Source of the DNA: Phycisphaerales bacterium
Lineage (GTDB): Bacteria > Planctomycetota > Phycisphaerae > Phycisphaerales > UBA1924
DNA: 64,000 nt
Direction: 5' to 3'
Assembly (NCBI GenBank): GCA_020850415.1
Contig: JADZER010000030.1
Location: 124,001-188,000 of the forward strand
The notes under the pieces were generated by a model that did not search any database, was not told where the DNA came from, and saw only the letters and a program-made list of their open reading frames with translations. Position numbers and translations under genes: made by a program. Positions within the stretch are counted from its first letter, which is position 1; each line of letters begins with the position of its first letter. This document shows, piece by piece, positions 1 through 64,000 of the stretch.

Positions 1-1110
1 CACTTCTTCAGCACGCTGATGGTCTTCCTGGGCTCGTGCTTCAGCGCCGTGTGGATCGTCGTCGCCAACTCGTGGCAGCAGACGCCGGCGGGCTATCACA
101 TCGTCCCCACCGAGGTGCACGGGGTGCCCGGGCTGCGCGCCGAGGTCACCGACTTCTGGGCCATGGTCTTCAACCCCTCCAGCGTCGACCGGCTGACGCA
201 CACGCTGATCGGCGCCATGATCCTCGGGGGCTTCTTCGTCTGCTCCGTGAGCGCGTGGTACCTGCTCCGGGGCAGGCACCAGCTCTTCGCGCGGCGCAGC
301 TTCACGATCGGGCTCGTCGTCGCCGCGGTGTTCAGCGTGCTCGCCCTCGTCAGCGGGCACGACCAGGCCGAGCAGGTTTCCCGCACGCAGCCGGCCAAGC
401 TGGCGGCGTTCGAGGGGCACTTCCAGACCGGCCCCGCGCCGCTGTACCTGTTCGGCTGGCCGGACGAGGAGGCCCGCGAGGTCAGGCACGGGCTGGCTCT
501 CCCCGGCATGCTCAGCTTCCTGGTGCACTGGGACTTCGACGCGCCGGTGACGGGCCTGAACGCGTTCCCGCCCGAGGACCGCCCGCGGGTCTGGGTCCCG
601 TTCCAGGCCTACCACCTCATGGTCGGCCTGGGCACGCTCTTCATCGCCCTCTCGGTCGGCACGCTGCCGCTGCTCCGTCATGGGCGGGTGTTCCGCACGC
701 GGTGGCTGCTGTGGGTCTATGTGTTCATGGTGCTCGGGGCGTTCGCGGCGAACCACTCCGGGTGGGTCGCCGCGGAGACCGGGCGCCAGCCCTGGGTTGT
801 GTACCCGAGCGTGCAGGAGGGCGTCGCGATGCCCGGCCTGCGGACGAGCGACGGGCTGAGCGAGGCGGTCACGGCCGAGCAAGTGCTCGCCTCGATCGTG
901 ATGTTCAGCCTGATCTACCTCCTGCTGTTCGCGGTCTGGATCTATGTCCTCAACAACAAGATCCAGCACGGGCCCGACGAGCGTGCCTCGGAGCCCGGCG
1001 CCGCGCCCCCGGGCGGGGGCGGCTTCCTGGTCGCGGCGGTCGAGCGGGCCGCCAAGGCCGGGTCGATGACCGAGGCCCACGGCGTCGCTCCCGCGGGGGG
1101 CCAGCCATGA
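1..1110 (+). CDS. cydA: Cytochrome bd ubiquinol oxidase subunit I (5'-truncated by window edge)
   Basis: Open from base 1 (HFFSTLMVFLGSCFSAVWIVVANSWQQTPAGYHIV); CydA-like membrane protein directly followed by cydB with ATGA overlap. Confidence 0.95.
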   Translation, partial: HFFSTLMVFLGSCFSAVWIVVANSWQQTPAGYHIVPTEVHGVPGLRAEVTDFWAMVFNPSSVDRLTHTLIGAMILGGFFVCSVSAWYLLRGRHQLFARRSFTIGLVVAAVFSVLALVSGHDQAEQVSRTQPAKLAAFEGHFQTGPAPLYLFGWPDEEAREVRHGLALPGMLSFLVHWDFDAPVTGLNAFPPEDRPRVWVPFQAYHLMVGLGTLFIALSVGTLPLLRHGRVFRTRWLLWVYVFMVLGAFAANHSGWVAAETGRQPWVVYPSVQEGVAMPGLRTSDGLSEAVTAEQVLASIVMFSLIYLLLFAVWIYVLNNKIQHGPDERASEPGAAPPGGGGFLVAAVERAAKAGSMTEAHGVAPAGGQP

Positions 1111-2132
1111 GCCACGACACGCTCGCCCTGGTCTGGTTCGGGCTGCTCGGCGTGCTGCTGATCGGGTACACGATCCTCGACGGGTTCGACCTGGGCGTCG
1201 GGATTCTCCACCCGATCGCCCGCTCCGACCGCGACCGGCGCGTCATCATGAACTCCATCGGCCCGATCTGGGACGGTAACGAGGTCTGGCTCGTGACCTT
1301 CGGCGGGGCGATGTTCGCGGCCTTCCCGAACGCGTACGCCACGGTCTTCAGCGGCTTCTACATCGCGTTCATGCTGCTGCTCTTCGCGCTGATCCTGCGC
1401 GCCGTCAGCCTGGAGTTCCGCTCCAAGGCCGAGCACAAGCTCTGGCGGGGCGTGTGGGACACGGGCTTCTTTGCCTCCAGCCTGCTCGCGGCGGTCCTGT
1501 TCGGCGTGGCCGGCGGGAACCTCATGCTCGGGCTCCCTCTGGACGACAGGATGGTCGTGCGCCAGAGCGTCTTCGAGCAGCTCGGCCCCTACCCCGTCCT
1601 CGTCGGCGTGCTGACAGCCCTGCTCTTCACCCTGCACGGGGCGATCTACCTCTATCTCAAGACCGAGGGCGAGCTCCAGCAGCGGGTCGAGCGGTGGATC
1701 TGGCGGGCGTTCGGCCTCTTCCTCGTCGCCTATGTGCTGACCACCATGTTCACGCTCGTCAAGGTCCCGCGGGCCGTCCAGAACTTCGAGCACCACCCCT
1801 GGCTCTGGGTCGTCCCGGTGCTCAATGTCCTCGCGGTCGCGAACATCCCGCGCGCGATGTTCCAGCGCCGGCCGCTCTACGCGTTCCTCAGCTCGTGCGC
1901 CACCATCGCGGCGCTGGCCACGCTGTTCGCCGCGGCGATCTTCCCGAACCTCGTCCCCTCAACGCTCGACCCGGCGTGGAACCTGACGATCTACAACGCC
2001 CGCTCGAGCCACAAGACCCTGGGCATCATGCTCACGATCGCCCTGATCGGGATGCCCTTCGTCGTGGCCTACAGCACCATCATCCACTGGGTGTTCCGGG
2101 GCAAGGTGAGGCTCGACCACGCCAGCTATTAG
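1107..2132 (+). CDS. cydB: Cytochrome bd ubiquinol oxidase subunit II
   Basis: MSHDTLALVWFGLLGVLLIGYTILDGFDLGVGILHP...; ATG overlaps the cydA stop. Confidence 0.95.
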   Translation: MSHDTLALVWFGLLGVLLIGYTILDGFDLGVGILHPIARSDRDRRVIMNSIGPIWDGNEVWLVTFGGAMFAAFPNAYATVFSGFYIAFMLLLFALILRAVSLEFRSKAEHKLWRGVWDTGFFASSLLAAVLFGVAGGNLMLGLPLDDRMVVRQSVFEQLGPYPVLVGVLTALLFTLHGAIYLYLKTEGELQQRVERWIWRAFGLFLVAYVLTTMFTLVKVPRAVQNFEHHPWLWVVPVLNVLAVANIPRAMFQRRPLYAFLSSCATIAALATLFAAAIFPNLVPSTLDPAWNLTIYNARSSHKTLGIMLTIALIGMPFVVAYSTIIHWVFRGKVRLDHASY

Positions 2133-2620
2133 CCCTCGCGCGGGTCGCCCGCGGCGAGCACCTTCGCCGCCGCCACCTCGCGGTGGTCTTCCACGGCCTT
2201 CTGATACTCGGGGCGTGACCGCCCGAGGATCATGGTCGCGAAGATCGCGGCGTTCACGGCCCCGGCGCGCCCGGTCGCGAAGGTGGCGACCGGGATGCCC
2301 GCGGGCATCTGCACCGTGGAGAGCAGCGAGTCGAGCCCGCCGGCGAGGTCGGTCTTCATGGGCACGCCCAGCACCGGGAGGGTGGTCTTGGACGCGCACA
2401 CGCCCGCGAGGTGCGCCGCCCCGCCGGCGCCGGCGATCACGACCTGGGCGCCCCTGGCGATGTTCTCGGCCAGGAACCGCTCGAGCTCGTCGGGCGTCCG
2501 GTGGGCGCTCAGCACCCGCACCGCGTGGGGCACCTTGAAGCCGTCCAGCGTTTCGCAGACATACGACATCGTGTCCCAGTCGCTCTTCGAGCCCATCACG
2601 ACAATCACCAGCGGGTCCAT
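2129..2620 (-). CDS. purE: N5-carboxyaminoimidazole ribonucleotide mutase
   Basis: MGSKSDWDTM, SAHRTPDEL, AGAGGAAHLAGV motifs of PurE. Confidence 0.96.
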   Translation of the reverse strand: MDPLVIVVMGSKSDWDTMSYVCETLDGFKVPHAVRVLSAHRTPDELERFLAENIARGAQVVIAGAGGAAHLAGVCASKTTLPVLGVPMKTDLAGGLDSLLSTVQMPAGIPVATFATGRAGAVNAAIFATMILGRSRPEYQKAVEDHREVAAAKVLAAGDPREG

Positions 2621-2673
2621 CGGTCCGGTCTCCTCGGGGGCCTGTGGAGGGCGATGCTAGGGCGGCCGGGCCC

Positions 2674-3408
2674 CTACGGCAGCCGGTCACTCCAGAGGTC
2701 CGGCACCGCGTCGCGCAGGCGCGCCGAGCCGTCGAAACTCACCACGCCGAACCGGTCCGCCGAGCCGTGCAGCACCGCCAGCCGCTGCGCGACATGACCC
2801 GCGTCCCGGAAGTCGAGGACGCTGGCCGAGCGGGTCGGCGGCGGGCCGTCGCCGGCGATCGGCGTGGGGCGGGAGTCCACCAGCGCGGCGACCCGGTCTG
2901 GGAACTGGACCAGCCCGAAGCGGATGTGGCCGGGGCGGCCCGGGTCGTCGTAGCTGTCGGGGTCGCCCTGCGCGGGGCCCGCGTGCCCGGTGGCGTTCAT
3001 CGCGTAGGTCCGGGTCATCCCGCCGCCGAACGCCCGGTTGGTGGTCGGACACACCAGCGCGGACCGCTCGCTGTACAGCTCCTCGGCCGTCTCGCCCGCC
3101 AGCCCCGACGCCTCCAGCACCACGAGCGCCCAGTTCGGCAGTGTGGCGTACGGCTGGCCGATCGCCGGGCCGACCCCTTCGTTCCCGTCGGCGTACATCT
3201 GACACACCACGAACGCCTGGCGCAGGTTCGACCCGCACGCCGCGCCGTGGGCGCTCCGCCGGGCGGCGCCGAGCGCCGGCAGCAGGATGCCCACGAGGAG
3301 GGCGACCACGGCGACGACCACCAGCAACTCGACGAGGCTGAACGCCCTGGCTCCGGGATGGCGGCGGCACTCGGACACGCCCCTATCTTTACCCGGGCGC
3401 GGTGGCAA
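2674..3408 (-). CDS. Prepilin-type N-terminal methylation domain protein (planctomycete pseudopilin-like)
   Basis: ARAFSLVELLVVVAVVALLVGILLPALGAARRSA prepilin cleavage/methylation motif followed by an H-X9-like soluble domain. Confidence 0.85.
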   Translation of the reverse strand: MPPRPGKDRGVSECRRHPGARAFSLVELLVVVAVVALLVGILLPALGAARRSAHGAACGSNLRQAFVVCQMYADGNEGVGPAIGQPYATLPNWALVVLEASGLAGETAEELYSERSALVCPTTNRAFGGGMTRTYAMNATGHAGPAQGDPDSYDDPGRPGHIRFGLVQFPDRVAALVDSRPTPIAGDGPPPTRSASVLDFRDAGHVAQRLAVLHGSADRFGVVSFDGSARLRDAVPDLWSDRLP

Positions 3409-3460
3409 GGCGCGCCCGATCGGCTAGGCTGTCGGCCCAGACCCCGCACGGAGCCCCCGC

Positions 3461-4660
3461 ATGCCCACCGCCCGAGCCGTCCCCCTTGTCTCCGCAGTTC
3501 TCGCAGTCCTTCCCGTCGTCCCCATGTCTCCGGCTCTCGCTCAGCCCGGCGCGGTGCCGGAGTTCACCGTCCGAAAGGGCTACCGCGTCGAGGTCGCCCT
3601 CGAACACCTCAACGGCGCGCGGTTCATCCAGCTCGACGACGCCGGGCAGCTCTATGTCTCCCGCCCCAGGCAGGGCGACATCATGACCTTCGCCCCCGAG
3701 CCCGACGGGACCTACCGCCAGCTCGGCCAGTTCGTCGATGGCCGCTCGCTCGTCCACGGCATGCAGTTCTTCGACGGCTGGCTCTACTTCGCGTCAGACG
3801 GCAGGATCGAGCGGGCCCAGGACGCCGACCATAACGGCGAGGCCGACCGGGTCGAGACCGTGCTGGAAGGCCTCCCCGAGGGCGGCGGCCACTGGTGGCG
3901 CCCCGTGCTCGTCACCGACGGCCACATCTACACCTCCATCGGCGACGGGAGCAACGCCTCCGACCAGACCGACACCGAACGCCAGAAGATGTGGCGGTTC
4001 AACCGCGACGGCTCGGGCAAAGCCCTCTTCGCCAGCGGCATCCGCAACACCGAGAAGCTCATGCTGCGGCCCGGCACCGACGAGGTCTGGGGCTTCGACC
4101 ACGGCTCCGACTGGTTCGGGCGCGAGGCCGGCGACACGGACGGCAGCCAGCCCATCACCAACCTCAACCCGCCCGACGAGCTGAACCACTACGAGATGGG
4201 CAGGTTCTACGGCCACCCGTTCGTCGTCGGCATGCGTCTCCCCCGCTACGAGTACCTCGGGCGCGACGACATCAACGACCTAGCCGCCAGGACCACGCCC
4301 CCCGAGTGGCAGATGGGCGCCCACTGGGCGTGCAACGGCTGGACCTTCATCGACCCGGCGATCAACGAGGCGACCGGCGCATTCCCGGCCGACCACGCCG
4401 GCGACATTGTCGTTGCCGCCCACGGCTCGTGGAACAGCTCGGTCCGGGTCGGCTACTGCGTCGCCCGCGTCATGTTCGACAAGGACCCGATGAACGAGGG
4501 GCATCCCGTCGGGATGGTCGTGCTCGTCTCGTGCCTCGGCCCCGGCGGCGAGGTGCTCGGCCGGCCGGTCGATGTCGTCCAGCACCCCGACGGCTCGCTG
4601 CTATTCAGCGTGGACAATCCCCAGGGGCGCGTGTACCGGCTGCGCTCTACCGGGGAGTGA
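3461..4660 (+). CDS. PQQ-dependent sugar (sorbosone-type) dehydrogenase / beta-propeller protein
   Basis: Signal peptide; GSDWFGREAGDTDG, RFYGHPFVVG, VAAHGSWNSS motifs typical of the glucose/sorbosone dehydrogenase family. Confidence 0.75.
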   Translation: MPTARAVPLVSAVLAVLPVVPMSPALAQPGAVPEFTVRKGYRVEVALEHLNGARFIQLDDAGQLYVSRPRQGDIMTFAPEPDGTYRQLGQFVDGRSLVHGMQFFDGWLYFASDGRIERAQDADHNGEADRVETVLEGLPEGGGHWWRPVLVTDGHIYTSIGDGSNASDQTDTERQKMWRFNRDGSGKALFASGIRNTEKLMLRPGTDEVWGFDHGSDWFGREAGDTDGSQPITNLNPPDELNHYEMGRFYGHPFVVGMRLPRYEYLGRDDINDLAARTTPPEWQMGAHWACNGWTFIDPAINEATGAFPADHAGDIVVAAHGSWNSSVRVGYCVARVMFDKDPMNEGHPVGMVVLVSCLGPGGEVLGRPVDVVQHPDGSLLFSVDNPQGRVYRLRSTGE

Positions 4661-4669
4661 TTGGCGCGC

Positions 4670-5200
4670 TCAGCCGCCGCTGGCGCCGTCCGGCGCGCGC
4701 TCCAACTCCCGGAGCAGCGCCTCGGCGTCGCGGGTGACGCGTTCGAGGCCGGCGCTCGCACGCTCGGCCCACGGCGCGGGGCCGGAGTCCGGGGCGTCCC
4801 GCAGCGCTCGGACTCCTTCATCCAGTGCGTCCGCGAGCGCCGACATCGAGCCCCGCAGGGTTCCCGCGGCGGGTGCGTCGGGCAGCACATCCTCGACCAC
4901 CAGCACCTGACGCCGGTACTCGAACACGCGGGCCTCCGCTTCGCCGAGTAAACGGATATCGGGAGCATGCAGTCCGCCGTCGCCGGCCGACCACGACTCG
5001 AACGCCGCCTCCAGACCCTCCAGCGCCACGCGGGCCGCTCGCTCCATGCCCTCAACCCGTTTGGCGACACGCGCTTGCGACGACATGGCCAGATCGTGCA
5101 GGGCCGCGTTATAGTGACCTGCGCATCCTGAGTAGATCAGGGCCAAGAACCACGAAGTGGCGAACAACACCGCACGCGTCGTACCCAGTGGTCGTAAATA
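4670..5200 (-). CDS. Putative lipoprotein with coiled-coil (DUF2959-like), start uncertain
   Basis: LFATSWFLALIYSGCAG lipobox then AMSSQARVAKRVEGMERAARVALEGLEAAFE helical region; ORF extends to 5389 but overlaps the + strand gene. Confidence 0.45.
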   Translation of the reverse strand, partial: YLRPLGTTRAVLFATSWFLALIYSGCAGHYNAALHDLAMSSQARVAKRVEGMERAARVALEGLEAAFESWSAGDGGLHAPDIRLLGEAEARVFEYRRQVLVVEDVLPDAPAAGTLRGSMSALADALDEGVRALRDAPDSGPAPWAERASAGLERVTRDAEALLRELERAPDGASGG

Positions 5201-5204
5201 GGCT

Positions 5205-6407
5205 GTGAAAGCTCTTCGCTGCAAGACTACACACTCCGGTTGCCCCCTCCACCGCCGCCCCCGCCCTTCCGGCGCCGCGGCCGCCGCGGTGCTGGCCCTG
5301 GTCATAGGCGCGGGGCCAGCGAACTCCAACGAGACCGACCAGTTCCTCCTGCCGAGCGACCGGCCGTTCATCGACATCGGCCGCTGCATCTCCGGTACAC
5401 ATTACAGCGTGCTCGAACGGGTCGTAGACAGACTCAACGACCAGATCCGGGCAGCACAGGGTATCGACAATCCGATCCGGCGTCGCGCCCGCCTCGACGC
5501 CCTGCACTCGCCGCGCCGCCTGGCCAACCTGGTCCGCGAGGAATTCGGGCCTGGATTCTTCGAGACCCTCGGCGTGGAGTCCTCCTTGCGGAGCGACCTG
5601 GCCTCGCGGGCCTTGCCGGGCGACGGCTACCTCGCGTTCAAGCGATCGGACTGGATCTACGAGCTGGCGCACCTGCCCGTCGACCCCCGCAACATCCCCT
5701 TGCTGGTGCCGTCCTCCACCATCCTGGTCTACGGGCACTACCTCGGCACCGACAAGCTCGGCCACTTCCACGATCTGGGCCACTACTACTTCATCGACTA
5801 CCTCGACAAGACCGGCGCCGGCAAGAGCGACGGGGACGCCATCGCCGAGATCGTCCGCGACTACTCTCGCGGCATCATCTCCGAGAGCGCGCTCGTCGGT
5901 ATGGTCTCCACCGGCGTCGAGTCCAACGCCGACCTCGTCGCCAACTACATGGGGTTCAAGTTCTACCAGAACCTCACCGAGCCGGTCACGCTGGAGGGGC
6001 GCGAAGCCCCGCCCCTGCTGGTGATCGTCGGCGAGTATTGGCGCCTCAACACCCATGTCCGCCCCGACGCGGACTTCCTCGAGCCCTACTTCTCCGACCA
6101 CTGGAACGAGGCCCTCAACCCCAACTCGTACGCCATGATCCTCCGCGGCGCCATCGAAGGCAAGCTCGCGGCACGCGCCGAGGAAGTCCTCGGGTTCTAC
6201 TGCGCCGGGGAGGGGCGGCCGCGCGAACGGGATTACTTCCTGTCGCTCGCGGAGGATCTCTCCACCTACTACGGCGAGGACTACGGCCACATCGGCGGCC
6301 CGGGCGACCTCACCGGCATCGGCGCGTGCTTCCCACAACCGGACGCCGCGCCGGGTGCGGACGCCGGGCGCGGCGCGGCCGGGACCGACGATCAGCCCGA
6401 GCCCTGA
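5205..6407 (+). CDS. Secreted protein of unknown function with GTDKLGHFHDLGHYYF motif
   Basis: 400-aa ORF, signal-peptide-like N-terminus, natural amino-acid composition; TDKxGHF motif reminiscent of DUF2279-like proteins. Confidence 0.7.
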   Translation: MKALRCKTTHSGCPLHRRPRPSGAAAAAVLALVIGAGPANSNETDQFLLPSDRPFIDIGRCISGTHYSVLERVVDRLNDQIRAAQGIDNPIRRRARLDALHSPRRLANLVREEFGPGFFETLGVESSLRSDLASRALPGDGYLAFKRSDWIYELAHLPVDPRNIPLLVPSSTILVYGHYLGTDKLGHFHDLGHYYFIDYLDKTGAGKSDGDAIAEIVRDYSRGIISESALVGMVSTGVESNADLVANYMGFKFYQNLTEPVTLEGREAPPLLVIVGEYWRLNTHVRPDADFLEPYFSDHWNEALNPNSYAMILRGAIEGKLAARAEEVLGFYCAGEGRPRERDYFLSLAEDLSTYYGEDYGHIGGPGDLTGIGACFPQPDAAPGADAGRGAAGTDDQPEP

Positions 6408-7096
6408 ACCTCGCACGCCCGCACCAGCCCCCGGAACACCGCCGCCCCCACCGGGTCGTCGGCCGTGCGCTCCGGGTGCCACTGCACACCCAGGTAGTAC
6501 CTTCTCGCGGGATCCGCGATCGCCTCGACGACGCCGTCGGGCGCCCGCGCCGTGACCGACATCGACCCGGCGTGCGACACGGCCTGCCGGTGCTTGCTCC
6601 GCACCACGCCACACAGCGATACCGCCGGCTCGCCGACCGTCTCCACGGCGTGCTCGCGCTCCCAGTGCCCTTCGTGCGTCGGGCAGGTCTCGGGCATGCA
6701 CTGCTCCAGCACGCCGCCCGCCACGAGGGCCATCATCTGCATCCCCAGGCACACGCCCAGCACGGGCGCGTCGGGGCGCTCGAGCGCGAGCACGCGGAGC
6801 AGCTCGGCCTCGAACGCCTGCCTCGCCGCGTGCACGCGCGTCGCCCGCGGGTGCGTCGGCACGCCGAAGGGCTCGGTCGCCGGGTCGTCGCCGCCGGTCA
6901 GGATGAACCCGTCCATCCCGCCGACGAACGCCCGCACGCACCCCACGACCGGCGGCAGCAGCACCGGCACGCCCCCCGCGCCCGCCACCGCCTCGGCGTA
7001 GTTGCGGTAGGTGAACACCCGCTCGCCGTTCGGGTGGCTGGTGAGGTCGGTCGTGATGCCGATCAGGGGCGCGGGTTTCGCGCCGTGTGCGCTCAT
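6392..7096 (-). CDS. Gamma-glutamyl-gamma-aminobutyrate hydrolase (peptidase C26) family protein
   Basis: GGDD, GVCLGMQ nucleophile-elbow and GVQWHPE motifs of class I glutamine amidotransferase-like C26 enzymes. Confidence 0.9.
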   Translation of the reverse strand: MSAHGAKPAPLIGITTDLTSHPNGERVFTYRNYAEAVAGAGGVPVLLPPVVGCVRAFVGGMDGFILTGGDDPATEPFGVPTHPRATRVHAARQAFEAELLRVLALERPDAPVLGVCLGMQMMALVAGGVLEQCMPETCPTHEGHWEREHAVETVGEPAVSLCGVVRSKHRQAVSHAGSMSVTARAPDGVVEAIADPARRYYLGVQWHPERTADDPVGAAVFRGLVRACEVQGSG

Positions 7097-7180
7097 GGAG
7101 GGACTGTATCGCCCGGCGCGGGCCCCACGCGCCGTCCCGACAACTCCCCGCCGGCGCCCCCCGACCGGTACACTCCCCCC

Positions 7181-8581
7181 GTGACCCGCGCCCAGATCAT
7201 CACCGCCCTGCTGCTCGTGACCGTGATCTGCCTGGGGCTCTCGGCGCTCCTGCTGCCCCCGGCGGCCGACCGCGCCCCCACGCCCGTCGCCCTGGTCGCG
7301 TTCCCCCCCAGCCAGGTGGTCAGCGTCTCCGTCGCCCTGCCCGGCGGCTCGGTCCAGCGCCTCGACCGGATCGCGCCTGACGCCTGGCGGCTCACACTGC
7401 CCGCCGGCGGGGGCGAGACCCACTGGCCCGCCTCCGCCGAGCGAGTCCGGGCGTTCCTCCGCATCCTCGACCGTCTCCGCGGCACGCCTGCCGACGACGC
7501 CGAGCCCGTCGCCCGGCCCGGCCCGACCCTGACCGTCACCAGCGACCTGGGCGATACCACCACCATCGAGCTGCCCGCCGGCTCGCTCGGCGGGCGCGCC
7601 CTGGTCCGCGTCTCGCCGGGAAGCCCCGACGACCCCGCCCCCCGCGCGTTCGTCACCACCGACGAGCTCTCCCGCCTCCTCGGCCCCGACGGCGTGCTGT
7701 CCTGGCTGGATGCCCGCGCCTTCGCGGGCGTGGATGGTCAGGTCGGGAGCGTCACCGTCACCTCGGCGGGCGGGACGATGACCATCGCCCGCACCGGCGG
7801 CTCCTGGCGTCTGGAGGCCCCGTTCGCCGCGCCGGCCGAGGGCTCGCTTCTGACCGAGCTGGTCGAGAGCCTCCAGACACTCGCGATCGCCAGCCCCTCG
7901 ACGGAGGTCCAGCCCGAAAGCGTCGACGCGACCACCATCACCCTCACCACCGCCTCCCGCACCGCGCACCCCGACGGGTCGGTCTCGACCGCTGCCGCCA
8001 CGCACACCCTCCGCACGCTCGGCGCGGTCAGCCAGAGCGGGCAGGCGCCGGTGGTGCTGGAGAGCACCGGCGAGGGTGGGACGCGGCTGGCGGGCCCGCT
8101 CGGCGCGACGATCGACGCGGCACGCCTCGCCGAGATCGTCCGGCGGCCGAGCTTCTATATCGCCCGGCGCGCCAGCACCGCCGGGCCCGCCGATGTGCGC
8201 TCGCTCACCGTCACGCCCCCCGGCGGCACGCCCATCGAGCTGGCACGGGCCGACACCGGCTGGACGCGGGACGGGACCCCGCTCCCGGCCCAGGAGGCCT
8301 CAGCGATCGACGCGCTGGTCAGCTTGTTCACCGAGACCGCGTCGGTCCAGGCCGAGCCGGCCGGGTCGATGCCCGAGACCGCCCAGCCGCTCGGGACCAT
8401 CACCGCCCGCGGCCTGGGGGGCCTGGCGATCGCCGAGTTCACGCTGGGTGTCGCCCCGCTCCCCGGGCAGCCGGCCGATTCGCGTGCGCACGCCCTGCTG
8501 CTCACCGGCGGCATCGCCCGCTACTACAACCCCGAGTCCGCGGTCGAGGCGGTGCGCTGGGTAGCCGGGCTCGCGCCCTGA
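7181..8581 (+). CDS. DUF4340-like protein, GTG start
   Basis: VTRAQIITALLLVTVICLGLSALLLPPAA N-terminal TM then PSQVVSVSVALPGGSVQRLDR repeats. Confidence 0.7.
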   Translation: MTRAQIITALLLVTVICLGLSALLLPPAADRAPTPVALVAFPPSQVVSVSVALPGGSVQRLDRIAPDAWRLTLPAGGGETHWPASAERVRAFLRILDRLRGTPADDAEPVARPGPTLTVTSDLGDTTTIELPAGSLGGRALVRVSPGSPDDPAPRAFVTTDELSRLLGPDGVLSWLDARAFAGVDGQVGSVTVTSAGGTMTIARTGGSWRLEAPFAAPAEGSLLTELVESLQTLAIASPSTEVQPESVDATTITLTTASRTAHPDGSVSTAAATHTLRTLGAVSQSGQAPVVLESTGEGGTRLAGPLGATIDAARLAEIVRRPSFYIARRASTAGPADVRSLTVTPPGGTPIELARADTGWTRDGTPLPAQEASAIDALVSLFTETASVQAEPAGSMPETAQPLGTITARGLGGLAIAEFTLGVAPLPGQPADSRAHALLLTGGIARYYNPESAVEAVRWVAGLAP

Positions 8582-8588
8582 CCGGGTG

Positions 8589-11513
8589 TCACCTCGCCGC
8601 GACGGGCACCACGCGGTAGACGCCCCCGACGCTCGTCTCGAACGACGCGATCCCCGCGCCGTCGGTCTCGGCCACCTGCTCGCCGCCCTTGGCGAACACG
8701 CGGCTGGGCTCGGGGCTCCAGAGACTGCAGTTGGTCCCGGCGAGCGACCTGAGTTCGGCGGCGGAGAAGCGCCCGCGGTTCCAGACGATGTCAACCTCGA
8801 ACGCCCCTCGCGCCCGCAGCCCTCGCACCGCGCCGGTCTGCCACTTCTCGGGCAGCGCCGGCAGCAGCCGGAGCAGGGGCTGACCGGGCGTGCCCTCGTG
8901 GCTCTGGAGCAGCATCTCGGCGATGCCGGCCGCGCCGCCGAAGTTGCCGTCGATCTGGAACGGCGGGTGGTTGTCGAACAGGTTCGGCAGGGTGCTCTTG
9001 GCGAGGAGCTGGCCGAGGTGGTCGCGGGCGGTGTCGCCGTCGTGGAGCCTGGCGAAGAAGTTGATGATCCACGCCCGGCTCCAGCCGGTGTGCCCGCCGC
9101 CCTTGGCGAGCCGCGCGTCGAGTGTCTTCCGGGCGGCCGCCATGAACTCGGGGGTGTCGGTGAAGTTGAACTGGTGGCCGGGGTGCAGGGCGAAGAGGTG
9201 GGACATGTGGCGGTGCCCGGGCTCGGGCTCGTCGTAGGGCTGGTCCCACTCGAGGACGCGCCCGTCGGGCCCGATCTGTGAGGGGGCGAGCTTCTCAAGG
9301 GCCGCCCGGCAGCGTTCGGTGAACCCGTCCTCGATCCCCAGCGCCGCCGCGCCCTCGAGCGCGTTGGTCAGGTTGTCCCACGCGATCTGCTGGTCCATGG
9401 CCGTTCCTATCGCGGCGTGGAGCACGCGCCCCTGGCTGTCGCGGTAGGCGTTCTCGGGCGAGGTCGACGGGCCGCCGACGAGCATCCCGGTGCGGGGGTC
9501 CTCGGTCAGGTAGTCCAGCAGGAACTCTGCGGACTCCTTGATGATCGGGTATCCGTGCGCCGCGAGATACTCCTTGTCCCGCGTGAACCGGTAGTGCTCC
9601 ATGCAGTGCTGGGTGGACCAGGCGCCGCCGACGAGCCACATCCCCCAGACGACCTGGCCGGAGGGCGCGGTCCAGAGCCAGGCGTCGGAGACATGCCCGG
9701 CCGCCCAGCCGCCAAAGCCGAACGCCCGCGCCGTCTTCCTTCCGTCAGGTCGCAGACGGTCGATGAACGACAGCATGGGCTCGTGGCACTCGGTGAGGTT
9801 GGCGACCTCGGCGTGCCAGTAGTTCATCTGCAGGTTGATGTTGATGTGGTAGTCGGCGTTCCAGGGCGCCTCCATCTGATCGTTCCAGAGACCCTGGAGG
9901 TTGGCGGGCATATCGCCCGCGCGCGACGAGGCGATCAGCAGATAGCGCCCGTACTGGAAGTACATCGCCTCGAGCCCTGGGTCCGCCCGGCCGGCGCGGA
10001 CCAGCGCGAGGCGCTGATCGGTCGGCAGCCTGGTGGCCCCCTCGCCCAGGTCGAGCTCGACGCGGCTCATCAGGCCGGCGTGGTCCCGGACATGGCGGGC
10101 CAGAAGATCGCGGATGCTCCGCGCCGCCGCCGACTCGAGCACGGTCTGGCACGCCTCGCCCGGGTCCCGCTCCAGCGCCGTGAACGGGTCGGCGATGTTG
10201 TAATCGGTCGCGGCGGTCAGGAGGATCGTGGCCTGGCTGGCGCCTTCGACGCGGAGCCCGCCCTCGGCGGCACGGACGGCGCCGTCCTCGACGCGCACTC
10301 GCAGCCGGCCCTCGTACCGCACGCCCGGGTGCTTGCCGTCGTGCTGCGCACGCCCCCGGATCGCCAGCCCGTCCTCGCCGAGCACCTCGGTCTCGAAGTC
10401 CGCCGGCCGGTCGAGCGTGACGGCGAAGGACATCCCCCCCGGCGCGTCGGTTCGGAGCTGGACTGCGATCACGCCGTCGGGGTAGCTGGCGGCGACGCGA
10501 CGCGTGTAGAGCGAGCCGCCCGCGACGAACGCGGTGCTCGCGATACCGTGGTCGAGGCTGAGCGCGCGCCGATAGGCCGTCACCTCGCCGAGGCCGTCGA
10601 ACCGCAGACGCAAGTCCCCGAGCGGCTGGTAGCTGCGCGGGCTGATGTCGGGGGCCATCGCCTCGGCCTGGAGGAGCGCCTCGGCCTTGTCCGGGTGACC
10701 GGCGAAGTAGAGCCCCCGGGCCTCGGCGAGCGCCTCGGCGCCGTGCTCACGCTGGGTCGGGAAGGGCGGCCCGGCCCAGATGGTCTCCTCGTTGAGCTGG
10801 ATGCGCTCCTCCGCGATGCTCCCGAAGACCATCGCCCCGAGTCGGCCGTTGCCGATCGGCAGGGCCTCGGTCCAGGCCCCGGCCGGCCTGTCGTACCAGA
10901 GCGTGAGCCCGCGGATCGGGACGGCGCGGTTGAGCCTGGGGTCGTCCGTTCCCACGCCCGGCGCGGCAGCGAGGGTGGCCAGAGCGGGCGTCACGGCGGG
11001 GGCGGCCCACGGCCCCTCGTCGCCCGCGCGCACACGCCACGCGCTCAGGGGCCGGACATCGTCCCCGGGGCCAACAAGCAAGGGCATCCCGCCGGTCATG
11101 CCGCCGGCCCCGCCGGAGTCGTGCACCCGGATGGCAAAGGTGTTGATCTCGCCCGGGCGCAGCACGCCCGCGGGGATGGTGTAGGCCCGCGCCTGGTTCC
11201 AGGCTGTGGCGGCGTTCGGGGGCATGGCGCCGGTGGCGCCGATGCGGACACCGTTGCAGAAGGTCTCGTCGGCGTCGTCGATCCCGGCGGCGAGGAAGAC
11301 GGCCGGGGCGCTATCCCAGGCCTCCGGGATCTCCACGGCGGTCTGGTACCACGCGAAGCCGTCGAGGCTCTGGAACGGCCCGCCCAGCGACTCCCACGCG
11401 CTGGGCGCGGTGGTTGCCGTCCAGCCGTCGGCGTCCTGCCCCCGCGCCGCCGGGGCGACCAACGCCAGCCACGCCGAGGCCGCCACCAGCCACGCCCGGA
11501 GGAGAGTGCTCAT
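8589..11513 (-). CDS. Glycoside hydrolase family 95 (alpha-L-fucosidase/galactosidase-type)
   Basis: [46 protein letters not shown] and [36 protein letters not shown]95 motifs; signal peptide. Confidence 0.92.
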
Positions 11514-11554
11514 CCCGGCACGATAGCAGAGCGCGCCGATCCCCGGCGTCGTGC

Positions 11555-12004
11555 TCACTTGCCGGTGAGGAGGACCACCCCGCCGAGGATCGCCGCGATG
11601 CCGAGGGCCTTCTTGGCGGTCAGGGGTTCACCCAGCAGGGCGAAGGCCAGGACGCTGGCCACCGCGGGCGCCAGGGCGAAGGCGATGGGCTTGACGCGGG
11701 AGACCTCGCCGAAGTTGAGGGCGGCGTAGAAGCAGATCATGGCGGCCGCCCCGGCGACGAGCCCCGAGCCGCAGACGAGCTTGAGCAGGGTCGGGGTCCC
11801 CGCCCGGTACCAGTCGGCGGGCTCGGCCTTCGCGAGCTTGACCGCCACGAAGTAGGCGATCCAGAGGACCGGCAGTGCGACCGTCGACCGCACCGCGATG
11901 GCGGTGATCGGGCCGACCTTGTGGGTGTGAAGCACGCTCTTGGTGAAGAGCTCGCCGACACCCCAGCAGAGACCGGCACAGACGGCGAGGATGATGGCTT
12001 TCAT
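11555..12004 (-). CDS. EamA/DMT-family transporter (single repeat)
   Basis: 149-aa hydrophobic protein, [30 protein letters not shown] EamA motif. Confidence 0.88.
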
Positions 12005-12016
12005 GAGGGGGCTCGG

Positions 12017-12072
12017 GGGTGAATGGGTGAATGGGTGAGTGGGTGAGTGGGTGAGTGGGTGAGTGGGTGAGT
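12017..12072. repeat. 8-bp tandem repeat (GGGTGAAT)2(GGGTGAGT)5
   Basis: Seven consecutive 8-bp units read directly in the sequence. Confidence 0.97.
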
Positions 12073-12107
12073 GGTCTGGATGCTACCGTGGGACGATCCG
12101 GCCGTCG

Positions 12108-13556
12108 TCAGGCGTCGAACAGATCCCGCAGCGGCGCGAGGTGCTTCTCGTACCGCCGCCACCGCTCCACCGAACTCGTGAAGATCGGCTGGCGCACCTG
12201 GTCGTTGCTGAGGGTCATCGCGACGCGCTCCGACTCGTGATAGCGCAGGCACGCCCCGTCCCACGGCAGCCCCGCGAACTCCAGCAGCCGGCGCGTCCAG
12301 CCCTCCTGGTCGGCGACCAGCGCCTCGTACGGCAGCTCAAGGATGTCGAGCCCGAGCACACCCTGCCAGTGGCGCATCACCCGGTCGAGGGTCCGGTGGA
12401 ACCTCGCCAGATGCTCGGGGTTGTACGCGAACGGGTTGGAGCCGGCGAAGTGCTGGAACAGGCACGAGGCGATCACATCGAGCGGCTCGCGCCGGCACCA
12501 GACGACACGGGCGCCGGGCGCGATGGCGCGGACGAGTCCGAGGTGCAGGGCGTTGAGGGGCATCTTGTCGGTGACGCGCGCGGCGGCGGGGCCGATGGAG
12601 CGGAGGTGGGAGAGGTAGCGGTCGGCCTCGCGGGCGACCGTCTCGGCGTCGAGCGGGCTCGGATCTGTGAGCAGGGGCGGGTCGGTCTTCATGGGGCCGG
12701 TGAGCCGGATCACGGCCCGCGAGAGGTCGGGCAGCTCGGCACCCGCGGCCGCGCTCGGATGGCTGGCGAGGATCTGCTCGACGAGCGTGGTGCCGGAGCG
12801 GGGCATGCCGACGATGAGGACGGGCAGGTCGGTGCGGGCGGCGGCGGGCAGGCGCGCGACCGCCTGGGCGCTCCAGGCGTCGCACATGCTCTGCGCGGCG
12901 GTGTCGAAGGCGTCGGGGTCGAACTTGGCGCCCTTGAGGGCGTTGGCCTTGGCCGCGGCGGCCCAGGCCTGGTCGTAGCGTTTCACGCTGTCGTAGAGCT
13001 TGGCGAGCTGGAGGCCGGCGTCGGCGGCGAGCTGGGGGTGGAGGCCGGGGCGGGCGAGCGCTTTCTCGAGCGCGGAGATCCCCTCCCAGGCTTTGTTCTC
13101 GACGCGGCAGATGCGGGCGAAGGTGACGGCGAGGCCCGGGTGGGCGTTGGGCGAGCGGGCGGCGGGGGCGATGAACTCGAAGGCCTCGCGGTAGCGGCCC
13201 TGGAGGTAGAGGAGATCGGCGCGGAGGGCGAGGGCCTGGGGCTGCCCGGGGGCGAGGGCGAGGAGGCGGGCCGCGGATTGCTCGGCGCCGGGGAGATCTC
13301 CGCCGGCCTTCTGCGCGGCGGCGAGCTGCATGAGGAAGCGCGGATCGTCGGGGTGGGACGAGGTGAGGGCGGAGAGTGCCGCGATGGCGTCGGGGTGAAG
13401 GCCCACGGCGCTGAAGAACTCGCCGGCGAGCGCGAGGAGGGCGTGGTTGTGGGGCTCGGCGGCGAGCTCGGCGCGGACGCGTGCGGTTGCTTCGTCGGCG
13501 CGGGCGCGGTCGAGGAGGGACTGGAGTTCGGCGGCGAGTGCCTTCGGGTCGGTCAT
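12108..13556 (-). CDS. TPR-containing sulfotransferase family protein
   Basis: N-terminal TPR helices, then LIVGMPRSGTTLVEQILASHPS (PAPS-binding motif). Confidence 0.9.
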   Translation of the reverse strand: MTDPKALAAELQSLLDRARADEATARVRAELAAEPHNHALLALAGEFFSAVGLHPDAIAALSALTSSHPDDPRFLMQLAAAQKAGGDLPGAEQSAARLLALAPGQPQALALRADLLYLQGRYREAFEFIAPAARSPNAHPGLAVTFARICRVENKAWEGISALEKALARPGLHPQLAADAGLQLAKLYDSVKRYDQAWAAAAKANALKGAKFDPDAFDTAAQSMCDAWSAQAVARLPAAARTDLPVLIVGMPRSGTTLVEQILASHPSAAAGAELPDLSRAVIRLTGPMKTDPPLLTDPSPLDAETVAREADRYLSHLRSIGPAAARVTDKMPLNALHLGLVRAIAPGARVVWCRREPLDVIASCLFQHFAGSNPFAYNPEHLARFHRTLDRVMRHWQGVLGLDILELPYEALVADQEGWTRRLLEFAGLPWDGACLRYHESERVAMTLSNDQVRQPIFTSSVERWRRYEKHLAPLRDLFDA

Positions 13557-13565
13557 GCGCGAAGG

Positions 13566-14145
13566 CTAGGGGTTGTGTCGCGGGCGGGGGCTGGGAGGCG
13601 GCGGGGCCCTCGTGGCACGGCGCTTCGTATAGACCCTGGTCGTCGGGCAGGGGATGGGGCGTCGGGGGAGCGGAGGGGACCTGTTGCCATTCGTCTGGGG
13701 CCTGGGGGTTCGGGGCGCCGTCGTCTGGCGGTCCGGCTTGGTCCGGGTCTTGAGGGTTGTAGGGGTCGTGAGGGTCGTGAGGGTTGTGAGGGTCGTGGGG
13801 GTCGTGGGGGTTGTGGGGGTCGTGAGGGTCGTGAGGAGTGCCGTTGGCTCGGCCGGCGAGGCGGACGATCTGGGAGGCGGCCTTGCGGACGGACTCTGTG
13901 TGTGCGGGGGTGGTGGGCTCTTGGGCGGCGATGGTGGCGAGGGTGTGGAGAGCGCGGGGGTAGGCGGTGGCGAGGATGAGGGCGGACTGGTAGTCGGCGA
14001 GGGTGCGGAGGTTGCCGAGGACGGCCGCCGCGTCGGGGGATTCGATGGCGTCGAGGATGTCCTCGAGGTCGCGGCCGGTGCGGTGGGCGATGTCGAAGAT
14101 GGTGAGCGTCGGGTCGAGGAGGTGCTCGAAGAGGAGTTGGTCCAT
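13566..14145 (-). CDS. Hypothetical protein, helical N-terminal domain plus (H-D/N-P)n repeat tail; true C-terminus unclear
   Basis: MDQLLFEHLLDPTLTIFDIAHRTGRDLEDILDAIESPDAAAVLGNLRTLADYQSALILATAYP...; the reading frame has no stop before the downstream gene (ORF runs to 12337), so the listed end is only the next-frame stop. Confidence 0.45.
13750..13843. repeat. 9-bp tandem repeat (consensus GGGTCGTGA / GGGTTGTGG)
   Basis: Roughly ten imperfect 9-bp units; encodes DPHDPHNP on the minus strand. Confidence 0.9.
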
Positions 14146-14445
14146 GGGCGCATTGTGGGGCGCGGCGGGGCGGTGACAAGGGGGGAAGTTGGTATGTCCG
14201 CGATTGTGCGCGCGCCGGTGGGCATCGGGTGCAGATTCGCGCACAGGAGTGGATGTAAGTGGTTGCTCGCTTCGGTGGGGGCGGTTGTCGGAAGGGCGCG
14301 GTGGCGGCGGGGGTCACGAGGCCATCGCGTCGCTTTGCTGCGCTCGGACCGGTCGCCCGCCGGGACCTTGCCTTCGCCGGGACGACGGTTGGTTTTTCGG
14401 GTTGTGCTTTCGGGATTGGCTTCGGGGGCCGGGGCGGGGCGGATC

Positions 14446-15069
14446 TCAGTGGTTGCCGGTCAGCTTGGCGAGGAGGGCGTCGTCGATGCCGAGATACTCG
14501 CGCATGTGCTGGTCGTAGACCTCCGCGTGCTCGTCGTTGGAGAGGTCCAGGCGCAGCTCGTTGATGACCTTGGTGCCCTGGCCGATCCAGGCCTGGAAGG
14601 TCTCGTCGCTGACATTCTCCGCGATCCACGCGCCGACGGGGCCCTTGAAGGGCGGGCGCTTCATCTGGTGGCCGGGCTTGCCGGTCACCTGACAGATGAA
14701 GGAGCCCTCGGGCACGGCGGGCCCGGCGGTCTCGAGCTTCGGGAGCGGGATGCCGAGGGTGGTGAGCATCTCGGCGATGGCGTTCTTGGGCATGAGGTCG
14801 CCCTTGGTGTGGGCGATGTGGTAGCCGTCGAGGAGGATGCGGGCGGCGCGGTCGGTGTCCTGGACGGCCATCAGCGCGGCGCCGGCCATCTGGTAGGCCT
14901 TGCTGAAGCCCGGGTTGCGTTCGAAGCACTTGGTGTAGGCGTCGGCGGCGTCCTGGAAGCGTCCGGCCTGGTTGTAGGCCCCGCCGAGCGAGAAATGGGC
15001 CATGTCGTTGTCGGGATCTTCCCGGCACATCTTCTCGAACTGGGCGATACGGTCATCCAGACTGGGCAT
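14446..15069 (-). CDS. TPR protein with YggX-like (Fe(2+)-trafficking) C-terminal domain
   Basis: N-terminal TPR (DMAHFSLGGAYNQAGRFQDAADAYTKCFERNPG); C-terminal FICQVTGKPGHQMKRPPF...AWIGQGTKVINELRLDLSNDEHAEVYDQHMREYL resembles YggX (W..WQ.KQT.LINE.KLNM.N.EHR..LE.EM..FL). Confidence 0.8.
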   Translation of the reverse strand: MPSLDDRIAQFEKMCREDPDNDMAHFSLGGAYNQAGRFQDAADAYTKCFERNPGFSKAYQMAGAALMAVQDTDRAARILLDGYHIAHTKGDLMPKNAIAEMLTTLGIPLPKLETAGPAVPEGSFICQVTGKPGHQMKRPPFKGPVGAWIAENVSDETFQAWIGQGTKVINELRLDLSNDEHAEVYDQHMREYLGIDDALLAKLTGNH

Positions 15070-15157
15070 GGGTCGGCCTCCTGGACGAAGCCTAGGCCCC
15101 GAGCCCGCGCGGCAGCCCCGGGCCCGCGGTGCTTACCATCGACCCGGAGAACCCCCC

Positions 15158-16510
15158 ATGAAGACCATCATCGAGCCGTTCCGGATCAAGACCGTCGAGC
15201 CGATCACGATGACCACGCCGGAGGAGCGGGAGCGGTACCTGCGGGAAGCGAGCTTCAACACTTTCCTGATCAAGGCCCGTCATGTGCTGATCGACCTGCT
15301 CACCGACTCGGGCACCGGGGCGATGTCGGCCGAGCAGTGGGCGGGGATCATGCGGGCCGACGAGAGCTACGCGGGGGCGGAGAGCTTCTTCCGGTTCGAG
15401 TCGAAGCTGCAGGAGATCACCGGGTTCGCCCACATCCTGCCGACGCACCAGGGGCGGGCCAGCGAGCGGATCCTCTTCGAGCTCGTGGGGGGCGAGGGGA
15501 AGGTGGTCCCCAACAACACGCACTTTGACACCACGCTGGCGAATATCGAGCACTCGGGCGCCCGCGCCGTCAACCTCCCCGTCGCCGAGGGCAAGAACCC
15601 CAGGAGCCAGTACCCCTTCAAGGGCAACATGGATGTCGAAGGCCTCGAGCGGCTCATCGCGGAGGTCGGGGCCAAGAACATCCCCGTCGTCATGGTCACG
15701 GTGACGAACAACTCCGGGGGCGGGCAGCCGGTGAGCCTGGAGAACCTCCGGGCGGTCCGGCGCGTCTGCGACAGGCACGGGCTGCCCCTGTTCCTGGACG
15801 CCTGCCGCTTCGCGGAGAACGCGTACTTCATCAAGCTGCGGGAGGAGGGCCAGCAGGACCGCTCGGTCCGGGACATCGTCCGCGACATGTTCGACCTGGC
15901 CGACGGGGCGACGATCAGCGCGAAGAAGGACGGGATCGTCAACATGGGCGGCGTGTTGCTGATGCGCGACGAGACGCTCTTCCAGCGGGCGACCAACCTG
16001 CTGATCCTGACCGAGGGGTACATCACCTACGGCGGGCTGTCGGGGCGCGATCTGGAGGCGATGGCGCAGGGGTTCGAGGAGGTGCTGCACGAGGACTACC
16101 TGCAGTACCGGATTCGTTCGACGGCCTACCTCGGCGAGCGGCTGGTCAGGATGGGCGTCCAGATCATCGAGCCGCCTGGCGGCCACGCCATCTATGTGGA
16201 CGCCGGCGCGTTTTGCCCGCATATCCCGGCCGAGCAGTTCCCCGGCCAGTCGGTCGTCTGCGGCCTGTACCGGGAGGGCGGGATCCGGGCGTGCGAGATC
16301 GGGTCGGTGATGTTCGGCAAGCACGCGAAGCCCGCGATGGAGCTGGTGCGGTTGGCGATCCCGCGCCGGGTCTACACCCAGAGCCATATCGACTATGTGC
16401 TGGAGGTGTTTGAGTCGCTGTTCGCGAAGCGCAACACCCTCCGCGGCATGCGGATCGTCGAGGAGCCGCCGGCGTTGCGGCACTTTACGGCCAAGTTTGC
16501 GGAGATCTAG
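15158..16510 (+). CDS. tnaA: Tryptophanase / tyrosine phenol-lyase family beta-eliminating lyase
   Basis: IIEPFRIKTVEPI, LTDSGTGAMS, PTHQGRASE, FLDACRFAENAYFIK, SAKKDGIVNMGG motifs. Confidence 0.93.
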   Translation: MKTIIEPFRIKTVEPITMTTPEERERYLREASFNTFLIKARHVLIDLLTDSGTGAMSAEQWAGIMRADESYAGAESFFRFESKLQEITGFAHILPTHQGRASERILFELVGGEGKVVPNNTHFDTTLANIEHSGARAVNLPVAEGKNPRSQYPFKGNMDVEGLERLIAEVGAKNIPVVMVTVTNNSGGGQPVSLENLRAVRRVCDRHGLPLFLDACRFAENAYFIKLREEGQQDRSVRDIVRDMFDLADGATISAKKDGIVNMGGVLLMRDETLFQRATNLLILTEGYITYGGLSGRDLEAMAQGFEEVLHEDYLQYRIRSTAYLGERLVRMGVQIIEPPGGHAIYVDAGAFCPHIPAEQFPGQSVVCGLYREGGIRACEIGSVMFGKHAKPAMELVRLAIPRRVYTQSHIDYVLEVFESLFAKRNTLRGMRIVEEPPALRHFTAKFAEI

Positions 16511-16531
16511 ACGGCCGACCGGCTCCGAACC

Positions 16532-16617
16532 ATGTGTGCCACGGCCGGGCCGGCCGTGCTCTCGGAGCACCCGCGTTGGGCGAGCAACCCCACGGCCGGC
16601 ACGGCCGTGGCACACAT
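16532..16617. repeat. Palindromic intergenic element (15-bp perfect terminal arms ATGTGTGCCACGGCC/GGCCGTGGCACACAT)
   Basis: Arms at 16532-16546 and 16603-16617, with internal GTGCTCTCGGAGCAC mini-palindrome. Confidence 0.9.
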
Positions 16618-16618
16618 C

Positions 16619-17587
16619 TCAACGACCGTGATCCCATCCCAGTTCCCCCGCGTCGTGGGGCTTGCCGTAGGGATCGACGATCGTGGCCCCCGGCTTCTCG
16701 CCCGGCGCGCACGCCCGCACCACGCCGATCGGCCCGAGCAGCGCCGGCTCAGCCTCCAGCGGCGGGCCCTCCACCCCGGGCTCGCGCGGATGGATTGCCA
16801 TCAGTAGTTCGTGGTCCTCTCCCTCCCGCGCTGCCTCCGCCCAGTCGCGGCAGTGATGGCTGATCGGCAGCCTGGCCGCCTCGATCTCGAGGCGTACGCC
16901 CGACGCCACGCCGACCCGGGCCGCGTCTCGGCCGAGGCCGTCGGAGAGGTCGATCATGGCGTGGACACGCCCCGAGCGGGCCGCGGCCTGCCCGGCGGCG
17001 AGCCGGGGCTCGAAGCGGAGATGCCAGCCGGAGGCGAACGAGCCGCCGACTTGGCCGGTCAGCCAGAGCTCATCGCCCGCCTGCGCCCCCGACCGCAGGA
17101 CGGGCGCCGTCGAAGCGGCACGCTCCACACCCTTCGTGCCTTCGTGCCTTCGTCCCTTCGTCCCTTCCATGTCCCCCACCACCGTCACCGTCACCGCCAG
17201 CGGCCCCGGCCCAAACGCGATATCCCCGCCGACGATCGGGCAGCCCCAGTGGCGCCCCCACCTGTGGAGCGCCTCGGAGAGCTCGCGCCCGTGCTGGTAC
17301 CCGTCGGGCAGGAGCCCGGTCACCAGCCCCCACGCCGGCTCGCCACCCATGGCGGCGATGTCGGAGATGGAGCGGGCGATGGCCTTGCGGGCGATGAGGT
17401 CGATGGGGGTCCCCGGCTCAAAGTGCCGGCCCTCGACGACCTGATCGACGGTCAGCAGCAGCACATCGCCCGATGGTGTGCGGACGACGGCGCAGTCGTC
17501 GCCCGGGCCGACGAGGACATCGCCGGAGGCGGCGTTGATGCCGCCGGCGAGGTGGTAGATGTGGGCAAGGAGGTCGGACTCACGCAT
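16619..17587 (-). CDS. thiL: Thiamine-monophosphate kinase
   Basis: GDDCAVV, LLLTVDQVVEGRHF, KAIARSISDIAAMGGEP motifs; contains a low-complexity insert EGTKGRRHEGTKG. Confidence 0.93.
   Translation of the reverse strand: MRESDLLAHIYHLAGGINAASGDVLVGPGDDCAVVRTPSGDVLLLTVDQVVEGRHFEPGTPIDLIARKAIARSISDIAAMGGEPAWGLVTGLLPDGYQHGRELSEALHRWGRHWGCPIVGGDIAFGPGPLAVTVTVVGDMEGTKGRRHEGTKGVERAASTAPVLRSGAQAGDELWLTGQVGGSFASGWHLRFEPRLAAGQAAARSGRVHAMIDLSDGLGRDAARVGVASGVRLEIEAARLPISHHCRDWAEAAREGEDHELLMAIHPREPGVEGPPLEAEPALLGPIGVVRACAPGEKPGATIVDPYGKPHDAGELGWDHGR
17131..17167. repeat. 8-bp tandem repeat inside thiL (CCTTCGTG/CCTTCGTC)
   Basis: Four full units plus a partial unit read directly. Confidence 0.93.
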
Positions 17588-17610
17588 GGGGGATTGTTGG
17601 CCTCTGCCTT

Positions 17611-17765
17611 CGGCTCCGGAGGAGCGGAGGAAGCGTGCACAGGCCGACGGAGTACCCGGAATGGGAGCCTCCTCCGCTCCTCCGGAGCGGGAAGACTGAC
17701 GGGCCGCCGACCAGGGGCTGCGCCCCTGGCAACGATCAGCGCTCCTCCGGAGCGAAGAGCAGAAG
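17611..17765. repeat. Cluster of palindromes in intergenic region
   Basis: 19-bp perfect inverted repeat GCTCCGGAGGAGCGGAGGA (17613-17631)/TCCTCCGCTCCTCCGGAGC (17670-17688), plus CCAGGGGCTGCGCCCCTGG (17711-17729) and GCTCCTCCGGAGC. Confidence 0.88.
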
Positions 17766-17790
17766 GCTCGGCGGCGGGGGTACCGAGCTT

Positions 17791-18891
17791 CTACACCGCC
17801 GCCCCCTGCTTATTCAGCACATCGCTGAAGCGGAACCCCTTCCGCTGCTTCCACTCGGCGCGGTGGTACGCGTCGGACGCGAGCACGGGGAACAGCGAGG
17901 CGATCTCGCCGAAGACCATCTGCTCGTGGACGACATCGACCTTGCCCCAGCTGCACGCCTCGCGGAGGGTCGAGCCCGAGAGGGCCCCGTCGCGGCTGTC
18001 CGCCACGGTCATCTGGATCGCGTACTTGTGCATGGCGATGTTGCCGCGGGCCTGGCCGCCGGACCGCTCGTCGAGCAGCTCCGCGGCCACGACGATGTCC
18101 TGGGCGAAGTTCTTGGGCACGCCGCCGCCGAGCATGAGCAGGCCGGTGTCGGGGTTGGCGAGCTTGATCTGGGTGACCTCGTGGAAGTCCTTGCCGGAGT
18201 CGACGCTGAGCGGCTCCTTGCCCTGCTCGGCCCGCTCGACGCGGTGGAGCACCAGGCCGAACCCGGCCGAGCAGTCGCTGAAGGCCGGGCAGAAGATCGG
18301 CACGCCCTTGCGGTAGCAGGTCAGGACCAGCGACTCGCCGTCGGGGTGGTTCTCGTCGAGGTACTTGCCGAGCGCCTCGATCAGCTCGCGCGAGGAGTAG
18401 GCGCCCGCGGGCATCGCGTCGAAGACCTTGTGCGTCGCGTCGTCGCAGGCCCGCAGCTCGTCCTCGTCGATGTAGGTGTCGTAGATCCGGTCGATCATCA
18501 GGTTGCGGAGCGTGAGGTCGTCCACCGGCGGGGCCTCGGGCGAGCCCGGGGCGATGTAGTGCTTGAAGCCCAGGCCCTCGAAGAAGTCCTGGTCCACGAT
18601 GTTGGCGCCCGTCGACACGATCGCGTCGACCATGTTGTTCTCGACCAGCGTGATCAGCGCCTTCTTGAGGCCGGCCGAGACCAGCGAGCCGGCGAGGGTC
18701 AGGATGACCGCGCAGCCCTTGTCGGCGAGCATCTGCGAGTAGATGTCCGCGGCACGGGCCAGCGTGCGGGCGCTGTACGCCATGTCGCGGTAGCTGGCGA
18801 TCACCGGGCGGGCGTCGAAGCTGGTGATGTCGATGTGGCGGATGGGGTTGGCGAGCAGCTCGCCCTTGGTCCACTGGTGCGTCGGCTTCAT
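17791..18891 (-). CDS. Deoxyhypusine synthase-like protein
   Basis: GCAVILTLAGSLVSAGLKKAL, VDAIVSTGANIVDQDF, LREACSWGK motifs of the DHS family (catalytic Lys in SWGK). Confidence 0.92.
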   Translation of the reverse strand: MKPTHQWTKGELLANPIRHIDITSFDARPVIASYRDMAYSARTLARAADIYSQMLADKGCAVILTLAGSLVSAGLKKALITLVENNMVDAIVSTGANIVDQDFFEGLGFKHYIAPGSPEAPPVDDLTLRNLMIDRIYDTYIDEDELRACDDATHKVFDAMPAGAYSSRELIEALGKYLDENHPDGESLVLTCYRKGVPIFCPAFSDCSAGFGLVLHRVERAEQGKEPLSVDSGKDFHEVTQIKLANPDTGLLMLGGGVPKNFAQDIVVAAELLDERSGGQARGNIAMHKYAIQMTVADSRDGALSGSTLREACSWGKVDVVHEQMVFGEIASLFPVLASDAYHRAEWKQRKGFRFSDVLNKQGAAV

Positions 18892-18986
18892 GGGGGTTTC
18901 TCCCTCGGCGTGTCGGTGCCCGACCCCCCTGGCGGCAGGATGACGGGAAACCCGGCCCGGGGGTGGCGGGCCGCGGTGAGGGATTG

Positions 18987-19405
18987 TAGGGGTGTGGGGT
19001 GTGGGGGTGAGGGGTGAGTGGGTGAGTGGGTGTGGGGTATCTCTGGGCGGCGGTTGTTGGCGGGGGGGCGTCGGGGAATGGTGGGTGTGAGGCCATGCAC
19101 GGCCCTTGTGAAGGCCTGCACGGTCCTTGTGAAGCAGCGCACGGCTCTTGTGAAGCAGCGCACGGTCCCTGTAAAGCCGCGCACCGCGGCCGTGCATCGA
19201 TGCACAGCGGCCGCGCAGCCCTCCTCAAGCGTCGTGGATGGCTCCCCAGCCCCCGCGGACGCCCTCGCGGCAGCCCCGTGAGCGCCCAGTCACGCCCTTG
19301 CAGCCCCCAATCCTGACCCTCACTCAAGCCCCACGGCTCCCCAACCGATCACCCGGTCTCCCCACACCCACTCACCCAATCACCCACTCACCCCACACCC
19401 CACAC
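18987..19405. repeat. Composite intergenic repeat: GGGTGAGT/TGTGGGG-rich inverted arms flanking a 21-bp tandem repeat block
   Basis: Left arm ~18987-19038, right arm ~19358-19405 (reverse complement-like), 21-bp units (TGCACGGYYCTTGTGAAGSMG) at ~19095-19185. Confidence 0.8.
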
Positions 19406-19408
19406 TCC

Positions 19409-21400
19409 TCACTCGAGGTAGGTGTACCCCTCCATCCCCTCGCTGTAGAACTTCAGCAGGTTCTTGGCCTCGGTGACGCTCAGGGTGCGGCTCTTGACCG
19501 CCCGCTCGACCTCGCGGCGCATCGTCTTGATCAGGGCCTCGGGCTCGTACTGCACATACGAGAGCACTTCCTCGACGGTGTCCCCCTCGATGACCTCGTC
19601 GATGTTCCAGTCCCCCGCCCCCTCGCTCGCGTCGAAGGACACATGCACGACATGCGTGTCGCCGTACAGGTTGTGCAGGTCGCCGAGCACCTCCTGGTAG
19701 GCCCCGAGCAGGAACACGCCCATGTAGTAGGTCTCGCGCGGGCGGAGCTCGTGCATCTCCAGGATCGGCTTGGAGAGCTCCTTCTGGTCGATGAACTTGT
19801 CGATCTGCCCGTCCGAGTCGCAGGTGATGTCCGCCAGGATCCCCCGGCGCGTCGGCTCCTCGTCGAGCCGGTGGATCGGGCAGATCGGGAACAGCTGGTC
19901 GATCGCCCAGTGGTCGGGCAGGCTCTGGAAGATCGAGAGGTTGGCGTAGTAGATGTCGCTCAGCCTTCGCGGCAGGTCGGCCAGGTCGTCGGGCAGCTCC
20001 CCCTTGCTCCGGGCCATGTCGAGCACCCGCTTGCCGATGCTCCAGAACAGCCGCTCGGCCGCCGAGCGGATCGGCAGCGTCAGATACCCCAGGTTGAACA
20101 GGCTCATCGCCTCGTCGATGGCCTGCACCGCGTCGTGGTAGACCTCGACCAGGTTCACCCGCGGCCGGTCGATCGCCTCGAAGGCGTCGATCAGCTCGAG
20201 CACCGGCTGGGGCTGCTCGCCCTGCTCGGCCAGCACCGCCTTGACCTCCTCGGCCGTCGCGTCCGTCGGGAAGCTGCTCGCCCCGAGCACATCGAAGATC
20301 AGCATCGAGCAGTGGCTCACCATCGACCGCCCCGACTCGGACAGGATCCGCGGGTGCGCGATGCCGTTGGTGTCGCAGGCGCTCTTGACGCGGTACACGA
20401 TGTCCGCGGCGTACTCCGCGACCGTGTAGTTCACGCTCGCCGCGCTCGTGGACAGGCTCCCGTCGTAGTCGATCCCCATCCCGCCGCCCACATCGATCGT
20501 GTCCAGGCCCGCCCCCAGCTTGGTCAGCTCGCAGTAGATGTGGGCCAGCTCGTTCACCGCCGCCTTGATCCGGCGGATGTCGCCCACCTGGCTCCCGATG
20601 TGGAAGTGGATCATCTTGAGGCAGTCGGCCATGTCGTGGCGTTTGAGGAACTCGACCGCCCGCAGCAGCTCGCTGGCCCCCAGCCCGAACTTCGACCGCA
20701 TCCCCGCCGAGCTCTCCCACCGCCCGACGCCCCTGGCGCTGGGCTTGGTCCGGACGCCGATCCGCGGGCGCACGCCGTACCGCTCCGCGTGCTTGACGAT
20801 CAGCTCCAGGTCGCTGAACCGCTCCACCACCGGGATGATGTGGCGACCGAGCTTGGTCGCCAGGATCACCGTCTCGATGAACTCCGAGTCCTTGAACCCG
20901 TTGCACACGATCGGCATGTTCGGCTGATTCTCGGTCAGCGCCATCACCGCCAGCAGCTCGGGCTTGGAGCCCGCCTCGAACCCGAAGCCCAGCTCCTGGG
21001 CCGCGTCCCGCAGCTCCTCGCACAGCGGGCGCTGCTGGTTGACCTTGATCGGGTACACGCAGGCGTACGAGCCCTGGTAGTTGTGCTCCGCGATCGCCTG
21101 GTCAAAGCACGACCTGATGGTCCGAAGCCGGTGGCGCAGCACATCCGTGCACCGGAGGATGACCGGCGTGCCGATCTCACGCTCCAGCAGCCCCTCGATC
21201 ACCTCGTAGAGGTCGATCTCCCGGCTTGGCTTCTGCTCGGGGTGGACCGTCAGGTGACCGGCCTTGTTGATCCCGAAGTACCCCGCCCCCCACGCGGGGA
21301 TGTGGTAGGTCGAGAGCGACCGCTCGATCGACCAGGGGGCGTCGGGCAACGGCTGGTTGGCCACGGCATCGCCGGGGCCCGGGGGCGCGAGTCTGGTCAT
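19409..21400 (-). CDS. speA: Biosynthetic arginine decarboxylase
   Basis: GYFGINKAGHLTVHP, YPIKVNQQRPLCEEL, HFHIGSQVGDI, VDVGGGMGIDYDGS motifs. Confidence 0.96.
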   Translation of the reverse strand: MTRLAPPGPGDAVANQPLPDAPWSIERSLSTYHIPAWGAGYFGINKAGHLTVHPEQKPSREIDLYEVIEGLLEREIGTPVILRCTDVLRHRLRTIRSCFDQAIAEHNYQGSYACVYPIKVNQQRPLCEELRDAAQELGFGFEAGSKPELLAVMALTENQPNMPIVCNGFKDSEFIETVILATKLGRHIIPVVERFSDLELIVKHAERYGVRPRIGVRTKPSARGVGRWESSAGMRSKFGLGASELLRAVEFLKRHDMADCLKMIHFHIGSQVGDIRRIKAAVNELAHIYCELTKLGAGLDTIDVGGGMGIDYDGSLSTSAASVNYTVAEYAADIVYRVKSACDTNGIAHPRILSESGRSMVSHCSMLIFDVLGASSFPTDATAEEVKAVLAEQGEQPQPVLELIDAFEAIDRPRVNLVEVYHDAVQAIDEAMSLFNLGYLTLPIRSAAERLFWSIGKRVLDMARSKGELPDDLADLPRRLSDIYYANLSIFQSLPDHWAIDQLFPICPIHRLDEEPTRRGILADITCDSDGQIDKFIDQKELSKPILEMHELRPRETYYMGVFLLGAYQEVLGDLHNLYGDTHVVHVSFDASEGAGDWNIDEVIEGDTVEEVLSYVQYEPEALIKTMRREVERAVKSRTLSVTEAKNLLKFYSEGMEGYTYLE

Positions 21401-21696
21401 AGTGGGTCAGCTTCCGGCAGGCGGGCTGAACACCAGCCCGGTGCGATCGCCAGCGTGTGCTCTCCCGGCCCCACCGCCCGCGGCAGGCCTCCGAGCCTCC
21501 CGCGGCCGACCCATGCCGGGGAATCGCCGCGCCGTAGTATTCCGACCCCGACCCCCCCGGGCAAACCCACCGCCCCTCGCGCTCCCAACTCTCTCGCTCA
21601 GGGCAGGGAAGTCGGGGTGCTTCTCCCCCTCCGACGCTCGATCCGCCCCAGCTCCACGAACCGCACCGCCGGCCCACGGCTGCCCCACGGCCGGCC

Positions 21697-22545
21697 TCAC
21701 ACCCCAGCCATCGCCCCCCGCCCCAGCACCTGCTCGGCGTACTCGTTCATCGAGTCCCGAAGCTGCTGGAAGCTCTCCAGCACATACAGCACGGGCTGGT
21801 AGTGGTCGATCTCGAACGGGGTATCGCACACCCGGTCCATGTCGAATGGGCGCCGGTCCACATCCGGGCTCTCCAACGCGTGGAAGCTCTCGCCCAGGCT
21901 CGAGATGAGCCCCGAACCGTACAGCTTCACCCGACCGTGCTCGCGGATCAGCCCGAACTCCACGGTGAACCAGAAAAGCCGCCCCAGCCGCTCGATGTGG
22001 TGGGGATCCTCGCACCGGAGCGCCGCCTGGCCGTAGGTCTGCAGAAACTCCGCGAACACCGGGTCGCAGTGCAGCGGCACATGGCCGAATACATCATGGA
22101 AAATGTCCGGCTCGGGCAGGTACTCCAGCTTCTCCCGCGGCCGGATCACGATCGTCGTCGGGAACTGGCGCCGGGCCAGGCACGCGAAGAAGGCCTTCGC
22201 GGGCAGGTACCCGGGCACGCCGCGGCTCTGCCAGCCCGTCAGGGCCGCCAGGCGCGAGTTCACATACTCGACCTTGGGCACATGGTCCTTGTCCAGCCCC
22301 AGCCGGCGCACGCCGTTGAGAAACACCTCCGACGCCTGCCCCTCTAGGGTCTCCAGACGCCGGGAGACCAGCGTCGCCCAGACCTCGTGGTCCTGGGGTG
22401 AGTACCGCTCGTAGTGCTGCACGCAGTAAAAGGTCTCGGGGTCGATGTCCTCGGCGTCGAGGAACGCCGCCCGGTCGGCGGCGGCCTGGGCCCGGGCAAA
22501 GTCGGCCCCGTCGATGATGTTGTTGTACCGGATGTCCGCGCGCAT
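21697..22545 (-). CDS. phhA: Phenylalanine-4-hydroxylase (aromatic amino acid hydroxylase)
   Basis: LPEPDIFHDVFGHVPLHCDPVFAEFLQTYG, FWFTVEFGLIREHGRVKLYGSGLISS motifs. Confidence 0.95.
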   Translation of the reverse strand: MRADIRYNNIIDGADFARAQAAADRAAFLDAEDIDPETFYCVQHYERYSPQDHEVWATLVSRRLETLEGQASEVFLNGVRRLGLDKDHVPKVEYVNSRLAALTGWQSRGVPGYLPAKAFFACLARRQFPTTIVIRPREKLEYLPEPDIFHDVFGHVPLHCDPVFAEFLQTYGQAALRCEDPHHIERLGRLFWFTVEFGLIREHGRVKLYGSGLISSLGESFHALESPDVDRRPFDMDRVCDTPFEIDHYQPVLYVLESFQQLRDSMNEYAEQVLGRGAMAGV

Positions 22546-22675
22546 GCGCCGCCCTCCCTGCGTGGGTCATGGGGAATCACCGTCCGATATCACTATATCA
22601 ACGCTGGCGTCCCGGGAGATGTTCCGGTAGGCTGCGGGCACTCGTCACCGGCGTCCCACGCCGAAGGGGGTTCGA

Positions 22676-22891
22676 ATGGTCGTTGATCCTCGCCTGTACG
22701 AAAAAGTCACAGGGCGCTCGGCAGACCCCTCACGCCGCCTCGGCGAGGTCCTCGCCAAGGGCGTCAAGAAGCAGCACGAGCGCGACGAGCTGCCCAAGGG
22801 CATCGCCGGCGGCCTCCGCGTCACCCGGATGCCGGGCACCTTCGCGCAGTGGTTGCTCTTCTGGAGGCTCTGGCAGCGCGACAGGGACTAA
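22676..22891 (+). CDS. Small hypothetical protein (71 aa)
   Basis: ATG ORF with natural composition (MVVDPRLYEKVTGRSADPSRRLGEVLAKGVKKQHERDELPKG...) ending at the adjacent convergent gene. Confidence 0.6.
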   Translation: MVVDPRLYEKVTGRSADPSRRLGEVLAKGVKKQHERDELPKGIAGGLRVTRMPGTFAQWLLFWRLWQRDRD

Positions 22892-24183
22892 ACGCCGGCT
22901 GCCCGGAACGCCGCCCACGCCTCGGCCTCGGTGATCGCCTGCGAGGGCGCGATGGCCCCGCCGGCCGGCATATCCGCCCGGCGCCGCGCCGTCGCCGCCA
23001 GCACCGAGTCCTCCGGGTCGGCACGCACGATCGGCACATCCGACCCGAACACGAGCCCCCGCCCCGGCTCGCACCCCGCGTCGATCAGCTCCCGCAGCGG
23101 CAGGACCCGGTCCAGCCGGTCGGGCAGCCCCTTGCGCAGGGCCTCGATGTCGTAGAGCAGGTGGCACGGCTGCACGCTCGCGATCACCCCGAGCTCGGCG
23201 AACCGTGCCACATCCGCCCCGTCGATCACCTCCGCGTGCTCGATGCGGAAGCCGGGCGTCCGCGGGCGCACTTTCTCGATCGCGTCGAGCACCGCCCGCA
23301 CCGCGGCGTCGCCGATCGCGTGCGCCGCCAGCGGCAGCCCCGCCGCGTCGCACCGGCGCACGGCGTCCTCGATCTCGCGCGGGCTCATCATCGGTGTGCC
23401 GCGGGGGTGCTCGGGGCGCCCATCGGCGAAGGGGTGCAGCATCCACGCGGTGCGTGAGTTCAGCGTCCCGTCGACGAAGATCTTCGCCCCGGCGAGGCGG
23501 ACCCGGTCGGACTCCCATCCCCCCCGGTTCTCGAGCACCGCGTCCAGATCGCTCACCAGCGGGAACAGGCGGAACCTCGCCGTATGCCCCGCGCCCGAGG
23601 TCTCCCCGCGCAGCAGCCGCGCGAGCGCGGGCCCCAGCCACCGCTGGCTCTTGAGGTCGTGCACCTCCTCGAACGCCGCCAGGCCGCGCAGCCCCGCGCG
23701 CAGCTCCGCGTCGCGCTGCTCGGGCGATGGCTCGGGGATGGCGTGCCAGACCCTCAGGGCCGCGCCCTCGTACACCGCCCCGCTGAGGCCCCCGTCCGGC
23801 GTCCGCCCGATGACCCCGCCCGGGGGGTCGGGCGTCGCGTCGCCGATCCCGGCGAGGGCGAGCGCCGCGGAGTTCGCCATGATCGCGTGGTAGTCGAAGC
23901 ACCAGGCCAGCGCGGGCGCCGCCCCGGTCACGCGGTTGAACTCCGCCAGCGTCGGCCACCGCGCGGGCGCCCACGCCTCGGGCCTCGCCCCCTGGCCGAG
24001 CAGCACCGCTCCCGGTCCCCCACTCCCCGCGCGGGCCGCGAACATGCCGAGCATCTCGTCGGGCGAGGCGCACCCCTCCAGCTGGATCATGCCCAGCGAC
24101 CGCCCGAGCTGGTATAGGTGCGAGTGCGCCTCCCGCAGCGGGAACGATGGGCGGGCGAAAGGAACCGGCGGGCCCAGGCTCAT
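22888..24183 (-). CDS. Amidohydrolase family protein (YtcJ-like)
   Basis: EAHSHLYQLGRSL, AGAKIFVDGTLNSRTAWM, LAAHAIGDAAV, FRIEHAEVI, GLVFGSDVPI motifs. Confidence 0.87.
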   Translation of the reverse strand: MSLGPPVPFARPSFPLREAHSHLYQLGRSLGMIQLEGCASPDEMLGMFAARAGSGGPGAVLLGQGARPEAWAPARWPTLAEFNRVTGAAPALAWCFDYHAIMANSAALALAGIGDATPDPPGGVIGRTPDGGLSGAVYEGAALRVWHAIPEPSPEQRDAELRAGLRGLAAFEEVHDLKSQRWLGPALARLLRGETSGAGHTARFRLFPLVSDLDAVLENRGGWESDRVRLAGAKIFVDGTLNSRTAWMLHPFADGRPEHPRGTPMMSPREIEDAVRRCDAAGLPLAAHAIGDAAVRAVLDAIEKVRPRTPGFRIEHAEVIDGADVARFAELGVIASVQPCHLLYDIEALRKGLPDRLDRVLPLRELIDAGCEPGRGLVFGSDVPIVRADPEDSVLAATARRRADMPAGGAIAPSQAITEAEAWAAFRAAGV

Positions 24184-24794
24184 GCCCGCCGCGCCTCGCT
24201 CAGCCGGGCGATCTGCTCGCGGGCCGCGTCCGGCGTCGGCGCGCTCGCCGCGAATGGCGCCCGCACGATCCCGAACCTCGCCCGGATGTCGATCCCGTCG
24301 GGGTCCACCCCCACCGCCACCGGCTCGTCGACGCTCGCCCGGGCTCCTGTCTCGCAAAGCGCCCGAAGCCGGGCGGGGTCCGCGTTCAGCTCGCGGCACA
24401 GGGCCGGCTCGTCCGCGACCAGCCCGTCGGTGAGCACCAGGTCCTCCCCGTCGTACGCCTCCCCGTGGTAGCGCAGGGCCACGACTGTCGCCACGCCCCA
24501 CTTGGCCGACTCCGCCCTGCCGTGGTAGATCTCGAACCGGATCTCCAGGGCCCCCGGCAGCGAGGCCACCTCCTCGATCGTCAGGAGCACCGCCACCGCC
24601 GGGTCGTGCTCGTCGGGCAGCAGGAGTTGCCCCTCCCCCTCCAAGGACGCGTCGTCGGGGAGCGGGAAGACGAGGCGGCCCGCCCGCCGGTCCCACACGA
24701 ACCGCACCGGCCACCGGTGCTCGCCGTCGAGCGTCAGGTGGCCCGAGGCGTACGCACGCAGCGCTCTCACGGCTTCGGCAGCGGTCGGTTCCAT
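24180..24794 (-). CDS. Hypothetical protein, possibly pyridoxamine-phosphate-oxidase-like split barrel
   Basis: Natural composition, ATGA overlap with downstream amidohydrolase gene; fold guess only. Confidence 0.6.
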   Translation of the reverse strand: MEPTAAEAVRALRAYASGHLTLDGEHRWPVRFVWDRRAGRLVFPLPDDASLEGEGQLLLPDEHDPAVAVLLTIEEVASLPGALEIRFEIYHGRAESAKWGVATVVALRYHGEAYDGEDLVLTDGLVADEPALCRELNADPARLRALCETGARASVDEPVAVGVDPDGIDIRARFGIVRAPFAASAPTPDAAREQIARLSEARRA

Positions 24795-24851
24795 GCCCGA
24801 TTGTCGCCCCAACCGGGCCCGAGCACAAGTCGGCCCGCCGTCCCGGTGCTT

Positions 24852-26054
24852 CTACCCCCCGACCCGCGCCCCCATCCAGTCGAGTAGATCATCGATCTTG
24901 CCGGGCAGGTAGGCGAGAAACAGCGTCTCGTGCGTCGCCTGCACCGACCAGCGTTCCGGGCGCCCGAGCCTCTCCCACAGGAGATCCCCCAGGCGTGCCG
25001 GCACCGCCTGGTCGTGCTCGCCGTGCACCATCAGCGTCGGGATGTCCGCGACGGCCAGCGCGGTGTGGTAGCTGTCGAGCGGCGCCGCGCCCCGGTACGC
25101 CTCGGTGAACGCCCCCCGCGCCGCCTCACCCGGCTCACCCGGCTCGCCCGGCTGGCCCGCCCAGGACACCCGCACCGCGTCGATCCAGTCCGCGTAGTTG
25201 CTCTCCATGGCGATCGCCGCGAAGTCGCACCCCGCGCCGATGTACACCGCGCCCCTGTACGCGTCGTGCTCGCGGGCCATCACCGTCGGCAGGGCCATTC
25301 CGCCTCCGCTCATGCCCAGGCCGATGCGCGCGCCGATGGGTGTCTCCGGCATCGCCCCGGCGATGTGCGCACAGACCGCCTCCACCGCCAGCGCGTTCTC
25401 GGCGGTGCGCCCGCCGAACTCGGCCGCGATCTCCCCCGCCAGCGCCGCCGGGGCGCCGGGGTCCAGCTCGTAGGACCGCTTCTCCGTGTACCGCGACGAG
25501 TGCGTCAGCATCCGCAGCACATGCCAACCCCGCCCGCGGAGCTTGCCGACGAGCGTGTCGATCACCGGCTCGGGCGTCCCGAACATGCCCGGCAGCAGCA
25601 CCACCGTCGCCCCCACGGCCTCGCCCCGCGGCTCGTAGAGCGCAAACCAGGTCCGCTGCAGTTGATACCCCTCGCCCCGCGCCTCGGCCGTGAGCACCTC
25701 GAACGCCGCCGCGGGCTTGCCGGCGATCCGCGCCGTCTTCGACAGCTCGCCCTCGGGTATCCGCACCACGATCGACCCGTAACGCTCGAACTCGACCCGC
25801 TCGGGCCCGACGCCCAGCCGCCCCGCCACCAGGGCCGCGTCCGCGGCGTCGGCCTCCAGATCGCCGAGCCCCAACGGGCCCACCCAACGCAGCGTCCAGG
25901 GCCCGACCTCGAGGTCGCGCACCACCGTCGTCGCCCGACCGGGCCAAGGGATCGCGGGCGCTGCGGCCTCGACCGTCTCCGGCGCGGGCTGGGCCGCGCA
26001 CGCCGGTGCTAGCAGCAGCGAGAGCCCGCACGCGATCGCCCCCAGCAGCTTCAC
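24852..26054 (-). CDS. Alpha/beta hydrolase lipoprotein, GTG start overlapping galE stop
   Basis: VKLLGAIACGLSLLLAPAC lipobox; VVLLPGMFGTPEP, GLGMSGGGM nucleophile elbow, MVHGEHDQAVP. Confidence 0.85.
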   Translation of the reverse strand: MKLLGAIACGLSLLLAPACAAQPAPETVEAAAPAIPWPGRATTVVRDLEVGPWTLRWVGPLGLGDLEADAADAALVAGRLGVGPERVEFERYGSIVVRIPEGELSKTARIAGKPAAAFEVLTAEARGEGYQLQRTWFALYEPRGEAVGATVVLLPGMFGTPEPVIDTLVGKLRGRGWHVLRMLTHSSRYTEKRSYELDPGAPAALAGEIAAEFGGRTAENALAVEAVCAHIAGAMPETPIGARIGLGMSGGGMALPTVMAREHDAYRGAVYIGAGCDFAAIAMESNYADWIDAVRVSWAGQPGEPGEPGEAARGAFTEAYRGAAPLDSYHTALAVADIPTLMVHGEHDQAVPARLGDLLWERLGRPERWSVQATHETLFLAYLPGKIDDLLDWMGARVGG

Positions 26055-27079
26055 GACTTGTACCCGTTGGGGTGCTCGTTGAACCAGTTCCACGCCGTCG
26101 CGACGATCGCGTCCAGGTCGGTGGTCGCGGCGGTCCAGCCGAGTTCCTCCCTGATCTTCGCGGGGTTGGCGAACAGGCGCGGGGGGTCGCCGGGCCGGCG
26201 GTCACCCTTGCGGACCTCGAAGTCCACGCCCGTCACGCGGCGCACGCTGTCGAGCACCTCCATCACCGAGTAGCCCTTGCCGATGCCCAGGTTGTACGCC
26301 CGCGCGTCGCCGGGGCGCAGAGACCGCATCACCGCCACATGCGCATCGACGAGGTCCTCCACATGGATGTAGTCGCGCACGCAGGTACCGTCGGGCGTCG
26401 GGTAGTCCTCGCCGAACACCGTCACCGCCTCGCGGAGCCCGAGCACCGTCTGCAGCACAACCGGGATGATGTGGGTCTCGGGGTCGTGGTCCTCGCCGAT
26501 CAGACCGTCGGGGTCCGACCCCGCGACATTGAAGTACCGCAGGGCCGCGAAACCGAACGGCTTCTCGCCCTGGGCCGCGGCCGCGCACGCGTCCCGCAGC
26601 ATGTGCTCGACATGGAGCTTGCTCATGCCGTAGGGGTTGATCGGGCGCTGCGGGCAGTGCTCGGGGATGGGGATGAACTCCTCCGCCGGCTCGCCGTAGG
26701 TCGCGCATGTCGAGCTGAAAATGATCCTCCCGACGCCCGCCTCGAGCGCCTCCTCGATCAGCGTGAGCGCCGACGCGGCGTTGTTGCGGTAGTAGAGGAG
26801 CGGGCGCTGCACGCTCTCGCCCACCTGGGCGAGCGCCGCGAAGTGCATGATCGCGTCCACGCCGTGATCCCCCAGCACCGACCGCACGCGCTCCCGGTCG
26901 CCGATGTCCGCCTTCACAAAGGTCAGCCGCCCGTCCGCGACGGTCTGGAGCGCCTCGATCGCCTCCATGTGCCCCACCGAGAGGTTGTCGAGCACCACGA
27001 CGGTCTCACCCTCCGCCAGCAGCCGCTTGACCGCGTGCGACCCGATGTACCCCGCCCCACCTGTCACCAGTACCGCCAT
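26051..27079 (-). CDS. galE: UDP-glucose 4-epimerase
   Basis: MAVLVTGGAGYIGSHAVKRL, SSTCATYGEP, PYGMSKLHVE motifs. Confidence 0.96.
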   Translation of the reverse strand: MAVLVTGGAGYIGSHAVKRLLAEGETVVVLDNLSVGHMEAIEALQTVADGRLTFVKADIGDRERVRSVLGDHGVDAIMHFAALAQVGESVQRPLLYYRNNAASALTLIEEALEAGVGRIIFSSTCATYGEPAEEFIPIPEHCPQRPINPYGMSKLHVEHMLRDACAAAAQGEKPFGFAALRYFNVAGSDPDGLIGEDHDPETHIIPVVLQTVLGLREAVTVFGEDYPTPDGTCVRDYIHVEDLVDAHVAVMRSLRPGDARAYNLGIGKGYSVMEVLDSVRRVTGVDFEVRKGDRRPGDPPRLFANPAKIREELGWTAATTDLDAIVATAWNWFNEHPNGYKS

Positions 27080-27227
27080 GGGTGCTCCTTTCCCCCGTCC
27101 ATGATAGTGGAGCCATGCGGTCCCCGCGGGGCCGCCCCGCACGCCCCGCCCCGCCGCCTCTCCGATCGCCGAACCCGCGCCCGAGTTCCGCGCCGCGCGA
27201 TCGCCCGCACCGCACAAATCACCCGCG

Positions 27228-28448
27228 TCAGCCCCCGACCCGGCCCGCCGCGAACTCCCGCGCCGCCCCGTCGATCGCCATGATCTCCGTGAGCGTCCCC
27301 GCCCGCGCGCAGGCGACGGTGGCGCACGCCTCGCCGACGATCTCGACGATCCGCCCGAAGGGGATGCACCTCCCGAGGAACGCCCCGACCGCGACCTCGT
27401 TGGCCGCGTTGAACACCGCCCCCGCGCCGCCGCCGCGCCGGATCGCCTCGAACGCCAGGCCGATCGCCGGGAACCGCGCCGGGTCGGGCTCTGCGAACTC
27501 CAGACTCGCGAGCGCCCGCCAGTCGATCGCCCGCGCGCACCCCTCCGCCCGCATCGGCCAGGTCAGCGCCAGCTGGATCGGGCACCGCATGTCCGGCGCC
27601 GAGAGCTGCGCGATGCTCGACCCGTCGGCCAGCTCCGCGATCGCGTGCACGATCGACTGCGGGTGGATCAGCACCCCCAGCCGGTCCGCCGATAGATCAA
27701 ACAGCCACCGGGCCTCGATCAGCTCCAGCCCCTTGTTCACCATCGTCGCCGAGTCGATCGTGTTCTTCGGCCCCATCGACCATGTCGGGTGCGCCAGCGC
27801 CTCCTCCACAGTCGCCGCACGCATCCGCTCTACCGGCGTCGTCCGGAACGGCCCGCCCGAGGCAGTAATGATCGCCCGGCGCACCACCGCCGGCGCCGGC
27901 GTCGGCGGCACCAGCAGCTCCCCGCGCGGGCACAGCCCCTGCAGGCACTGCCACAGCCCCGAGTGCTCGCTATCGACGGGCAGCAGCCTCGCCCCCGACC
28001 GCCTCGCCGCGGGCACCACGAGCTGCCCCGCCGCGACCAGCGCCTCCTTGTTCGCCAGCGCGATGTCGATCCCCATCTCCGCCGCCGCCAGCGTCGCCGG
28101 GATCCCCGCCGCCCCCACCATCGCCGTCACCACCAGGTCCGGGCGGGTCGCCCGCACCAGTTCCTCGGCCGCGCCGGCCCCCCGCAGCACCCTCGCCCGC
28201 GTCTGGATCGTCCCGTCTTCATCCCCCAGCGCCAGCACCGGGACGCCGAACCTCGCCGCCTGGTCGGCGAGCATCCCGCCGTTCGACCTGGCCAAGAGCC
28301 CCACCACCTCGAACCGCTGGCGCGACTGGCCCCGCTCGGCCAGCGCGTTCAGGTGCGCGACCGCCTCGAGCGTCTGCGTGCCGATTGACCCGGTAGAACC
28401 CAGGATGACCAGCCGCCGGTGCATGAGATGGGAGTCGGGCAAGCTCAC
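27228..28448 (-). CDS. dxr: 1-deoxy-D-xylulose 5-phosphate reductoisomerase
   Basis: ILGSTGSIGTQTLE, LANKEALVAAGQLV, PVDSEHSGLWQCL, TASGGPFR, IDSATMVNKGLELIEA motifs. Confidence 0.97.
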   Translation of the reverse strand: MSLPDSHLMHRRLVILGSTGSIGTQTLEAVAHLNALAERGQSRQRFEVVGLLARSNGGMLADQAARFGVPVLALGDEDGTIQTRARVLRGAGAAEELVRATRPDLVVTAMVGAAGIPATLAAAEMGIDIALANKEALVAAGQLVVPAARRSGARLLPVDSEHSGLWQCLQGLCPRGELLVPPTPAPAVVRRAIITASGGPFRTTPVERMRAATVEEALAHPTWSMGPKNTIDSATMVNKGLELIEARWLFDLSADRLGVLIHPQSIVHAIAELADGSSIAQLSAPDMRCPIQLALTWPMRAEGCARAIDWRALASLEFAEPDPARFPAIGLAFEAIRRGGGAGAVFNAANEVAVGAFLGRCIPFGRIVEIVGEACATVACARAGTLTEIMAIDGAAREFAAGRVGG

Positions 28449-28530
28449 CGCCGCATTGTTGCTTCAAGGAGCCGCGCCGGCGCTCCTGGGCTGAATCACC
28501 ACTGGCCGAATCCGAAGTACCATCTAGACG

Positions 28531-29097
28531 ATGGACACGCAAGCGGGCAGCGCGGGCATCACTCGGTGGGACCGCCTGATCGCTCCCTACTACGGGGCCG
28601 GACTCGTACGGTTCGGGGCCGCGGAAGAACTGGTCAAACGCCAGGAACTCCGGACCGGGGGTTTCGAGGTGCTGCTCGCCCGGGCCCGAGACGCACCGGA
28701 CGCCGAGTCTCGATCGCGGGCGTGTCAGGCGTTGTTGGCCGAGTACGAACGCCGGCTCGATGCGTGGGCGGTCTGGCGGCGCAACTGGTTCAAGGACGAC
28801 GATCTCGCCCGGTGGCTGGCCGGCATCACCACCACCGGACCCGGCGGCAGCGCGGCGCTGTTCTGGGCCCCGGTGCTCTTCGCGGTCGTCTGCATCCGTC
28901 GCGTGCTCGGGACCGGCTCGATACCGCAATTACACCGTGCGCTCAGGCACCGCCGGTGCCCGGACTGTTGGTACGATCTGTCACGCTGCCCGCCGCCGAT
29001 CGGCACCGACGCCTTCGGTGCCCGCATCTGCCCACATCGCTGCCCTGCATGCGGCGGTCTGTGGCCCCTGCTGCCTTCGCCCGCCCAGCACCGCTGA
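28531..29097 (+). CDS. Hypothetical membrane protein with C-terminal zinc-ribbon-like domain
   Basis: CPDCWYDLSRCPPPIGTDAFGARICPHRCPACGGLWP C-terminus, one TM segment. Confidence 0.7.
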   Translation: MDTQAGSAGITRWDRLIAPYYGAGLVRFGAAEELVKRQELRTGGFEVLLARARDAPDAESRSRACQALLAEYERRLDAWAVWRRNWFKDDDLARWLAGITTTGPGGSAALFWAPVLFAVVCIRRVLGTGSIPQLHRALRHRRCPDCWYDLSRCPPPIGTDAFGARICPHRCPACGGLWPLLPSPAQHR

Positions 29098-29104
29098 GGG
29101 ACCC

Positions 29105-30181
29105 CTACCCCACCCGCTCCTGCTTGAGTTCCCGGCTCATCAGCCTCCCGATCGCCCGGATCGGGTCCACACCCTCGAAAAGGACCGCATGCACCGCCTC
29201 GGTGATCGGCATCTCCACCCTGTACTTCTGCGCCAGGTCCATCACGCTCCGCGTCGTCGCCACGCCCTCCACCACAAAGGGCGACTCCCGCAGGTACTCC
29301 GAGAGCTTGCGCCCCTTGCCCAGAGCCTCGCCGCACGAGCGGTTGCGCCCCTCGGGGCTGAAGCAGGTCGTCGCCAGGTCACCGACCCCGGCGATGCCGA
29401 AGAAGGTCCCCGGGCTGGCCCCCATCGCCCCGCCCAGGCGAGCGATCTCGGCCAACCCCCGGGCCAGGAGCGCGCTCTTGGCGTTGTACCCCGCCTGCAG
29501 CCCGTCGAGCACGCCCGCCGCCAGGGCGATCACATTCTTCGTCGCGGCAGCCAACTCCACCCCCAGGACATCCGGATTGGTGTAGATCCGCAGGTAGCTG
29601 GTGCTGAACAGGCGCTGCACCCGCTCGGCGAACGCCGGGTCGTCGCTGGCGGCGATCATGGTCGCGGGCAGCCCCCGCGCCAGCTCGGCCGCGATCGTCG
29701 GCCCGCTGAGCACCGCCATCGGCCGGGGCTTGGCGTCCGGGTCGTCTCCCAGTACTTCGGCGATGATCTGCGTGGGGCGGAGCAGCGTCTGGTTCTCGAT
29801 CCCCTTGGCCACGCTCACAACCCCAGCCCCGGCAGGCACATGCGCCCGGAGCCTGGTCCACGCCTCCCGGGTGAACTGCACCGGGACCGCGCTGACGATG
29901 AGCCCCGCCCCCTCCAGCGCGTCCGCGTCGTGGAAGCACACCTTTGCCGCCTCCGGCAGCTCGAACCCCGGCAGGCGGTGGCTCCGGCGGGTCTGGGCGA
30001 GGGCCCCGGCCTCGTCCAGGCTGTGGCCCCACATCCGCACCGTCGGGGCCGCGCCGCCCGTCCCCCCGTTGGCGCAGGCGCCCAGCGTCGGGTCCGCGCC
30101 CAGCACCAGGGGTGCGCAGACCAGCCCCATCTGCCCCAGGCCCAGGATGCAGACGGTCGGTGATAGCGGGGTCTCGGCCAT
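29105..30181 (-). CDS. gpsA: NAD(P)-dependent glycerol-3-phosphate dehydrogenase
   Basis: ILGLGQMGLV, VSVAKGIE, AVLSGPTIAAELARGLPATM, ELAAATKNVIALAAG, GVGDLATTCFSPEGRN motifs. Confidence 0.96.
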   Translation of the reverse strand: MAETPLSPTVCILGLGQMGLVCAPLVLGADPTLGACANGGTGGAAPTVRMWGHSLDEAGALAQTRRSHRLPGFELPEAAKVCFHDADALEGAGLIVSAVPVQFTREAWTRLRAHVPAGAGVVSVAKGIENQTLLRPTQIIAEVLGDDPDAKPRPMAVLSGPTIAAELARGLPATMIAASDDPAFAERVQRLFSTSYLRIYTNPDVLGVELAAATKNVIALAAGVLDGLQAGYNAKSALLARGLAEIARLGGAMGASPGTFFGIAGVGDLATTCFSPEGRNRSCGEALGKGRKLSEYLRESPFVVEGVATTRSVMDLAQKYRVEMPITEAVHAVLFEGVDPIRAIGRLMSRELKQERVG

Positions 30182-30421
30182 GGCGCCCTCGGTGGTTCTG
30201 CTGGGTCGTCCGGGAAGCGGACGCTTGGGAGAGCATACGGCCCGAACCCACGCCCCACCCCGCCCGTACCGTTGGAGGCCCGCGAACCGGCGGCCTGGGC
30301 ATACCATGCCCACCCTCGCCCCGGCCCTCCAGACCGGGCGCCTGTCAGGAATCCCCCGCCCGCACTCGCCGGGCCGACGAGAACGCCCGCACCACCCCTC
30401 GTACCCAGGGAGCCGCTGCCG

Positions 30422-32467
30422 ATGGCCTCAGCCGCGCACAACCACACCCATGGCCCCGACTGCGATCACCACCACGAGCACGAGAACAGCCGCATGGTCG
30501 CCTGCTCGCACGGCGACACCTCGGAGCGGAGCCTGGTCCTGTACTTCGTCGGCGCGATCCTCCTCCTGGCCACCAGGGCCGCCGACTGGCTCGGGGCCAC
30601 CGACAGCAATGTCGCCCAGCTCCCGGCGGTCGCGGCGGCGGTGCTGCTGAGTTTCTCGCTGTTCAACGAGGCCCGCAAGGAGATCCAGCGGGGCGCCGCG
30701 AGCAGCTCGACCCTGGCGGCCATCGCCATCATCGCCGCGATCGCGGTCGGCAAGTACGAGACCGCCGGGTGGCTGGCGTTCATCCTGCTGGTGGCCGACG
30801 CGGTGCTGAACCGCACGGCGTTCGGCGCCCGCCGCGCGATCGAGGATCTCATCGCCCTCACCCCCGACAGCGCCCGACTCCTGATCGAAGGGCGCGAGCA
30901 GGAGGTCAGCCTCGGCGAGGTCAAGGTCGGCGACATCGTCCGCGTGCGGCCCGGGGAGAACCTGCCCGTCGACGGCGTCGTCGTCACGGGGCGCACCACG
31001 ATCAACCAGGCCTCGCTCACCGGCGAGGCCGCGCCCGTCGAGGTGCAGGAGGGCGACGAGGTCTACGCCGGCACGACGAACCTCACCGGCCCGCTCGACC
31101 TCCGCGCCACGCTCGTGGGCGAGGACACGACGATCGGCAAGGTCAGCCAGCTCATCCGCGAGGCCGAGGAAACCCGCTCGCCCCGCCAGGCCCTCATCGA
31201 GCAGGTCGCCCGCTTCTTCGTGCCCGTCGCCCTGTCGGTCGCGGGTGTGGTGTGGTTCGTGATGAGCCAGAACCCCGAGAAGCAGGCGGAGGCCACGCTG
31301 ACCGCCATCACCGTCCTCATCGTCTGCTGCCCCGCGTCGCTGCTGCTCTCCAGCCCCAGCGCCACTGTCGCCGCCTTCGCCTCCGCCGCCCGACTGGGCA
31401 TCCTCATCAAGGAGGTCAACTACCTCGAGGCCGCCGCCTCCGTCGACGCTGTCGTCATGGACAAGACCGGCACCATCACCACCGGCCGGTTCGAGGTCTC
31501 CCGGCTCGCGCCCGCCGCGGGCATCGAGGGCGTCGAGCTGCTCCAGGCCGCCGCCAACGGGGAGCAGCACTCCAACCACCCGCTGGCGCTCTCCATCCTG
31601 CGGACCGCCCGCCAGGCGAAGATCAACCCCGACGGCTCGGACCAGCACGAGGAGATCCACGGGCGCGGCGTGCGGGCCCGCACCAGCATGGGCGAGCTCT
31701 GTGTCGGGCGCGCGACCTGGATCCGCGAGATCGCCCCCCACACCGCCCCCGACATCGGCGCCGTCGAGCAGAAGATCGAGGGGATGACCGGCGTCCATGT
31801 CCTGCGCGACGGACGCTACCTCGGCGCGGTCGGCCTCGAGGACAAGGTCAAGCCCGGCACCACAGCCGTCATCAACCACCTCCGCGACCTCGGCGTCCGC
31901 ATGATCGCCATCTTCACCGGCGACCGGCTCAGCGTCGCCAAGCGCGTCGGCCAGGCCGTCGGCGTCGACGCCATCGAGGCCGAGTGCCTCCCTGAGGAGA
32001 AACACGAGCAGATCAAGCAGATGGTCGCCCAGGGCTACCGCGTCATGATGGTCGGCGACGGCATCAACGACGGGCCCTCCCTCGCCGCGGCCGATGTCGG
32101 CGTCGCCATGGGCCTGTCGGGCTCCGACATCGCGACCAACTCGGCCGGCATCGCCCTCATGACCGACGACCTCAACCGGATCCCGTTCCTCATGGAGCTG
32201 GCCCGGCGCACCCGCGTGATCATCGGCCAGAACATCGCCGCCTCGGTCGTCATCGTCCTGATCGGGCTGGTCATCGCCGCCACCGGCATGCTCGAGGTCT
32301 GGGAGGCCGGCCTCTACCACTTCGCCGGCGAGATCTTCGTCTTCGCCAACAGCTTCCGGCTCTTCCGCTTCGGCGAGAACTTCACCGAGGCCGAGGAAGC
32401 CGGCAAGTCGCCCCAGATGACCCGGCGCGAGGCCAGCCTCCGCGGCCTGAGCGCCCAGGGCGCCTGA
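30422..32467 (+). CDS. Heavy-metal (P1B-type) translocating P-type ATPase
   Basis: DKTGTIT, SLTGEAAPVE, MVGDGINDGPSLAAADVGVAMG; His-rich N-terminus HNHTHGPDCDHHHEHE. Confidence 0.95.
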   Translation: MASAAHNHTHGPDCDHHHEHENSRMVACSHGDTSERSLVLYFVGAILLLATRAADWLGATDSNVAQLPAVAAAVLLSFSLFNEARKEIQRGAASSSTLAAIAIIAAIAVGKYETAGWLAFILLVADAVLNRTAFGARRAIEDLIALTPDSARLLIEGREQEVSLGEVKVGDIVRVRPGENLPVDGVVVTGRTTINQASLTGEAAPVEVQEGDEVYAGTTNLTGPLDLRATLVGEDTTIGKVSQLIREAEETRSPRQALIEQVARFFVPVALSVAGVVWFVMSQNPEKQAEATLTAITVLIVCCPASLLLSSPSATVAAFASAARLGILIKEVNYLEAAASVDAVVMDKTGTITTGRFEVSRLAPAAGIEGVELLQAAANGEQHSNHPLALSILRTARQAKINPDGSDQHEEIHGRGVRARTSMGELCVGRATWIREIAPHTAPDIGAVEQKIEGMTGVHVLRDGRYLGAVGLEDKVKPGTTAVINHLRDLGVRMIAIFTGDRLSVAKRVGQAVGVDAIEAECLPEEKHEQIKQMVAQGYRVMMVGDGINDGPSLAAADVGVAMGLSGSDIATNSAGIALMTDDLNRIPFLMELARRTRVIIGQNIAASVVIVLIGLVIAATGMLEVWEAGLYHFAGEIFVFANSFRLFRFGENFTEAEEAGKSPQMTRREASLRGLSAQGA

Positions 32468-32514
32468 CCCGCCGACCGCTCCTTCAGCCAGAAGCCCCCC
32501 ACCCGAAAGACCAA

Positions 32515-32546
32515 AGCCCCGGGCACACGCCCGGGGCTCTTTGTTT
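32515..32546. terminator. Rho-independent-like (possibly bidirectional) terminator
   Basis: AGCCCCGGGC-acac-GCCCGGGGCT stem followed by CTTTGTTT, preceded by AAAGACCAAA. Confidence 0.85.
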
Positions 32547-32619
32547 CATCACCCGCACCCGCCGCCCCCCTCCCCCACCACCATCACCATCACGCGAGCC
32601 CGGCGCACGCCTCCAGAGC

Positions 32620-34518
32620 TCAGGGCCCCCCGCCGAGCTGCGTCAGCTCCGCCGCGTCCGCCTCGGCCTGCTTCTCGCGGATGTGCCCGGCCATGAGCCC
32701 CAGCGCCGCCTCCCGGTAGGCCGACCGCTCGCGCGCCGCCCGGCGCCCCACATGCCACAGCGCATCGACGGCGTCGTCCATCCCCGCCACCTCCGCCGGC
32801 AGCACCGCGTACGCCCGCAGGAACACCTCGTCCGATCCTGTCCGGTAGAGCGCGAACAGCGCCGCCGTCGCGACCTCCCCATTCAGCTTCTCCGGCTGGT
32901 CTCGCAGCATCGCCACGAACAGCCTCGCGACATCCGCGTCCCGGCCGAGCAGCGCCAGCCCCGTGTACATCTCCGCGTAGCGGCCCTCCGCGGCCGCGGC
33001 CTTGAACGCCCCGTCCAGCGGCACGGGGTCCGCCAGCCCCAGCGGCTCCTCGAGCCGGACCGGGCGCGGGCCGTACGCGAACAGCGGGTCCCCCAGCACC
33101 GCCACGCGCCAGGGCCCCCCGCCGTCGACCCGCACCGCGGCGCCGAACGCCATCCCCCCGATCAGCCGCTGCGCCACGATCGGTGTCGGCACGAACGCCT
33201 GCAGGTAGGGCTCGTGCACCGAGCCCGCGTAGACGAACACGCCTCGCTCGAGCCATTTCCCGCCCACGGTCGCGCTGCGGGCCGGCGACGCCGCCGACCA
33301 CGAGTGCACCATGTGCATCGCCGCGGGGATCTCCAGCAGCGGGATGTCCCCGGCCCACGCCTTGGACCCGCCCAGCTCGAACCACACCCGGTTGCCGCTG
33401 GAGTTGACCATCACCAGCCCGGCGTGCAGCGGGCGCTCGGCGCGGAGCTTCCAATCCGCCGGCGTGTTCCGGGGCTCGTCGTCCACCATCGTGAGGATGT
33501 CCGCCTTCTTGAGCACCTCCGCCGCGCCGGTGCAGTCCCACTGCCCCCACGGCTCGCCCGACCCGTACCCGTCGAACAGCCACGCGCTCTCGATCCCGAG
33601 GAACACCGAGCACATCGCTCGGTACGCCGCCCGCGGCTCGGTGCCGAACACCTGCCCCGCCCACGCCCAGCGCTCGCCGTCCGCGAGCCGCCCCAGCCGG
33701 TCGGTGGACGCCCCGAACTCCTCCGGCGCGGTCTCGTATCGCGCGGGCAGCCCCGCGCACACCGTGACCGCGTCGAGCAGATCGCCCAGCCCCCGCCAGG
33801 GCAGACCCGTCGCCTCGCACGCCGACTCGACCGCCTCGCACAGCCCGTCGATCTCGCCCGGCGCCAACCCCGCGTCCACCACCATCCCCGGCAGCTCCAG
33901 CCACGCGATGGGCTCGCCCCGGGCCGCCGCCAACGCCAGCGCCGCCGTCCACGCCGGGTCGCGCTCGTCGGCGATGATCACCCCGGGCGGCAGGTGGCGG
34001 TTCGCCACCCAGTACCCGACCAGCCCGTACGCACCCTCCCCACCGGTGACCTCCGGGTCGTACCCCCACGCCCGATAGAGCGCCGACTCCGTCAGCGCCC
34101 TCGCCCGCGGCACCGCCCGCCGCTCCCGCATCGCGCCCCCGGCGCTCGGCCCGTCGGGCCCCGCCTCCCACCGGACCACCGACTCGGGCCGGAAGCCCCG
34201 GACGAACCTCGCGATGTCCTCCCTGGCCGCCGCCGACCCGTCGTCGATCAGCACCGGGTAGATCGCGCTGGGCTTCCACCCCGCGATGGCCTCCGCGTAG
34301 CTCGCCGGGTCCGGCACGACGACGACCGTCGGGATCACCCCCCGGGCCCCGAGCGTCATGCCCGCGCGGCGCCCGAGCACCACGCCCGGGTGCGGGGGGG
34401 TCTCCGCCTGCCCGCCGGTCGCGGGCGCAACCGGCGGGGCGTCCTGCCCCAACGCCGAGGCCGCGAGCCCGAGGGCCGCGAGAAGCCCTCCGAGAGTCCG
34501 CCGGGTCTGTGTGCTCAT
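32620..34518 (-). CDS. Secreted protein, TIGR03790-/caspase-like fold candidate
   Basis: Signal peptide; GSVHEPYLQAFVPTPIVAQRLIGGMAFGAA and VLGDPLFAYGP resemble the TIGR03790/C25-like C-terminal region. Confidence 0.65.
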   Translation of the reverse strand: MSTQTRRTLGGLLAALGLAASALGQDAPPVAPATGGQAETPPHPGVVLGRRAGMTLGARGVIPTVVVVPDPASYAEAIAGWKPSAIYPVLIDDGSAAAREDIARFVRGFRPESVVRWEAGPDGPSAGGAMRERRAVPRARALTESALYRAWGYDPEVTGGEGAYGLVGYWVANRHLPPGVIIADERDPAWTAALALAAARGEPIAWLELPGMVVDAGLAPGEIDGLCEAVESACEATGLPWRGLGDLLDAVTVCAGLPARYETAPEEFGASTDRLGRLADGERWAWAGQVFGTEPRAAYRAMCSVFLGIESAWLFDGYGSGEPWGQWDCTGAAEVLKKADILTMVDDEPRNTPADWKLRAERPLHAGLVMVNSSGNRVWFELGGSKAWAGDIPLLEIPAAMHMVHSWSAASPARSATVGGKWLERGVFVYAGSVHEPYLQAFVPTPIVAQRLIGGMAFGAAVRVDGGGPWRVAVLGDPLFAYGPRPVRLEEPLGLADPVPLDGAFKAAAAEGRYAEMYTGLALLGRDADVARLFVAMLRDQPEKLNGEVATAALFALYRTGSDEVFLRAYAVLPAEVAGMDDAVDALWHVGRRAARERSAYREAALGLMAGHIREKQAEADAAELTQLGGGP

Positions 34519-34553
34519 GGCCAGACTGTACCGCCCGCGTACACTCAGGCCGC

Positions 34554-36233
34554 ATGCCGAACCTGAGTCGAACCGAATTCTGCGCCCTGGCCGCCCGGGA
34601 GCGGGCCCGATCGCCCGATGCCGCCCTCGCGATCCCCCTGGCCGTGCGTCTGCTCAGCGATCAGCTGACCCCCGTGCTGTGCTACCGGCGCCTCGTGGCC
34701 CCCGACGAACGCACCGCCCCCTCGTTCCTCCTCGAGTCCGTCGAGGGGGGCGAGCGCCAGGGCCGCTACTCGATCCTCGGGGCCCGCCCCATCGTCGAGG
34801 TCGTCGCCCACCAGCACACCGTCACGGTGCGCGACCACCGCGACGCCACCCGCTCCGGGGGCGAGGCCCCCAACCCGCTGCTTGTCCCCCGCCAGCTCAC
34901 CGAGGGCCTGCGCCTCGTGCGCCCCGCCCCGCGCTCCCCGCGCGAGGAACTCCCCCACTGCCCGTGGGGCGGGTGGTTCGGCTACGCCAGCTACGACACC
35001 GTCCGCTACGCCGAGCCCGAGAAGCTCGCGTTCGCCAACGCCCCGCACGATGACCGCCACCTGCCCGACATGCACTTCGCGCTCTACGACGGCGTCGTCG
35101 CGTTCGACCATGTCGCCAAGCTCGTGCATGTCGTCCAGCTCGCGATGCTGGGCCCCCAGGCCGACCCCGGCGCCGTCTACGACACCGCCGCCGCGAAGCT
35201 CGAGGCCCGCGTCGAGGAGATCCATCGCCACTCCAAGCCCCTGCCCGCCGGGCGCGTCGGGGCCGAGGCCCCCGTGACCCCGTCGCCCAGCAACACCACC
35301 CGCGAGCAGCACGCCGCGATGGTGGAGCGAGCGCTCGAGTACATCCGCGCCGGCGACATCTTCCAGGTCGTCCTCGGCCAGCGCTTCGAGCGGCGGAGCG
35401 CCGTCGACCCGTTCGATGTCTACCGGGCCCTCCGCGCCGTCAACCCGAGCCCCTACATGGTCTATATGCAGTGCGAGGGCTGCATCCTCGTCGCCTCCAG
35501 CCCGGAGATCCTCTGCCGCGTCCGACGCCAGCCCGACGATACCCTGGTCATCACCAACCGCCCCCTCGCCGGCACCCGCAGGCGCGGCTCGACCGCCGAA
35601 GAAGACCGCGCCCTCGAGGCCGAGCTCCTCGCCGACCAGAAGGAACGCGCCGAGCATGTCATGCTCGTCGACCTCGGGCGCAACGATGTCGGCAAGGTCG
35701 CGCTCGCCGGCTCCATCGACCTCCCCACCGTCATGGAGATCGAACGCTACAGCCATGTCATGCACATCAGCTCGACCGTGACCGGCACGCTCCGCCCAGG
35801 GCTCGACGCCTGGGACGCCCTCGTCGCCACGCTCCCCGTCGGCACCATCTCCGGGGCCCCCAAGATCCGCGCCCTCCAGATCATCGACGAGCTCGAGCCC
35901 GTCCGACGCGGCCCCTACGGCGGCGGCATGGGCTATGTCACCCTCGACGGCGAGATGGACATCGCATTGGCCCTCCGCACCATGGTCGTCCCCACGGAGG
36001 GTGGCACGGCTCCCGGTGGCGCGGCTCTCCGAGCCGTAGATGAAGAAAGTCAGACTCACGGCTCGGAGAGCCGTGCCACCAGAACCTGGACCTACCACAT
36101 CCAAGCCGCCGGCGGCATCGTCGCCGACTCCAAGCCCGAGCCCGAGTACCTCGAGACCGTCAACAAAGCCGCCGCCTTGGCCCGCGCGATCGACCTCGCC
36201 GACGCCGCGTTCACCGCGACCGCCGGGTCCTGA
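34554..36233 (+). CDS. trpE: Anthranilate synthase component I
   Basis: SPYMVYMQCEGCILVASSPEILCRV, PLAGTRRRG, DLGRNDVGKV, GTISGAPKIRALQIIDELEP motifs; contains a palindromic insert (see repeat). Confidence 0.95.
   Translation: MPNLSRTEFCALAARERARSPDAALAIPLAVRLLSDQLTPVLCYRRLVAPDERTAPSFLLESVEGGERQGRYSILGARPIVEVVAHQHTVTVRDHRDATRSGGEAPNPLLVPRQLTEGLRLVRPAPRSPREELPHCPWGGWFGYASYDTVRYAEPEKLAFANAPHDDRHLPDMHFALYDGVVAFDHVAKLVHVVQLAMLGPQADPGAVYDTAAAKLEARVEEIHRHSKPLPAGRVGAEAPVTPSPSNTTREQHAAMVERALEYIRAGDIFQVVLGQRFERRSAVDPFDVYRALRAVNPSPYMVYMQCEGCILVASSPEILCRVRRQPDDTLVITNRPLAGTRRRGSTAEEDRALEAELLADQKERAEHVMLVDLGRNDVGKVALAGSIDLPTVMEIERYSHVMHISSTVTGTLRPGLDAWDALVATLPVGTISGAPKIRALQIIDELEPVRRGPYGGGMGYVTLDGEMDIALALRTMVVPTEGGTAPGGAALRAVDEESQTHGSESRATRTWTYHIQAAGGIVADSKPEPEYLETVNKAAALARAIDLADAAFTATAGS
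36000..36080. repeat. Palindromic element inside trpE
   Basis: GGTGGCACGGCT (36000-36011)/AGCCGTGCCACC (36069-36080) and CGGCTCTCCGAGCCGT (36022-36037)/ACGGCTCGGAGAGCCG (36058-36073) perfect inverted arms. Confidence 0.96.
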
Positions 36234-36280
36234 CGCCCAAGCCCGCGCCGATCCCCAAGTCCTCTACCGCGACAGGCCCC

Positions 36281-37069
36281 CTACCGCGACCACGCCGTCA
36301 GCTTCCCCAGCACCGTCCGGACACGGCCGGCCTCGGGCTCGGGACGCCTGTGCGGCAGCTTCGCGATCGCCTCGTCCGCCGACTGGAAGCCGCTGCCGGG
36401 GTCCAGCCCCTCCTCCAGCCACTCGTCCAACGCCCGCGGCAGCTTCTTCACGAGCCGGCCCGCCGGGATCCGCGGCTCGTCGGCCGCCAACCCCGTCACC
36501 AGCCGGTACGCGATCTCCACCACGCTCCGGACCTCGTCGCGGATCAGCTCTGAGTTGATGGTGTCCAGCCCGCGCAGCGCCCGCGACACCCCGTAGAGCT
36601 CGATCAGCACCGAGCCGCGTCGGTCAACGAGCACCTGCTCCAGCGCGATCGGGCCGTTCCCCTGCCCCACCGAGTGCGCGTACGACACGCCCTCGAGCAC
36701 CTGCAGCACCGCCCGCTCGGCCTCCGGGGCGCTCAGGCTCTCCCCCTTCGCCGCGAGCACATCCGCCAGCGTCACGATGCAGTCGTGATTCCCCGTGTAG
36801 GGCGTCACCACCCACGGCTCGTCGCCGATCCCGAACGAGCACGCCTCCAGCGACAGCAGGTGCGGGTGGCGCAGCTCGCTCAACGCCCGCATCGCCCGCA
36901 TGTGACGCCGACGCCACACCCGGTCCGGAAGCGATTCAAACCGGTACACCGCGTGGCTGGTCTGGTCCGTCTCCCGCAGCGCCAGCCACCGCCGGCCCAG
37001 CGACGACGACGACAACTCCCGCACCAGCCGGTACGGCCCGAAGTGATCACGCTCTGACTGATGACTCAT
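36281..37069 (-). CDS. Protein kinase-like protein (probable pseudokinase)
   Basis: Kinase-like layout (FGPYRLVREL...LSELRHPHLLSLEAC...YAHSVGQGNGPIALEQVLVDRRGSVLIELYGVSR) without catalytic residues. Confidence 0.75.
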   Translation of the reverse strand: MSHQSERDHFGPYRLVRELSSSSLGRRWLALRETDQTSHAVYRFESLPDRVWRRRHMRAMRALSELRHPHLLSLEACSFGIGDEPWVVTPYTGNHDCIVTLADVLAAKGESLSAPEAERAVLQVLEGVSYAHSVGQGNGPIALEQVLVDRRGSVLIELYGVSRALRGLDTINSELIRDEVRSVVEIAYRLVTGLAADEPRIPAGRLVKKLPRALDEWLEEGLDPGSGFQSADEAIAKLPHRRPEPEAGRVRTVLGKLTAWSR

Positions 37070-37416
37070 CCGCAAACGCCCTCGGCTCAGACGCCGCCGA
37101 CTCCGTCCGGCTCCCGCGCCCGGCCACCAAGATCGAACCCAAGGGCCGGCATCTGGCCAGCCCCCGCCCCGGAACGGGGCGCCACGGTCCATCACCCCGA
37201 TCCCAGGGGTGCTGCGAATCAGGCCCATACGGTAGGGCCCCGCCCGCCCCCCGTCACCTGGATTCGTTTCTGTCCGTACATATGCCTATCGGCGGCCCCT
37301 AGCCCCGTCGGTCCGGAGCCGGGCATCTAGAATCATCGGCCGACCGACAGGGATCGCATCAAACCAAGCCCAAACCCCGGGGCCCAGGCCCAGCCCAATC
37401 CAGGGAGCCACCGACG

Positions 37417-38613
37417 ATGACCAGAGCAGCCCACACCCCCTCCGAGGTCCCCGCCGCCACCGACCCCCTTCACCTGATCGATGTCGACCATGTCCGCTGC
37501 TATGTCGGCAACGCCAAGCAGGCCGCGTACTTCTACGCCCACACCTTCGGCTTTCAGATCTCCCAGCTTGCCGACCTCACCACTGGCTCGCGCGACGAGG
37601 CCGACTACCTCCTCACCCAGGGCAACATCCGCCTGATGCTCACCACGCCGCTCACCAAGGACCATCCCGCCGCCGAAGAGCTGAGCCTCTACGGCGACGG
37701 CGTCAAGGATGTCGCGTTCACCGTCCACGACGCGGTCAAGACCTACGAGCAGGCCCTCCGGAACGGCGCCGAGCCCGCCCGCGAGCCCCGCGTCATCTCC
37801 GACGCCAACGGCGCCGTCACCGTCGCCTCCATCAAGACCTACGGGCGTTGCATCCACACCTTCGTCAGCCGCACCGGGCGGTACGCCCTCCCCATGGTCA
37901 AGCAGGGCGCCGAGTTCATGCCCGTCTTCAAGCACATCGACTCGCCGGTCAACGAGCACAACCGCAAGCACCCCTGCGGCCTCAAGTATGTCGACCACCT
38001 CGTCGGCAATGTCGAGCTCGGCAAAATGGACCACTGGGTCGAGTGGTACGAGAATGTCCTGGGCTTTGCCATGTTCAAGCACTTCGACGACAAGGACATC
38101 GGCACCCAGTACTCCGCCCTCATGTCCAAGGTCATGTCCAGCGGCAACAACCTCATCAAGATGCCCATCAACGAGCCGGCCCCCGGCCTCAAGAAGAGCC
38201 AGGTCCAGGAGTTCCTCGACTGGCACGACGACACCCCCGGCGTCCAGCACCTCGCCCTCCGCACCGACGACGAGCTCGCCAGCGTCGCCGAACTCCGCCG
38301 GCGCGGCGTGGACTTCCTCAGCCTCCCCGACTCCTACTACGACATCGTCTGGGACCGCGTGAACACCATGCTCAAGAAGCACGGCCACGACGCCGTCCGC
38401 GAGGACCACGACCGGATCAAGGACCTCGGCATCCTGGTGGACGCCGACGACGAGGGGTACCTGCTCCAGCTCTTCACCAAGCCGCTGCAGGACCGGCCGA
38501 CCCTGTTCTTCGAGATCATCTGCCGGCGCGGGAGCCAGAGCTTCGGGAAGGGGAACTTCAAGGCGCTGTTTGAGGCGTTGGAGTTGGAGCAGGAGCGGCG
38601 GGGGAATCTGTAA
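37417..38613 (+). CDS. hppD: 4-hydroxyphenylpyruvate dioxygenase
   Basis: DHVRCYVGNAKQAAYFYAHTFGFQI, KYVDHLVGNVELGKMDHWVEWYENVLGF, PGVQHLALRTDD, LFFEIICRRG motifs. Confidence 0.96.
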   Translation: MTRAAHTPSEVPAATDPLHLIDVDHVRCYVGNAKQAAYFYAHTFGFQISQLADLTTGSRDEADYLLTQGNIRLMLTTPLTKDHPAAEELSLYGDGVKDVAFTVHDAVKTYEQALRNGAEPAREPRVISDANGAVTVASIKTYGRCIHTFVSRTGRYALPMVKQGAEFMPVFKHIDSPVNEHNRKHPCGLKYVDHLVGNVELGKMDHWVEWYENVLGFAMFKHFDDKDIGTQYSALMSKVMSSGNNLIKMPINEPAPGLKKSQVQEFLDWHDDTPGVQHLALRTDDELASVAELRRRGVDFLSLPDSYYDIVWDRVNTMLKKHGHDAVREDHDRIKDLGILVDADDEGYLLQLFTKPLQDRPTLFFEIICRRGSQSFGKGNFKALFEALELEQERRGNL

Positions 38614-38616
38614 CAC

Positions 38617-39282
38617 ATGAGCACCGCTGAATACGACGACAATGCTGAATGTGCGTTGGTTGCCTGTGCGCGTCATTGCTGTGTGTGTCGCCGATTTCGT
38701 CCTACCGCACTTCAGGTTCATCACATCAAGGAACGGGGCGCAGGCGGAACCGACGAGTATGACAATCTGATCCCGGTCTGCCTAACCTGCCACAGCGATG
38801 TTCATACCAAGCGCCCATTCGCACGACGGTTTACCGAGAGCGAACTGCGGAAGCACCGGGATCAGGTGTACCAGATGGTCAGCGAGGGAATCCTCGTCCC
38901 ACCAAACGAATTAATGGCGGGGCCCACGCAAGCGTTCATCCTCCAGATGTCTTCCGGCTCGTCAACGCCCATCTCGAGAAACGCACTGGTACCGCTTTCT
39001 GCTCAAGCGGCCGAGGTCCTGGTCTCTATGGCGAGAGGCGATGGTCACCTCATCTTCAGTGCGCACATGGGCGGCAGGGACCTAAGGGCCGGGGTGTTCG
39101 AGGAGGAGATCCCCCACACCAACCATCGTCGAGCCAAGGAACTGGACGCCGCGATAGACGAACTTGAGAAGCACAGGTACATCGAGCGCACCACATACGA
39201 CCGGTACGCAAGGCTCTATGAACTGACTATTCTCGGCTATACGGCGGCCGACGATCTGGAAGCAGCCTCATCGTCGCAGTAA
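38617..39282 (+). CDS. HNH endonuclease-domain protein with C-terminal helical/wHTH-like region
   Basis: CCVCRRFRPTALQVHHIKERGAGGTDEYDNLIPVCLTCHSDVH HNH motif. Confidence 0.88.
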   Translation: MSTAEYDDNAECALVACARHCCVCRRFRPTALQVHHIKERGAGGTDEYDNLIPVCLTCHSDVHTKRPFARRFTESELRKHRDQVYQMVSEGILVPPNELMAGPTQAFILQMSSGSSTPISRNALVPLSAQAAEVLVSMARGDGHLIFSAHMGGRDLRAGVFEEEIPHTNHRRAKELDAAIDELEKHRYIERTTYDRYARLYELTILGYTAADDLEAASSSQ

Positions 39283-39298
39283 TTGCTCGCCGTGTGCC

Positions 39299-39330
39299 AC
39301 TGGCGGCTCGCCCGCCAGTGCTCTCCCCAC
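39299..39330. repeat. Intergenic palindrome CACTGGCGG-ctcgc-CCGCCAGTG
   Basis: 9-bp perfect arms read directly (GTGCCACTGGCGGCTCGCCCGCCAGTGCTC). Confidence 0.85.
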
Positions 39331-39517
39331 TCGTTCAACACGGGCGGGCAAGCCGCGCCGGTCCGCCCGCCGACCGGCAGGGCCGCGCCGGTCATCGGTC
39401 CGCGCGCCCCGGCCCCCGGTCCGGCCAAGAACCCCGCCCAGCCGCGCGTCTCCGCCCCGGGTTCGCTCAGCCCGCCCGCCGGTCCGGCCGATCCGGGGCC
39501 CCGGCGTGCCCGCCGCC

Positions 39518-39590
39518 GCCCTCACCCCCGCCCCAAAACCCACACCACCCAAGGCGCAACCCCCACCTCGCCGACCCACGCCCGCCCATC
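39518..39590. repeat. Direct repeat copy 1 (CCCCAAAACCCACACCACCCAAGGCGCAACCCCCACCTC...)
   Basis: 39 identical bases from 39531, ~56/60 identity overall with 40469-40528. Confidence 0.95.
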
Positions 39591-39635
39591 CCCTTCCTCC
39601 CCCCGCAGATGGCGCCGTGAGGATATCTTGCGGAC

Positions 39636-40379
39636 ATGACCTCCACTGACCTCCAAACCGCCCTCACCAAGTACGCCGAAGCGTGGGACACCACTCTGAC
39701 CGAGAAGCTGACCGGAATCGCGGCGAACTGCCCCCATTGCGGGGTGTTCGCGTCGTTCGATCAACTCACCGCGGCGGGAATCGCCGCTGGAACGATTCTC
39801 GCGGCTCTACAGCCGGGCGGCGTGGCCCGCCAGTTGATTCAACTGCAATGCCCCTCCTGCAGGCGGCTCTCCATTGTGGCGTCCGCATATGGGCCACCGC
39901 AGGGCGGAAAGCGATCACTATCTCTGCAACTGCTCTGGCCTCCGACGATCCGTCCTGATCGAGCCCCCGAGACCCTGTGTGTTGGGCCGCGCAGGGACTA
40001 TGACGAAGCCCGCCAGGTACTCTCCCTTTCGCCCACTGCGGCGGCACTCCTGACGAGAAGGTGCCTGCAGCATGTGCTCAGAACGAAACTGAAGGTCGCT
40101 CCAAGCTCGTTGTTCAAGGAAATCGGGGAGGCTATTGGCCGCTCGGAGTTGTCAAGCCACACACGGACTGCCTTGGACCATGTGAGACAAATCGGCAACT
40201 TCGCCGCCCACCCAACAGTCGATCAAGCGGTCCTCGTGACTGATGTTTCAGCTGAGGAGGCGTGCTACACGCTGGAAGTGCTAGAGCGGCTGTTCGATGA
40301 CCTCTACCGCATACCGGATCAAATACAGCAAATGAACTCGCGACTCAAGCCTGGCCCCGGAACGCCCGTCAATCCGTGA
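39636..40379 (+). CDS. DUF4145-like protein with N-terminal zinc-finger-like CxxC pairs
   Basis: CPHCGVF and CPSCRRLS; C-terminal LTRRCLQHVL...LFKEIGEAI...LDHVRQIGNFAAHPT...EEACYTLEVLERLFDDLY (DUF4145 pattern). Confidence 0.82.
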   Translation: MTSTDLQTALTKYAEAWDTTLTEKLTGIAANCPHCGVFASFDQLTAAGIAAGTILAALQPGGVARQLIQLQCPSCRRLSIVASAYGPPQGGKRSLSLQLLWPPTIRPDRAPETLCVGPRRDYDEARQVLSLSPTAAALLTRRCLQHVLRTKLKVAPSSLFKEIGEAIGRSELSSHTRTALDHVRQIGNFAAHPTVDQAVLVTDVSAEEACYTLEVLERLFDDLYRIPDQIQQMNSRLKPGPGTPVNP

Positions 40380-40455
40380 ACCGGCTGGCGACGCTGGCAT
40401 CCCCGCTTTTGCCTCGGGCGGCTCGACCGCCGATGCGCGGAGACCGAACTCAATC

Positions 40456-40528
40456 CCCCTCACTCCCTCCCCAAAACCCACACCACCCAAGGCGCAACCC
40501 CCACCTCACTCACCCACGCCCGCCCGTC
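40456..40528. repeat. Direct repeat copy 2 (overlaps 3' end of methyltransferase gene)
   Basis: Near-identical to 39518-39590. Confidence 0.95.
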
Positions 40529-41188
40529 TCCCGCCTCGCCCAGCGGGCGGACCACCTCGACCACCCGCAGCCCCGCCCGCGCATAGGTCTCCCGGTAGCT
40601 CTCCTCGGTCCACAGCACATCCTCCACCGGGCGCCGGTCCGGCACATCCAGCATCACGATCCGCACGATGTCCCCGCTCTTGGCCGCATGGTTCTCCGGG
40701 TAGTCCTTCGTCGAGAACGACGCCCACTCGTGCATGTAGATGTCCGGCGACGACACGAGGTTCACCACCCGCCCGTGCGGCCCGAGCAGCCCGCCCAGCC
40801 CGCGCAGCAGCCCCACCTTCCGCTCCATCGTTGGCACATTGTCGAACGGGAACGCGCACATGACCAGGTCGAACCGTCGCTTCCCGAGCGCCGAGAAGTC
40901 CCCGTCCCCCACGAGCAGATACTCCCCCTCCGGGTCCCGCGCCCGCGCCCGCGCGATCATCTCCGCCGAGATGTCGATCCCCGCCGCCTCGAACCCCAAC
41001 CCCTTGAGAAACCGCGTCGACCGCCCCGACCCGCACCCAAAGTCCAGCGCCCGCGTCCCCGTCACATGCATCGCGAGGAGCGCCGGCAAGTCCCGGAACG
41101 CCAGCCAGTAGGTCCCGGGGAACTCCAGCGACGCGTACGCCTCCGCCCGCTCCCGGTCCTCGTAGGTATTGAACAGCTCACCCATCAC
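40460..41188 (-). CDS. Class I SAM-dependent methyltransferase
   Basis: ALDFGCGSGRSTRFLKGLGFEAAGIDIS motif I. Confidence 0.92.
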   Translation of the reverse strand: MMGELFNTYEDRERAEAYASLEFPGTYWLAFRDLPALLAMHVTGTRALDFGCGSGRSTRFLKGLGFEAAGIDISAEMIARARARDPEGEYLLVGDGDFSALGKRRFDLVMCAFPFDNVPTMERKVGLLRGLGGLLGPHGRVVNLVSSPDIYMHEWASFSTKDYPENHAAKSGDIVRIVMLDVPDRRPVEDVLWTEESYRETYARAGLRVVEVVRPLGEAGDGRAWVSEVGVAPWVVWVLGRE

Positions 41189-41201
41189 GCCAGCCTCCCG
41201 C

Positions 41202-42221
41202 CTATTCCCACTCCAGCTCGATCAGCACCGCCCCATGGTCCGACGGGAACTCCCGCTCGCGCACCGGCACCGCCTCGTCCTCCCATACCTCCGGCAGCAC
41301 CGACGCCGCCACCGGCCGCAGCGACCCGCCCTCCGGCGCGTTCTCGGGGTTCATCACATACAGCCGGTCGATCCGCTCGAAGCCCTGCGCCCGGCCCTCG
41401 TCGTCGCGGAACATGGGCGACCAGGTGATCCCGGGGTGCTGCACGGGGTTGGGGTAAACCGCGCGGAAGACGTCGGTGAACCCCGCGTCCTCGAACGCCA
41501 GGCTGACCGGCAGGGCGAGCGCCCGCCGGCGCAGGTACACCCGCGCCGTGTCCGCCGTCCAGTCCAGGTGCGACGGCGTGTTGAAATCGCCCCCCACCAG
41601 CAGCGGCGTCGCGCCGTCGAGAAAGCCCTGCTCGCCGAGGTACGCCAGTAGAGCCGTCGTCTGCGCCAGCCGGCCCGACCGCTCGCTCTCGGCCTTGACC
41701 AGCTCCTCGTCCGAGATGCCCGGGTTGTCGCGCAGGTCCCAGGTGATGTACGACCGCGAGTCCAGCCAGATCGACCACGCGACGAACGACCGCCCCTGGC
41801 CGTCGGTCACCCGCGCCCCGACCCCGTGCCAGGGGTGATGGAGGTACTCTGCCTCGATCTCCAGGCGCGTGAGCACGCACAGGTGCGGGCTCTCGCCCTG
41901 GTGGGCCCGCCACGCGTCCTGCCCGTCGCCCAGCCCGTCGCCCAACTCGCCGGCCAGCTCGCCCGCCAGCCACCGCCCGAGCGTGGGGCGGTCACCCTCG
42001 ATGTCGTAGCTCTCCTGCAGGAGCACGAGGTCCGCGTCGGTCTCGCGGATCACCCGGAGCGCCTTCTCGGGCCCCTGCTCCACATCGTTGCCGCCGTGGA
42101 GCACATTCCAGAGCAGCACCCGGACCGTGCCATCGTCCGCGCCGGCCGAGACCGGCGCTGCCAGCACCATCCAGGGCATCAGCCCCAGCACCATCCCCAG
42201 CAATGCCAAGCGGCTCCGCAT
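41202..42221 (-). CDS. Endonuclease/exonuclease/phosphatase family protein
   Basis: VLLWNVLHGG, DLVLLQES, LLVGGDFNTPSHLDW, FPSDHGAVLIEL motifs. Confidence 0.93.
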   Translation of the reverse strand: MRSRLALLGMVLGLMPWMVLAAPVSAGADDGTVRVLLWNVLHGGNDVEQGPEKALRVIRETDADLVLLQESYDIEGDRPTLGRWLAGELAGELGDGLGDGQDAWRAHQGESPHLCVLTRLEIEAEYLHHPWHGVGARVTDGQGRSFVAWSIWLDSRSYITWDLRDNPGISDEELVKAESERSGRLAQTTALLAYLGEQGFLDGATPLLVGGDFNTPSHLDWTADTARVYLRRRALALPVSLAFEDAGFTDVFRAVYPNPVQHPGITWSPMFRDDEGRAQGFERIDRLYVMNPENAPEGGSLRPVAASVLPEVWEDEAVPVREREFPSDHGAVLIELEWE

Positions 42222-42245
42222 GAACCCAGTCTACCGCCCCACCCT

Positions 42246-42294
42246 CATCCTTCATCCTTCATCCTTCATCCTTCATCCTTCATCCTTCATCCTT
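42246..42294. repeat. 7-bp tandem repeat (CATCCTT)x7, perfect
   Basis: Seven consecutive perfect units read directly. Confidence 0.98.
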
Positions 42295-42332
42295 CCGCCT
42301 TCTCCCTCCCCCTACCCTCCCCCAGGCCCCCC

Positions 42333-43010
42333 TCCCTCGTCCTCCTCGACTGCGACGGCGTCCTCGTCGACAGCGAGCGCATCACCACAATCCTGCTCGC
42401 CGAGGTCGCCACCGAGCTCGGCTGGCCGGTCTCCGCCGAGCAGTCGATCGCGCTGTTCAAGGGGCGCGACCTGCACCTGGTCCAGCAGGACATAGAAGCC
42501 CGCCTGGGCCGGCCGATCGGCGACGGGTTCATCCCCGACTACCGCGAGCGGATGGCCCGGCGGTTCGTCGAGCGGGGCGTCCCGCCGCTGCCCGGCGCGC
42601 CCGAGCTGCTCGACTGGCTCGACGCCCGCGCCCTGCCCCACGCGGTTGCCAGCAACGGCCCCCACGAGAAGATGCGCCTCACCCTCGGGCGCATCGGCGT
42701 CACCCCCCGGCACGCCCAGGGGTGGTTCACGCGCTTCGAGGGCCGCCGCTTCAGCGCCTACGACATCGACAGCTGGAAGCCCGACCCCGGCCTGTTCCTC
42801 CACGCCGCCGCGGCGATGCACGCCGAGCCCGGGCGGAGCGTCGTGGTCGAGGACTCCCCCAGCGGCGTGCGGGCCGGCGTCGCCGCGGGGATGCGCGTGA
42901 TCGCCCTGGCCGACCTGACCCCCGAGGCCGACCTGCGCAGCGCCGGCGCCGCCGAGGTGTGCGCGTCGCTGCCGGGCGTGCTCGAGGTGCTCCGGGCGTG
43001 GGCCGGGTAG
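42333..43010 (+). CDS. HAD-superfamily phosphatase (beta-PGM-like); start codon not identifiable
   Basis: LVLLDCDGVLVDSERIT, AVASNGPHEKM, DSWKPDPGLFLHAA, VVVEDSPSGVRAGVAAGM motifs; in-frame ORF extends far upstream through the opposite gene. Confidence 0.85.
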   Translation, partial: SLVLLDCDGVLVDSERITTILLAEVATELGWPVSAEQSIALFKGRDLHLVQQDIEARLGRPIGDGFIPDYRERMARRFVERGVPPLPGAPELLDWLDARALPHAVASNGPHEKMRLTLGRIGVTPRHAQGWFTRFEGRRFSAYDIDSWKPDPGLFLHAAAAMHAEPGRSVVVEDSPSGVRAGVAAGMRVIALADLTPEADLRSAGAAEVCASLPGVLEVLRAWAG

Positions 43011-43028
43011 GGGCGGCTACATCGGGCG

Positions 43029-43244
43029 CTACATCGACTGCTCGAGCGTGAAGCCGATCCGCACCTTGACCTGCCAGTGCGCCAGCTTCCCGCCCTCGAT
43101 GTGCCCCCGCGTCTCCACGACCTCGCACCAACGCATGTTTTTGACCGTCTTGGCGGCGACCTCGATCGCCCGGCGCACCGCCGCGTCGGTAGACTCGGCG
43201 CTGGAACCGACGACCTCGATCACCTTGTAGACATGATCTGCCAT
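43029..43244 (-). CDS. Dodecin family protein
   Basis: MADHVYKVIEVVGSSAESTDAAVRRAIEVAAKTVKNMRWCEVVETRGHIEGGKLAHWQVKVRIGFTLE. Confidence 0.95.
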   Translation of the reverse strand: MADHVYKVIEVVGSSAESTDAAVRRAIEVAAKTVKNMRWCEVVETRGHIEGGKLAHWQVKVRIGFTLEQSM

Positions 43245-43313
43245 GAGGAACTCCCTTTGGCGCCCGGCCGCGTCCCGGCACCATAGGCGTCCCGGGCGCG
43301 GTACCGTACCCGC

Positions 43314-44840
43314 ATGCCCAACACCGCCACCAACACCGCCACCAAGCCCGACGCCCCGACCGCCCCCACCGCCGCCTACAAGCCGCCCAAGGGCGTCGAG
43401 CACTCGATGCCCTGGGGCACGGGCAAAGCCCGGGTCAAGATCCACGCCGACTGGCTCCTCGTGCGCGAGCAAGGCGTGCCGGCGGCCGAGATCTTCTTCA
43501 CCAGCTACCAGGCCCCGGGACCGGGCCGCCCCGTCACCTTCTGCTTCAACGGCGGGCCCGGCGCGGCCTCGGCGTTCCTCCATGTCGGCGCGGTCGGGCC
43601 CCAGCGGCTGACCTTCTCCGCGACGGGACAGATCCTCCCGCCGCCGGCCCGGCTCGTGGACAACGCGGAGACATGGCTCAAGTTCACCGACCTGGTGTTC
43701 GTCGACCCCGTCGGGACGGGGCTGAGCCGGACGGTTGCGGAGAGCAAGCTCGAGCAGCAGGGCGTGGACGCCGACACCGAGAAGACGGCCAAGCACGCCA
43801 AGGACCTGCCCGACGCCAAGAAGCCGTTCTACAAGCTCAAGCGCGACATCGAGGTCCTCGCCGAGTTCGTCGCCCAGTGGCTGAACCGGTTCGGCCGGTG
43901 GGACTGCCCGGTGTCGATCGCGGGCGAGAGCTACGGCGGGTTCCGGGTCGGCAAGCTGCTCCGCGCCCTCCCCGAGCGCGGGGTCGCGATCAGCGGCGCG
44001 ATCATGATCTCCCCGGCCATCGACTTCCTCGCGATCGGCGGGTCGGACTACGACCTCTGGCCCTGGGTCAACACCCTGCCGACGATGGCCCTCGCGGCGG
44101 CGTACCACGGGCGTTCGCGGGGCAGGTTCGCCGGGCTCAAGCCCGAGGCGGTGCGCGAGCACGCCGAGGCGTTCGCGGAAGGGCCGTTCGCGTCCATGCT
44201 GATCCGGGGAGACCGCACGCCCGCCAAGGAGCGGGACGCGGTGCTGCGGGACTTCGCCGACGCCACGGGACTGCCGCCCGAGCTGGCCCAGCGCCACGGC
44301 GGCAGAGTCGGGTTTGAGGCGTTCGGGCGCGAGCTGCTCCGCGACCAGGGGCTCGTCTGCGGCCTGTACGACGCGACGGTCACGGGGCCCAATGTGTTCC
44401 CCGACCGCGAGGGCTCGCCCAGCCCCGACCCCACCCTCTCGGGGATCATGGGCGCGTACACCGCGGGCATCAACACGCTGCTCCGCGGGCGCTACGGCCT
44501 GGCCGCCGAGCGGGAGTACCTGCTGCTCGGGATGGAGGTCAACGAGTGGTGGCAGGACGATTCCGGCGCCGGCTACTACGAGCGGCACCTCGACTGCGCC
44601 GACGACATGCGGTACGGCATGGCGGTGAACCCGGCGGTGAAGCTCATGATCTGCCACGGGTGGTACGACCTGGTCACCACCTACTTCGCGAGCAAGCGGT
44701 CGGTGTCGCTGCTGCGTCTGCCGGAGAGTCTGCGCGGGCGGGTATCGTTCAGAAACTACGACGGCGGGCACATGTTCTACGCGTGGGACAAGTCCCGCAA
44801 GGCGCTCACAAAGGACGCCGCGCAGGTCGTGGGCGGGTGA
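43314..44840 (+). CDS. Serine carboxypeptidase (S10) family peptidase
   Basis: FCFNGGPGAASAFLHVGAVGP, FVDPVGTGLS, IAGESYGGFR, CHGWYDLVT motifs. Confidence 0.93.
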   Translation: MPNTATNTATKPDAPTAPTAAYKPPKGVEHSMPWGTGKARVKIHADWLLVREQGVPAAEIFFTSYQAPGPGRPVTFCFNGGPGAASAFLHVGAVGPQRLTFSATGQILPPPARLVDNAETWLKFTDLVFVDPVGTGLSRTVAESKLEQQGVDADTEKTAKHAKDLPDAKKPFYKLKRDIEVLAEFVAQWLNRFGRWDCPVSIAGESYGGFRVGKLLRALPERGVAISGAIMISPAIDFLAIGGSDYDLWPWVNTLPTMALAAAYHGRSRGRFAGLKPEAVREHAEAFAEGPFASMLIRGDRTPAKERDAVLRDFADATGLPPELAQRHGGRVGFEAFGRELLRDQGLVCGLYDATVTGPNVFPDREGSPSPDPTLSGIMGAYTAGINTLLRGRYGLAAEREYLLLGMEVNEWWQDDSGAGYYERHLDCADDMRYGMAVNPAVKLMICHGWYDLVTTYFASKRSVSLLRLPESLRGRVSFRNYDGGHMFYAWDKSRKALTKDAAQVVGG

Positions 44841-44879
44841 GAGAACACCAGAATCGGGCGTGACCCCAAGGAGCAGGGC

Positions 44880-45458
44880 ATGGCGAAGTCCCCGGAAGAG
44901 ATGACTGCGTCGATGATCGCGAACATGGCGGAGAAGACCGGCAAGCCGCTCGACGAGTGGCTCGCGATCGCGAGGCAGGCGATGAAGGCGCACGGCCTGG
45001 CCAAGCACGGCGAGATCGTGAAGCACCTCAAGGACGAGCACGGGATGACCCACGGCTACGCGAACCTCGCCGCCCACAAGGCCCTCGAGAGCGACGCCGG
45101 CAGCGCCGCGAACACCGACGATCTGGTCGAGGCCCAGTACGCTGGTGAAAGGGCGGGCCTGCGCCCGATCTACGACGCGATCATCAACGCCGTGACCGGG
45201 TTCGGGGCCGATGTCGAGGTCGCGCCCAAGAAGGCGTATGTCAGCCTGCGCCGGGCCAAGCAGTTCGCGATCGTCCAGCCCTCGACCAAGACCCGCGTCG
45301 ATGTCGGCATCAACTGCAAGGGGCGCGAGACCACTGCGCGGCTGGAGGCGTCGGGCAGCTTCAACAGCATGGTCTCCCACCGCGTCCGCGTGGAGGATCT
45401 CAAGCAGGTCGACAAGGAGCTGATCGGCTGGCTCAAGGACGCGTACACGGGGGCGTAG
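44880..45458 (+). CDS. DUF4287/DUF5655 domain protein
   Basis: MAKSPEEMTASMIANMAEKTGKPLDEWLAIARQ...HGMTHGYANLAAH; C-terminal DUF5655-like FGADVEVAPKKAYVSLRRAKQFAIVQPSTKTRVDVGI. Confidence 0.85.
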   Translation: MAKSPEEMTASMIANMAEKTGKPLDEWLAIARQAMKAHGLAKHGEIVKHLKDEHGMTHGYANLAAHKALESDAGSAANTDDLVEAQYAGERAGLRPIYDAIINAVTGFGADVEVAPKKAYVSLRRAKQFAIVQPSTKTRVDVGINCKGRETTARLEASGSFNSMVSHRVRVEDLKQVDKELIGWLKDAYTGA

Positions 45459-45515
45459 GCGCGGTGCCGCCGCTCCGCGGCGCTGTGCGCCGACCCCGGG
45501 CGCCGGCAGCGGCGG

Positions 45516-48047
45516 TCAGTCGATCGACCACTCGAGCACGCCCGCGGAGCACTCCTTCTGGAGCTGGATCTCCAGGCGCAGGGCGTCGGTCTTCACCGCC
45601 TCGAAGGTCACGCTGTTGAACTGGTCGCGCTCGCTGGTGAACTCGTCGCTGGTCGCGACGGGCTTCCACTGGTCGCCGTCGCGGTACAGCACCCGCCAGG
45701 AGGCGGGCACGCGGCAGAGGCCGTCGCTGTCCCGATCATCGAACCAGTAGACCGCCACGCCCGAGACCTCGCGGGGCTGCTCGAAGTCCGCCTGCAGCCA
45801 CTCGAGGGTGCCCTTGCGGGGCCAGAAGGTGTGGCGGGCGACCTTCTGATCGCCGGAGCTGCCCGGCCCGACATCGTCGGCCACGGCCTCGACCCGGTCG
45901 GCCTCGTGCGTGTGCGAGGCGGTCGCCCGGTACAGACGCTTGGGGAGGCGCGGGGCGGTCCAGCGGGTGCCGCTCGGGCCCGCGGCCACGGTCGGGAAGG
46001 CGCTGACGCGGAGCCGGGCGGCGCCCATGGGGATCAGGCGGACAGTCTCGAGCGGCGCCCCCGAGTGGGCCGGCGAGGGCTGGAGCGGCGCGGCAAGGCC
46101 GTACATGTCCAGCCCCCACTCGGGGATCAGCCGGGCCGGCGCCTCCAACGCGACGGGGACGGCGTCCGGCGTCCAGGGGCTGACGCCGTCGGCCAGCGGG
46201 CGTTCGCGCACGACTCGCACCGAGGCCCCCGGGTCATCGCCGACCGCCAGGCCGTAGTTCCACGGACGGGCGGGCCCGACCTGCCAGGCGGGCCAGCGTG
46301 TGTTGAGCGCGGCGGCCTGGGCAGCGGTGATCTCCTTGTTCTCGGCGCCGGCGTCGTCGTAGCGGGTCCAGGTCTCGCCGATGTCGAGGGCGTAGGTGAG
46401 CGGGCCCCGATGGACGGAGACCGCGTTGTGGTTGGCCTCCCAGGTGCGGACGCTGACCGACATCGGGAGTGCGAGCTCGACCGTATCGCCGTCGGCCCAC
46501 CGGCGGTCGATCGTGGCGAGCGTGCCGGGGGTGAGCTCGGCGCTGTGCGCCCGACCGTTGATCTTCATGGTCGCGCCGTCGCACCAGCCGGGGATGCGCA
46601 GGGCGAGCGGGAACTCCGCGGGCGCGTCGAGGGAGATCGAGAGTTGGACCGTGCCGCCAAAGGGGTAGTCGGTGCGCTGGTCAATGGTGACGGTTGAGCC
46701 GCCGGCGACTTGGGCGGTGACGGAGGACTCGCTGTACAGGACGGCCGCGAGGCCCCCGTCGGGCGTGGCGTACCAGAGGTGCTGGGCGTAGTAGGGCCAG
46801 CCGTGCCCGGCGTTGTGCTGGCAGCAGCGGTGCTGGTGGGGGCTGAGGAGGTACATCGCGCCGCCGTTCTGGATGCCGGGGGCGTGGTTGGTCGCGTCGC
46901 TGGTCGCCTGGTTGGGGGCGGTGAGGTAGCGCAGGGCGGTCATCTCGGCGGTGAACGCCGCCGCGAGGGAATTGAACGCGACATCCTCGCAGCGGTCGGC
47001 CCAGATCATGTCGCCGGTGATGCCCAGGAGGAGCTCGTCGGAGAGCATGGCCTCGACCATGCCGCAGGTCTCAACGGCCTGGCGCGGATCGGTCATGCCT
47101 TCCCGGGCGTTCTCATCGGCGCCGAACAGCCCGCCGGGGACCTGCCCGAACTTGGCGCGGACCTCGGCCCAGTTGCGTTCGGCGCCGGCGAGGTCGCCTT
47201 CCTCACCGGACTGCACCCACCACTGGGTCGGCTCGCGGAAGCCCTGGGCGATGTTGACATTGTGCCAGTTGATGACGCCCTCATCCCAGCGGGCGGTGTT
47301 GCGGTGGGTCCTCTCGGCGAGGTCGAGGAGCCACCCCTCGCCGGTGCGGTTGTAGAGCCAGTGGATGGCGCGGAGCTGGTCGCCGGCGCGGATCTTGGGC
47401 CAATAGCCGACGAGGAACTTGTCCTCGGGCACACGCTCGAGGTAGCGGAAGTAGCGGGTCATGAGGTCGAGGATGCGCTGGTCGGGCTGGGCCTCGTAGT
47501 AGTCCATGAGGCAGAACAGCATGATCATGTTCGGCCACAGGTCCTCGCGACCCTGGAGGTTGGTGGCCAGGCCCGTGCGTCCCTCGCCGGGCCCGAACCA
47601 GCCGTCGGGCTGCTGGCTGTTGATCGCGCCCTCGAGCCAGACCCGGGCGTTGTCGAGCATGGCCTCGTCCTTCAGGACCAGCGCGCAACCGAGGTAGCCC
47701 TTGAGCCAATAGGGGACCTCCTCCCACCCGCGCTGGCCGGACCCGGTAGGGCTGAGCCAGGCGTTATCCTCATGCTTGAGGAAGGGGCTGATCTCCTCGA
47801 GGTGGCCGTGGAACCCGTCGGCCTGGAGCTCGAGCTGGCGCCGGAGCCAGCCGCGGGGCTCGATGGCGCCCGGGGGGAGCTTGAGGAGGGGTGCCGGGGC
47901 AAGGGGGGCGCGGTTCTGGAGGGGGGGCGTGGGTGGCATGGCCTCGGCCTGGGGGTTGATCTGGGCGTGGGAGATGGTGGCGGCGACGAATATGCTCGCG
48001 GCGATCGTGAGCCTGTGTGCGGCTGTGGGGGTGGTCATGTAGGGCAT
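45516..48047 (-). CDS. Glycoside hydrolase family 127-like (DUF1680) beta-L-arabinofuranosidase
   Basis: Signal peptide, EEVPYWLKGYLGCALVL, HQHRCCQHNAGHGWPYYAQHLW, C-terminal discoidin-like domain. Confidence 0.85.
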   Translation of the reverse strand: MPYMTTPTAAHRLTIAASIFVAATISHAQINPQAEAMPPTPPLQNRAPLAPAPLLKLPPGAIEPRGWLRRQLELQADGFHGHLEEISPFLKHEDNAWLSPTGSGQRGWEEVPYWLKGYLGCALVLKDEAMLDNARVWLEGAINSQQPDGWFGPGEGRTGLATNLQGREDLWPNMIMLFCLMDYYEAQPDQRILDLMTRYFRYLERVPEDKFLVGYWPKIRAGDQLRAIHWLYNRTGEGWLLDLAERTHRNTARWDEGVINWHNVNIAQGFREPTQWWVQSGEEGDLAGAERNWAEVRAKFGQVPGGLFGADENAREGMTDPRQAVETCGMVEAMLSDELLLGITGDMIWADRCEDVAFNSLAAAFTAEMTALRYLTAPNQATSDATNHAPGIQNGGAMYLLSPHQHRCCQHNAGHGWPYYAQHLWYATPDGGLAAVLYSESSVTAQVAGGSTVTIDQRTDYPFGGTVQLSISLDAPAEFPLALRIPGWCDGATMKINGRAHSAELTPGTLATIDRRWADGDTVELALPMSVSVRTWEANHNAVSVHRGPLTYALDIGETWTRYDDAGAENKEITAAQAAALNTRWPAWQVGPARPWNYGLAVGDDPGASVRVVRERPLADGVSPWTPDAVPVALEAPARLIPEWGLDMYGLAAPLQPSPAHSGAPLETVRLIPMGAARLRVSAFPTVAAGPSGTRWTAPRLPKRLYRATASHTHEADRVEAVADDVGPGSSGDQKVARHTFWPRKGTLEWLQADFEQPREVSGVAVYWFDDRDSDGLCRVPASWRVLYRDGDQWKPVATSDEFTSERDQFNSVTFEAVKTDALRLEIQLQKECSAGVLEWSID

Positions 48048-48112
48048 GGTAGAGCGTGGATCGGGGGTCGCAGGCGCGGCCGGCCGGAAGCAGCCCGCCG
48101 CGCGGAAAGTGG

Positions 48113-48150
48113 GCAAAAGCAGACAGGCCGGGCGGAGAGCCCGGCCTGTG
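48113..48150 (-). terminator. Rho-independent-like terminator for the RRM gene
   Basis: ACAGGCCGGGC (48123-48133)/GCCCGGCCTGT (48139-48149) stem; minus strand continues CTGCTTTTGCCC. Confidence 0.8.
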
Positions 48151-48173
48151 CTGTTTGATTCTCGTGAGTTGGA

Positions 48174-48626
48174 TTACCAGCCGCCGCGGTTCCCCCCGCC
48201 TCCGCCGTAGCCGCCGCGGTCACTGCGCTCGCCGCGGTCGCCGCCACGGCCGCCGCCACGGCCGCCGCCGCCGTAGCCGCCACGGTCCCCGCCGCGCCCC
48301 CCACCACCACCGCCGCCGCCGCCGCCGTAGCCACCACGGCCGCCGCCACCACCACCGCCACCACCGAACCCGCCGGCGCGGGGCTCGCGCGGGCGTGCCT
48401 CGTTGACGGTGAGATCGCGCCCGCCGAAGTGATGGCCGTGGAGCGCCTCGATCGCGGCGCGGGCCTCGTCATCGTTGCTGAACTCGACGAACCCGAAGCC
48501 GCGGGGCCGCCCGGTCTCGCGGTCCATCACGAGCGAGGCGGAGGTGACATTGCCGTGCTGCCCGAAGAGCTCGTGCAACTCCTGCTCGGTGCAGGAGAAC
48601 GGCAGGTTACCGACATAAAGCTTCAT
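48174..48626 (-). CDS. RRM RNA-binding protein with glycine/RGG-rich tail
   Basis: [32 protein letters not shown] motifs; [11 protein letters not shown] tail. Confidence 0.96.
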
Positions 48627-49007
48627 TCGAACGCTTCCTTCAGTTGCCCTTGAAACTCTGAAACCGGCTGCTTGAACTCGGGCAAGAGAAAGCGTCGGGA
48701 TCTTGGCGGCCGCCCACCGTCGGGTCGCCCCGCCGCAGAACGCCGAAAGTATACACCAAGGCCCTCGGGGCTTGGCAAGGGGCTTTTCGCCTCTGGGCAG
48801 GGGGAATGGCGTCCGGGGAGCGCGCGAGCCCGGGCTTTCTCTCCCCGGGTGCCGGGGCTGGTAGACCCCGCGGATCCGCCCCGCATCGGCGCGCCACGGG
48901 TCGTCTCCGGGGCCGGCGTGGGCTGGGTGTTTTCGGATATGTCGAGCCGTATTGCCCCGGACCGGCGAATCGGGAATAGAGATCCCCCCCGATACCATTG
49001 CCATGGC

Positions 49008-50138
49008 ATGAAACCACTGCTCATCGGGTTGGGTATCGCCGGATTGGTCTGCGGGGCCCTCGTGGCCATGAAGTGGCTGGAGCCGCGGGGCCCGGGTGCG
49101 CCCGCGCGGGGCCACTACCGGGCCGCCAGCACCCAGCCGGAGTCCACCACCACCCCCACCACCACCCCGACGACCACCCAGCCAGAGGATGACCACCCGG
49201 TGCACAAGTACTCCAAGTCCGCGTTCGACATCACGCCCCTGTCCCGCGAGCGCGTGGAAGAGCTCGCGAGCAAGCTCGACGAGGAGACCTACCGCATCAC
49301 GCAGAAGGCGGGCACGGAGCCGGCGTTCTGCGGCAACCTGCTCGACAACCACAAGGAGGGCGTCTACTGCTGCGTGGTGTGCGGGCTGCCGCTGTTCTCC
49401 AGCGACAACAAGTTCACCTCCGGCACGGGGTGGCCGAGCTTCTACACCACCTTCGACCGCGAGCATGTGGCTGGCCGGGAGGACCGGAGCCACGGGATGG
49501 CACGGGTCGAGATCAACTGCGCCCGCTGCGACGCGCACCTCGGGCATGTGTTCGAGGACGGGCCCGAGCCGACGGGGCTGCGGTTCTGCCTCAACTCGGC
49601 ATCGCTGAAGTTCTACGAGAACGGCGAGCCGCGCCCGGCGGAGAGCCTGCCCGTCGCGACCGAGACGGCGTACTTCGCCGGCGGCTGCTTCTGGGGGATC
49701 GAGCACTACTTCGAGAAGGGCGAGGGCGTGGTCGACGCCGTGAGCGGCTACATGCAGGGCAGCACCGCAGACCCCACCTACAAGGAGGTCTGCTACGAGG
49801 ACACCGGGCACGCCGAGACCGTCAAGGTGGTGTTCGACCCGCGCGTGATCACATACGAGCGGCTGCTGCGGGCGTTCTTCGACATGCACGACCCCACGCA
49901 GCTCAATCGGCAGGGGCCCGATGTGGGCGATCAGTACCGCTCGGGGGTCTGGACCACCAGCGACTCCCAGCGGGCGGCGGCCGAGGCGTTCGTCAAGCAG
50001 CTCGGCGCCGAGGGTCGGTTCAAGCAGCCGATCGTGACGCAGATCGAGCCGGCCGCGAGCTTCTACGCGGCTGAAGACCACCACCAGGACTACATCGAGA
50101 AGACCGGCCGGGCGTGCCATGTGAAGAACCCGTGGTGA
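49008..50138 (+). CDS. msrBA: Bifunctional peptide methionine sulfoxide reductase MsrB/MsrA
   Basis: Msr[53 protein letters not shown]; Msr[30 protein letters not shown]. Confidence 0.96.
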
Positions 50139-50248
50139 CAGACAGCCCCACCGGGGCGACCCACCCCCCGCTCGGGCGGTCCGGCCGCCGGGTTGCATTC
50201 CCCCCCGGGGGAGGGGGTCAAGGGGAACCGCGTGGGGTATGCTGGGGC

Positions 50249-50701
50249 ATGAGCTACAAGTCCCCAGTCCCGTATGAGGCCGCCCGCATCCGCGCTGCCG
50301 CGGTGTACTGCTCCGACGGACGCGTCGGCGAGCACTTCGACGACTTCCTGCAGAACGGGCTGAAGCTCCCGCGGTACGACCGGGTCGCGCTGCCCGGGGG
50401 GCCGGGGTGCCTGGCGGGGCACACCGAGGCCCGGCTGGAAGAGGAGGGGGTGATCGATGAGCTCAAGTTCCTCGTGGACGCCCACGGGCTGACCAAGGTC
50501 GTTCTGATCCAGCACGAGGCGTGCGCGTTCTATGCGCACCGGCTGAAGGTCGGCGCCGACCGGATGGCGACGCTGCAGCGGGCGGACCTCGTTCGTGCGG
50601 CGTTCCAGATCCGGCGCGTGTCGAGCGAGGTGGAGATCCAGGCGTACTTCGCACGCAACATCGCCGGGAGCATCGAGTTCGAGGGGGTCGGCATCGATTG
50701 A
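50249..50701 (+). CDS. Beta-carbonic anhydrase-like small protein
   Basis: [25 protein letters not shown] (C-x-D-x-R ... H-x-x-C pattern). Confidence 0.65.
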
Positions 50702-50726
50702 GGCGCGGGCCGCCGGGCGATGGGGT

Positions 50727-51398
50727 CTAGAGCTCGGGCTGCTCGTCCTCGTCGTCGTCGGAGAAGTCGAAATCAAAGTCGACGCTGGAGTCCTCGTTCT
50801 CGGAGGTGAACGAGCCGGGCGTCGCGGGCTCGGCGGCGGCGTTGGCGGCGGAACGGACGCGCTGGGTCAGGTCCTCGGGGTTGATCGCCGCGGGCTGACC
50901 GTCGATCCGGACGACGAACAGCATGGACCCGACGGCGAGCACATCCCCGGCCCGGAGCTCGGCATCCTCGACGCGCTGGCCGTTGACAAAGGTGCCGTTG
51001 CTGGATCCCAGGTCGCGGATGCGGACGCCCGCGCCGCCCGTCATGATCTCGCAATGGTGGCGGGAGATCTGGGCGGAGGGGATCCGGAGCTGGCAGTCGT
51101 CCTGCCGGCCGATCACGAACTTCCCCGTGCGGAGGGGGACGGGCTGCTGTTTGCCATCGGAACGAACATGGACCAGGGCCGCTTCCACCGGAGCACTATC
51201 CTTTCCAAGGGCCTTTCCAAGGGCCTTGCCACGCGCCTTTCGGAGGGCCTCTCTGCCAGGCCTTCCCGCCGGACCCCACCCGCAGACAGACCACGGATCT
51301 CGACAAGACCAAACGACGAACAGACCGCCCGTTCTGGCGGGCAACAAAGGGTAGCGTAGTTTGTCAACGCCATTGCCGCAAATCCGGGGGACCTCCAT
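50727..51398 (-). CDS. FHA domain protein (N-terminal start uncertain, real start probably ~51.2 kb)
   Basis: KFVIGRQDDCQLRIPSAQISRHHCEI...IRDLGSSNGTFVNGQRV FHA core; acidic tail. Confidence 0.88.
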   Translation of the reverse strand: MEVPRICGNGVDKLRYPLLPARTGGLFVVWSCRDPWSVCGWGPAGRPGREALRKARGKALGKALGKDSAPVEAALVHVRSDGKQQPVPLRTGKFVIGRQDDCQLRIPSAQISRHHCEIMTGGAGVRIRDLGSSNGTFVNGQRVEDAELRAGDVLAVGSMLFVVRIDGQPAAINPEDLTQRVRSAANAAAEPATPGSFTSENEDSSVDFDFDFSDDDEDEQPEL

Positions 51399-52617
51399 GG
51401 CCGACGCCGCGGCGGGGCTGCTCGGCGCGCCGGGATTCGTCGGGGCCAGGAGCCTCTACATCCATGTGCCGTTCTGCTTCCACAAGTGTCACTACTGCGA
51501 CTTCTACAGCCTGGTGGATACCCGGGATCGGCAGGACGCATTTGTGGACCGGCTGCTGCTGGAATTGAACGCCATGGCGCCGCTGGCGAGAGGGGAGCCC
51601 CTGGAGACGATCTTCGTGGGCGGGGGGACGCCGACCCTGCTGCGTGTGGACCTCTGGGAGCGGGTGCTCGGGGCCCTGGCGGGGCTGTTCGACCTCACCG
51701 CGATCCGGGCCGGAGCGGGGGAGTTCACGGTCGAGTGCAACCCCGAGACCGCCTCGGCGGAACTGTTCGGCGTGCTGCGGGCGGGGGGCGTGGGGCGGCT
51801 GAGCATGGGGGCGCAGTCGTTCGAGGCACGCCACCTCAAGACGCTGGAGCGGTGGCACGACCCGGCCAGCGTGGGGCGGGCGGTGGACCTGGCGCGGGGC
51901 GCGGGGATCGGGCGCCTGAGCGTGGACCTGATCTTCGCGATCCCCGGGCAGACGCTCGCGGAGTGGGAGCGGGACCTGGCGACCGCGATCGGCCTGGGGG
52001 TGACGCACCTGTCGTGCTACGCGCTCACCTACGAGTCCAACACCGCCATGACCGCGCGGCTGAAGCGGGGCGAGTTCGAGGCGTGCGACGAGGATCTCGA
52101 GGCGGACATGTACGAGCTGACCGTCGAGCGCTGCCGCGCGGCGGGGCTCGGGCGGTACGAGGTGTCGAACTTCGCCGCCGTGGGCCAGGAGTGTGCGCAC
52201 AACCTGGCCTACTGGCGACAGCGCTCGTGGATGGCCGCGGGGCCGAGCGCCAGCGGGCACCTGGTCTCACCGGGGAGCGGGAGCTGGCGCTGGAAGAACT
52301 CGCCCCGCCTGGACGACTACCTGCGGGGGAGCGACCGGGGGTTTGCGCCGGCCGTGGATGTGGAGGGGCCCGACGCCCGCCGGCTGGTGGCCGAGTCGAT
52401 CATGACCGGGCTGCGCCTGCGCGAGGGGGTGGAGGTCGGGCGGCTCGTCGGGGGGCTGGGGGATGGAGCGCTGGCCGGGCGGGCGGCGGAGATCGTTCGC
52501 GAGCAGGCAGCGCGGGGGTTGGCGGCGGAGCACGCCGGGCGCGTGACGCTGACGGACAAGGGGTTCCTGTTCGCCGACGGGGTCGCGAGGGAGTTCCTGG
52601 CGATGCTGCGCCCGTGA
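51397..52617 (+). CDS. hemW: HemW-like radical SAM protein (coproporphyrinogen III oxidase-like)
   Basis: SLYIHVPFCFHKCHYCDFYS, FVGGGTPTLL, MGAQSFEARHLKTLERWH, VDLIFAIPGQTLAEW motifs. Confidence 0.93.
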   Translation: MADAAAGLLGAPGFVGARSLYIHVPFCFHKCHYCDFYSLVDTRDRQDAFVDRLLLELNAMAPLARGEPLETIFVGGGTPTLLRVDLWERVLGALAGLFDLTAIRAGAGEFTVECNPETASAELFGVLRAGGVGRLSMGAQSFEARHLKTLERWHDPASVGRAVDLARGAGIGRLSVDLIFAIPGQTLAEWERDLATAIGLGVTHLSCYALTYESNTAMTARLKRGEFEACDEDLEADMYELTVERCRAAGLGRYEVSNFAAVGQECAHNLAYWRQRSWMAAGPSASGHLVSPGSGSWRWKNSPRLDDYLRGSDRGFAPAVDVEGPDARRLVAESIMTGLRLREGVEVGRLVGGLGDGALAGRAAEIVREQAARGLAAEHAGRVTLTDKGFLFADGVAREFLAMLRP

Positions 52618-52733
52618 GGCAAGGGCCACGCGGCGTGGTGCTCCGAGAGTCGGGCAAAGGGGCGGGGATGCTTGCGCCGGCGCAGGGGCATCGCCGCACC
52701 GCGTGCCTCGCTGACCCCGGCTTCCCAGGGCTG

Positions 52734-53507
52734 CTATTCGTCCGCGGCGACTTCGGCCGGCAGCGGGGCGGGGTCGGGGAGATCGAGCCGCATGCGCTTG
52801 AGCATGGGACGGAGGTCGCGGGGGAAGACCGAGTGGATGTCGAGGAGTTCGCCGGTGATGGGGTGTTCCAGTGCGAGCCGGTGGGCGTGGAGGGCCAGGC
52901 GCGGGGCGGCGGCGCGGGCGAGCTCGGGGCCGTACACATCGTCGCCCAGGACGGTGGCGCCGATGGAGTCGAGGTGGACGCGGACCTGGTGCAGCCGGCC
53001 GGTGATGGGGCGCGCCTCGATGAGCGAGCCGCCGGGGCTGGACTGGAGGACGCGGTAGGCGGTGATGGCGGGTTTGCCGGAGTTGCCGATACGCGAGGTC
53101 TTGGTCTGCGTGTACTTCGAGGCCCGCTTGACCTCCTCGATAATCGGGCGCTTGATGACGCCGGCGGGCTTGTTGGGGGTCGAGCGGCAGACGGCCCAGT
53201 AGAACTTGCGGATATCGCGGGTCTCGAACTTCGTCCGGAGGCCGTCGTAGGCGTCGGCCGTGAGGGCGACGAGGAGCAGGCCGCTGGTGCCGCGGTCGAG
53301 TCGGTGGACAAGCCCCCAGTCGCGCTTGTCGCCGAGGGCGCTGAGCTGCTTGGTGTAGACGGCGATGAGGCCGTTGAGGAGGGTGTCGCCCTCGTGCCCG
53401 ACGCCCGGGGCTGTGACGAGTCGGGCCCGCTTGTTGACGACGAGCAGGTGCTCATCCGCGTAGGCAACGCGGAAGGTGACGCGTTCGTTGGGGGGGGGAG
53501 GGGGCAC
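52734..53507 (-). CDS. RluA-family pseudouridine synthase
   Basis: LLVVNKRARLVTAPG, WGLVHRLDRGTSGLLLVA, RPITGRLHQVRVHLDSIGATVLGDDVYG motifs. Confidence 0.95.
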   Translation of the reverse strand: MPPPPPNERVTFRVAYADEHLLVVNKRARLVTAPGVGHEGDTLLNGLIAVYTKQLSALGDKRDWGLVHRLDRGTSGLLLVALTADAYDGLRTKFETRDIRKFYWAVCRSTPNKPAGVIKRPIIEEVKRASKYTQTKTSRIGNSGKPAITAYRVLQSSPGGSLIEARPITGRLHQVRVHLDSIGATVLGDDVYGPELARAAAPRLALHAHRLALEHPITGELLDIHSVFPRDLRPMLKRMRLDLPDPAPLPAEVAADE

Positions 53508-53596
53508 GAGGGAGCTTAGGGAAGGCGGGAGGATAAAGGACGAAGGATGGAGGAAGAAGGGCGCGAATGCGTGAGCGGATGAGCCGCGGAGTCGGA

Positions 53597-54397
53597 TTAT
53601 CCGGGGCCCGGGGTTGGGCAGGCGTCGTCGTCGAGGTACCAGCGGAGCGTGCCGCCGAGCGGCTGCACGCCCAGGATGGGGGCATGCTCCGGCGCCGGGG
53701 GGTCGGCGATGAGCCGCCCCAGGGCGTCGCGTTTGGCCGGTCCGGTGACCATCACCGAAACGAACCGTGCGGCGTTGAGCATCTCGTAGGTGAGGGTCAT
53801 CCGGCGCGGCGGGACGACCGTCGGGCCCTCGTTGAACACGACGAGGCGCCCGGCGGGCGCGGCCAGCGCGGGGGAATCCGGGAAGAGGCTGGCGGTGTGG
53901 AGGTCGGGGCCCATGCCCAGGAGCACATAGTCGAGGCGGTCATGGCCGCGCTCGCGCCACTCGAGGTTGGCGCGGAGGTCGCCCTCGTACCGCAGGTCGC
54001 CGTCGGACTCCAGGACGGGCATGGGGTGTGCCTGGTCGCGGGGGATGTCGGAGTGGTCGAGGAGGATGTCGCCGATCATCTTCCAGTTGCGCCGCTCATC
54101 GTCATCGGGCACGCAGCGCTCGTCGACCTGCCAGAGGTGGGTCTTCTTCCAGGGGAAGTCTCGCAGGCGCGGGTCGTACATGAGCCTCGCGTAGAGCGGC
54201 TCGGGGGTGCTGCCGCCGGACAGGGCGAGGTGGAAATCCCCGAACGCGCGGACGCAGGAGCGAGCCTGGAAGAGCAGGTCGGCGGCGATGGCGTCGATCA
54301 GCTCGTCGGGCGTCGCCCGGACGAGGACCTCCCCGGGCAGCGCGGGCTTCGGCGGCTCGGGGGCGAGCTCGTAGGGGTCGGGGGCGCGGTCGGGCAT
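53597..54397 (-). CDS. pgl: 6-phosphogluconolactonase
   Basis: FHLALSGGSTPEPLYARL, WQVDERCVPDDDERRNWKMIGDILL, LLGMGPDLHTASLFP motifs. Confidence 0.94.
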   Translation of the reverse strand: MPDRAPDPYELAPEPPKPALPGEVLVRATPDELIDAIAADLLFQARSCVRAFGDFHLALSGGSTPEPLYARLMYDPRLRDFPWKKTHLWQVDERCVPDDDERRNWKMIGDILLDHSDIPRDQAHPMPVLESDGDLRYEGDLRANLEWRERGHDRLDYVLLGMGPDLHTASLFPDSPALAAPAGRLVVFNEGPTVVPPRRMTLTYEMLNAARFVSVMVTGPAKRDALGRLIADPPAPEHAPILGVQPLGGTLRWYLDDDACPTPGPG

Positions 54398-54450
54398 CTG
54401 GGGCACGGTAGCACACCCGCGGGGCGGGCGGGCCGCGCCGGCCGCCGGGG

Positions 54451-56508
54451 TCAGCAGCCGGCGGCCCAGAGGTTGAGAAACTCGACGAAGTCCTGGGTCG
54501 TCACCTGCCCGTCGCCATTCAGATCCGCAGAACACCCCCCGCCCGAGCAGTCGTCCCCGCGCTGGCCCGCCCACGCCGTCAGGAACGCCAGGAAGTCCTG
54601 GGTGTTGACCGAGCCGTCGCCGTTGAAGTCCGCCGGGCACGCGGAGCAGTCGGTGAGATCGAACACATACAGCCCCGAGTTCCACTGCACCATGTACGCG
54701 GCGTCGCCATCGACCTCGATGTCCCAGACCCTCGGCGGGAAGTTCCGCCACGCATCCATCGCCGCCGCACGCCGCGGGCTCGCGGGGTCGCGCAGATCGA
54801 CCAGCCACACCGGGCCGCCGTCCAGGCTGACCAGCGCGTGCTGGCCGACAAACGCGACGGCCTCCGGCGGTCCCGGCGGCATGGCCATCGTCCCAAGGAG
54901 CTCGGGCGCGGCCGGATCGCTGATATCCACGACCCCCATCCCGGCGCCCACCGCGACGCACGCGATGCCCCGGCCCGCATCGACGCCGAGCGCCGCGCCC
55001 GTGCCGCCGAGCACACCGATCGGCGCCTCCCCCGGGAGCGAGAGATCGAAGACCCGGAACGACGCGTCGCTGTCGGTATTGCCCGCGACAAACGCGAGGC
55101 CGCCCTCCGTATGGATCCGCCCGCTCGGACTCCCGCTCGCGCCGGCGTGCTGGCCGACGAGCACGGGCGCCGACGGATCGGTGAAATCGATGAACCGCAG
55201 CAGACCCCCCATCAACCCCACGACGCCGCCCTCGACCGACACCCGGTCCCCTCGCCAATCGTTCGGCCCGTTCAGCAGCACCGGCTCCGCGGGGTCGGAG
55301 ATATCGACCACGCGCACCCCCCCGGTGCCGGGCGTGCTGTCCGCGACGAACGCGAGGCCGCCCTCGACCGCGACATCGGCCGCGTACCCACCGGTACCCA
55401 CGGAGGCGACACGCACCGGCTGTGAAATGTCGCTGATATCCACGATCCCCAGCCCCGCCGGCCCCTCGGCCAAGAGCGCGTAGTTCCCCGTGACCTCCAC
55501 CCCACCCATCCGAGGCCCGGGAAGCCACGCGCGCAGCCCGGTCTCAGGCGGGGTGGTCACATCCACGATCTCGAGCCCTTCCTCGCCCGCACAGAACGAC
55601 AGACCCGACCGCACCGCTGCGTGCTCACCCACCACCAGGCACTGGCCCACCAGCGCAGGCTCGGCCGGATCGGTCATATCGATCACGGCCTTCCCGCCGT
55701 CCACATACAACCGATTCCCCGCGAGGGCGATGTCGTGATCGGCGGCCCAGAACGCATCGAACTCGCTCACAATCTCCGGCTGATCCGGGTCGGAGACATC
55801 GAGCACGGTCAGGCCGCCCGCGTGGGCCACATAGGCCATCCCGAGCGCGGCGACCGCATCGACCACCGTCCCCGGGTCGTAAGTAGCCCGCAGCACTGGG
55901 GCCCCAGGGTCCCCGACATCGATGACCCGCAGCCCGGCCGTCCCGCTTGAGAGATACGCCACTGCGCCATCGACGGCCACGCCCGTGCCGCCGCCCGGGG
56001 CGCTCAGCGCGCCGACGAGCGAGGGATCCGTCGGGTCTGCGACATCGACCACGGCCAGGCCGCTGCCCGTACCCAGATACGCCAGCCCGCCCCGCACGGC
56101 CAGATCATGCACGGGCGCGCCGACCGAGAGCCCCGTGACCACCACCGGCGCGCTCGGCTCCGACACATCCACCACCTGCAGCCCCGCCGACCCGCCCGCG
56201 ACGAGCGCGTACGACCCCACCACCGCCACACGCCTCGCCGTCCCCGCGGTACCGACCGACCCGACAACCAACGGCTCGCCCGGCGCCGCGACACTCACAA
56301 TCAACAGCCCCGCGGCCCCGTCGGCGATGTACGCCAAGTTCCCGGCCAGCGCGATACCCGCCGCGTCCCCCGGCGTGGCGGTGCGGCTGACGATGTCCCG
56401 GGCCGCGCACAGCAAGCCCTGAGACTGAGCATGCACCGCGCCGGTGACACTTCCCCAGACGAACATGACTACCGGGAACGCTTGATGAGATATGCGGCGC
56501 GTACGCAT
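54451..56508 (-). CDS. LVIVD-repeat secreted protein with dockerin-like C-terminus
   Basis: Repeated GLAVVDVADPTDPSLVG units; C-terminal ADFNGDGSVNTQDFLAFLTAW...ADLNGDGQVTTQDFVEFLNLWA. Confidence 0.93.
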   Translation of the reverse strand: MRTRRISHQAFPVVMFVWGSVTGAVHAQSQGLLCAARDIVSRTATPGDAAGIALAGNLAYIADGAAGLLIVSVAAPGEPLVVGSVGTAGTARRVAVVGSYALVAGGSAGLQVVDVSEPSAPVVVTGLSVGAPVHDLAVRGGLAYLGTGSGLAVVDVADPTDPSLVGALSAPGGGTGVAVDGAVAYLSSGTAGLRVIDVGDPGAPVLRATYDPGTVVDAVAALGMAYVAHAGGLTVLDVSDPDQPEIVSEFDAFWAADHDIALAGNRLYVDGGKAVIDMTDPAEPALVGQCLVVGEHAAVRSGLSFCAGEEGLEIVDVTTPPETGLRAWLPGPRMGGVEVTGNYALLAEGPAGLGIVDISDISQPVRVASVGTGGYAADVAVEGGLAFVADSTPGTGGVRVVDISDPAEPVLLNGPNDWRGDRVSVEGGVVGLMGGLLRFIDFTDPSAPVLVGQHAGASGSPSGRIHTEGGLAFVAGNTDSDASFRVFDLSLPGEAPIGVLGGTGAALGVDAGRGIACVAVGAGMGVVDISDPAAPELLGTMAMPPGPPEAVAFVGQHALVSLDGGPVWLVDLRDPASPRRAAAMDAWRNFPPRVWDIEVDGDAAYMVQWNSGLYVFDLTDCSACPADFNGDGSVNTQDFLAFLTAWAGQRGDDCSGGGCSADLNGDGQVTTQDFVEFLNLWAAGC

Positions 56509-56602
56509 GATTGTCCCTCCCGCTCGGACCTTGAGCCTAACACAGGGACAATGGGAGTGTCAATGGTGAACTCCAGGGCACCGCTTGGCTCATCTCAGGC
56601 CC

Positions 56603-58171
56603 CTACCGCACCTCCCCCACCCTCGGGTTATGCCACCTCGCCCCCTCCGCCGCGATGATTTCGTCGGCCCGGCCGGGCCCCCAGCTCCCCGCCTCGTAGG
56701 TCTCGATCTCCTCCCGCAGCCGCTGTGAATCCAGGAAAGGCTGCACGATCCGCCAGCCGTGCTCGACCTCGTCCCGGTGCTTGTAGAGCGTCCGGTCGCC
56801 CTTGATGGCGTCGAGGATCAGCGGGCCGTAGGCGTCGATGTGCTCGCCGCCGAAGCGCTCGACATAGTCCATGTCGAGCTTGGTGGTCTCGATCTTCAGC
56901 CCCGCGCCGGGCACCTTGCCAGCCACCCGCAGGCTGATGCCCTCGGTCGGCGCGATGTTGATGATCAGCCGGTTCGGCGGCTCGTCGGGCATCTTCACGC
57001 CCAGACGCTCGAACATGTCCAGCGGCGGGGCGCGAAAGAGGACCACGACCTCCGTCAGCTTCGACGCCATCCGCTTGCCCGAGCGCACGAAGAATGGGAC
57101 GCCCGCCCAACGCCAGTTGTCAAACCCCAGGCGCATCGCGGCGTAGGTCTCGGTGCGCCGAGCCGGGTCCACGCCCTTCTCCCCGGCATACGCCGGGCCG
57201 TCCGAGGCCGGGCCGTAGCGCCCGAGGGCGCCCCAGCGCCAGGCCTGCTCCTCGCTCGCGGCGACGGCGGCACAGTTAAGGATCTTGATCTTCTCCCGGG
57301 CGATCGAGTCGGCCGAGTAGCTCGCCGGCGGTTCCATGGCGACCAGCGCGAGCACCTGCAGCAGGTGGCTCTGGATCATGTCGCGGATGGCCCCGGCGTG
57401 GTCGTAGAAGGTCCCCGCGCGCCCGCCCACGCCCAGCGTCTCGGCCGCCGTCACCTGCACATGGTGCACATGCGTGCGGTTCCAGAGCGGCTCGAAGATG
57501 GCGTTGGCGAGGCGCATGACCAGGATGTCCTGCACGAGCTCCTTGCCGAGGTAGTGGTCGATGCGGTAGGTGGCGTCCTCCTCGAAGACGCGCCCGAGGG
57601 CGCGGTTGAGGGCCCGGGCGCTGTCGAGGTCTGTTCCGAAGGGCTTCTCGATGATGACCCGCTGCCAGGGCAGTGCCGCGGGGTTCAGCGAGCACCACCG
57701 CTTGCCCTCGGCCACAAGCCCCGCGCTCCCGATGTTCTCGATGATGGGCTCGTAGAGGGCCGGGGCGACCGAGAGGTAGAACAGCAGGTTCGGCATGCCG
57801 TGGTCGCGGAGGATGTTGTGGCTCGCGCCGAGGGCGGCGAAGCGGTCGCGCAGCCCGGCGAACGCCGCCGGGTCCGCGCCGTCCGCGGCGTGGTAGTGCA
57901 GACGCTGGGCGAACCGGGCGACGCGGTCGGGGCAGAAGCCCTTGGAGTGGTCGGCGACGGCCTGGCGCATCCTGTCGCGGAAGGCGTCATCGGAGAGCTC
58001 GGAACGCGAGACCCCCAGGATGGCCGCCCGCTCCGGGAGCTGGCCGAGGCAGTCCAGGTCGTAGAGCGAGGGGATGAGCTTGCGGGCGGTGAGGTCGCCC
58101 GAGGCGCCGAAGATGACGATGAGGCACGGGTCGGTTCCGTTGGGGGGTGGCATGGGGGGAGTATCGGCCAA
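56603..58171 (-). CDS. zwf: Glucose-6-phosphate 1-dehydrogenase
   Basis: IFGASGDLTARKLIPSLYDL, VIIEKPFGTDLDSA, RIDHYLGKELVQDILVMRLAN, VPFFVRSGKRM motifs. Confidence 0.97.
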   Translation of the reverse strand: MADTPPMPPPNGTDPCLIVIFGASGDLTARKLIPSLYDLDCLGQLPERAAILGVSRSELSDDAFRDRMRQAVADHSKGFCPDRVARFAQRLHYHAADGADPAAFAGLRDRFAALGASHNILRDHGMPNLLFYLSVAPALYEPIIENIGSAGLVAEGKRWCSLNPAALPWQRVIIEKPFGTDLDSARALNRALGRVFEEDATYRIDHYLGKELVQDILVMRLANAIFEPLWNRTHVHHVQVTAAETLGVGGRAGTFYDHAGAIRDMIQSHLLQVLALVAMEPPASYSADSIAREKIKILNCAAVAASEEQAWRWGALGRYGPASDGPAYAGEKGVDPARRTETYAAMRLGFDNWRWAGVPFFVRSGKRMASKLTEVVVLFRAPPLDMFERLGVKMPDEPPNRLIINIAPTEGISLRVAGKVPGAGLKIETTKLDMDYVERFGGEHIDAYGPLILDAIKGDRTLYKHRDEVEHGWRIVQPFLDSQRLREEIETYEAGSWGPGRADEIIAAEGARWHNPRVGEVR

Positions 58172-58191
58172 TCCACCCGCGCGGCCTCCAT

Positions 58192-59298
58192 CTATGCCGG
58201 ATCCGCCAGCCGGTAGCTCGTGCTCCGCCCGCCGCCGGGGTTCTGCACGATGATGTCCCGTTCCAGCAGCTCGCGGATGTCCCGCAGTGCTGTGTCAGAA
58301 GAACACTTCGCCAGTTTGGCGTACTTGGAGGTTGTCAGGAACCCCTGGAATCCGTCCAGCATCCTGTTGATCACCAGCCGCTGCCGCTCGTTGACCGGGC
58401 GTTCGTTGATACGCCGCCACAGTCTCGCCTTGGCGAGCACGGCCCCGAGCATCGCCCCCGCGGCTTCGATCGCCCGGTCCAGGCAGCCGAGGAACCAGCC
58501 GAGCCAGGGCGTGATGTCCAGCCCGCCGCGCTGCGCGGACTCCAGGCGCAGGTAGTACTCCTTCCGCTCGGCCTCGACCTGGGACGACATGCTGTAGAAG
58601 CGTTCGCCCGTGCCGTCCGCCCGCGCGAGTGCCATGTCGGCGATGGCGCGAGCGATGCGCCCGTTCCCGTCCTCAAACGGGTGGATAGTCACGAACCAGA
58701 AGTGCGCTACGCCCGCCCTGAGCACGGGATCAACGGTGTCCGGGCCGTTGAACCAGCCCAGGAACGTGCGCATTTCCGCATCGAGCCGGTCGGCCGCGGG
58801 CGCCTCGAAATGGACCCGCTCGCGACCGATAGGCCCTGAGACGACCTGCATAGGCCCCGCCTCACTCGGACGCCAAGCCCCGACCGTGATCCGACGCATG
58901 CCGGCCCTGCCTGTCGGGAACAACGCGCCGTGCCAGCCGAACAGCCGTTCCTCCGTCAGCGGCTGATCGAACCTCTGCGTCGCGTCGAGCATCATCTCGA
59001 CCACCCCCTCGACCTCCCGTCCCGCCTTGGGCAGACCGGCCACATCGAGCCCCAGCCGCCGTGCGATCGAGGAACGAACCTCCTCGGGATCGAGCCTCTC
59101 GCCCTCGATCGCGGACGACTTCACCACATCACTCGTGAGCACCTTCAGGCTCGCCTCGGCCCGGTGGTCGAAGCCGAGCGATTCCATCCTGCCGAGCAGC
59201 AGGCCCTGGCGGTGGCGGACCCCGGCGAGAGGGTTCGCCAGGGCATCACCGTCCCATAAAAACTCCGGCCAGCCCGGGATCTCGTGTATGTATAGCAT
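58192..59298 (-). CDS. Fic family protein with N-terminal DUF4172-like domain and C-terminal winged helix
   Basis: HPFEDGNGRIAR Fic motif; SSAIEGE inhibitory-helix motif; LAKCSSDTALRDIRELLERDIIVQNPGGGRSTSYRL. Confidence 0.95.
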   Translation of the reverse strand: MLYIHEIPGWPEFLWDGDALANPLAGVRHRQGLLLGRMESLGFDHRAEASLKVLTSDVVKSSAIEGERLDPEEVRSSIARRLGLDVAGLPKAGREVEGVVEMMLDATQRFDQPLTEERLFGWHGALFPTGRAGMRRITVGAWRPSEAGPMQVVSGPIGRERVHFEAPAADRLDAEMRTFLGWFNGPDTVDPVLRAGVAHFWFVTIHPFEDGNGRIARAIADMALARADGTGERFYSMSSQVEAERKEYYLRLESAQRGGLDITPWLGWFLGCLDRAIEAAGAMLGAVLAKARLWRRINERPVNERQRLVINRMLDGFQGFLTTSKYAKLAKCSSDTALRDIRELLERDIIVQNPGGGRSTSYRLADPA

Positions 59299-59376
59299 AT
59301 TTACCGCACTTTCTGCGGTGATTGTACCCCCTATTCACCGCGGAAGCAAGTATTCGCCGCATTCTCTACGGCGAAT
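59299..59376. promoter_or_regulatory. Operator-like palindromes upstream of the fic gene
   Basis: ATTTACCGCA-ctttc-TGCGGTGAT (59299-59322), half site ATTCACCGCGG, ATTCGCCG-n9-CGGCGAAT (59352-59376). Confidence 0.75.
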
Positions 59377-59426
59377 GAACGACCACATCGGCGCACGCTC
59401 CCCGGCGCGCTCTCTATCGTCCCCCG

Positions 59427-60497
59427 ATGTCCAGCCCGGCCCGACTCATCGACGCCAACGCCAACCGGGCCCGGGAGGGGCTGCGGGTGGTGGAAGATCT
59501 CGCCCGGTTTGTCCTCAATGACGAGGGCTTGTGCGCCGCCCTTAAGGGTGTTCGCCATGGGCTCGGGGAGGTGCTGGCGGTCCTGCCGGTCGATCGGGGC
59601 GTGCTGCTGGCCTGGCGCGATACGCCGGGGGATGTCGGGACTGGCCTCGTCGGTACCGGCGAGGGAACGCGGGCGGGGCTGCCCGCGATGTGCGGCGCCG
59701 CGGCGGGGAGGCTGGGCGAGGCGCTGCGGGTGATCGAGGAGGGGGCCAAGGTGCTCGGCGCGGGCCAAGCCGCGGCGGCGGTCGAGGCCCTGCGATACCG
59801 GGCGTACGACGCGTGCGCCGCCGTCGAGCGGGCGCTGGGGACGGGGCGGGCGGGGCAGTGGCGCTTGTGCGTGCTGATCACCGAGGCCCTGTGCGTCCAC
59901 CACCGGTGGGAGCGGGTGGCGGAGCTGGCGATCGAGGGCGGGGCGGACTGCCTGCAGTTGCGGGAGAAGGGGTTGGACGGGGGGGAGCTGGTGGCGCGGG
60001 CGCGAGCGCTGGTGGAGACTGCAAAGTCCGGCTCGGAGAGCCGGGCCACCTCGGTGAGCGTGATCGTCAACGACCGCGCGGATGTCGCCCTCGCGGCCGG
60101 GGCCGACGGGGTGCATGTGGGGCAGGGCGACATGCGCGTGCGCGATGTGCGCCGGGTCGCGGGCAACGCGCTGCTGGTGGGAGTGAGTACCGCAAACCTG
60201 GACCAAGCGCGGGCCGCGGCACGCGATGGCGCGGACTACTGCGGCCTGGGACCGATGTTCGCGAGCTCCACCAAGCCGAAGGCCTCATTGGCGGGAGTGG
60301 GGTATATGCGGGCGTATCTGGCGGACCCGGCCTGCGCGCGCCTGCCGCACCTGGCGATCAGCGGCATCGGGCCGGAGAATGTGGGCGAACTCGCGGCGGC
60401 GGGGTGCCGCGGGGTGGCGGTGAGTTCGGTGGTGTGTGGGGCGGGGGAGCCGGGGGCGGTGTGCGCGGTGTTGGTGGAGAAGCTTGGCGCGGCGTAG
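59427..60497 (+). CDS. thiE: Thiamine phosphate synthase with N-terminal ThiD2-like domain
   Basis: LIDANANRAREGLRVVEDLARF; CLQLREKGLDGGEL, VNDRADVALAAGADGVHVGQGD, DYCGLGPMFASSTKP. Confidence 0.94.
   Translation: MSSPARLIDANANRAREGLRVVEDLARFVLNDEGLCAALKGVRHGLGEVLAVLPVDRGVLLAWRDTPGDVGTGLVGTGEGTRAGLPAMCGAAAGRLGEALRVIEEGAKVLGAGQAAAAVEALRYRAYDACAAVERALGTGRAGQWRLCVLITEALCVHHRWERVAELAIEGGADCLQLREKGLDGGELVARARALVETAKSGSESRATSVSVIVNDRADVALAAGADGVHVGQGDMRVRDVRRVAGNALLVGVSTANLDQARAAARDGADYCGLGPMFASSTKPKASLAGVGYMRAYLADPACARLPHLAISGIGPENVGELAAAGCRGVAVSSVVCGAGEPGAVCAVLVEKLGAA
60028..60050. repeat. Short palindromic insert inside thiE, same core as the trpE element
   Basis: CCGGCTCGGAGAGCCGGGCCACC; core 60030-60050 differs at one base from 36060-36080. 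Confidence 0.93.
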
Positions 60498-60506
60498 GGT
60501 GTCCAG

Positions 60507-61859
60507 CTACTGCCCGGTCTCCTGCGTGTACCAGCCCACAAAGGTCACGAAGTCCGAGGTGTTGACGATCCAGTCGAGGTTCACATCGGCCTCGGGCTCC
60601 TGGGCGGACCAGGCGCTGGTGAAGAGCACGGCGTCGGACTCGGTGGTGAGGCCGTCGCCGTTGAGGTCGGTGGGCGTGGGCGTGCAGATCTTGACGCGGT
60701 GGACATAGCAGTTCTTGCCGCTCCACTCCATGGCGGGGTCGGTCTCGCGGGCGATGTAGGCCAGCCAGATGTTGTGGCCGTCGGCGGACGCCTCCATGTT
60801 GTGATAGTGGCCGAGGAAGCCGACCGGCTGCACGCCGGGATCGCCGCAGATCTGCGCGGGGAGTGACTCGACGGTCAGCCGCTCGAGGTGATCGACAACC
60901 GCGCCGGGGCCGAAGCCGGTGATGCGGACATAGAAGCAGTCGAGCCAGTCCTCCTGGTCCCCGTTGCGGTCCGGGTCCGCGCGGTTGTCGTAGAACATGA
61001 GGTTGATGCCGCCGCAGGCGTCGATCGCGATCGCCGGCATGGCCTGGTCGACGCCGGTGATCGGGTCGAGGTCGTCGGGGTCGGTGAGGCCGAGCATCTC
61101 GTCCGTGAGCCTCATCAAGTCCGCTGGGTCCGAAGTCCAGGTATCGCCGCCATCATCACTCCTCGTGATCCAGATATCGGTGTTGGTGGAGGTTGACCCA
61201 GACTTGGCGTACCAGGCGACATACACATGATCCGGCTCGGGGCCCCGGTCCACGGCGATGGTCGGCGCGCAGCTGCGCTGGTCGATCATGGACGGCGAGT
61301 CGCCCTCTGGCGCCGTGGCGAAGGCGCCCGCGTCATCGATCGTCGCGGGGAACGCCCCCACGCACGGGTCGATCCAAATGGCGCTCTGCGTCGCGTCGGG
61401 GAGCCAGGTCCGCCCGCCGTCGTCTGAGTACATGACGAAGGGCCGGGCGCGGCTGTGCTGATTGGCCCCTCCCCGCTCGTCCGCGTGCACGGAGACGATG
61501 CGTCCGCTGTCGAGGACGACCGCCGAGGGCGCCGGGCCCGACCAGCCGCCGCGGCTCGGTCCCTGGGTCGGCTCCACCGCCATGCCGTGCCACGATCCGG
61601 GACCCGGGTTGTCGGGCGTGATCTGGAGGACGCCGATCGGGCGCCCGGTCCGCGGCTCGCCCTCGGGATCGGCCCGGAGGGGCGGGCTCACGATCACCGT
61701 CGGGGGGGACCCGGTCTGGGCCGGTGCGAGGGCGCAGAGACCGGCTGCCACGCTCGCGGCAGACAGGATCTTGAAGTTCGCCAGCACGCCGTCCTCCTCC
61801 CCGCGCCCTGCGCGGGCGGAGAGATACCCGGGAGCGAACTGCCACTCTATCAATGACAC
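60507..61859 (-). CDS. Sialidase/BNR-repeat-like exo-protein with dockerin-like C-terminus
   Basis: YSDDGGRTWLPD and RSDDGGDTWTSD Asp-box-like motifs; DLNGDGLTTESDAVLFTSAW C-terminus; start uncertain. Confidence 0.8.
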   Translation of the reverse strand: MSLIEWQFAPGYLSARAGRGEEDGVLANFKILSAASVAAGLCALAPAQTGSPPTVIVSPPLRADPEGEPRTGRPIGVLQITPDNPGPGSWHGMAVEPTQGPSRGGWSGPAPSAVVLDSGRIVSVHADERGGANQHSRARPFVMYSDDGGRTWLPDATQSAIWIDPCVGAFPATIDDAGAFATAPEGDSPSMIDQRSCAPTIAVDRGPEPDHVYVAWYAKSGSTSTNTDIWITRSDDGGDTWTSDPADLMRLTDEMLGLTDPDDLDPITGVDQAMPAIAIDACGGINLMFYDNRADPDRNGDQEDWLDCFYVRITGFGPGAVVDHLERLTVESLPAQICGDPGVQPVGFLGHYHNMEASADGHNIWLAYIARETDPAMEWSGKNCYVHRVKICTPTPTDLNGDGLTTESDAVLFTSAWSAQEPEADVNLDWIVNTSDFVTFVGWYTQETGQ

Positions 61860-61927
61860 GAAAGCGCGTCAATGGGAGTTGTGTGCGAAGCTGAGCTGTC
61901 TTGGAGACGGGCCTCTCCCGTGGTAGG

Positions 61928-63043
61928 ATGGACCGCATGGCGTCGTCCCGAACACCGCTCCTGCTCGGCCTCCTGTGGGCGTGGTCGCTGCCCTACGCGG
62001 CCGCCTCACAACCGGAGCGCTACCGGTGGCAGGGGTTCTGGCTGCACCCGCCGAGGGCGAGCGACTCCTATGCGTACGCGATCGACGGCGATGTGCCGTC
62101 TGGGAAGATCACCGATGTGTACGGCGACGGGGTGGTCTGGCCGGAGTGGACGACCGAGTATGTGGGCCTGAAGCCAGCGGAAAGTCAGTCCGCATATGTT
62201 GAGGGCGCCGACGGGGGATACCAGGCGGGCAAGGTATATGTCGAGTATCAGGTCGCATACCCGGCGCTCTGGCAGGGTACAGCGGAGAGCGTCATCGACC
62301 TGACACCGCCGGGTCCATACTACGATTCAGCTCTCTATCAGCGGCAGGGGAGTCAGACGGTCGGCTGGGCGTACCACAACATTGACGGACGCCACGCGGC
62401 GATGTGGCTCAACAACGACCCTGCCCAGTTCGTCGATCTGCACCCGAACATCGCCGACTGGTCTCGCGCTCACGCGACCGACGGTGTCCGGCAGGGCGGT
62501 CGGGTCGCGATCCCGAACATCGGTCAGCATGCCGCGCTCTGGAAGGGCACCGCCGCGTCGTTCATCGACATGGGTCCGCCGGGGCAATACACCTACGGCT
62601 GGATCCGCGGCATGGCGTCCGGCACGCAGGTCGGTGAGTATGTCAACCTGACCAAGCGGGCGGCCCTCTGGCACGACACGCCGGAGAGCATGATCACCAT
62701 GAGCCCCCCGTGGGCGACCAGCGCTGCGCTCTATGCGACCATCGGCGACATGCATGTCGGCTACGCGGCCCACCCCTCCGGGCGCGGCGGGGCGGGGATC
62801 TGGTACGGCGACGACCCCGAGAGCTTCTTCGACCTCCACCGGTTCGTCCCGGCGCAGTACGCCGACAACGGCTCGACGGCCTTCGACATCGACACCAAGG
62901 ACGGCAACATCTACATCGCGGGCACCGTGAACATCCAGCATGTGGCCCACGCGTTCCTGTGGGTGGGCGTGCCGCTGGACACGGGGGACGGCGGCGGCGG
63001 GCCGAAGTCGCCGGGCGGGCTGACGAAGACCAGGAAGCCGTAG
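61928..63043 (+). CDS. Secreted repeat protein (HAF-like/beta-propeller-like repeats)
   Basis: Signal peptide; recurrent HAALWKGTAASFIDM, RAALWHDTPESMITM, GAGIWYGDDPESFFDLH units. Confidence 0.72.
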   Translation: MDRMASSRTPLLLGLLWAWSLPYAAASQPERYRWQGFWLHPPRASDSYAYAIDGDVPSGKITDVYGDGVVWPEWTTEYVGLKPAESQSAYVEGADGGYQAGKVYVEYQVAYPALWQGTAESVIDLTPPGPYYDSALYQRQGSQTVGWAYHNIDGRHAAMWLNNDPAQFVDLHPNIADWSRAHATDGVRQGGRVAIPNIGQHAALWKGTAASFIDMGPPGQYTYGWIRGMASGTQVGEYVNLTKRAALWHDTPESMITMSPPWATSAALYATIGDMHVGYAAHPSGRGGAGIWYGDDPESFFDLHRFVPAQYADNGSTAFDIDTKDGNIYIAGTVNIQHVAHAFLWVGVPLDTGDGGGGPKSPGGLTKTRKP

Positions 63044-63109
63044 CGGGCGAGGGCCCCGAGGCCGCACACCCCGTCGCACCCCCCTGGGCCGGCTTCCTAA
63101 ACTCCCCCC

Positions 63110-64000
63110 ATGACCACGCACCCCGGCGCCCGCCTCCGTTCGCTCATGGATGCCTCCGTCGTCGCCGCCCCCGGCGCGTTCAACGCGTTGGTGGGGATGG
63201 CGGTCGCCCGGGCCGGGTTTGACGCGGCGTATGTCTCGGGCGGGGCGACGAGCGTGGCGGCGGGGGTGCCGGATGTGGGGCTGCTGACGCTGGAGCACTT
63301 CTGCCGCGTGATCCGGGAGGTGGCCGACGGGTCGGGGCTGCCGGTGCTGGCCGATGCGGACACGGGGTTTGGCGAGGCCGAGATGGTCCGGCGGACGGTG
63401 ATCGAGTACCACCGGGCCGGGGCCGCGGGGCTGCACCTGGAGGATCAGGTATTCCCCAAGCGCTGCGGCCACCTGGACGGCAAGGCCCTCGTCCCCACCG
63501 ACCACATGTGCGAGAAGGTGGCGTGGGCGGCCAAGGCGTCGCGCGATTGCTCGGATGGGGCGTTCGTGGTGTGCGCGAGGACGGACGCGCGGGGCGTGGA
63601 CGGCATGGACGCGGCGGTCGAGCGGGCCCAGGCCTATGTCGAGGCGGGGGCGGACATGATCTTCCCCGAGGGCCTCAAGAGCGAGGCGGAGTTTGGAGAG
63701 TTCGCCCGCGCGATGAAGGGTGATGCGAAGAAGGGCAGCCAGGCACCAAGGCATCAAGGCACCGAGGGGGGGCCGTATCTGCTCGCGAACATGACCGAGT
63801 TCGGGAAGACGCCGCTGATCCCGCTGGCGCGGTTCGGCGAGATGGGCTACGACCTCGTGATCTACCCGGTCTCGATGCTGCGGGTGGCGATGGGGGCGGT
63901 GACGCGGGCGCTGGCGACGCTCAAGGCCGAGGGGACGGTCGGGCCGTTCCTGGGCGAGATGCAGACGCGGGAGGAGCTCTACGGGCTTGTGGGGTACACG
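63110..64000 (+). CDS. Isocitrate lyase/PEP mutase family protein (methylisocitrate lyase-like), 3'-truncated by window end
   Basis: MTTHPGARLRSLMDASVVAAPGAFNALVGMAVARAGFDAAYVSGGATS, LADADTGFGE, LEDQVFPKRCGHLDGK, LLANMTEFGKTPLIPL. Confidence 0.93.
   Translation, partial: MTTHPGARLRSLMDASVVAAPGAFNALVGMAVARAGFDAAYVSGGATSVAAGVPDVGLLTLEHFCRVIREVADGSGLPVLADADTGFGEAEMVRRTVIEYHRAGAAGLHLEDQVFPKRCGHLDGKALVPTDHMCEKVAWAAKASRDCSDGAFVVCARTDARGVDGMDAAVERAQAYVEAGADMIFPEGLKSEAEFGEFARAMKGDAKKGSQAPRHQGTEGGPYLLANMTEFGKTPLIPLARFGEMGYDLVIYPVSMLRVAMGAVTRALATLKAEGTVGPFLGEMQTREELYGLVGYT
63741..63764. repeat. 8-bp tandem repeat (AGGCACCA/AGGCATCA/AGGCACCG) inside the PEP-mutase-family gene
   Basis: Three consecutive 8-bp units read directly. 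Confidence 0.9.

What the first reader, a model, noticed from the sequence alone, without database searches (positions are those of the whole stretch)
60028..60050. The trpE palindrome core also occurs inside thiE, translated in the same frame
GGCTCGGAGAGCCGGGCCACC (60030-60050) differs at one base from GGCTCGGAGAGCCGTGCCACC in trpE (36060-36080). Both are read as G-S-E-S-R-A-T. In ThiE the extra residues (VETAKSGSESRATSV) come just before the conserved VIVNDRADVAL strand, a likely tolerant loop. Two unrelated biosynthetic genes with the same element in the same frame suggests a protein-coding palindromic repeat family, with selection for a harmless peptide.
Basis: partly seen in the sequence, partly recalled or inferred. 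Interest (0 to 1): 0.77.

Follow-up and report, generated by a model that had tools for sequence, protein, structure and literature searches.

The report
Translated mobile palindromes in housekeeping genes
A short hairpin-forming DNA repeat, probably copied around by a bacterial transposase, has been inserted dozens of times into working genes of a planctomycete and is read through as a few extra amino acids, nearly always in the same reading frame, so thiE and trpE are two examples of a genome-wide habit.

Summary
The 21-bp core in thiE (60030-60050) and trpE (36060-36080) differs at one base and both copies read GSESRAT. The genome holds 75 such cores (0 reversed controls; 136 at <=3 mismatches); a same-genus genome holds 139. 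The full unit is GGTGG + 8-bp stem + TCC loop + 8-bp stem: a REP (repetitive extragenic palindrome) of the GT[A/G]G-tagged superfamily, often paired in inversion as a REPIN. The one-base difference is one side of a compensated stem pair. ThiE relatives lack the insert (net +6 aa); TrpE carries a 30-aa insert facing zero residues in solved homologues. Here 35 of 59 clusters lie in genes; all 30 ORFs scanned have known Pfam domains (dnaE, ffh, dnaK, uvrA, five tRNA synthetases). One codon phase dominates in both orientations (32/39 and 21/30). Relatives carry RAYT transposase genes flanked by such REPs, one sharing this stem core, and about 20 RAYTs are themselves nested in frame in rdgB, valS, leuS or miaA. 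In-frame REPs are known (Opitutus; Rickettsia RPEs), so this is a new variant of a known kind. Mobilisation by RAYT and the cause of the phase bias are inferred.

The parts
60027..60050 (-). REP copy in thiE: tag GGTGG (60046-60050 on the minus strand), stem, TCC loop, stem; read on the plus strand as S/G-S-E-S-R-A-T
59427..60497 (+). thiE host gene (ThiD2-ThiE fusion)
   Evidence: Pfam TMP-TENI 2e-47 and ThiD2 4e-33; insert absent from 29 relatives
36057..36080 (-). right REP arm in trpE, tag outward (36076-36080), read as H-G-S-E-S-R-A-T
36015..36038 (+). left REP arm in trpE, tag 36015-36019, read as G-G-A-A-L-R-A-V; with the right arm an inverted doublet (REPIN) spaced by 18 nt
36000..36014 (+). 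15-bp half-unit GGTGGCACGGCTCCC on the tag side of the left arm
   Evidence: such half-units adjoin 21 of 81 full copies in this genome
34509..36233 (+). trpE host gene; residues 495-524 are the insert
   Evidence: Pfam; zero residues opposite 495-524 in PDB 5cwa and 7bvd; relatives

Best explanation
The thiE sequence is an intragenic copy of a short non-autonomous mobile palindrome: a REP of the GT[A/G]G-tagged superfamily, built as tag GTGG directly followed by an 8-bp stem with a TCC loop. It is dispersed singly or as inverted doublets (REPINs), most likely in trans by a RAYT-type HUH tyrosine transposase acting on the hairpin in single-stranded DNA. Units land in and between genes. In genes only insertions that keep the frame, avoid stops and fall in tolerant loops survive. 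One codon phase (GGT|GGC...; ...GCC|ACC) is favoured in both orientations, probably because it puts Gly-Gly at one junction and Ala/Pro-Thr at the other, whereas other phases put Trp, Cys-His, Pro-Pro or a stop there. Shown: repeat family, tag and hairpin, stem covariation, REPIN pairing, in-frame gene copies, absence in relatives, phase bias, RAYT genes flanked by REPs of the same architecture. Inferred: mobilisation of this stem family by a RAYT, and selection as the cause of the phase bias.
For: 75 exact copies against 0 reversed controls. GTGG tag, TCC loop and compensatory changes at stem pairs 2, 6, 7 and 8 over 231 copies. Tag before 115 of 320 hairpins against 1.9 expected in loci picked for the core. 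ThiE, TrpE and DnaK relatives show the filled sites empty or differently filled. 35 of 59 clusters in genes; phase 32/39 and 21/30. All 30 ORFs scanned are known protein families. RAYT genes flanked by GTGG or GTAG hairpins in G000, G002, G003 and G005. The leuS-nested RAYT of G015 is flanked by REPs with the same core CGGCTC-TCC-GAGCCG. The identical hairpin with the canonical GTAG tag occurs in Pirellulaceae. A GTGG-tagged substrate is still cleaved by one TnpA-REP in vitro (PMC8266576).
Against: No RAYT in this genome was found flanked by the CACGGCTC or CCCGGCTC REP (three of its seven RAYT hits were not inspected). No near-identical strain was at hand, so exact insertion boundaries and target sequence are unknown. 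The cause of the phase bias is not shown.
Confidence: 0.8

Rival explanations
1. The phase bias is mechanical: the element inserts beside a pre-existing CCACC/GGTGG, or another phase-biased target, and no selection on the peptide is needed.
For: The phase is the same for REPs with different stems and peptides. In thiE the residues R-A-T could correspond to R-P-H of relatives, as if CGGGCCACC were partly there before.
Against: In coding DNA of the window CCACC falls 59:56:12 over the three phases and GGTGG 15:88:31 (favoured phase first), which does not predict 32:3:4 and 21:4:5.
Confidence: 0.2
2. Copies arise and are kept alike in place by hairpin-templated repair, slippage and gene conversion rather than by transposition.
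For: 15-bp half-unit arrays on the tag side of 21 of 81 copies. The DnaK site shared by G000 and G003 changed stem type on both sides.
Against: Dispersal to dozens of unrelated genes, a constant tag, and RAYT genes flanked by the same architecture.
Confidence: 0.1
3. A coding peptide motif (GSESRAT) selected for protein function, with the palindrome a by-product.
For: The peptide recurs in dozens of enzymes.
Against: Many copies are intergenic; copies occur on both strands and in other frames; the stem covaries; host proteins are unrelated.
Confidence: 0.02

Closest known systems
GTAG-tagged REPs (Di Nocera et al. 2013, PMC3733652; GT[A/G]G definition in PMC3686654), above all the Opitutus terrae family GTAG-20, mostly GTGG-tagged
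   Same: GT[A/G]G tag, short perfect stem next to the tag, inverted doublets, in-frame intragenic copies, DNA repair and tRNA synthetase genes among the targets.
   Different: More than half of the clusters lie in genes here, and a preferred codon phase in both orientations is measured. The O. terrae stem and frames could not be compared (figure and supplement not held; record not in the collections).
REPINs and REPtrons (RAYT with cognate REPs)
   Same: Inverted REP doublets; RAYT genes flanked by hairpins with the same tag and loop in relatives.
   Different: The cognate RAYT of this stem was not found in this genome. In relatives, RAYTs with their REPs sit in frame inside rdgB, valS, leuS and miaA; no report of this was found in the searches made.
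Rickettsia palindromic elements (RPE; PMC3767692, PMC2229807)
   Same: Palindromes in frame in unrelated conserved genes, tolerated.
   Different: RPEs reviewed there are 105-146 bp in AT-rich Rickettsia; this one is 24-28 nt with a GTGG tag.

Membership tests
GT[A/G]G REP superfamily | 5' tetranucleotide GT[A/G]G next to a palindrome | tested here: met
   GTAG-tagged copies of the same hairpin in Pirellulaceae
GT[A/G]G REP superfamily | 20-40 bp, high copy number, stem-loop supported by covariation | tested here: met
GT[A/G]G REP superfamily | Mostly extragenic location | tested here: not met
   35 of 59 clusters in genes in this genome; mostly intergenic in G003 (13 of 81 in genes). Descriptive rather than exclusive: intragenic REPs are accepted members (PMC3733652).
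REPIN | Two REPs in inverted orientation, tags outward, short spacer | tested here: met
   trpE pair; 19 tag-out pairs in this genome and 38 in G003. The thiE copy is a single REP.
RAYT-mobilised REP | RAYT gene flanked by the cognate REP | tested here: inconclusive
   Other stems flank RAYTs in the genus; same core flanks the G015 leuS-nested RAYT, tag GTAC; none found for this stem in G000
RAYT-mobilised REP | Cleavage of the hairpin by the RAYT | not testable with these tools
   needs biochemistry
Rickettsia RPE | 105-146 bp palindrome of Rickettsia | tested here: not met

The most novel reading that the evidence does not exclude
A lineage of REP/RAYT transposons has adapted to live inside protein-coding genes. 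Its transposase ORF and end palindromes form one stop-free reading frame in a fixed codon phase, so whole units (in rdgB, valS, leuS, miaA) and their short offspring (in thiE, trpE, dnaE and others) are carried as tolerated insertions in essential enzymes: an intein-like niche without known splicing.
Probability: 0.4. Interest if true: 0.82.

Novelty: new variant of a known kind. Interest (0 to 1): 0.62.

Why it matters
REPs are named extragenic, yet here more than half of the clusters are translated in genes such as dnaE, ffh, dnaK and several tRNA synthetases, in a preferred codon phase. That makes an old question, how selfish DNA becomes protein sequence, testable with a short, abundant element. 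The in-frame nested RAYTs in relatives point to a transposon lifestyle inside essential genes that was not found described in the literature searched.

Tried and rejected
Chance recurrence: rejected. Insertion beside pre-existing phase-biased CCACC/GGTGG as the cause of the frame bias: counts do not fit. Stop codons alone: same-strand copies with the usual stem are closed in one frame (VARLSEP-stop), but opposite-strand copies are open in all three and still 32/39 use one. A RAYT of this genome flanked by this stem: not found in the loci inspected. A vehicle in viral contigs: 0 hits. Structure of the ThiE loop: the single-sequence model had pLDDT 42.9 and was not used. One search was run one base out of frame and found nothing; repeated in frame. 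Phase test outside the genus: only five in-gene copies, too few. Opitutus terrae record not in the collections.

Full report
WHAT WAS CHECKED. At up to three mismatches the window holds three copies against 0.04 expected; the third is the inverted partner in trpE. The whole genome (4.43 Mb, 84 contigs) holds 75 exact cores and none of the reversed control pattern, or 136 within three mismatches.

WHAT THE UNIT IS. Comparing 99 copies from this genome and 132 from the same-genus genome G003 gives GGTGG, then an 8-bp stem, a TCC loop and the complementary stem, usually followed in this genome by AGTC-like bases. The base that differs between thiE and trpE pairs with a base that differs on the other side of the stem: CACGGCTC/GAGCCGTG against CCCGGCTC/GAGCCGGG. 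Compensatory pairs also occur at stem positions 6, 7 and 8. Copies were picked with at most one mismatch in seven pairs, so the pairing rate is biased upward; the variety of pair types is the evidence. GTGG precedes 115 of 320 perfect 8-bp, 3-nt-loop hairpins in the fetched loci against 1.9 expected (the loci were chosen for holding the core). Many copies form inverted doublets with tags outward; trpE has one, spaced by 18 nt.

INSERTION, NOT ANCESTRY. ThiE in 29 relatives lacks the insert. The closest one (72% identical, G003) reads ARPHSVPVIIND where this one reads AKSGSESRATSVSVIVND, a net +6 residues. Counting from REK to ND, this protein has 38 residues, G003 has 32 and B. subtilis ThiE has 35, so loop length varies but the repeat-bearing one is the longest of these. 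The insert lies between a helix and a strand, which in a TIM barrel is the face away from the active site (inference from the known fold). TrpE residues 495-524 face a zero-residue gap in PDB 5cwa and 7bvd. In DnaK this genome has three tandem copies at a site where G003 has one copy at the same offset and most relatives have none. In TrpE, G002 and G003 carry a different insert (GGCRGLESPPP) in the same loop.

HOW MANY ARE IN GENES, AND IN WHICH FRAME. A codon model trained on the window and scored only on flanks at least 45 nt away puts 35 of 59 clusters in this genome and 13 of 81 classifiable clusters in G003 inside one open coding frame (the trpE cluster was not called, so the count is conservative). 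All 30 ORFs scanned matched Pfam families, among them DNA polymerase III alpha, SRP54, Hsp70, UvrA, RecG, EngA, NadA, phosphoglucose isomerase and five tRNA synthetases, plus a phage portal protein. Counting one copy per cluster, copies on the strand opposite the gene use the GSESRAT phase in 32 of 39 cases and copies on the same strand use the GGTALRAV phase in 21 of 30 (p = 5e-10 and 5e-5 against 1/3; 7e-5 and 0.04 against 1/2). Codon boundaries fall at the same place in the element in both orientations. Counts of CCACC and GGTGG by phase in coding DNA do not predict this.

RELATION TO RAYT TRANSPOSASES. RAYT-like genes occur in 46 of 61 genomes searched. In G000, G002, G003 and G005 some are flanked by tag-hairpin REPs with other stems: TGCAGGCT, GACCGGCT, CCCGGCAC. 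The last differs from this family's CCCGGCTC by one compensated pair. The G015 RAYT in leuS is flanked by REPs with the same core, CGGCTC-TCC-GAGCCG, but a GTAC tag. No RAYT of this genome was found flanked by the thiE-type REP. The identical hairpin occurs with the canonical GTAG tag in Pirellulaceae, including Roseimaritima, and with GTGG in most Phycisphaerales loci. In a sample of 395 Planctomycetota genomes only two, this one included, have an exact match, so the family is patchy, as mobile DNA is.

AN UNEXPECTED EXTENSION. One RAYT subtype is itself nested in frame inside housekeeping genes: rdgB (G000, G001, G002, G003, G015, G019, G027, G035), valS (G006, G010, G018, G019, G039, G051), leuS (G011, G015, G027, G031, G036) and miaA (G005). 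Pfam found host and Y1_Tnp domains in one frame for 17 of these 20; G002, G006 and G019-rdgB rest on flanking residues, and for G019-rdgB only the N-terminal side was seen. Nineteen of the twenty best hits to a miaA-nested RAYT lie in open frames of 399-1517 aa. Where their REPs are still recognisable they are read through on both sides, almost always in the same phase as in thiE although stems and peptides differ (GTGFQPV...HRLEAGPT, GTDLQSV...GLQIRPT, GTGVSPV...GRDARAT). A RAYT tree groups them largely by host gene: 6 label changes against 14.5 in shuffles; many forks are weak and only five free-standing RAYTs were included. Because these RAYTs are related, their phases are not independent events.

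INTERPRETATION. The thiE copy is best explained as an intragenic REP, probably moved by a RAYT in trans and tolerated in a loop. The phase bias most likely reflects survival of the least harmful reading: what all families share is the tag, which in the favoured phase encodes Gly-Gly or Gly-Thr at one end and Ala/Pro/Ser-Thr at the other, against Trp, Val, Cys-His or Pro-Pro in other phases. This is inference; a mechanical cause is not excluded.

KNOWN OR NEW. In-frame intragenic REPs are known, most of all in Opitutus terrae, whose GTAG-20 family mostly carries GTGG, with DNA-repair and tRNA-synthetase genes among the targets (PMC3733652). In-frame palindromes are also known as Rickettsia RPEs (PMC3767692, PMC2229807). 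This is therefore a new variant of a known kind. What was not found in the literature searched is the phase bias in both orientations and the in-frame nested REPtrons.

Noticed in passing
L144:4460-5887 (G000:C30, same contig but outside the window) and L372-L391: RAYT transposase domains nested in one open frame inside rdgB, valS, leuS or miaA, with their REPs read through on both sides; 20 cases at four host genes among 61 genomes.
   Followed up: partly
36000-36014, and 21 of 81 full copies in this genome: 15-bp half-units (tag plus half stem) in tandem on the tag side of the palindrome, up to seven, read as ESRAT/QSRAT/PSRAT repeats in genes. How they arise is unexplained.
   Followed up: partly
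L293, L295 (TrpE of G002 and G003): The same TrpE loop carries a different palindromic insert (GGCRGLESPPP) in two same-genus genomes, as if the loop were a repeated landing site.
   Followed up: partly
L012 and L313 (DnaK of G000 and G003): REP at the same offset in both genomes, with the stem changed on both sides (CAC..GTG against CCC..CGG), three tandem copies in one and one in the other.
   Followed up: partly
L014:712-2388 minus strand (G000:C13): A copy lies in frame in an SPP1-type phage portal gene, so a prophage has also taken up the repeat.
   Followed up: no
12017-12074 and 42245-42295: Near-perfect short tandem arrays, (GGGTGAGT)x7 and (TCATCCT)x7.
   Followed up: no
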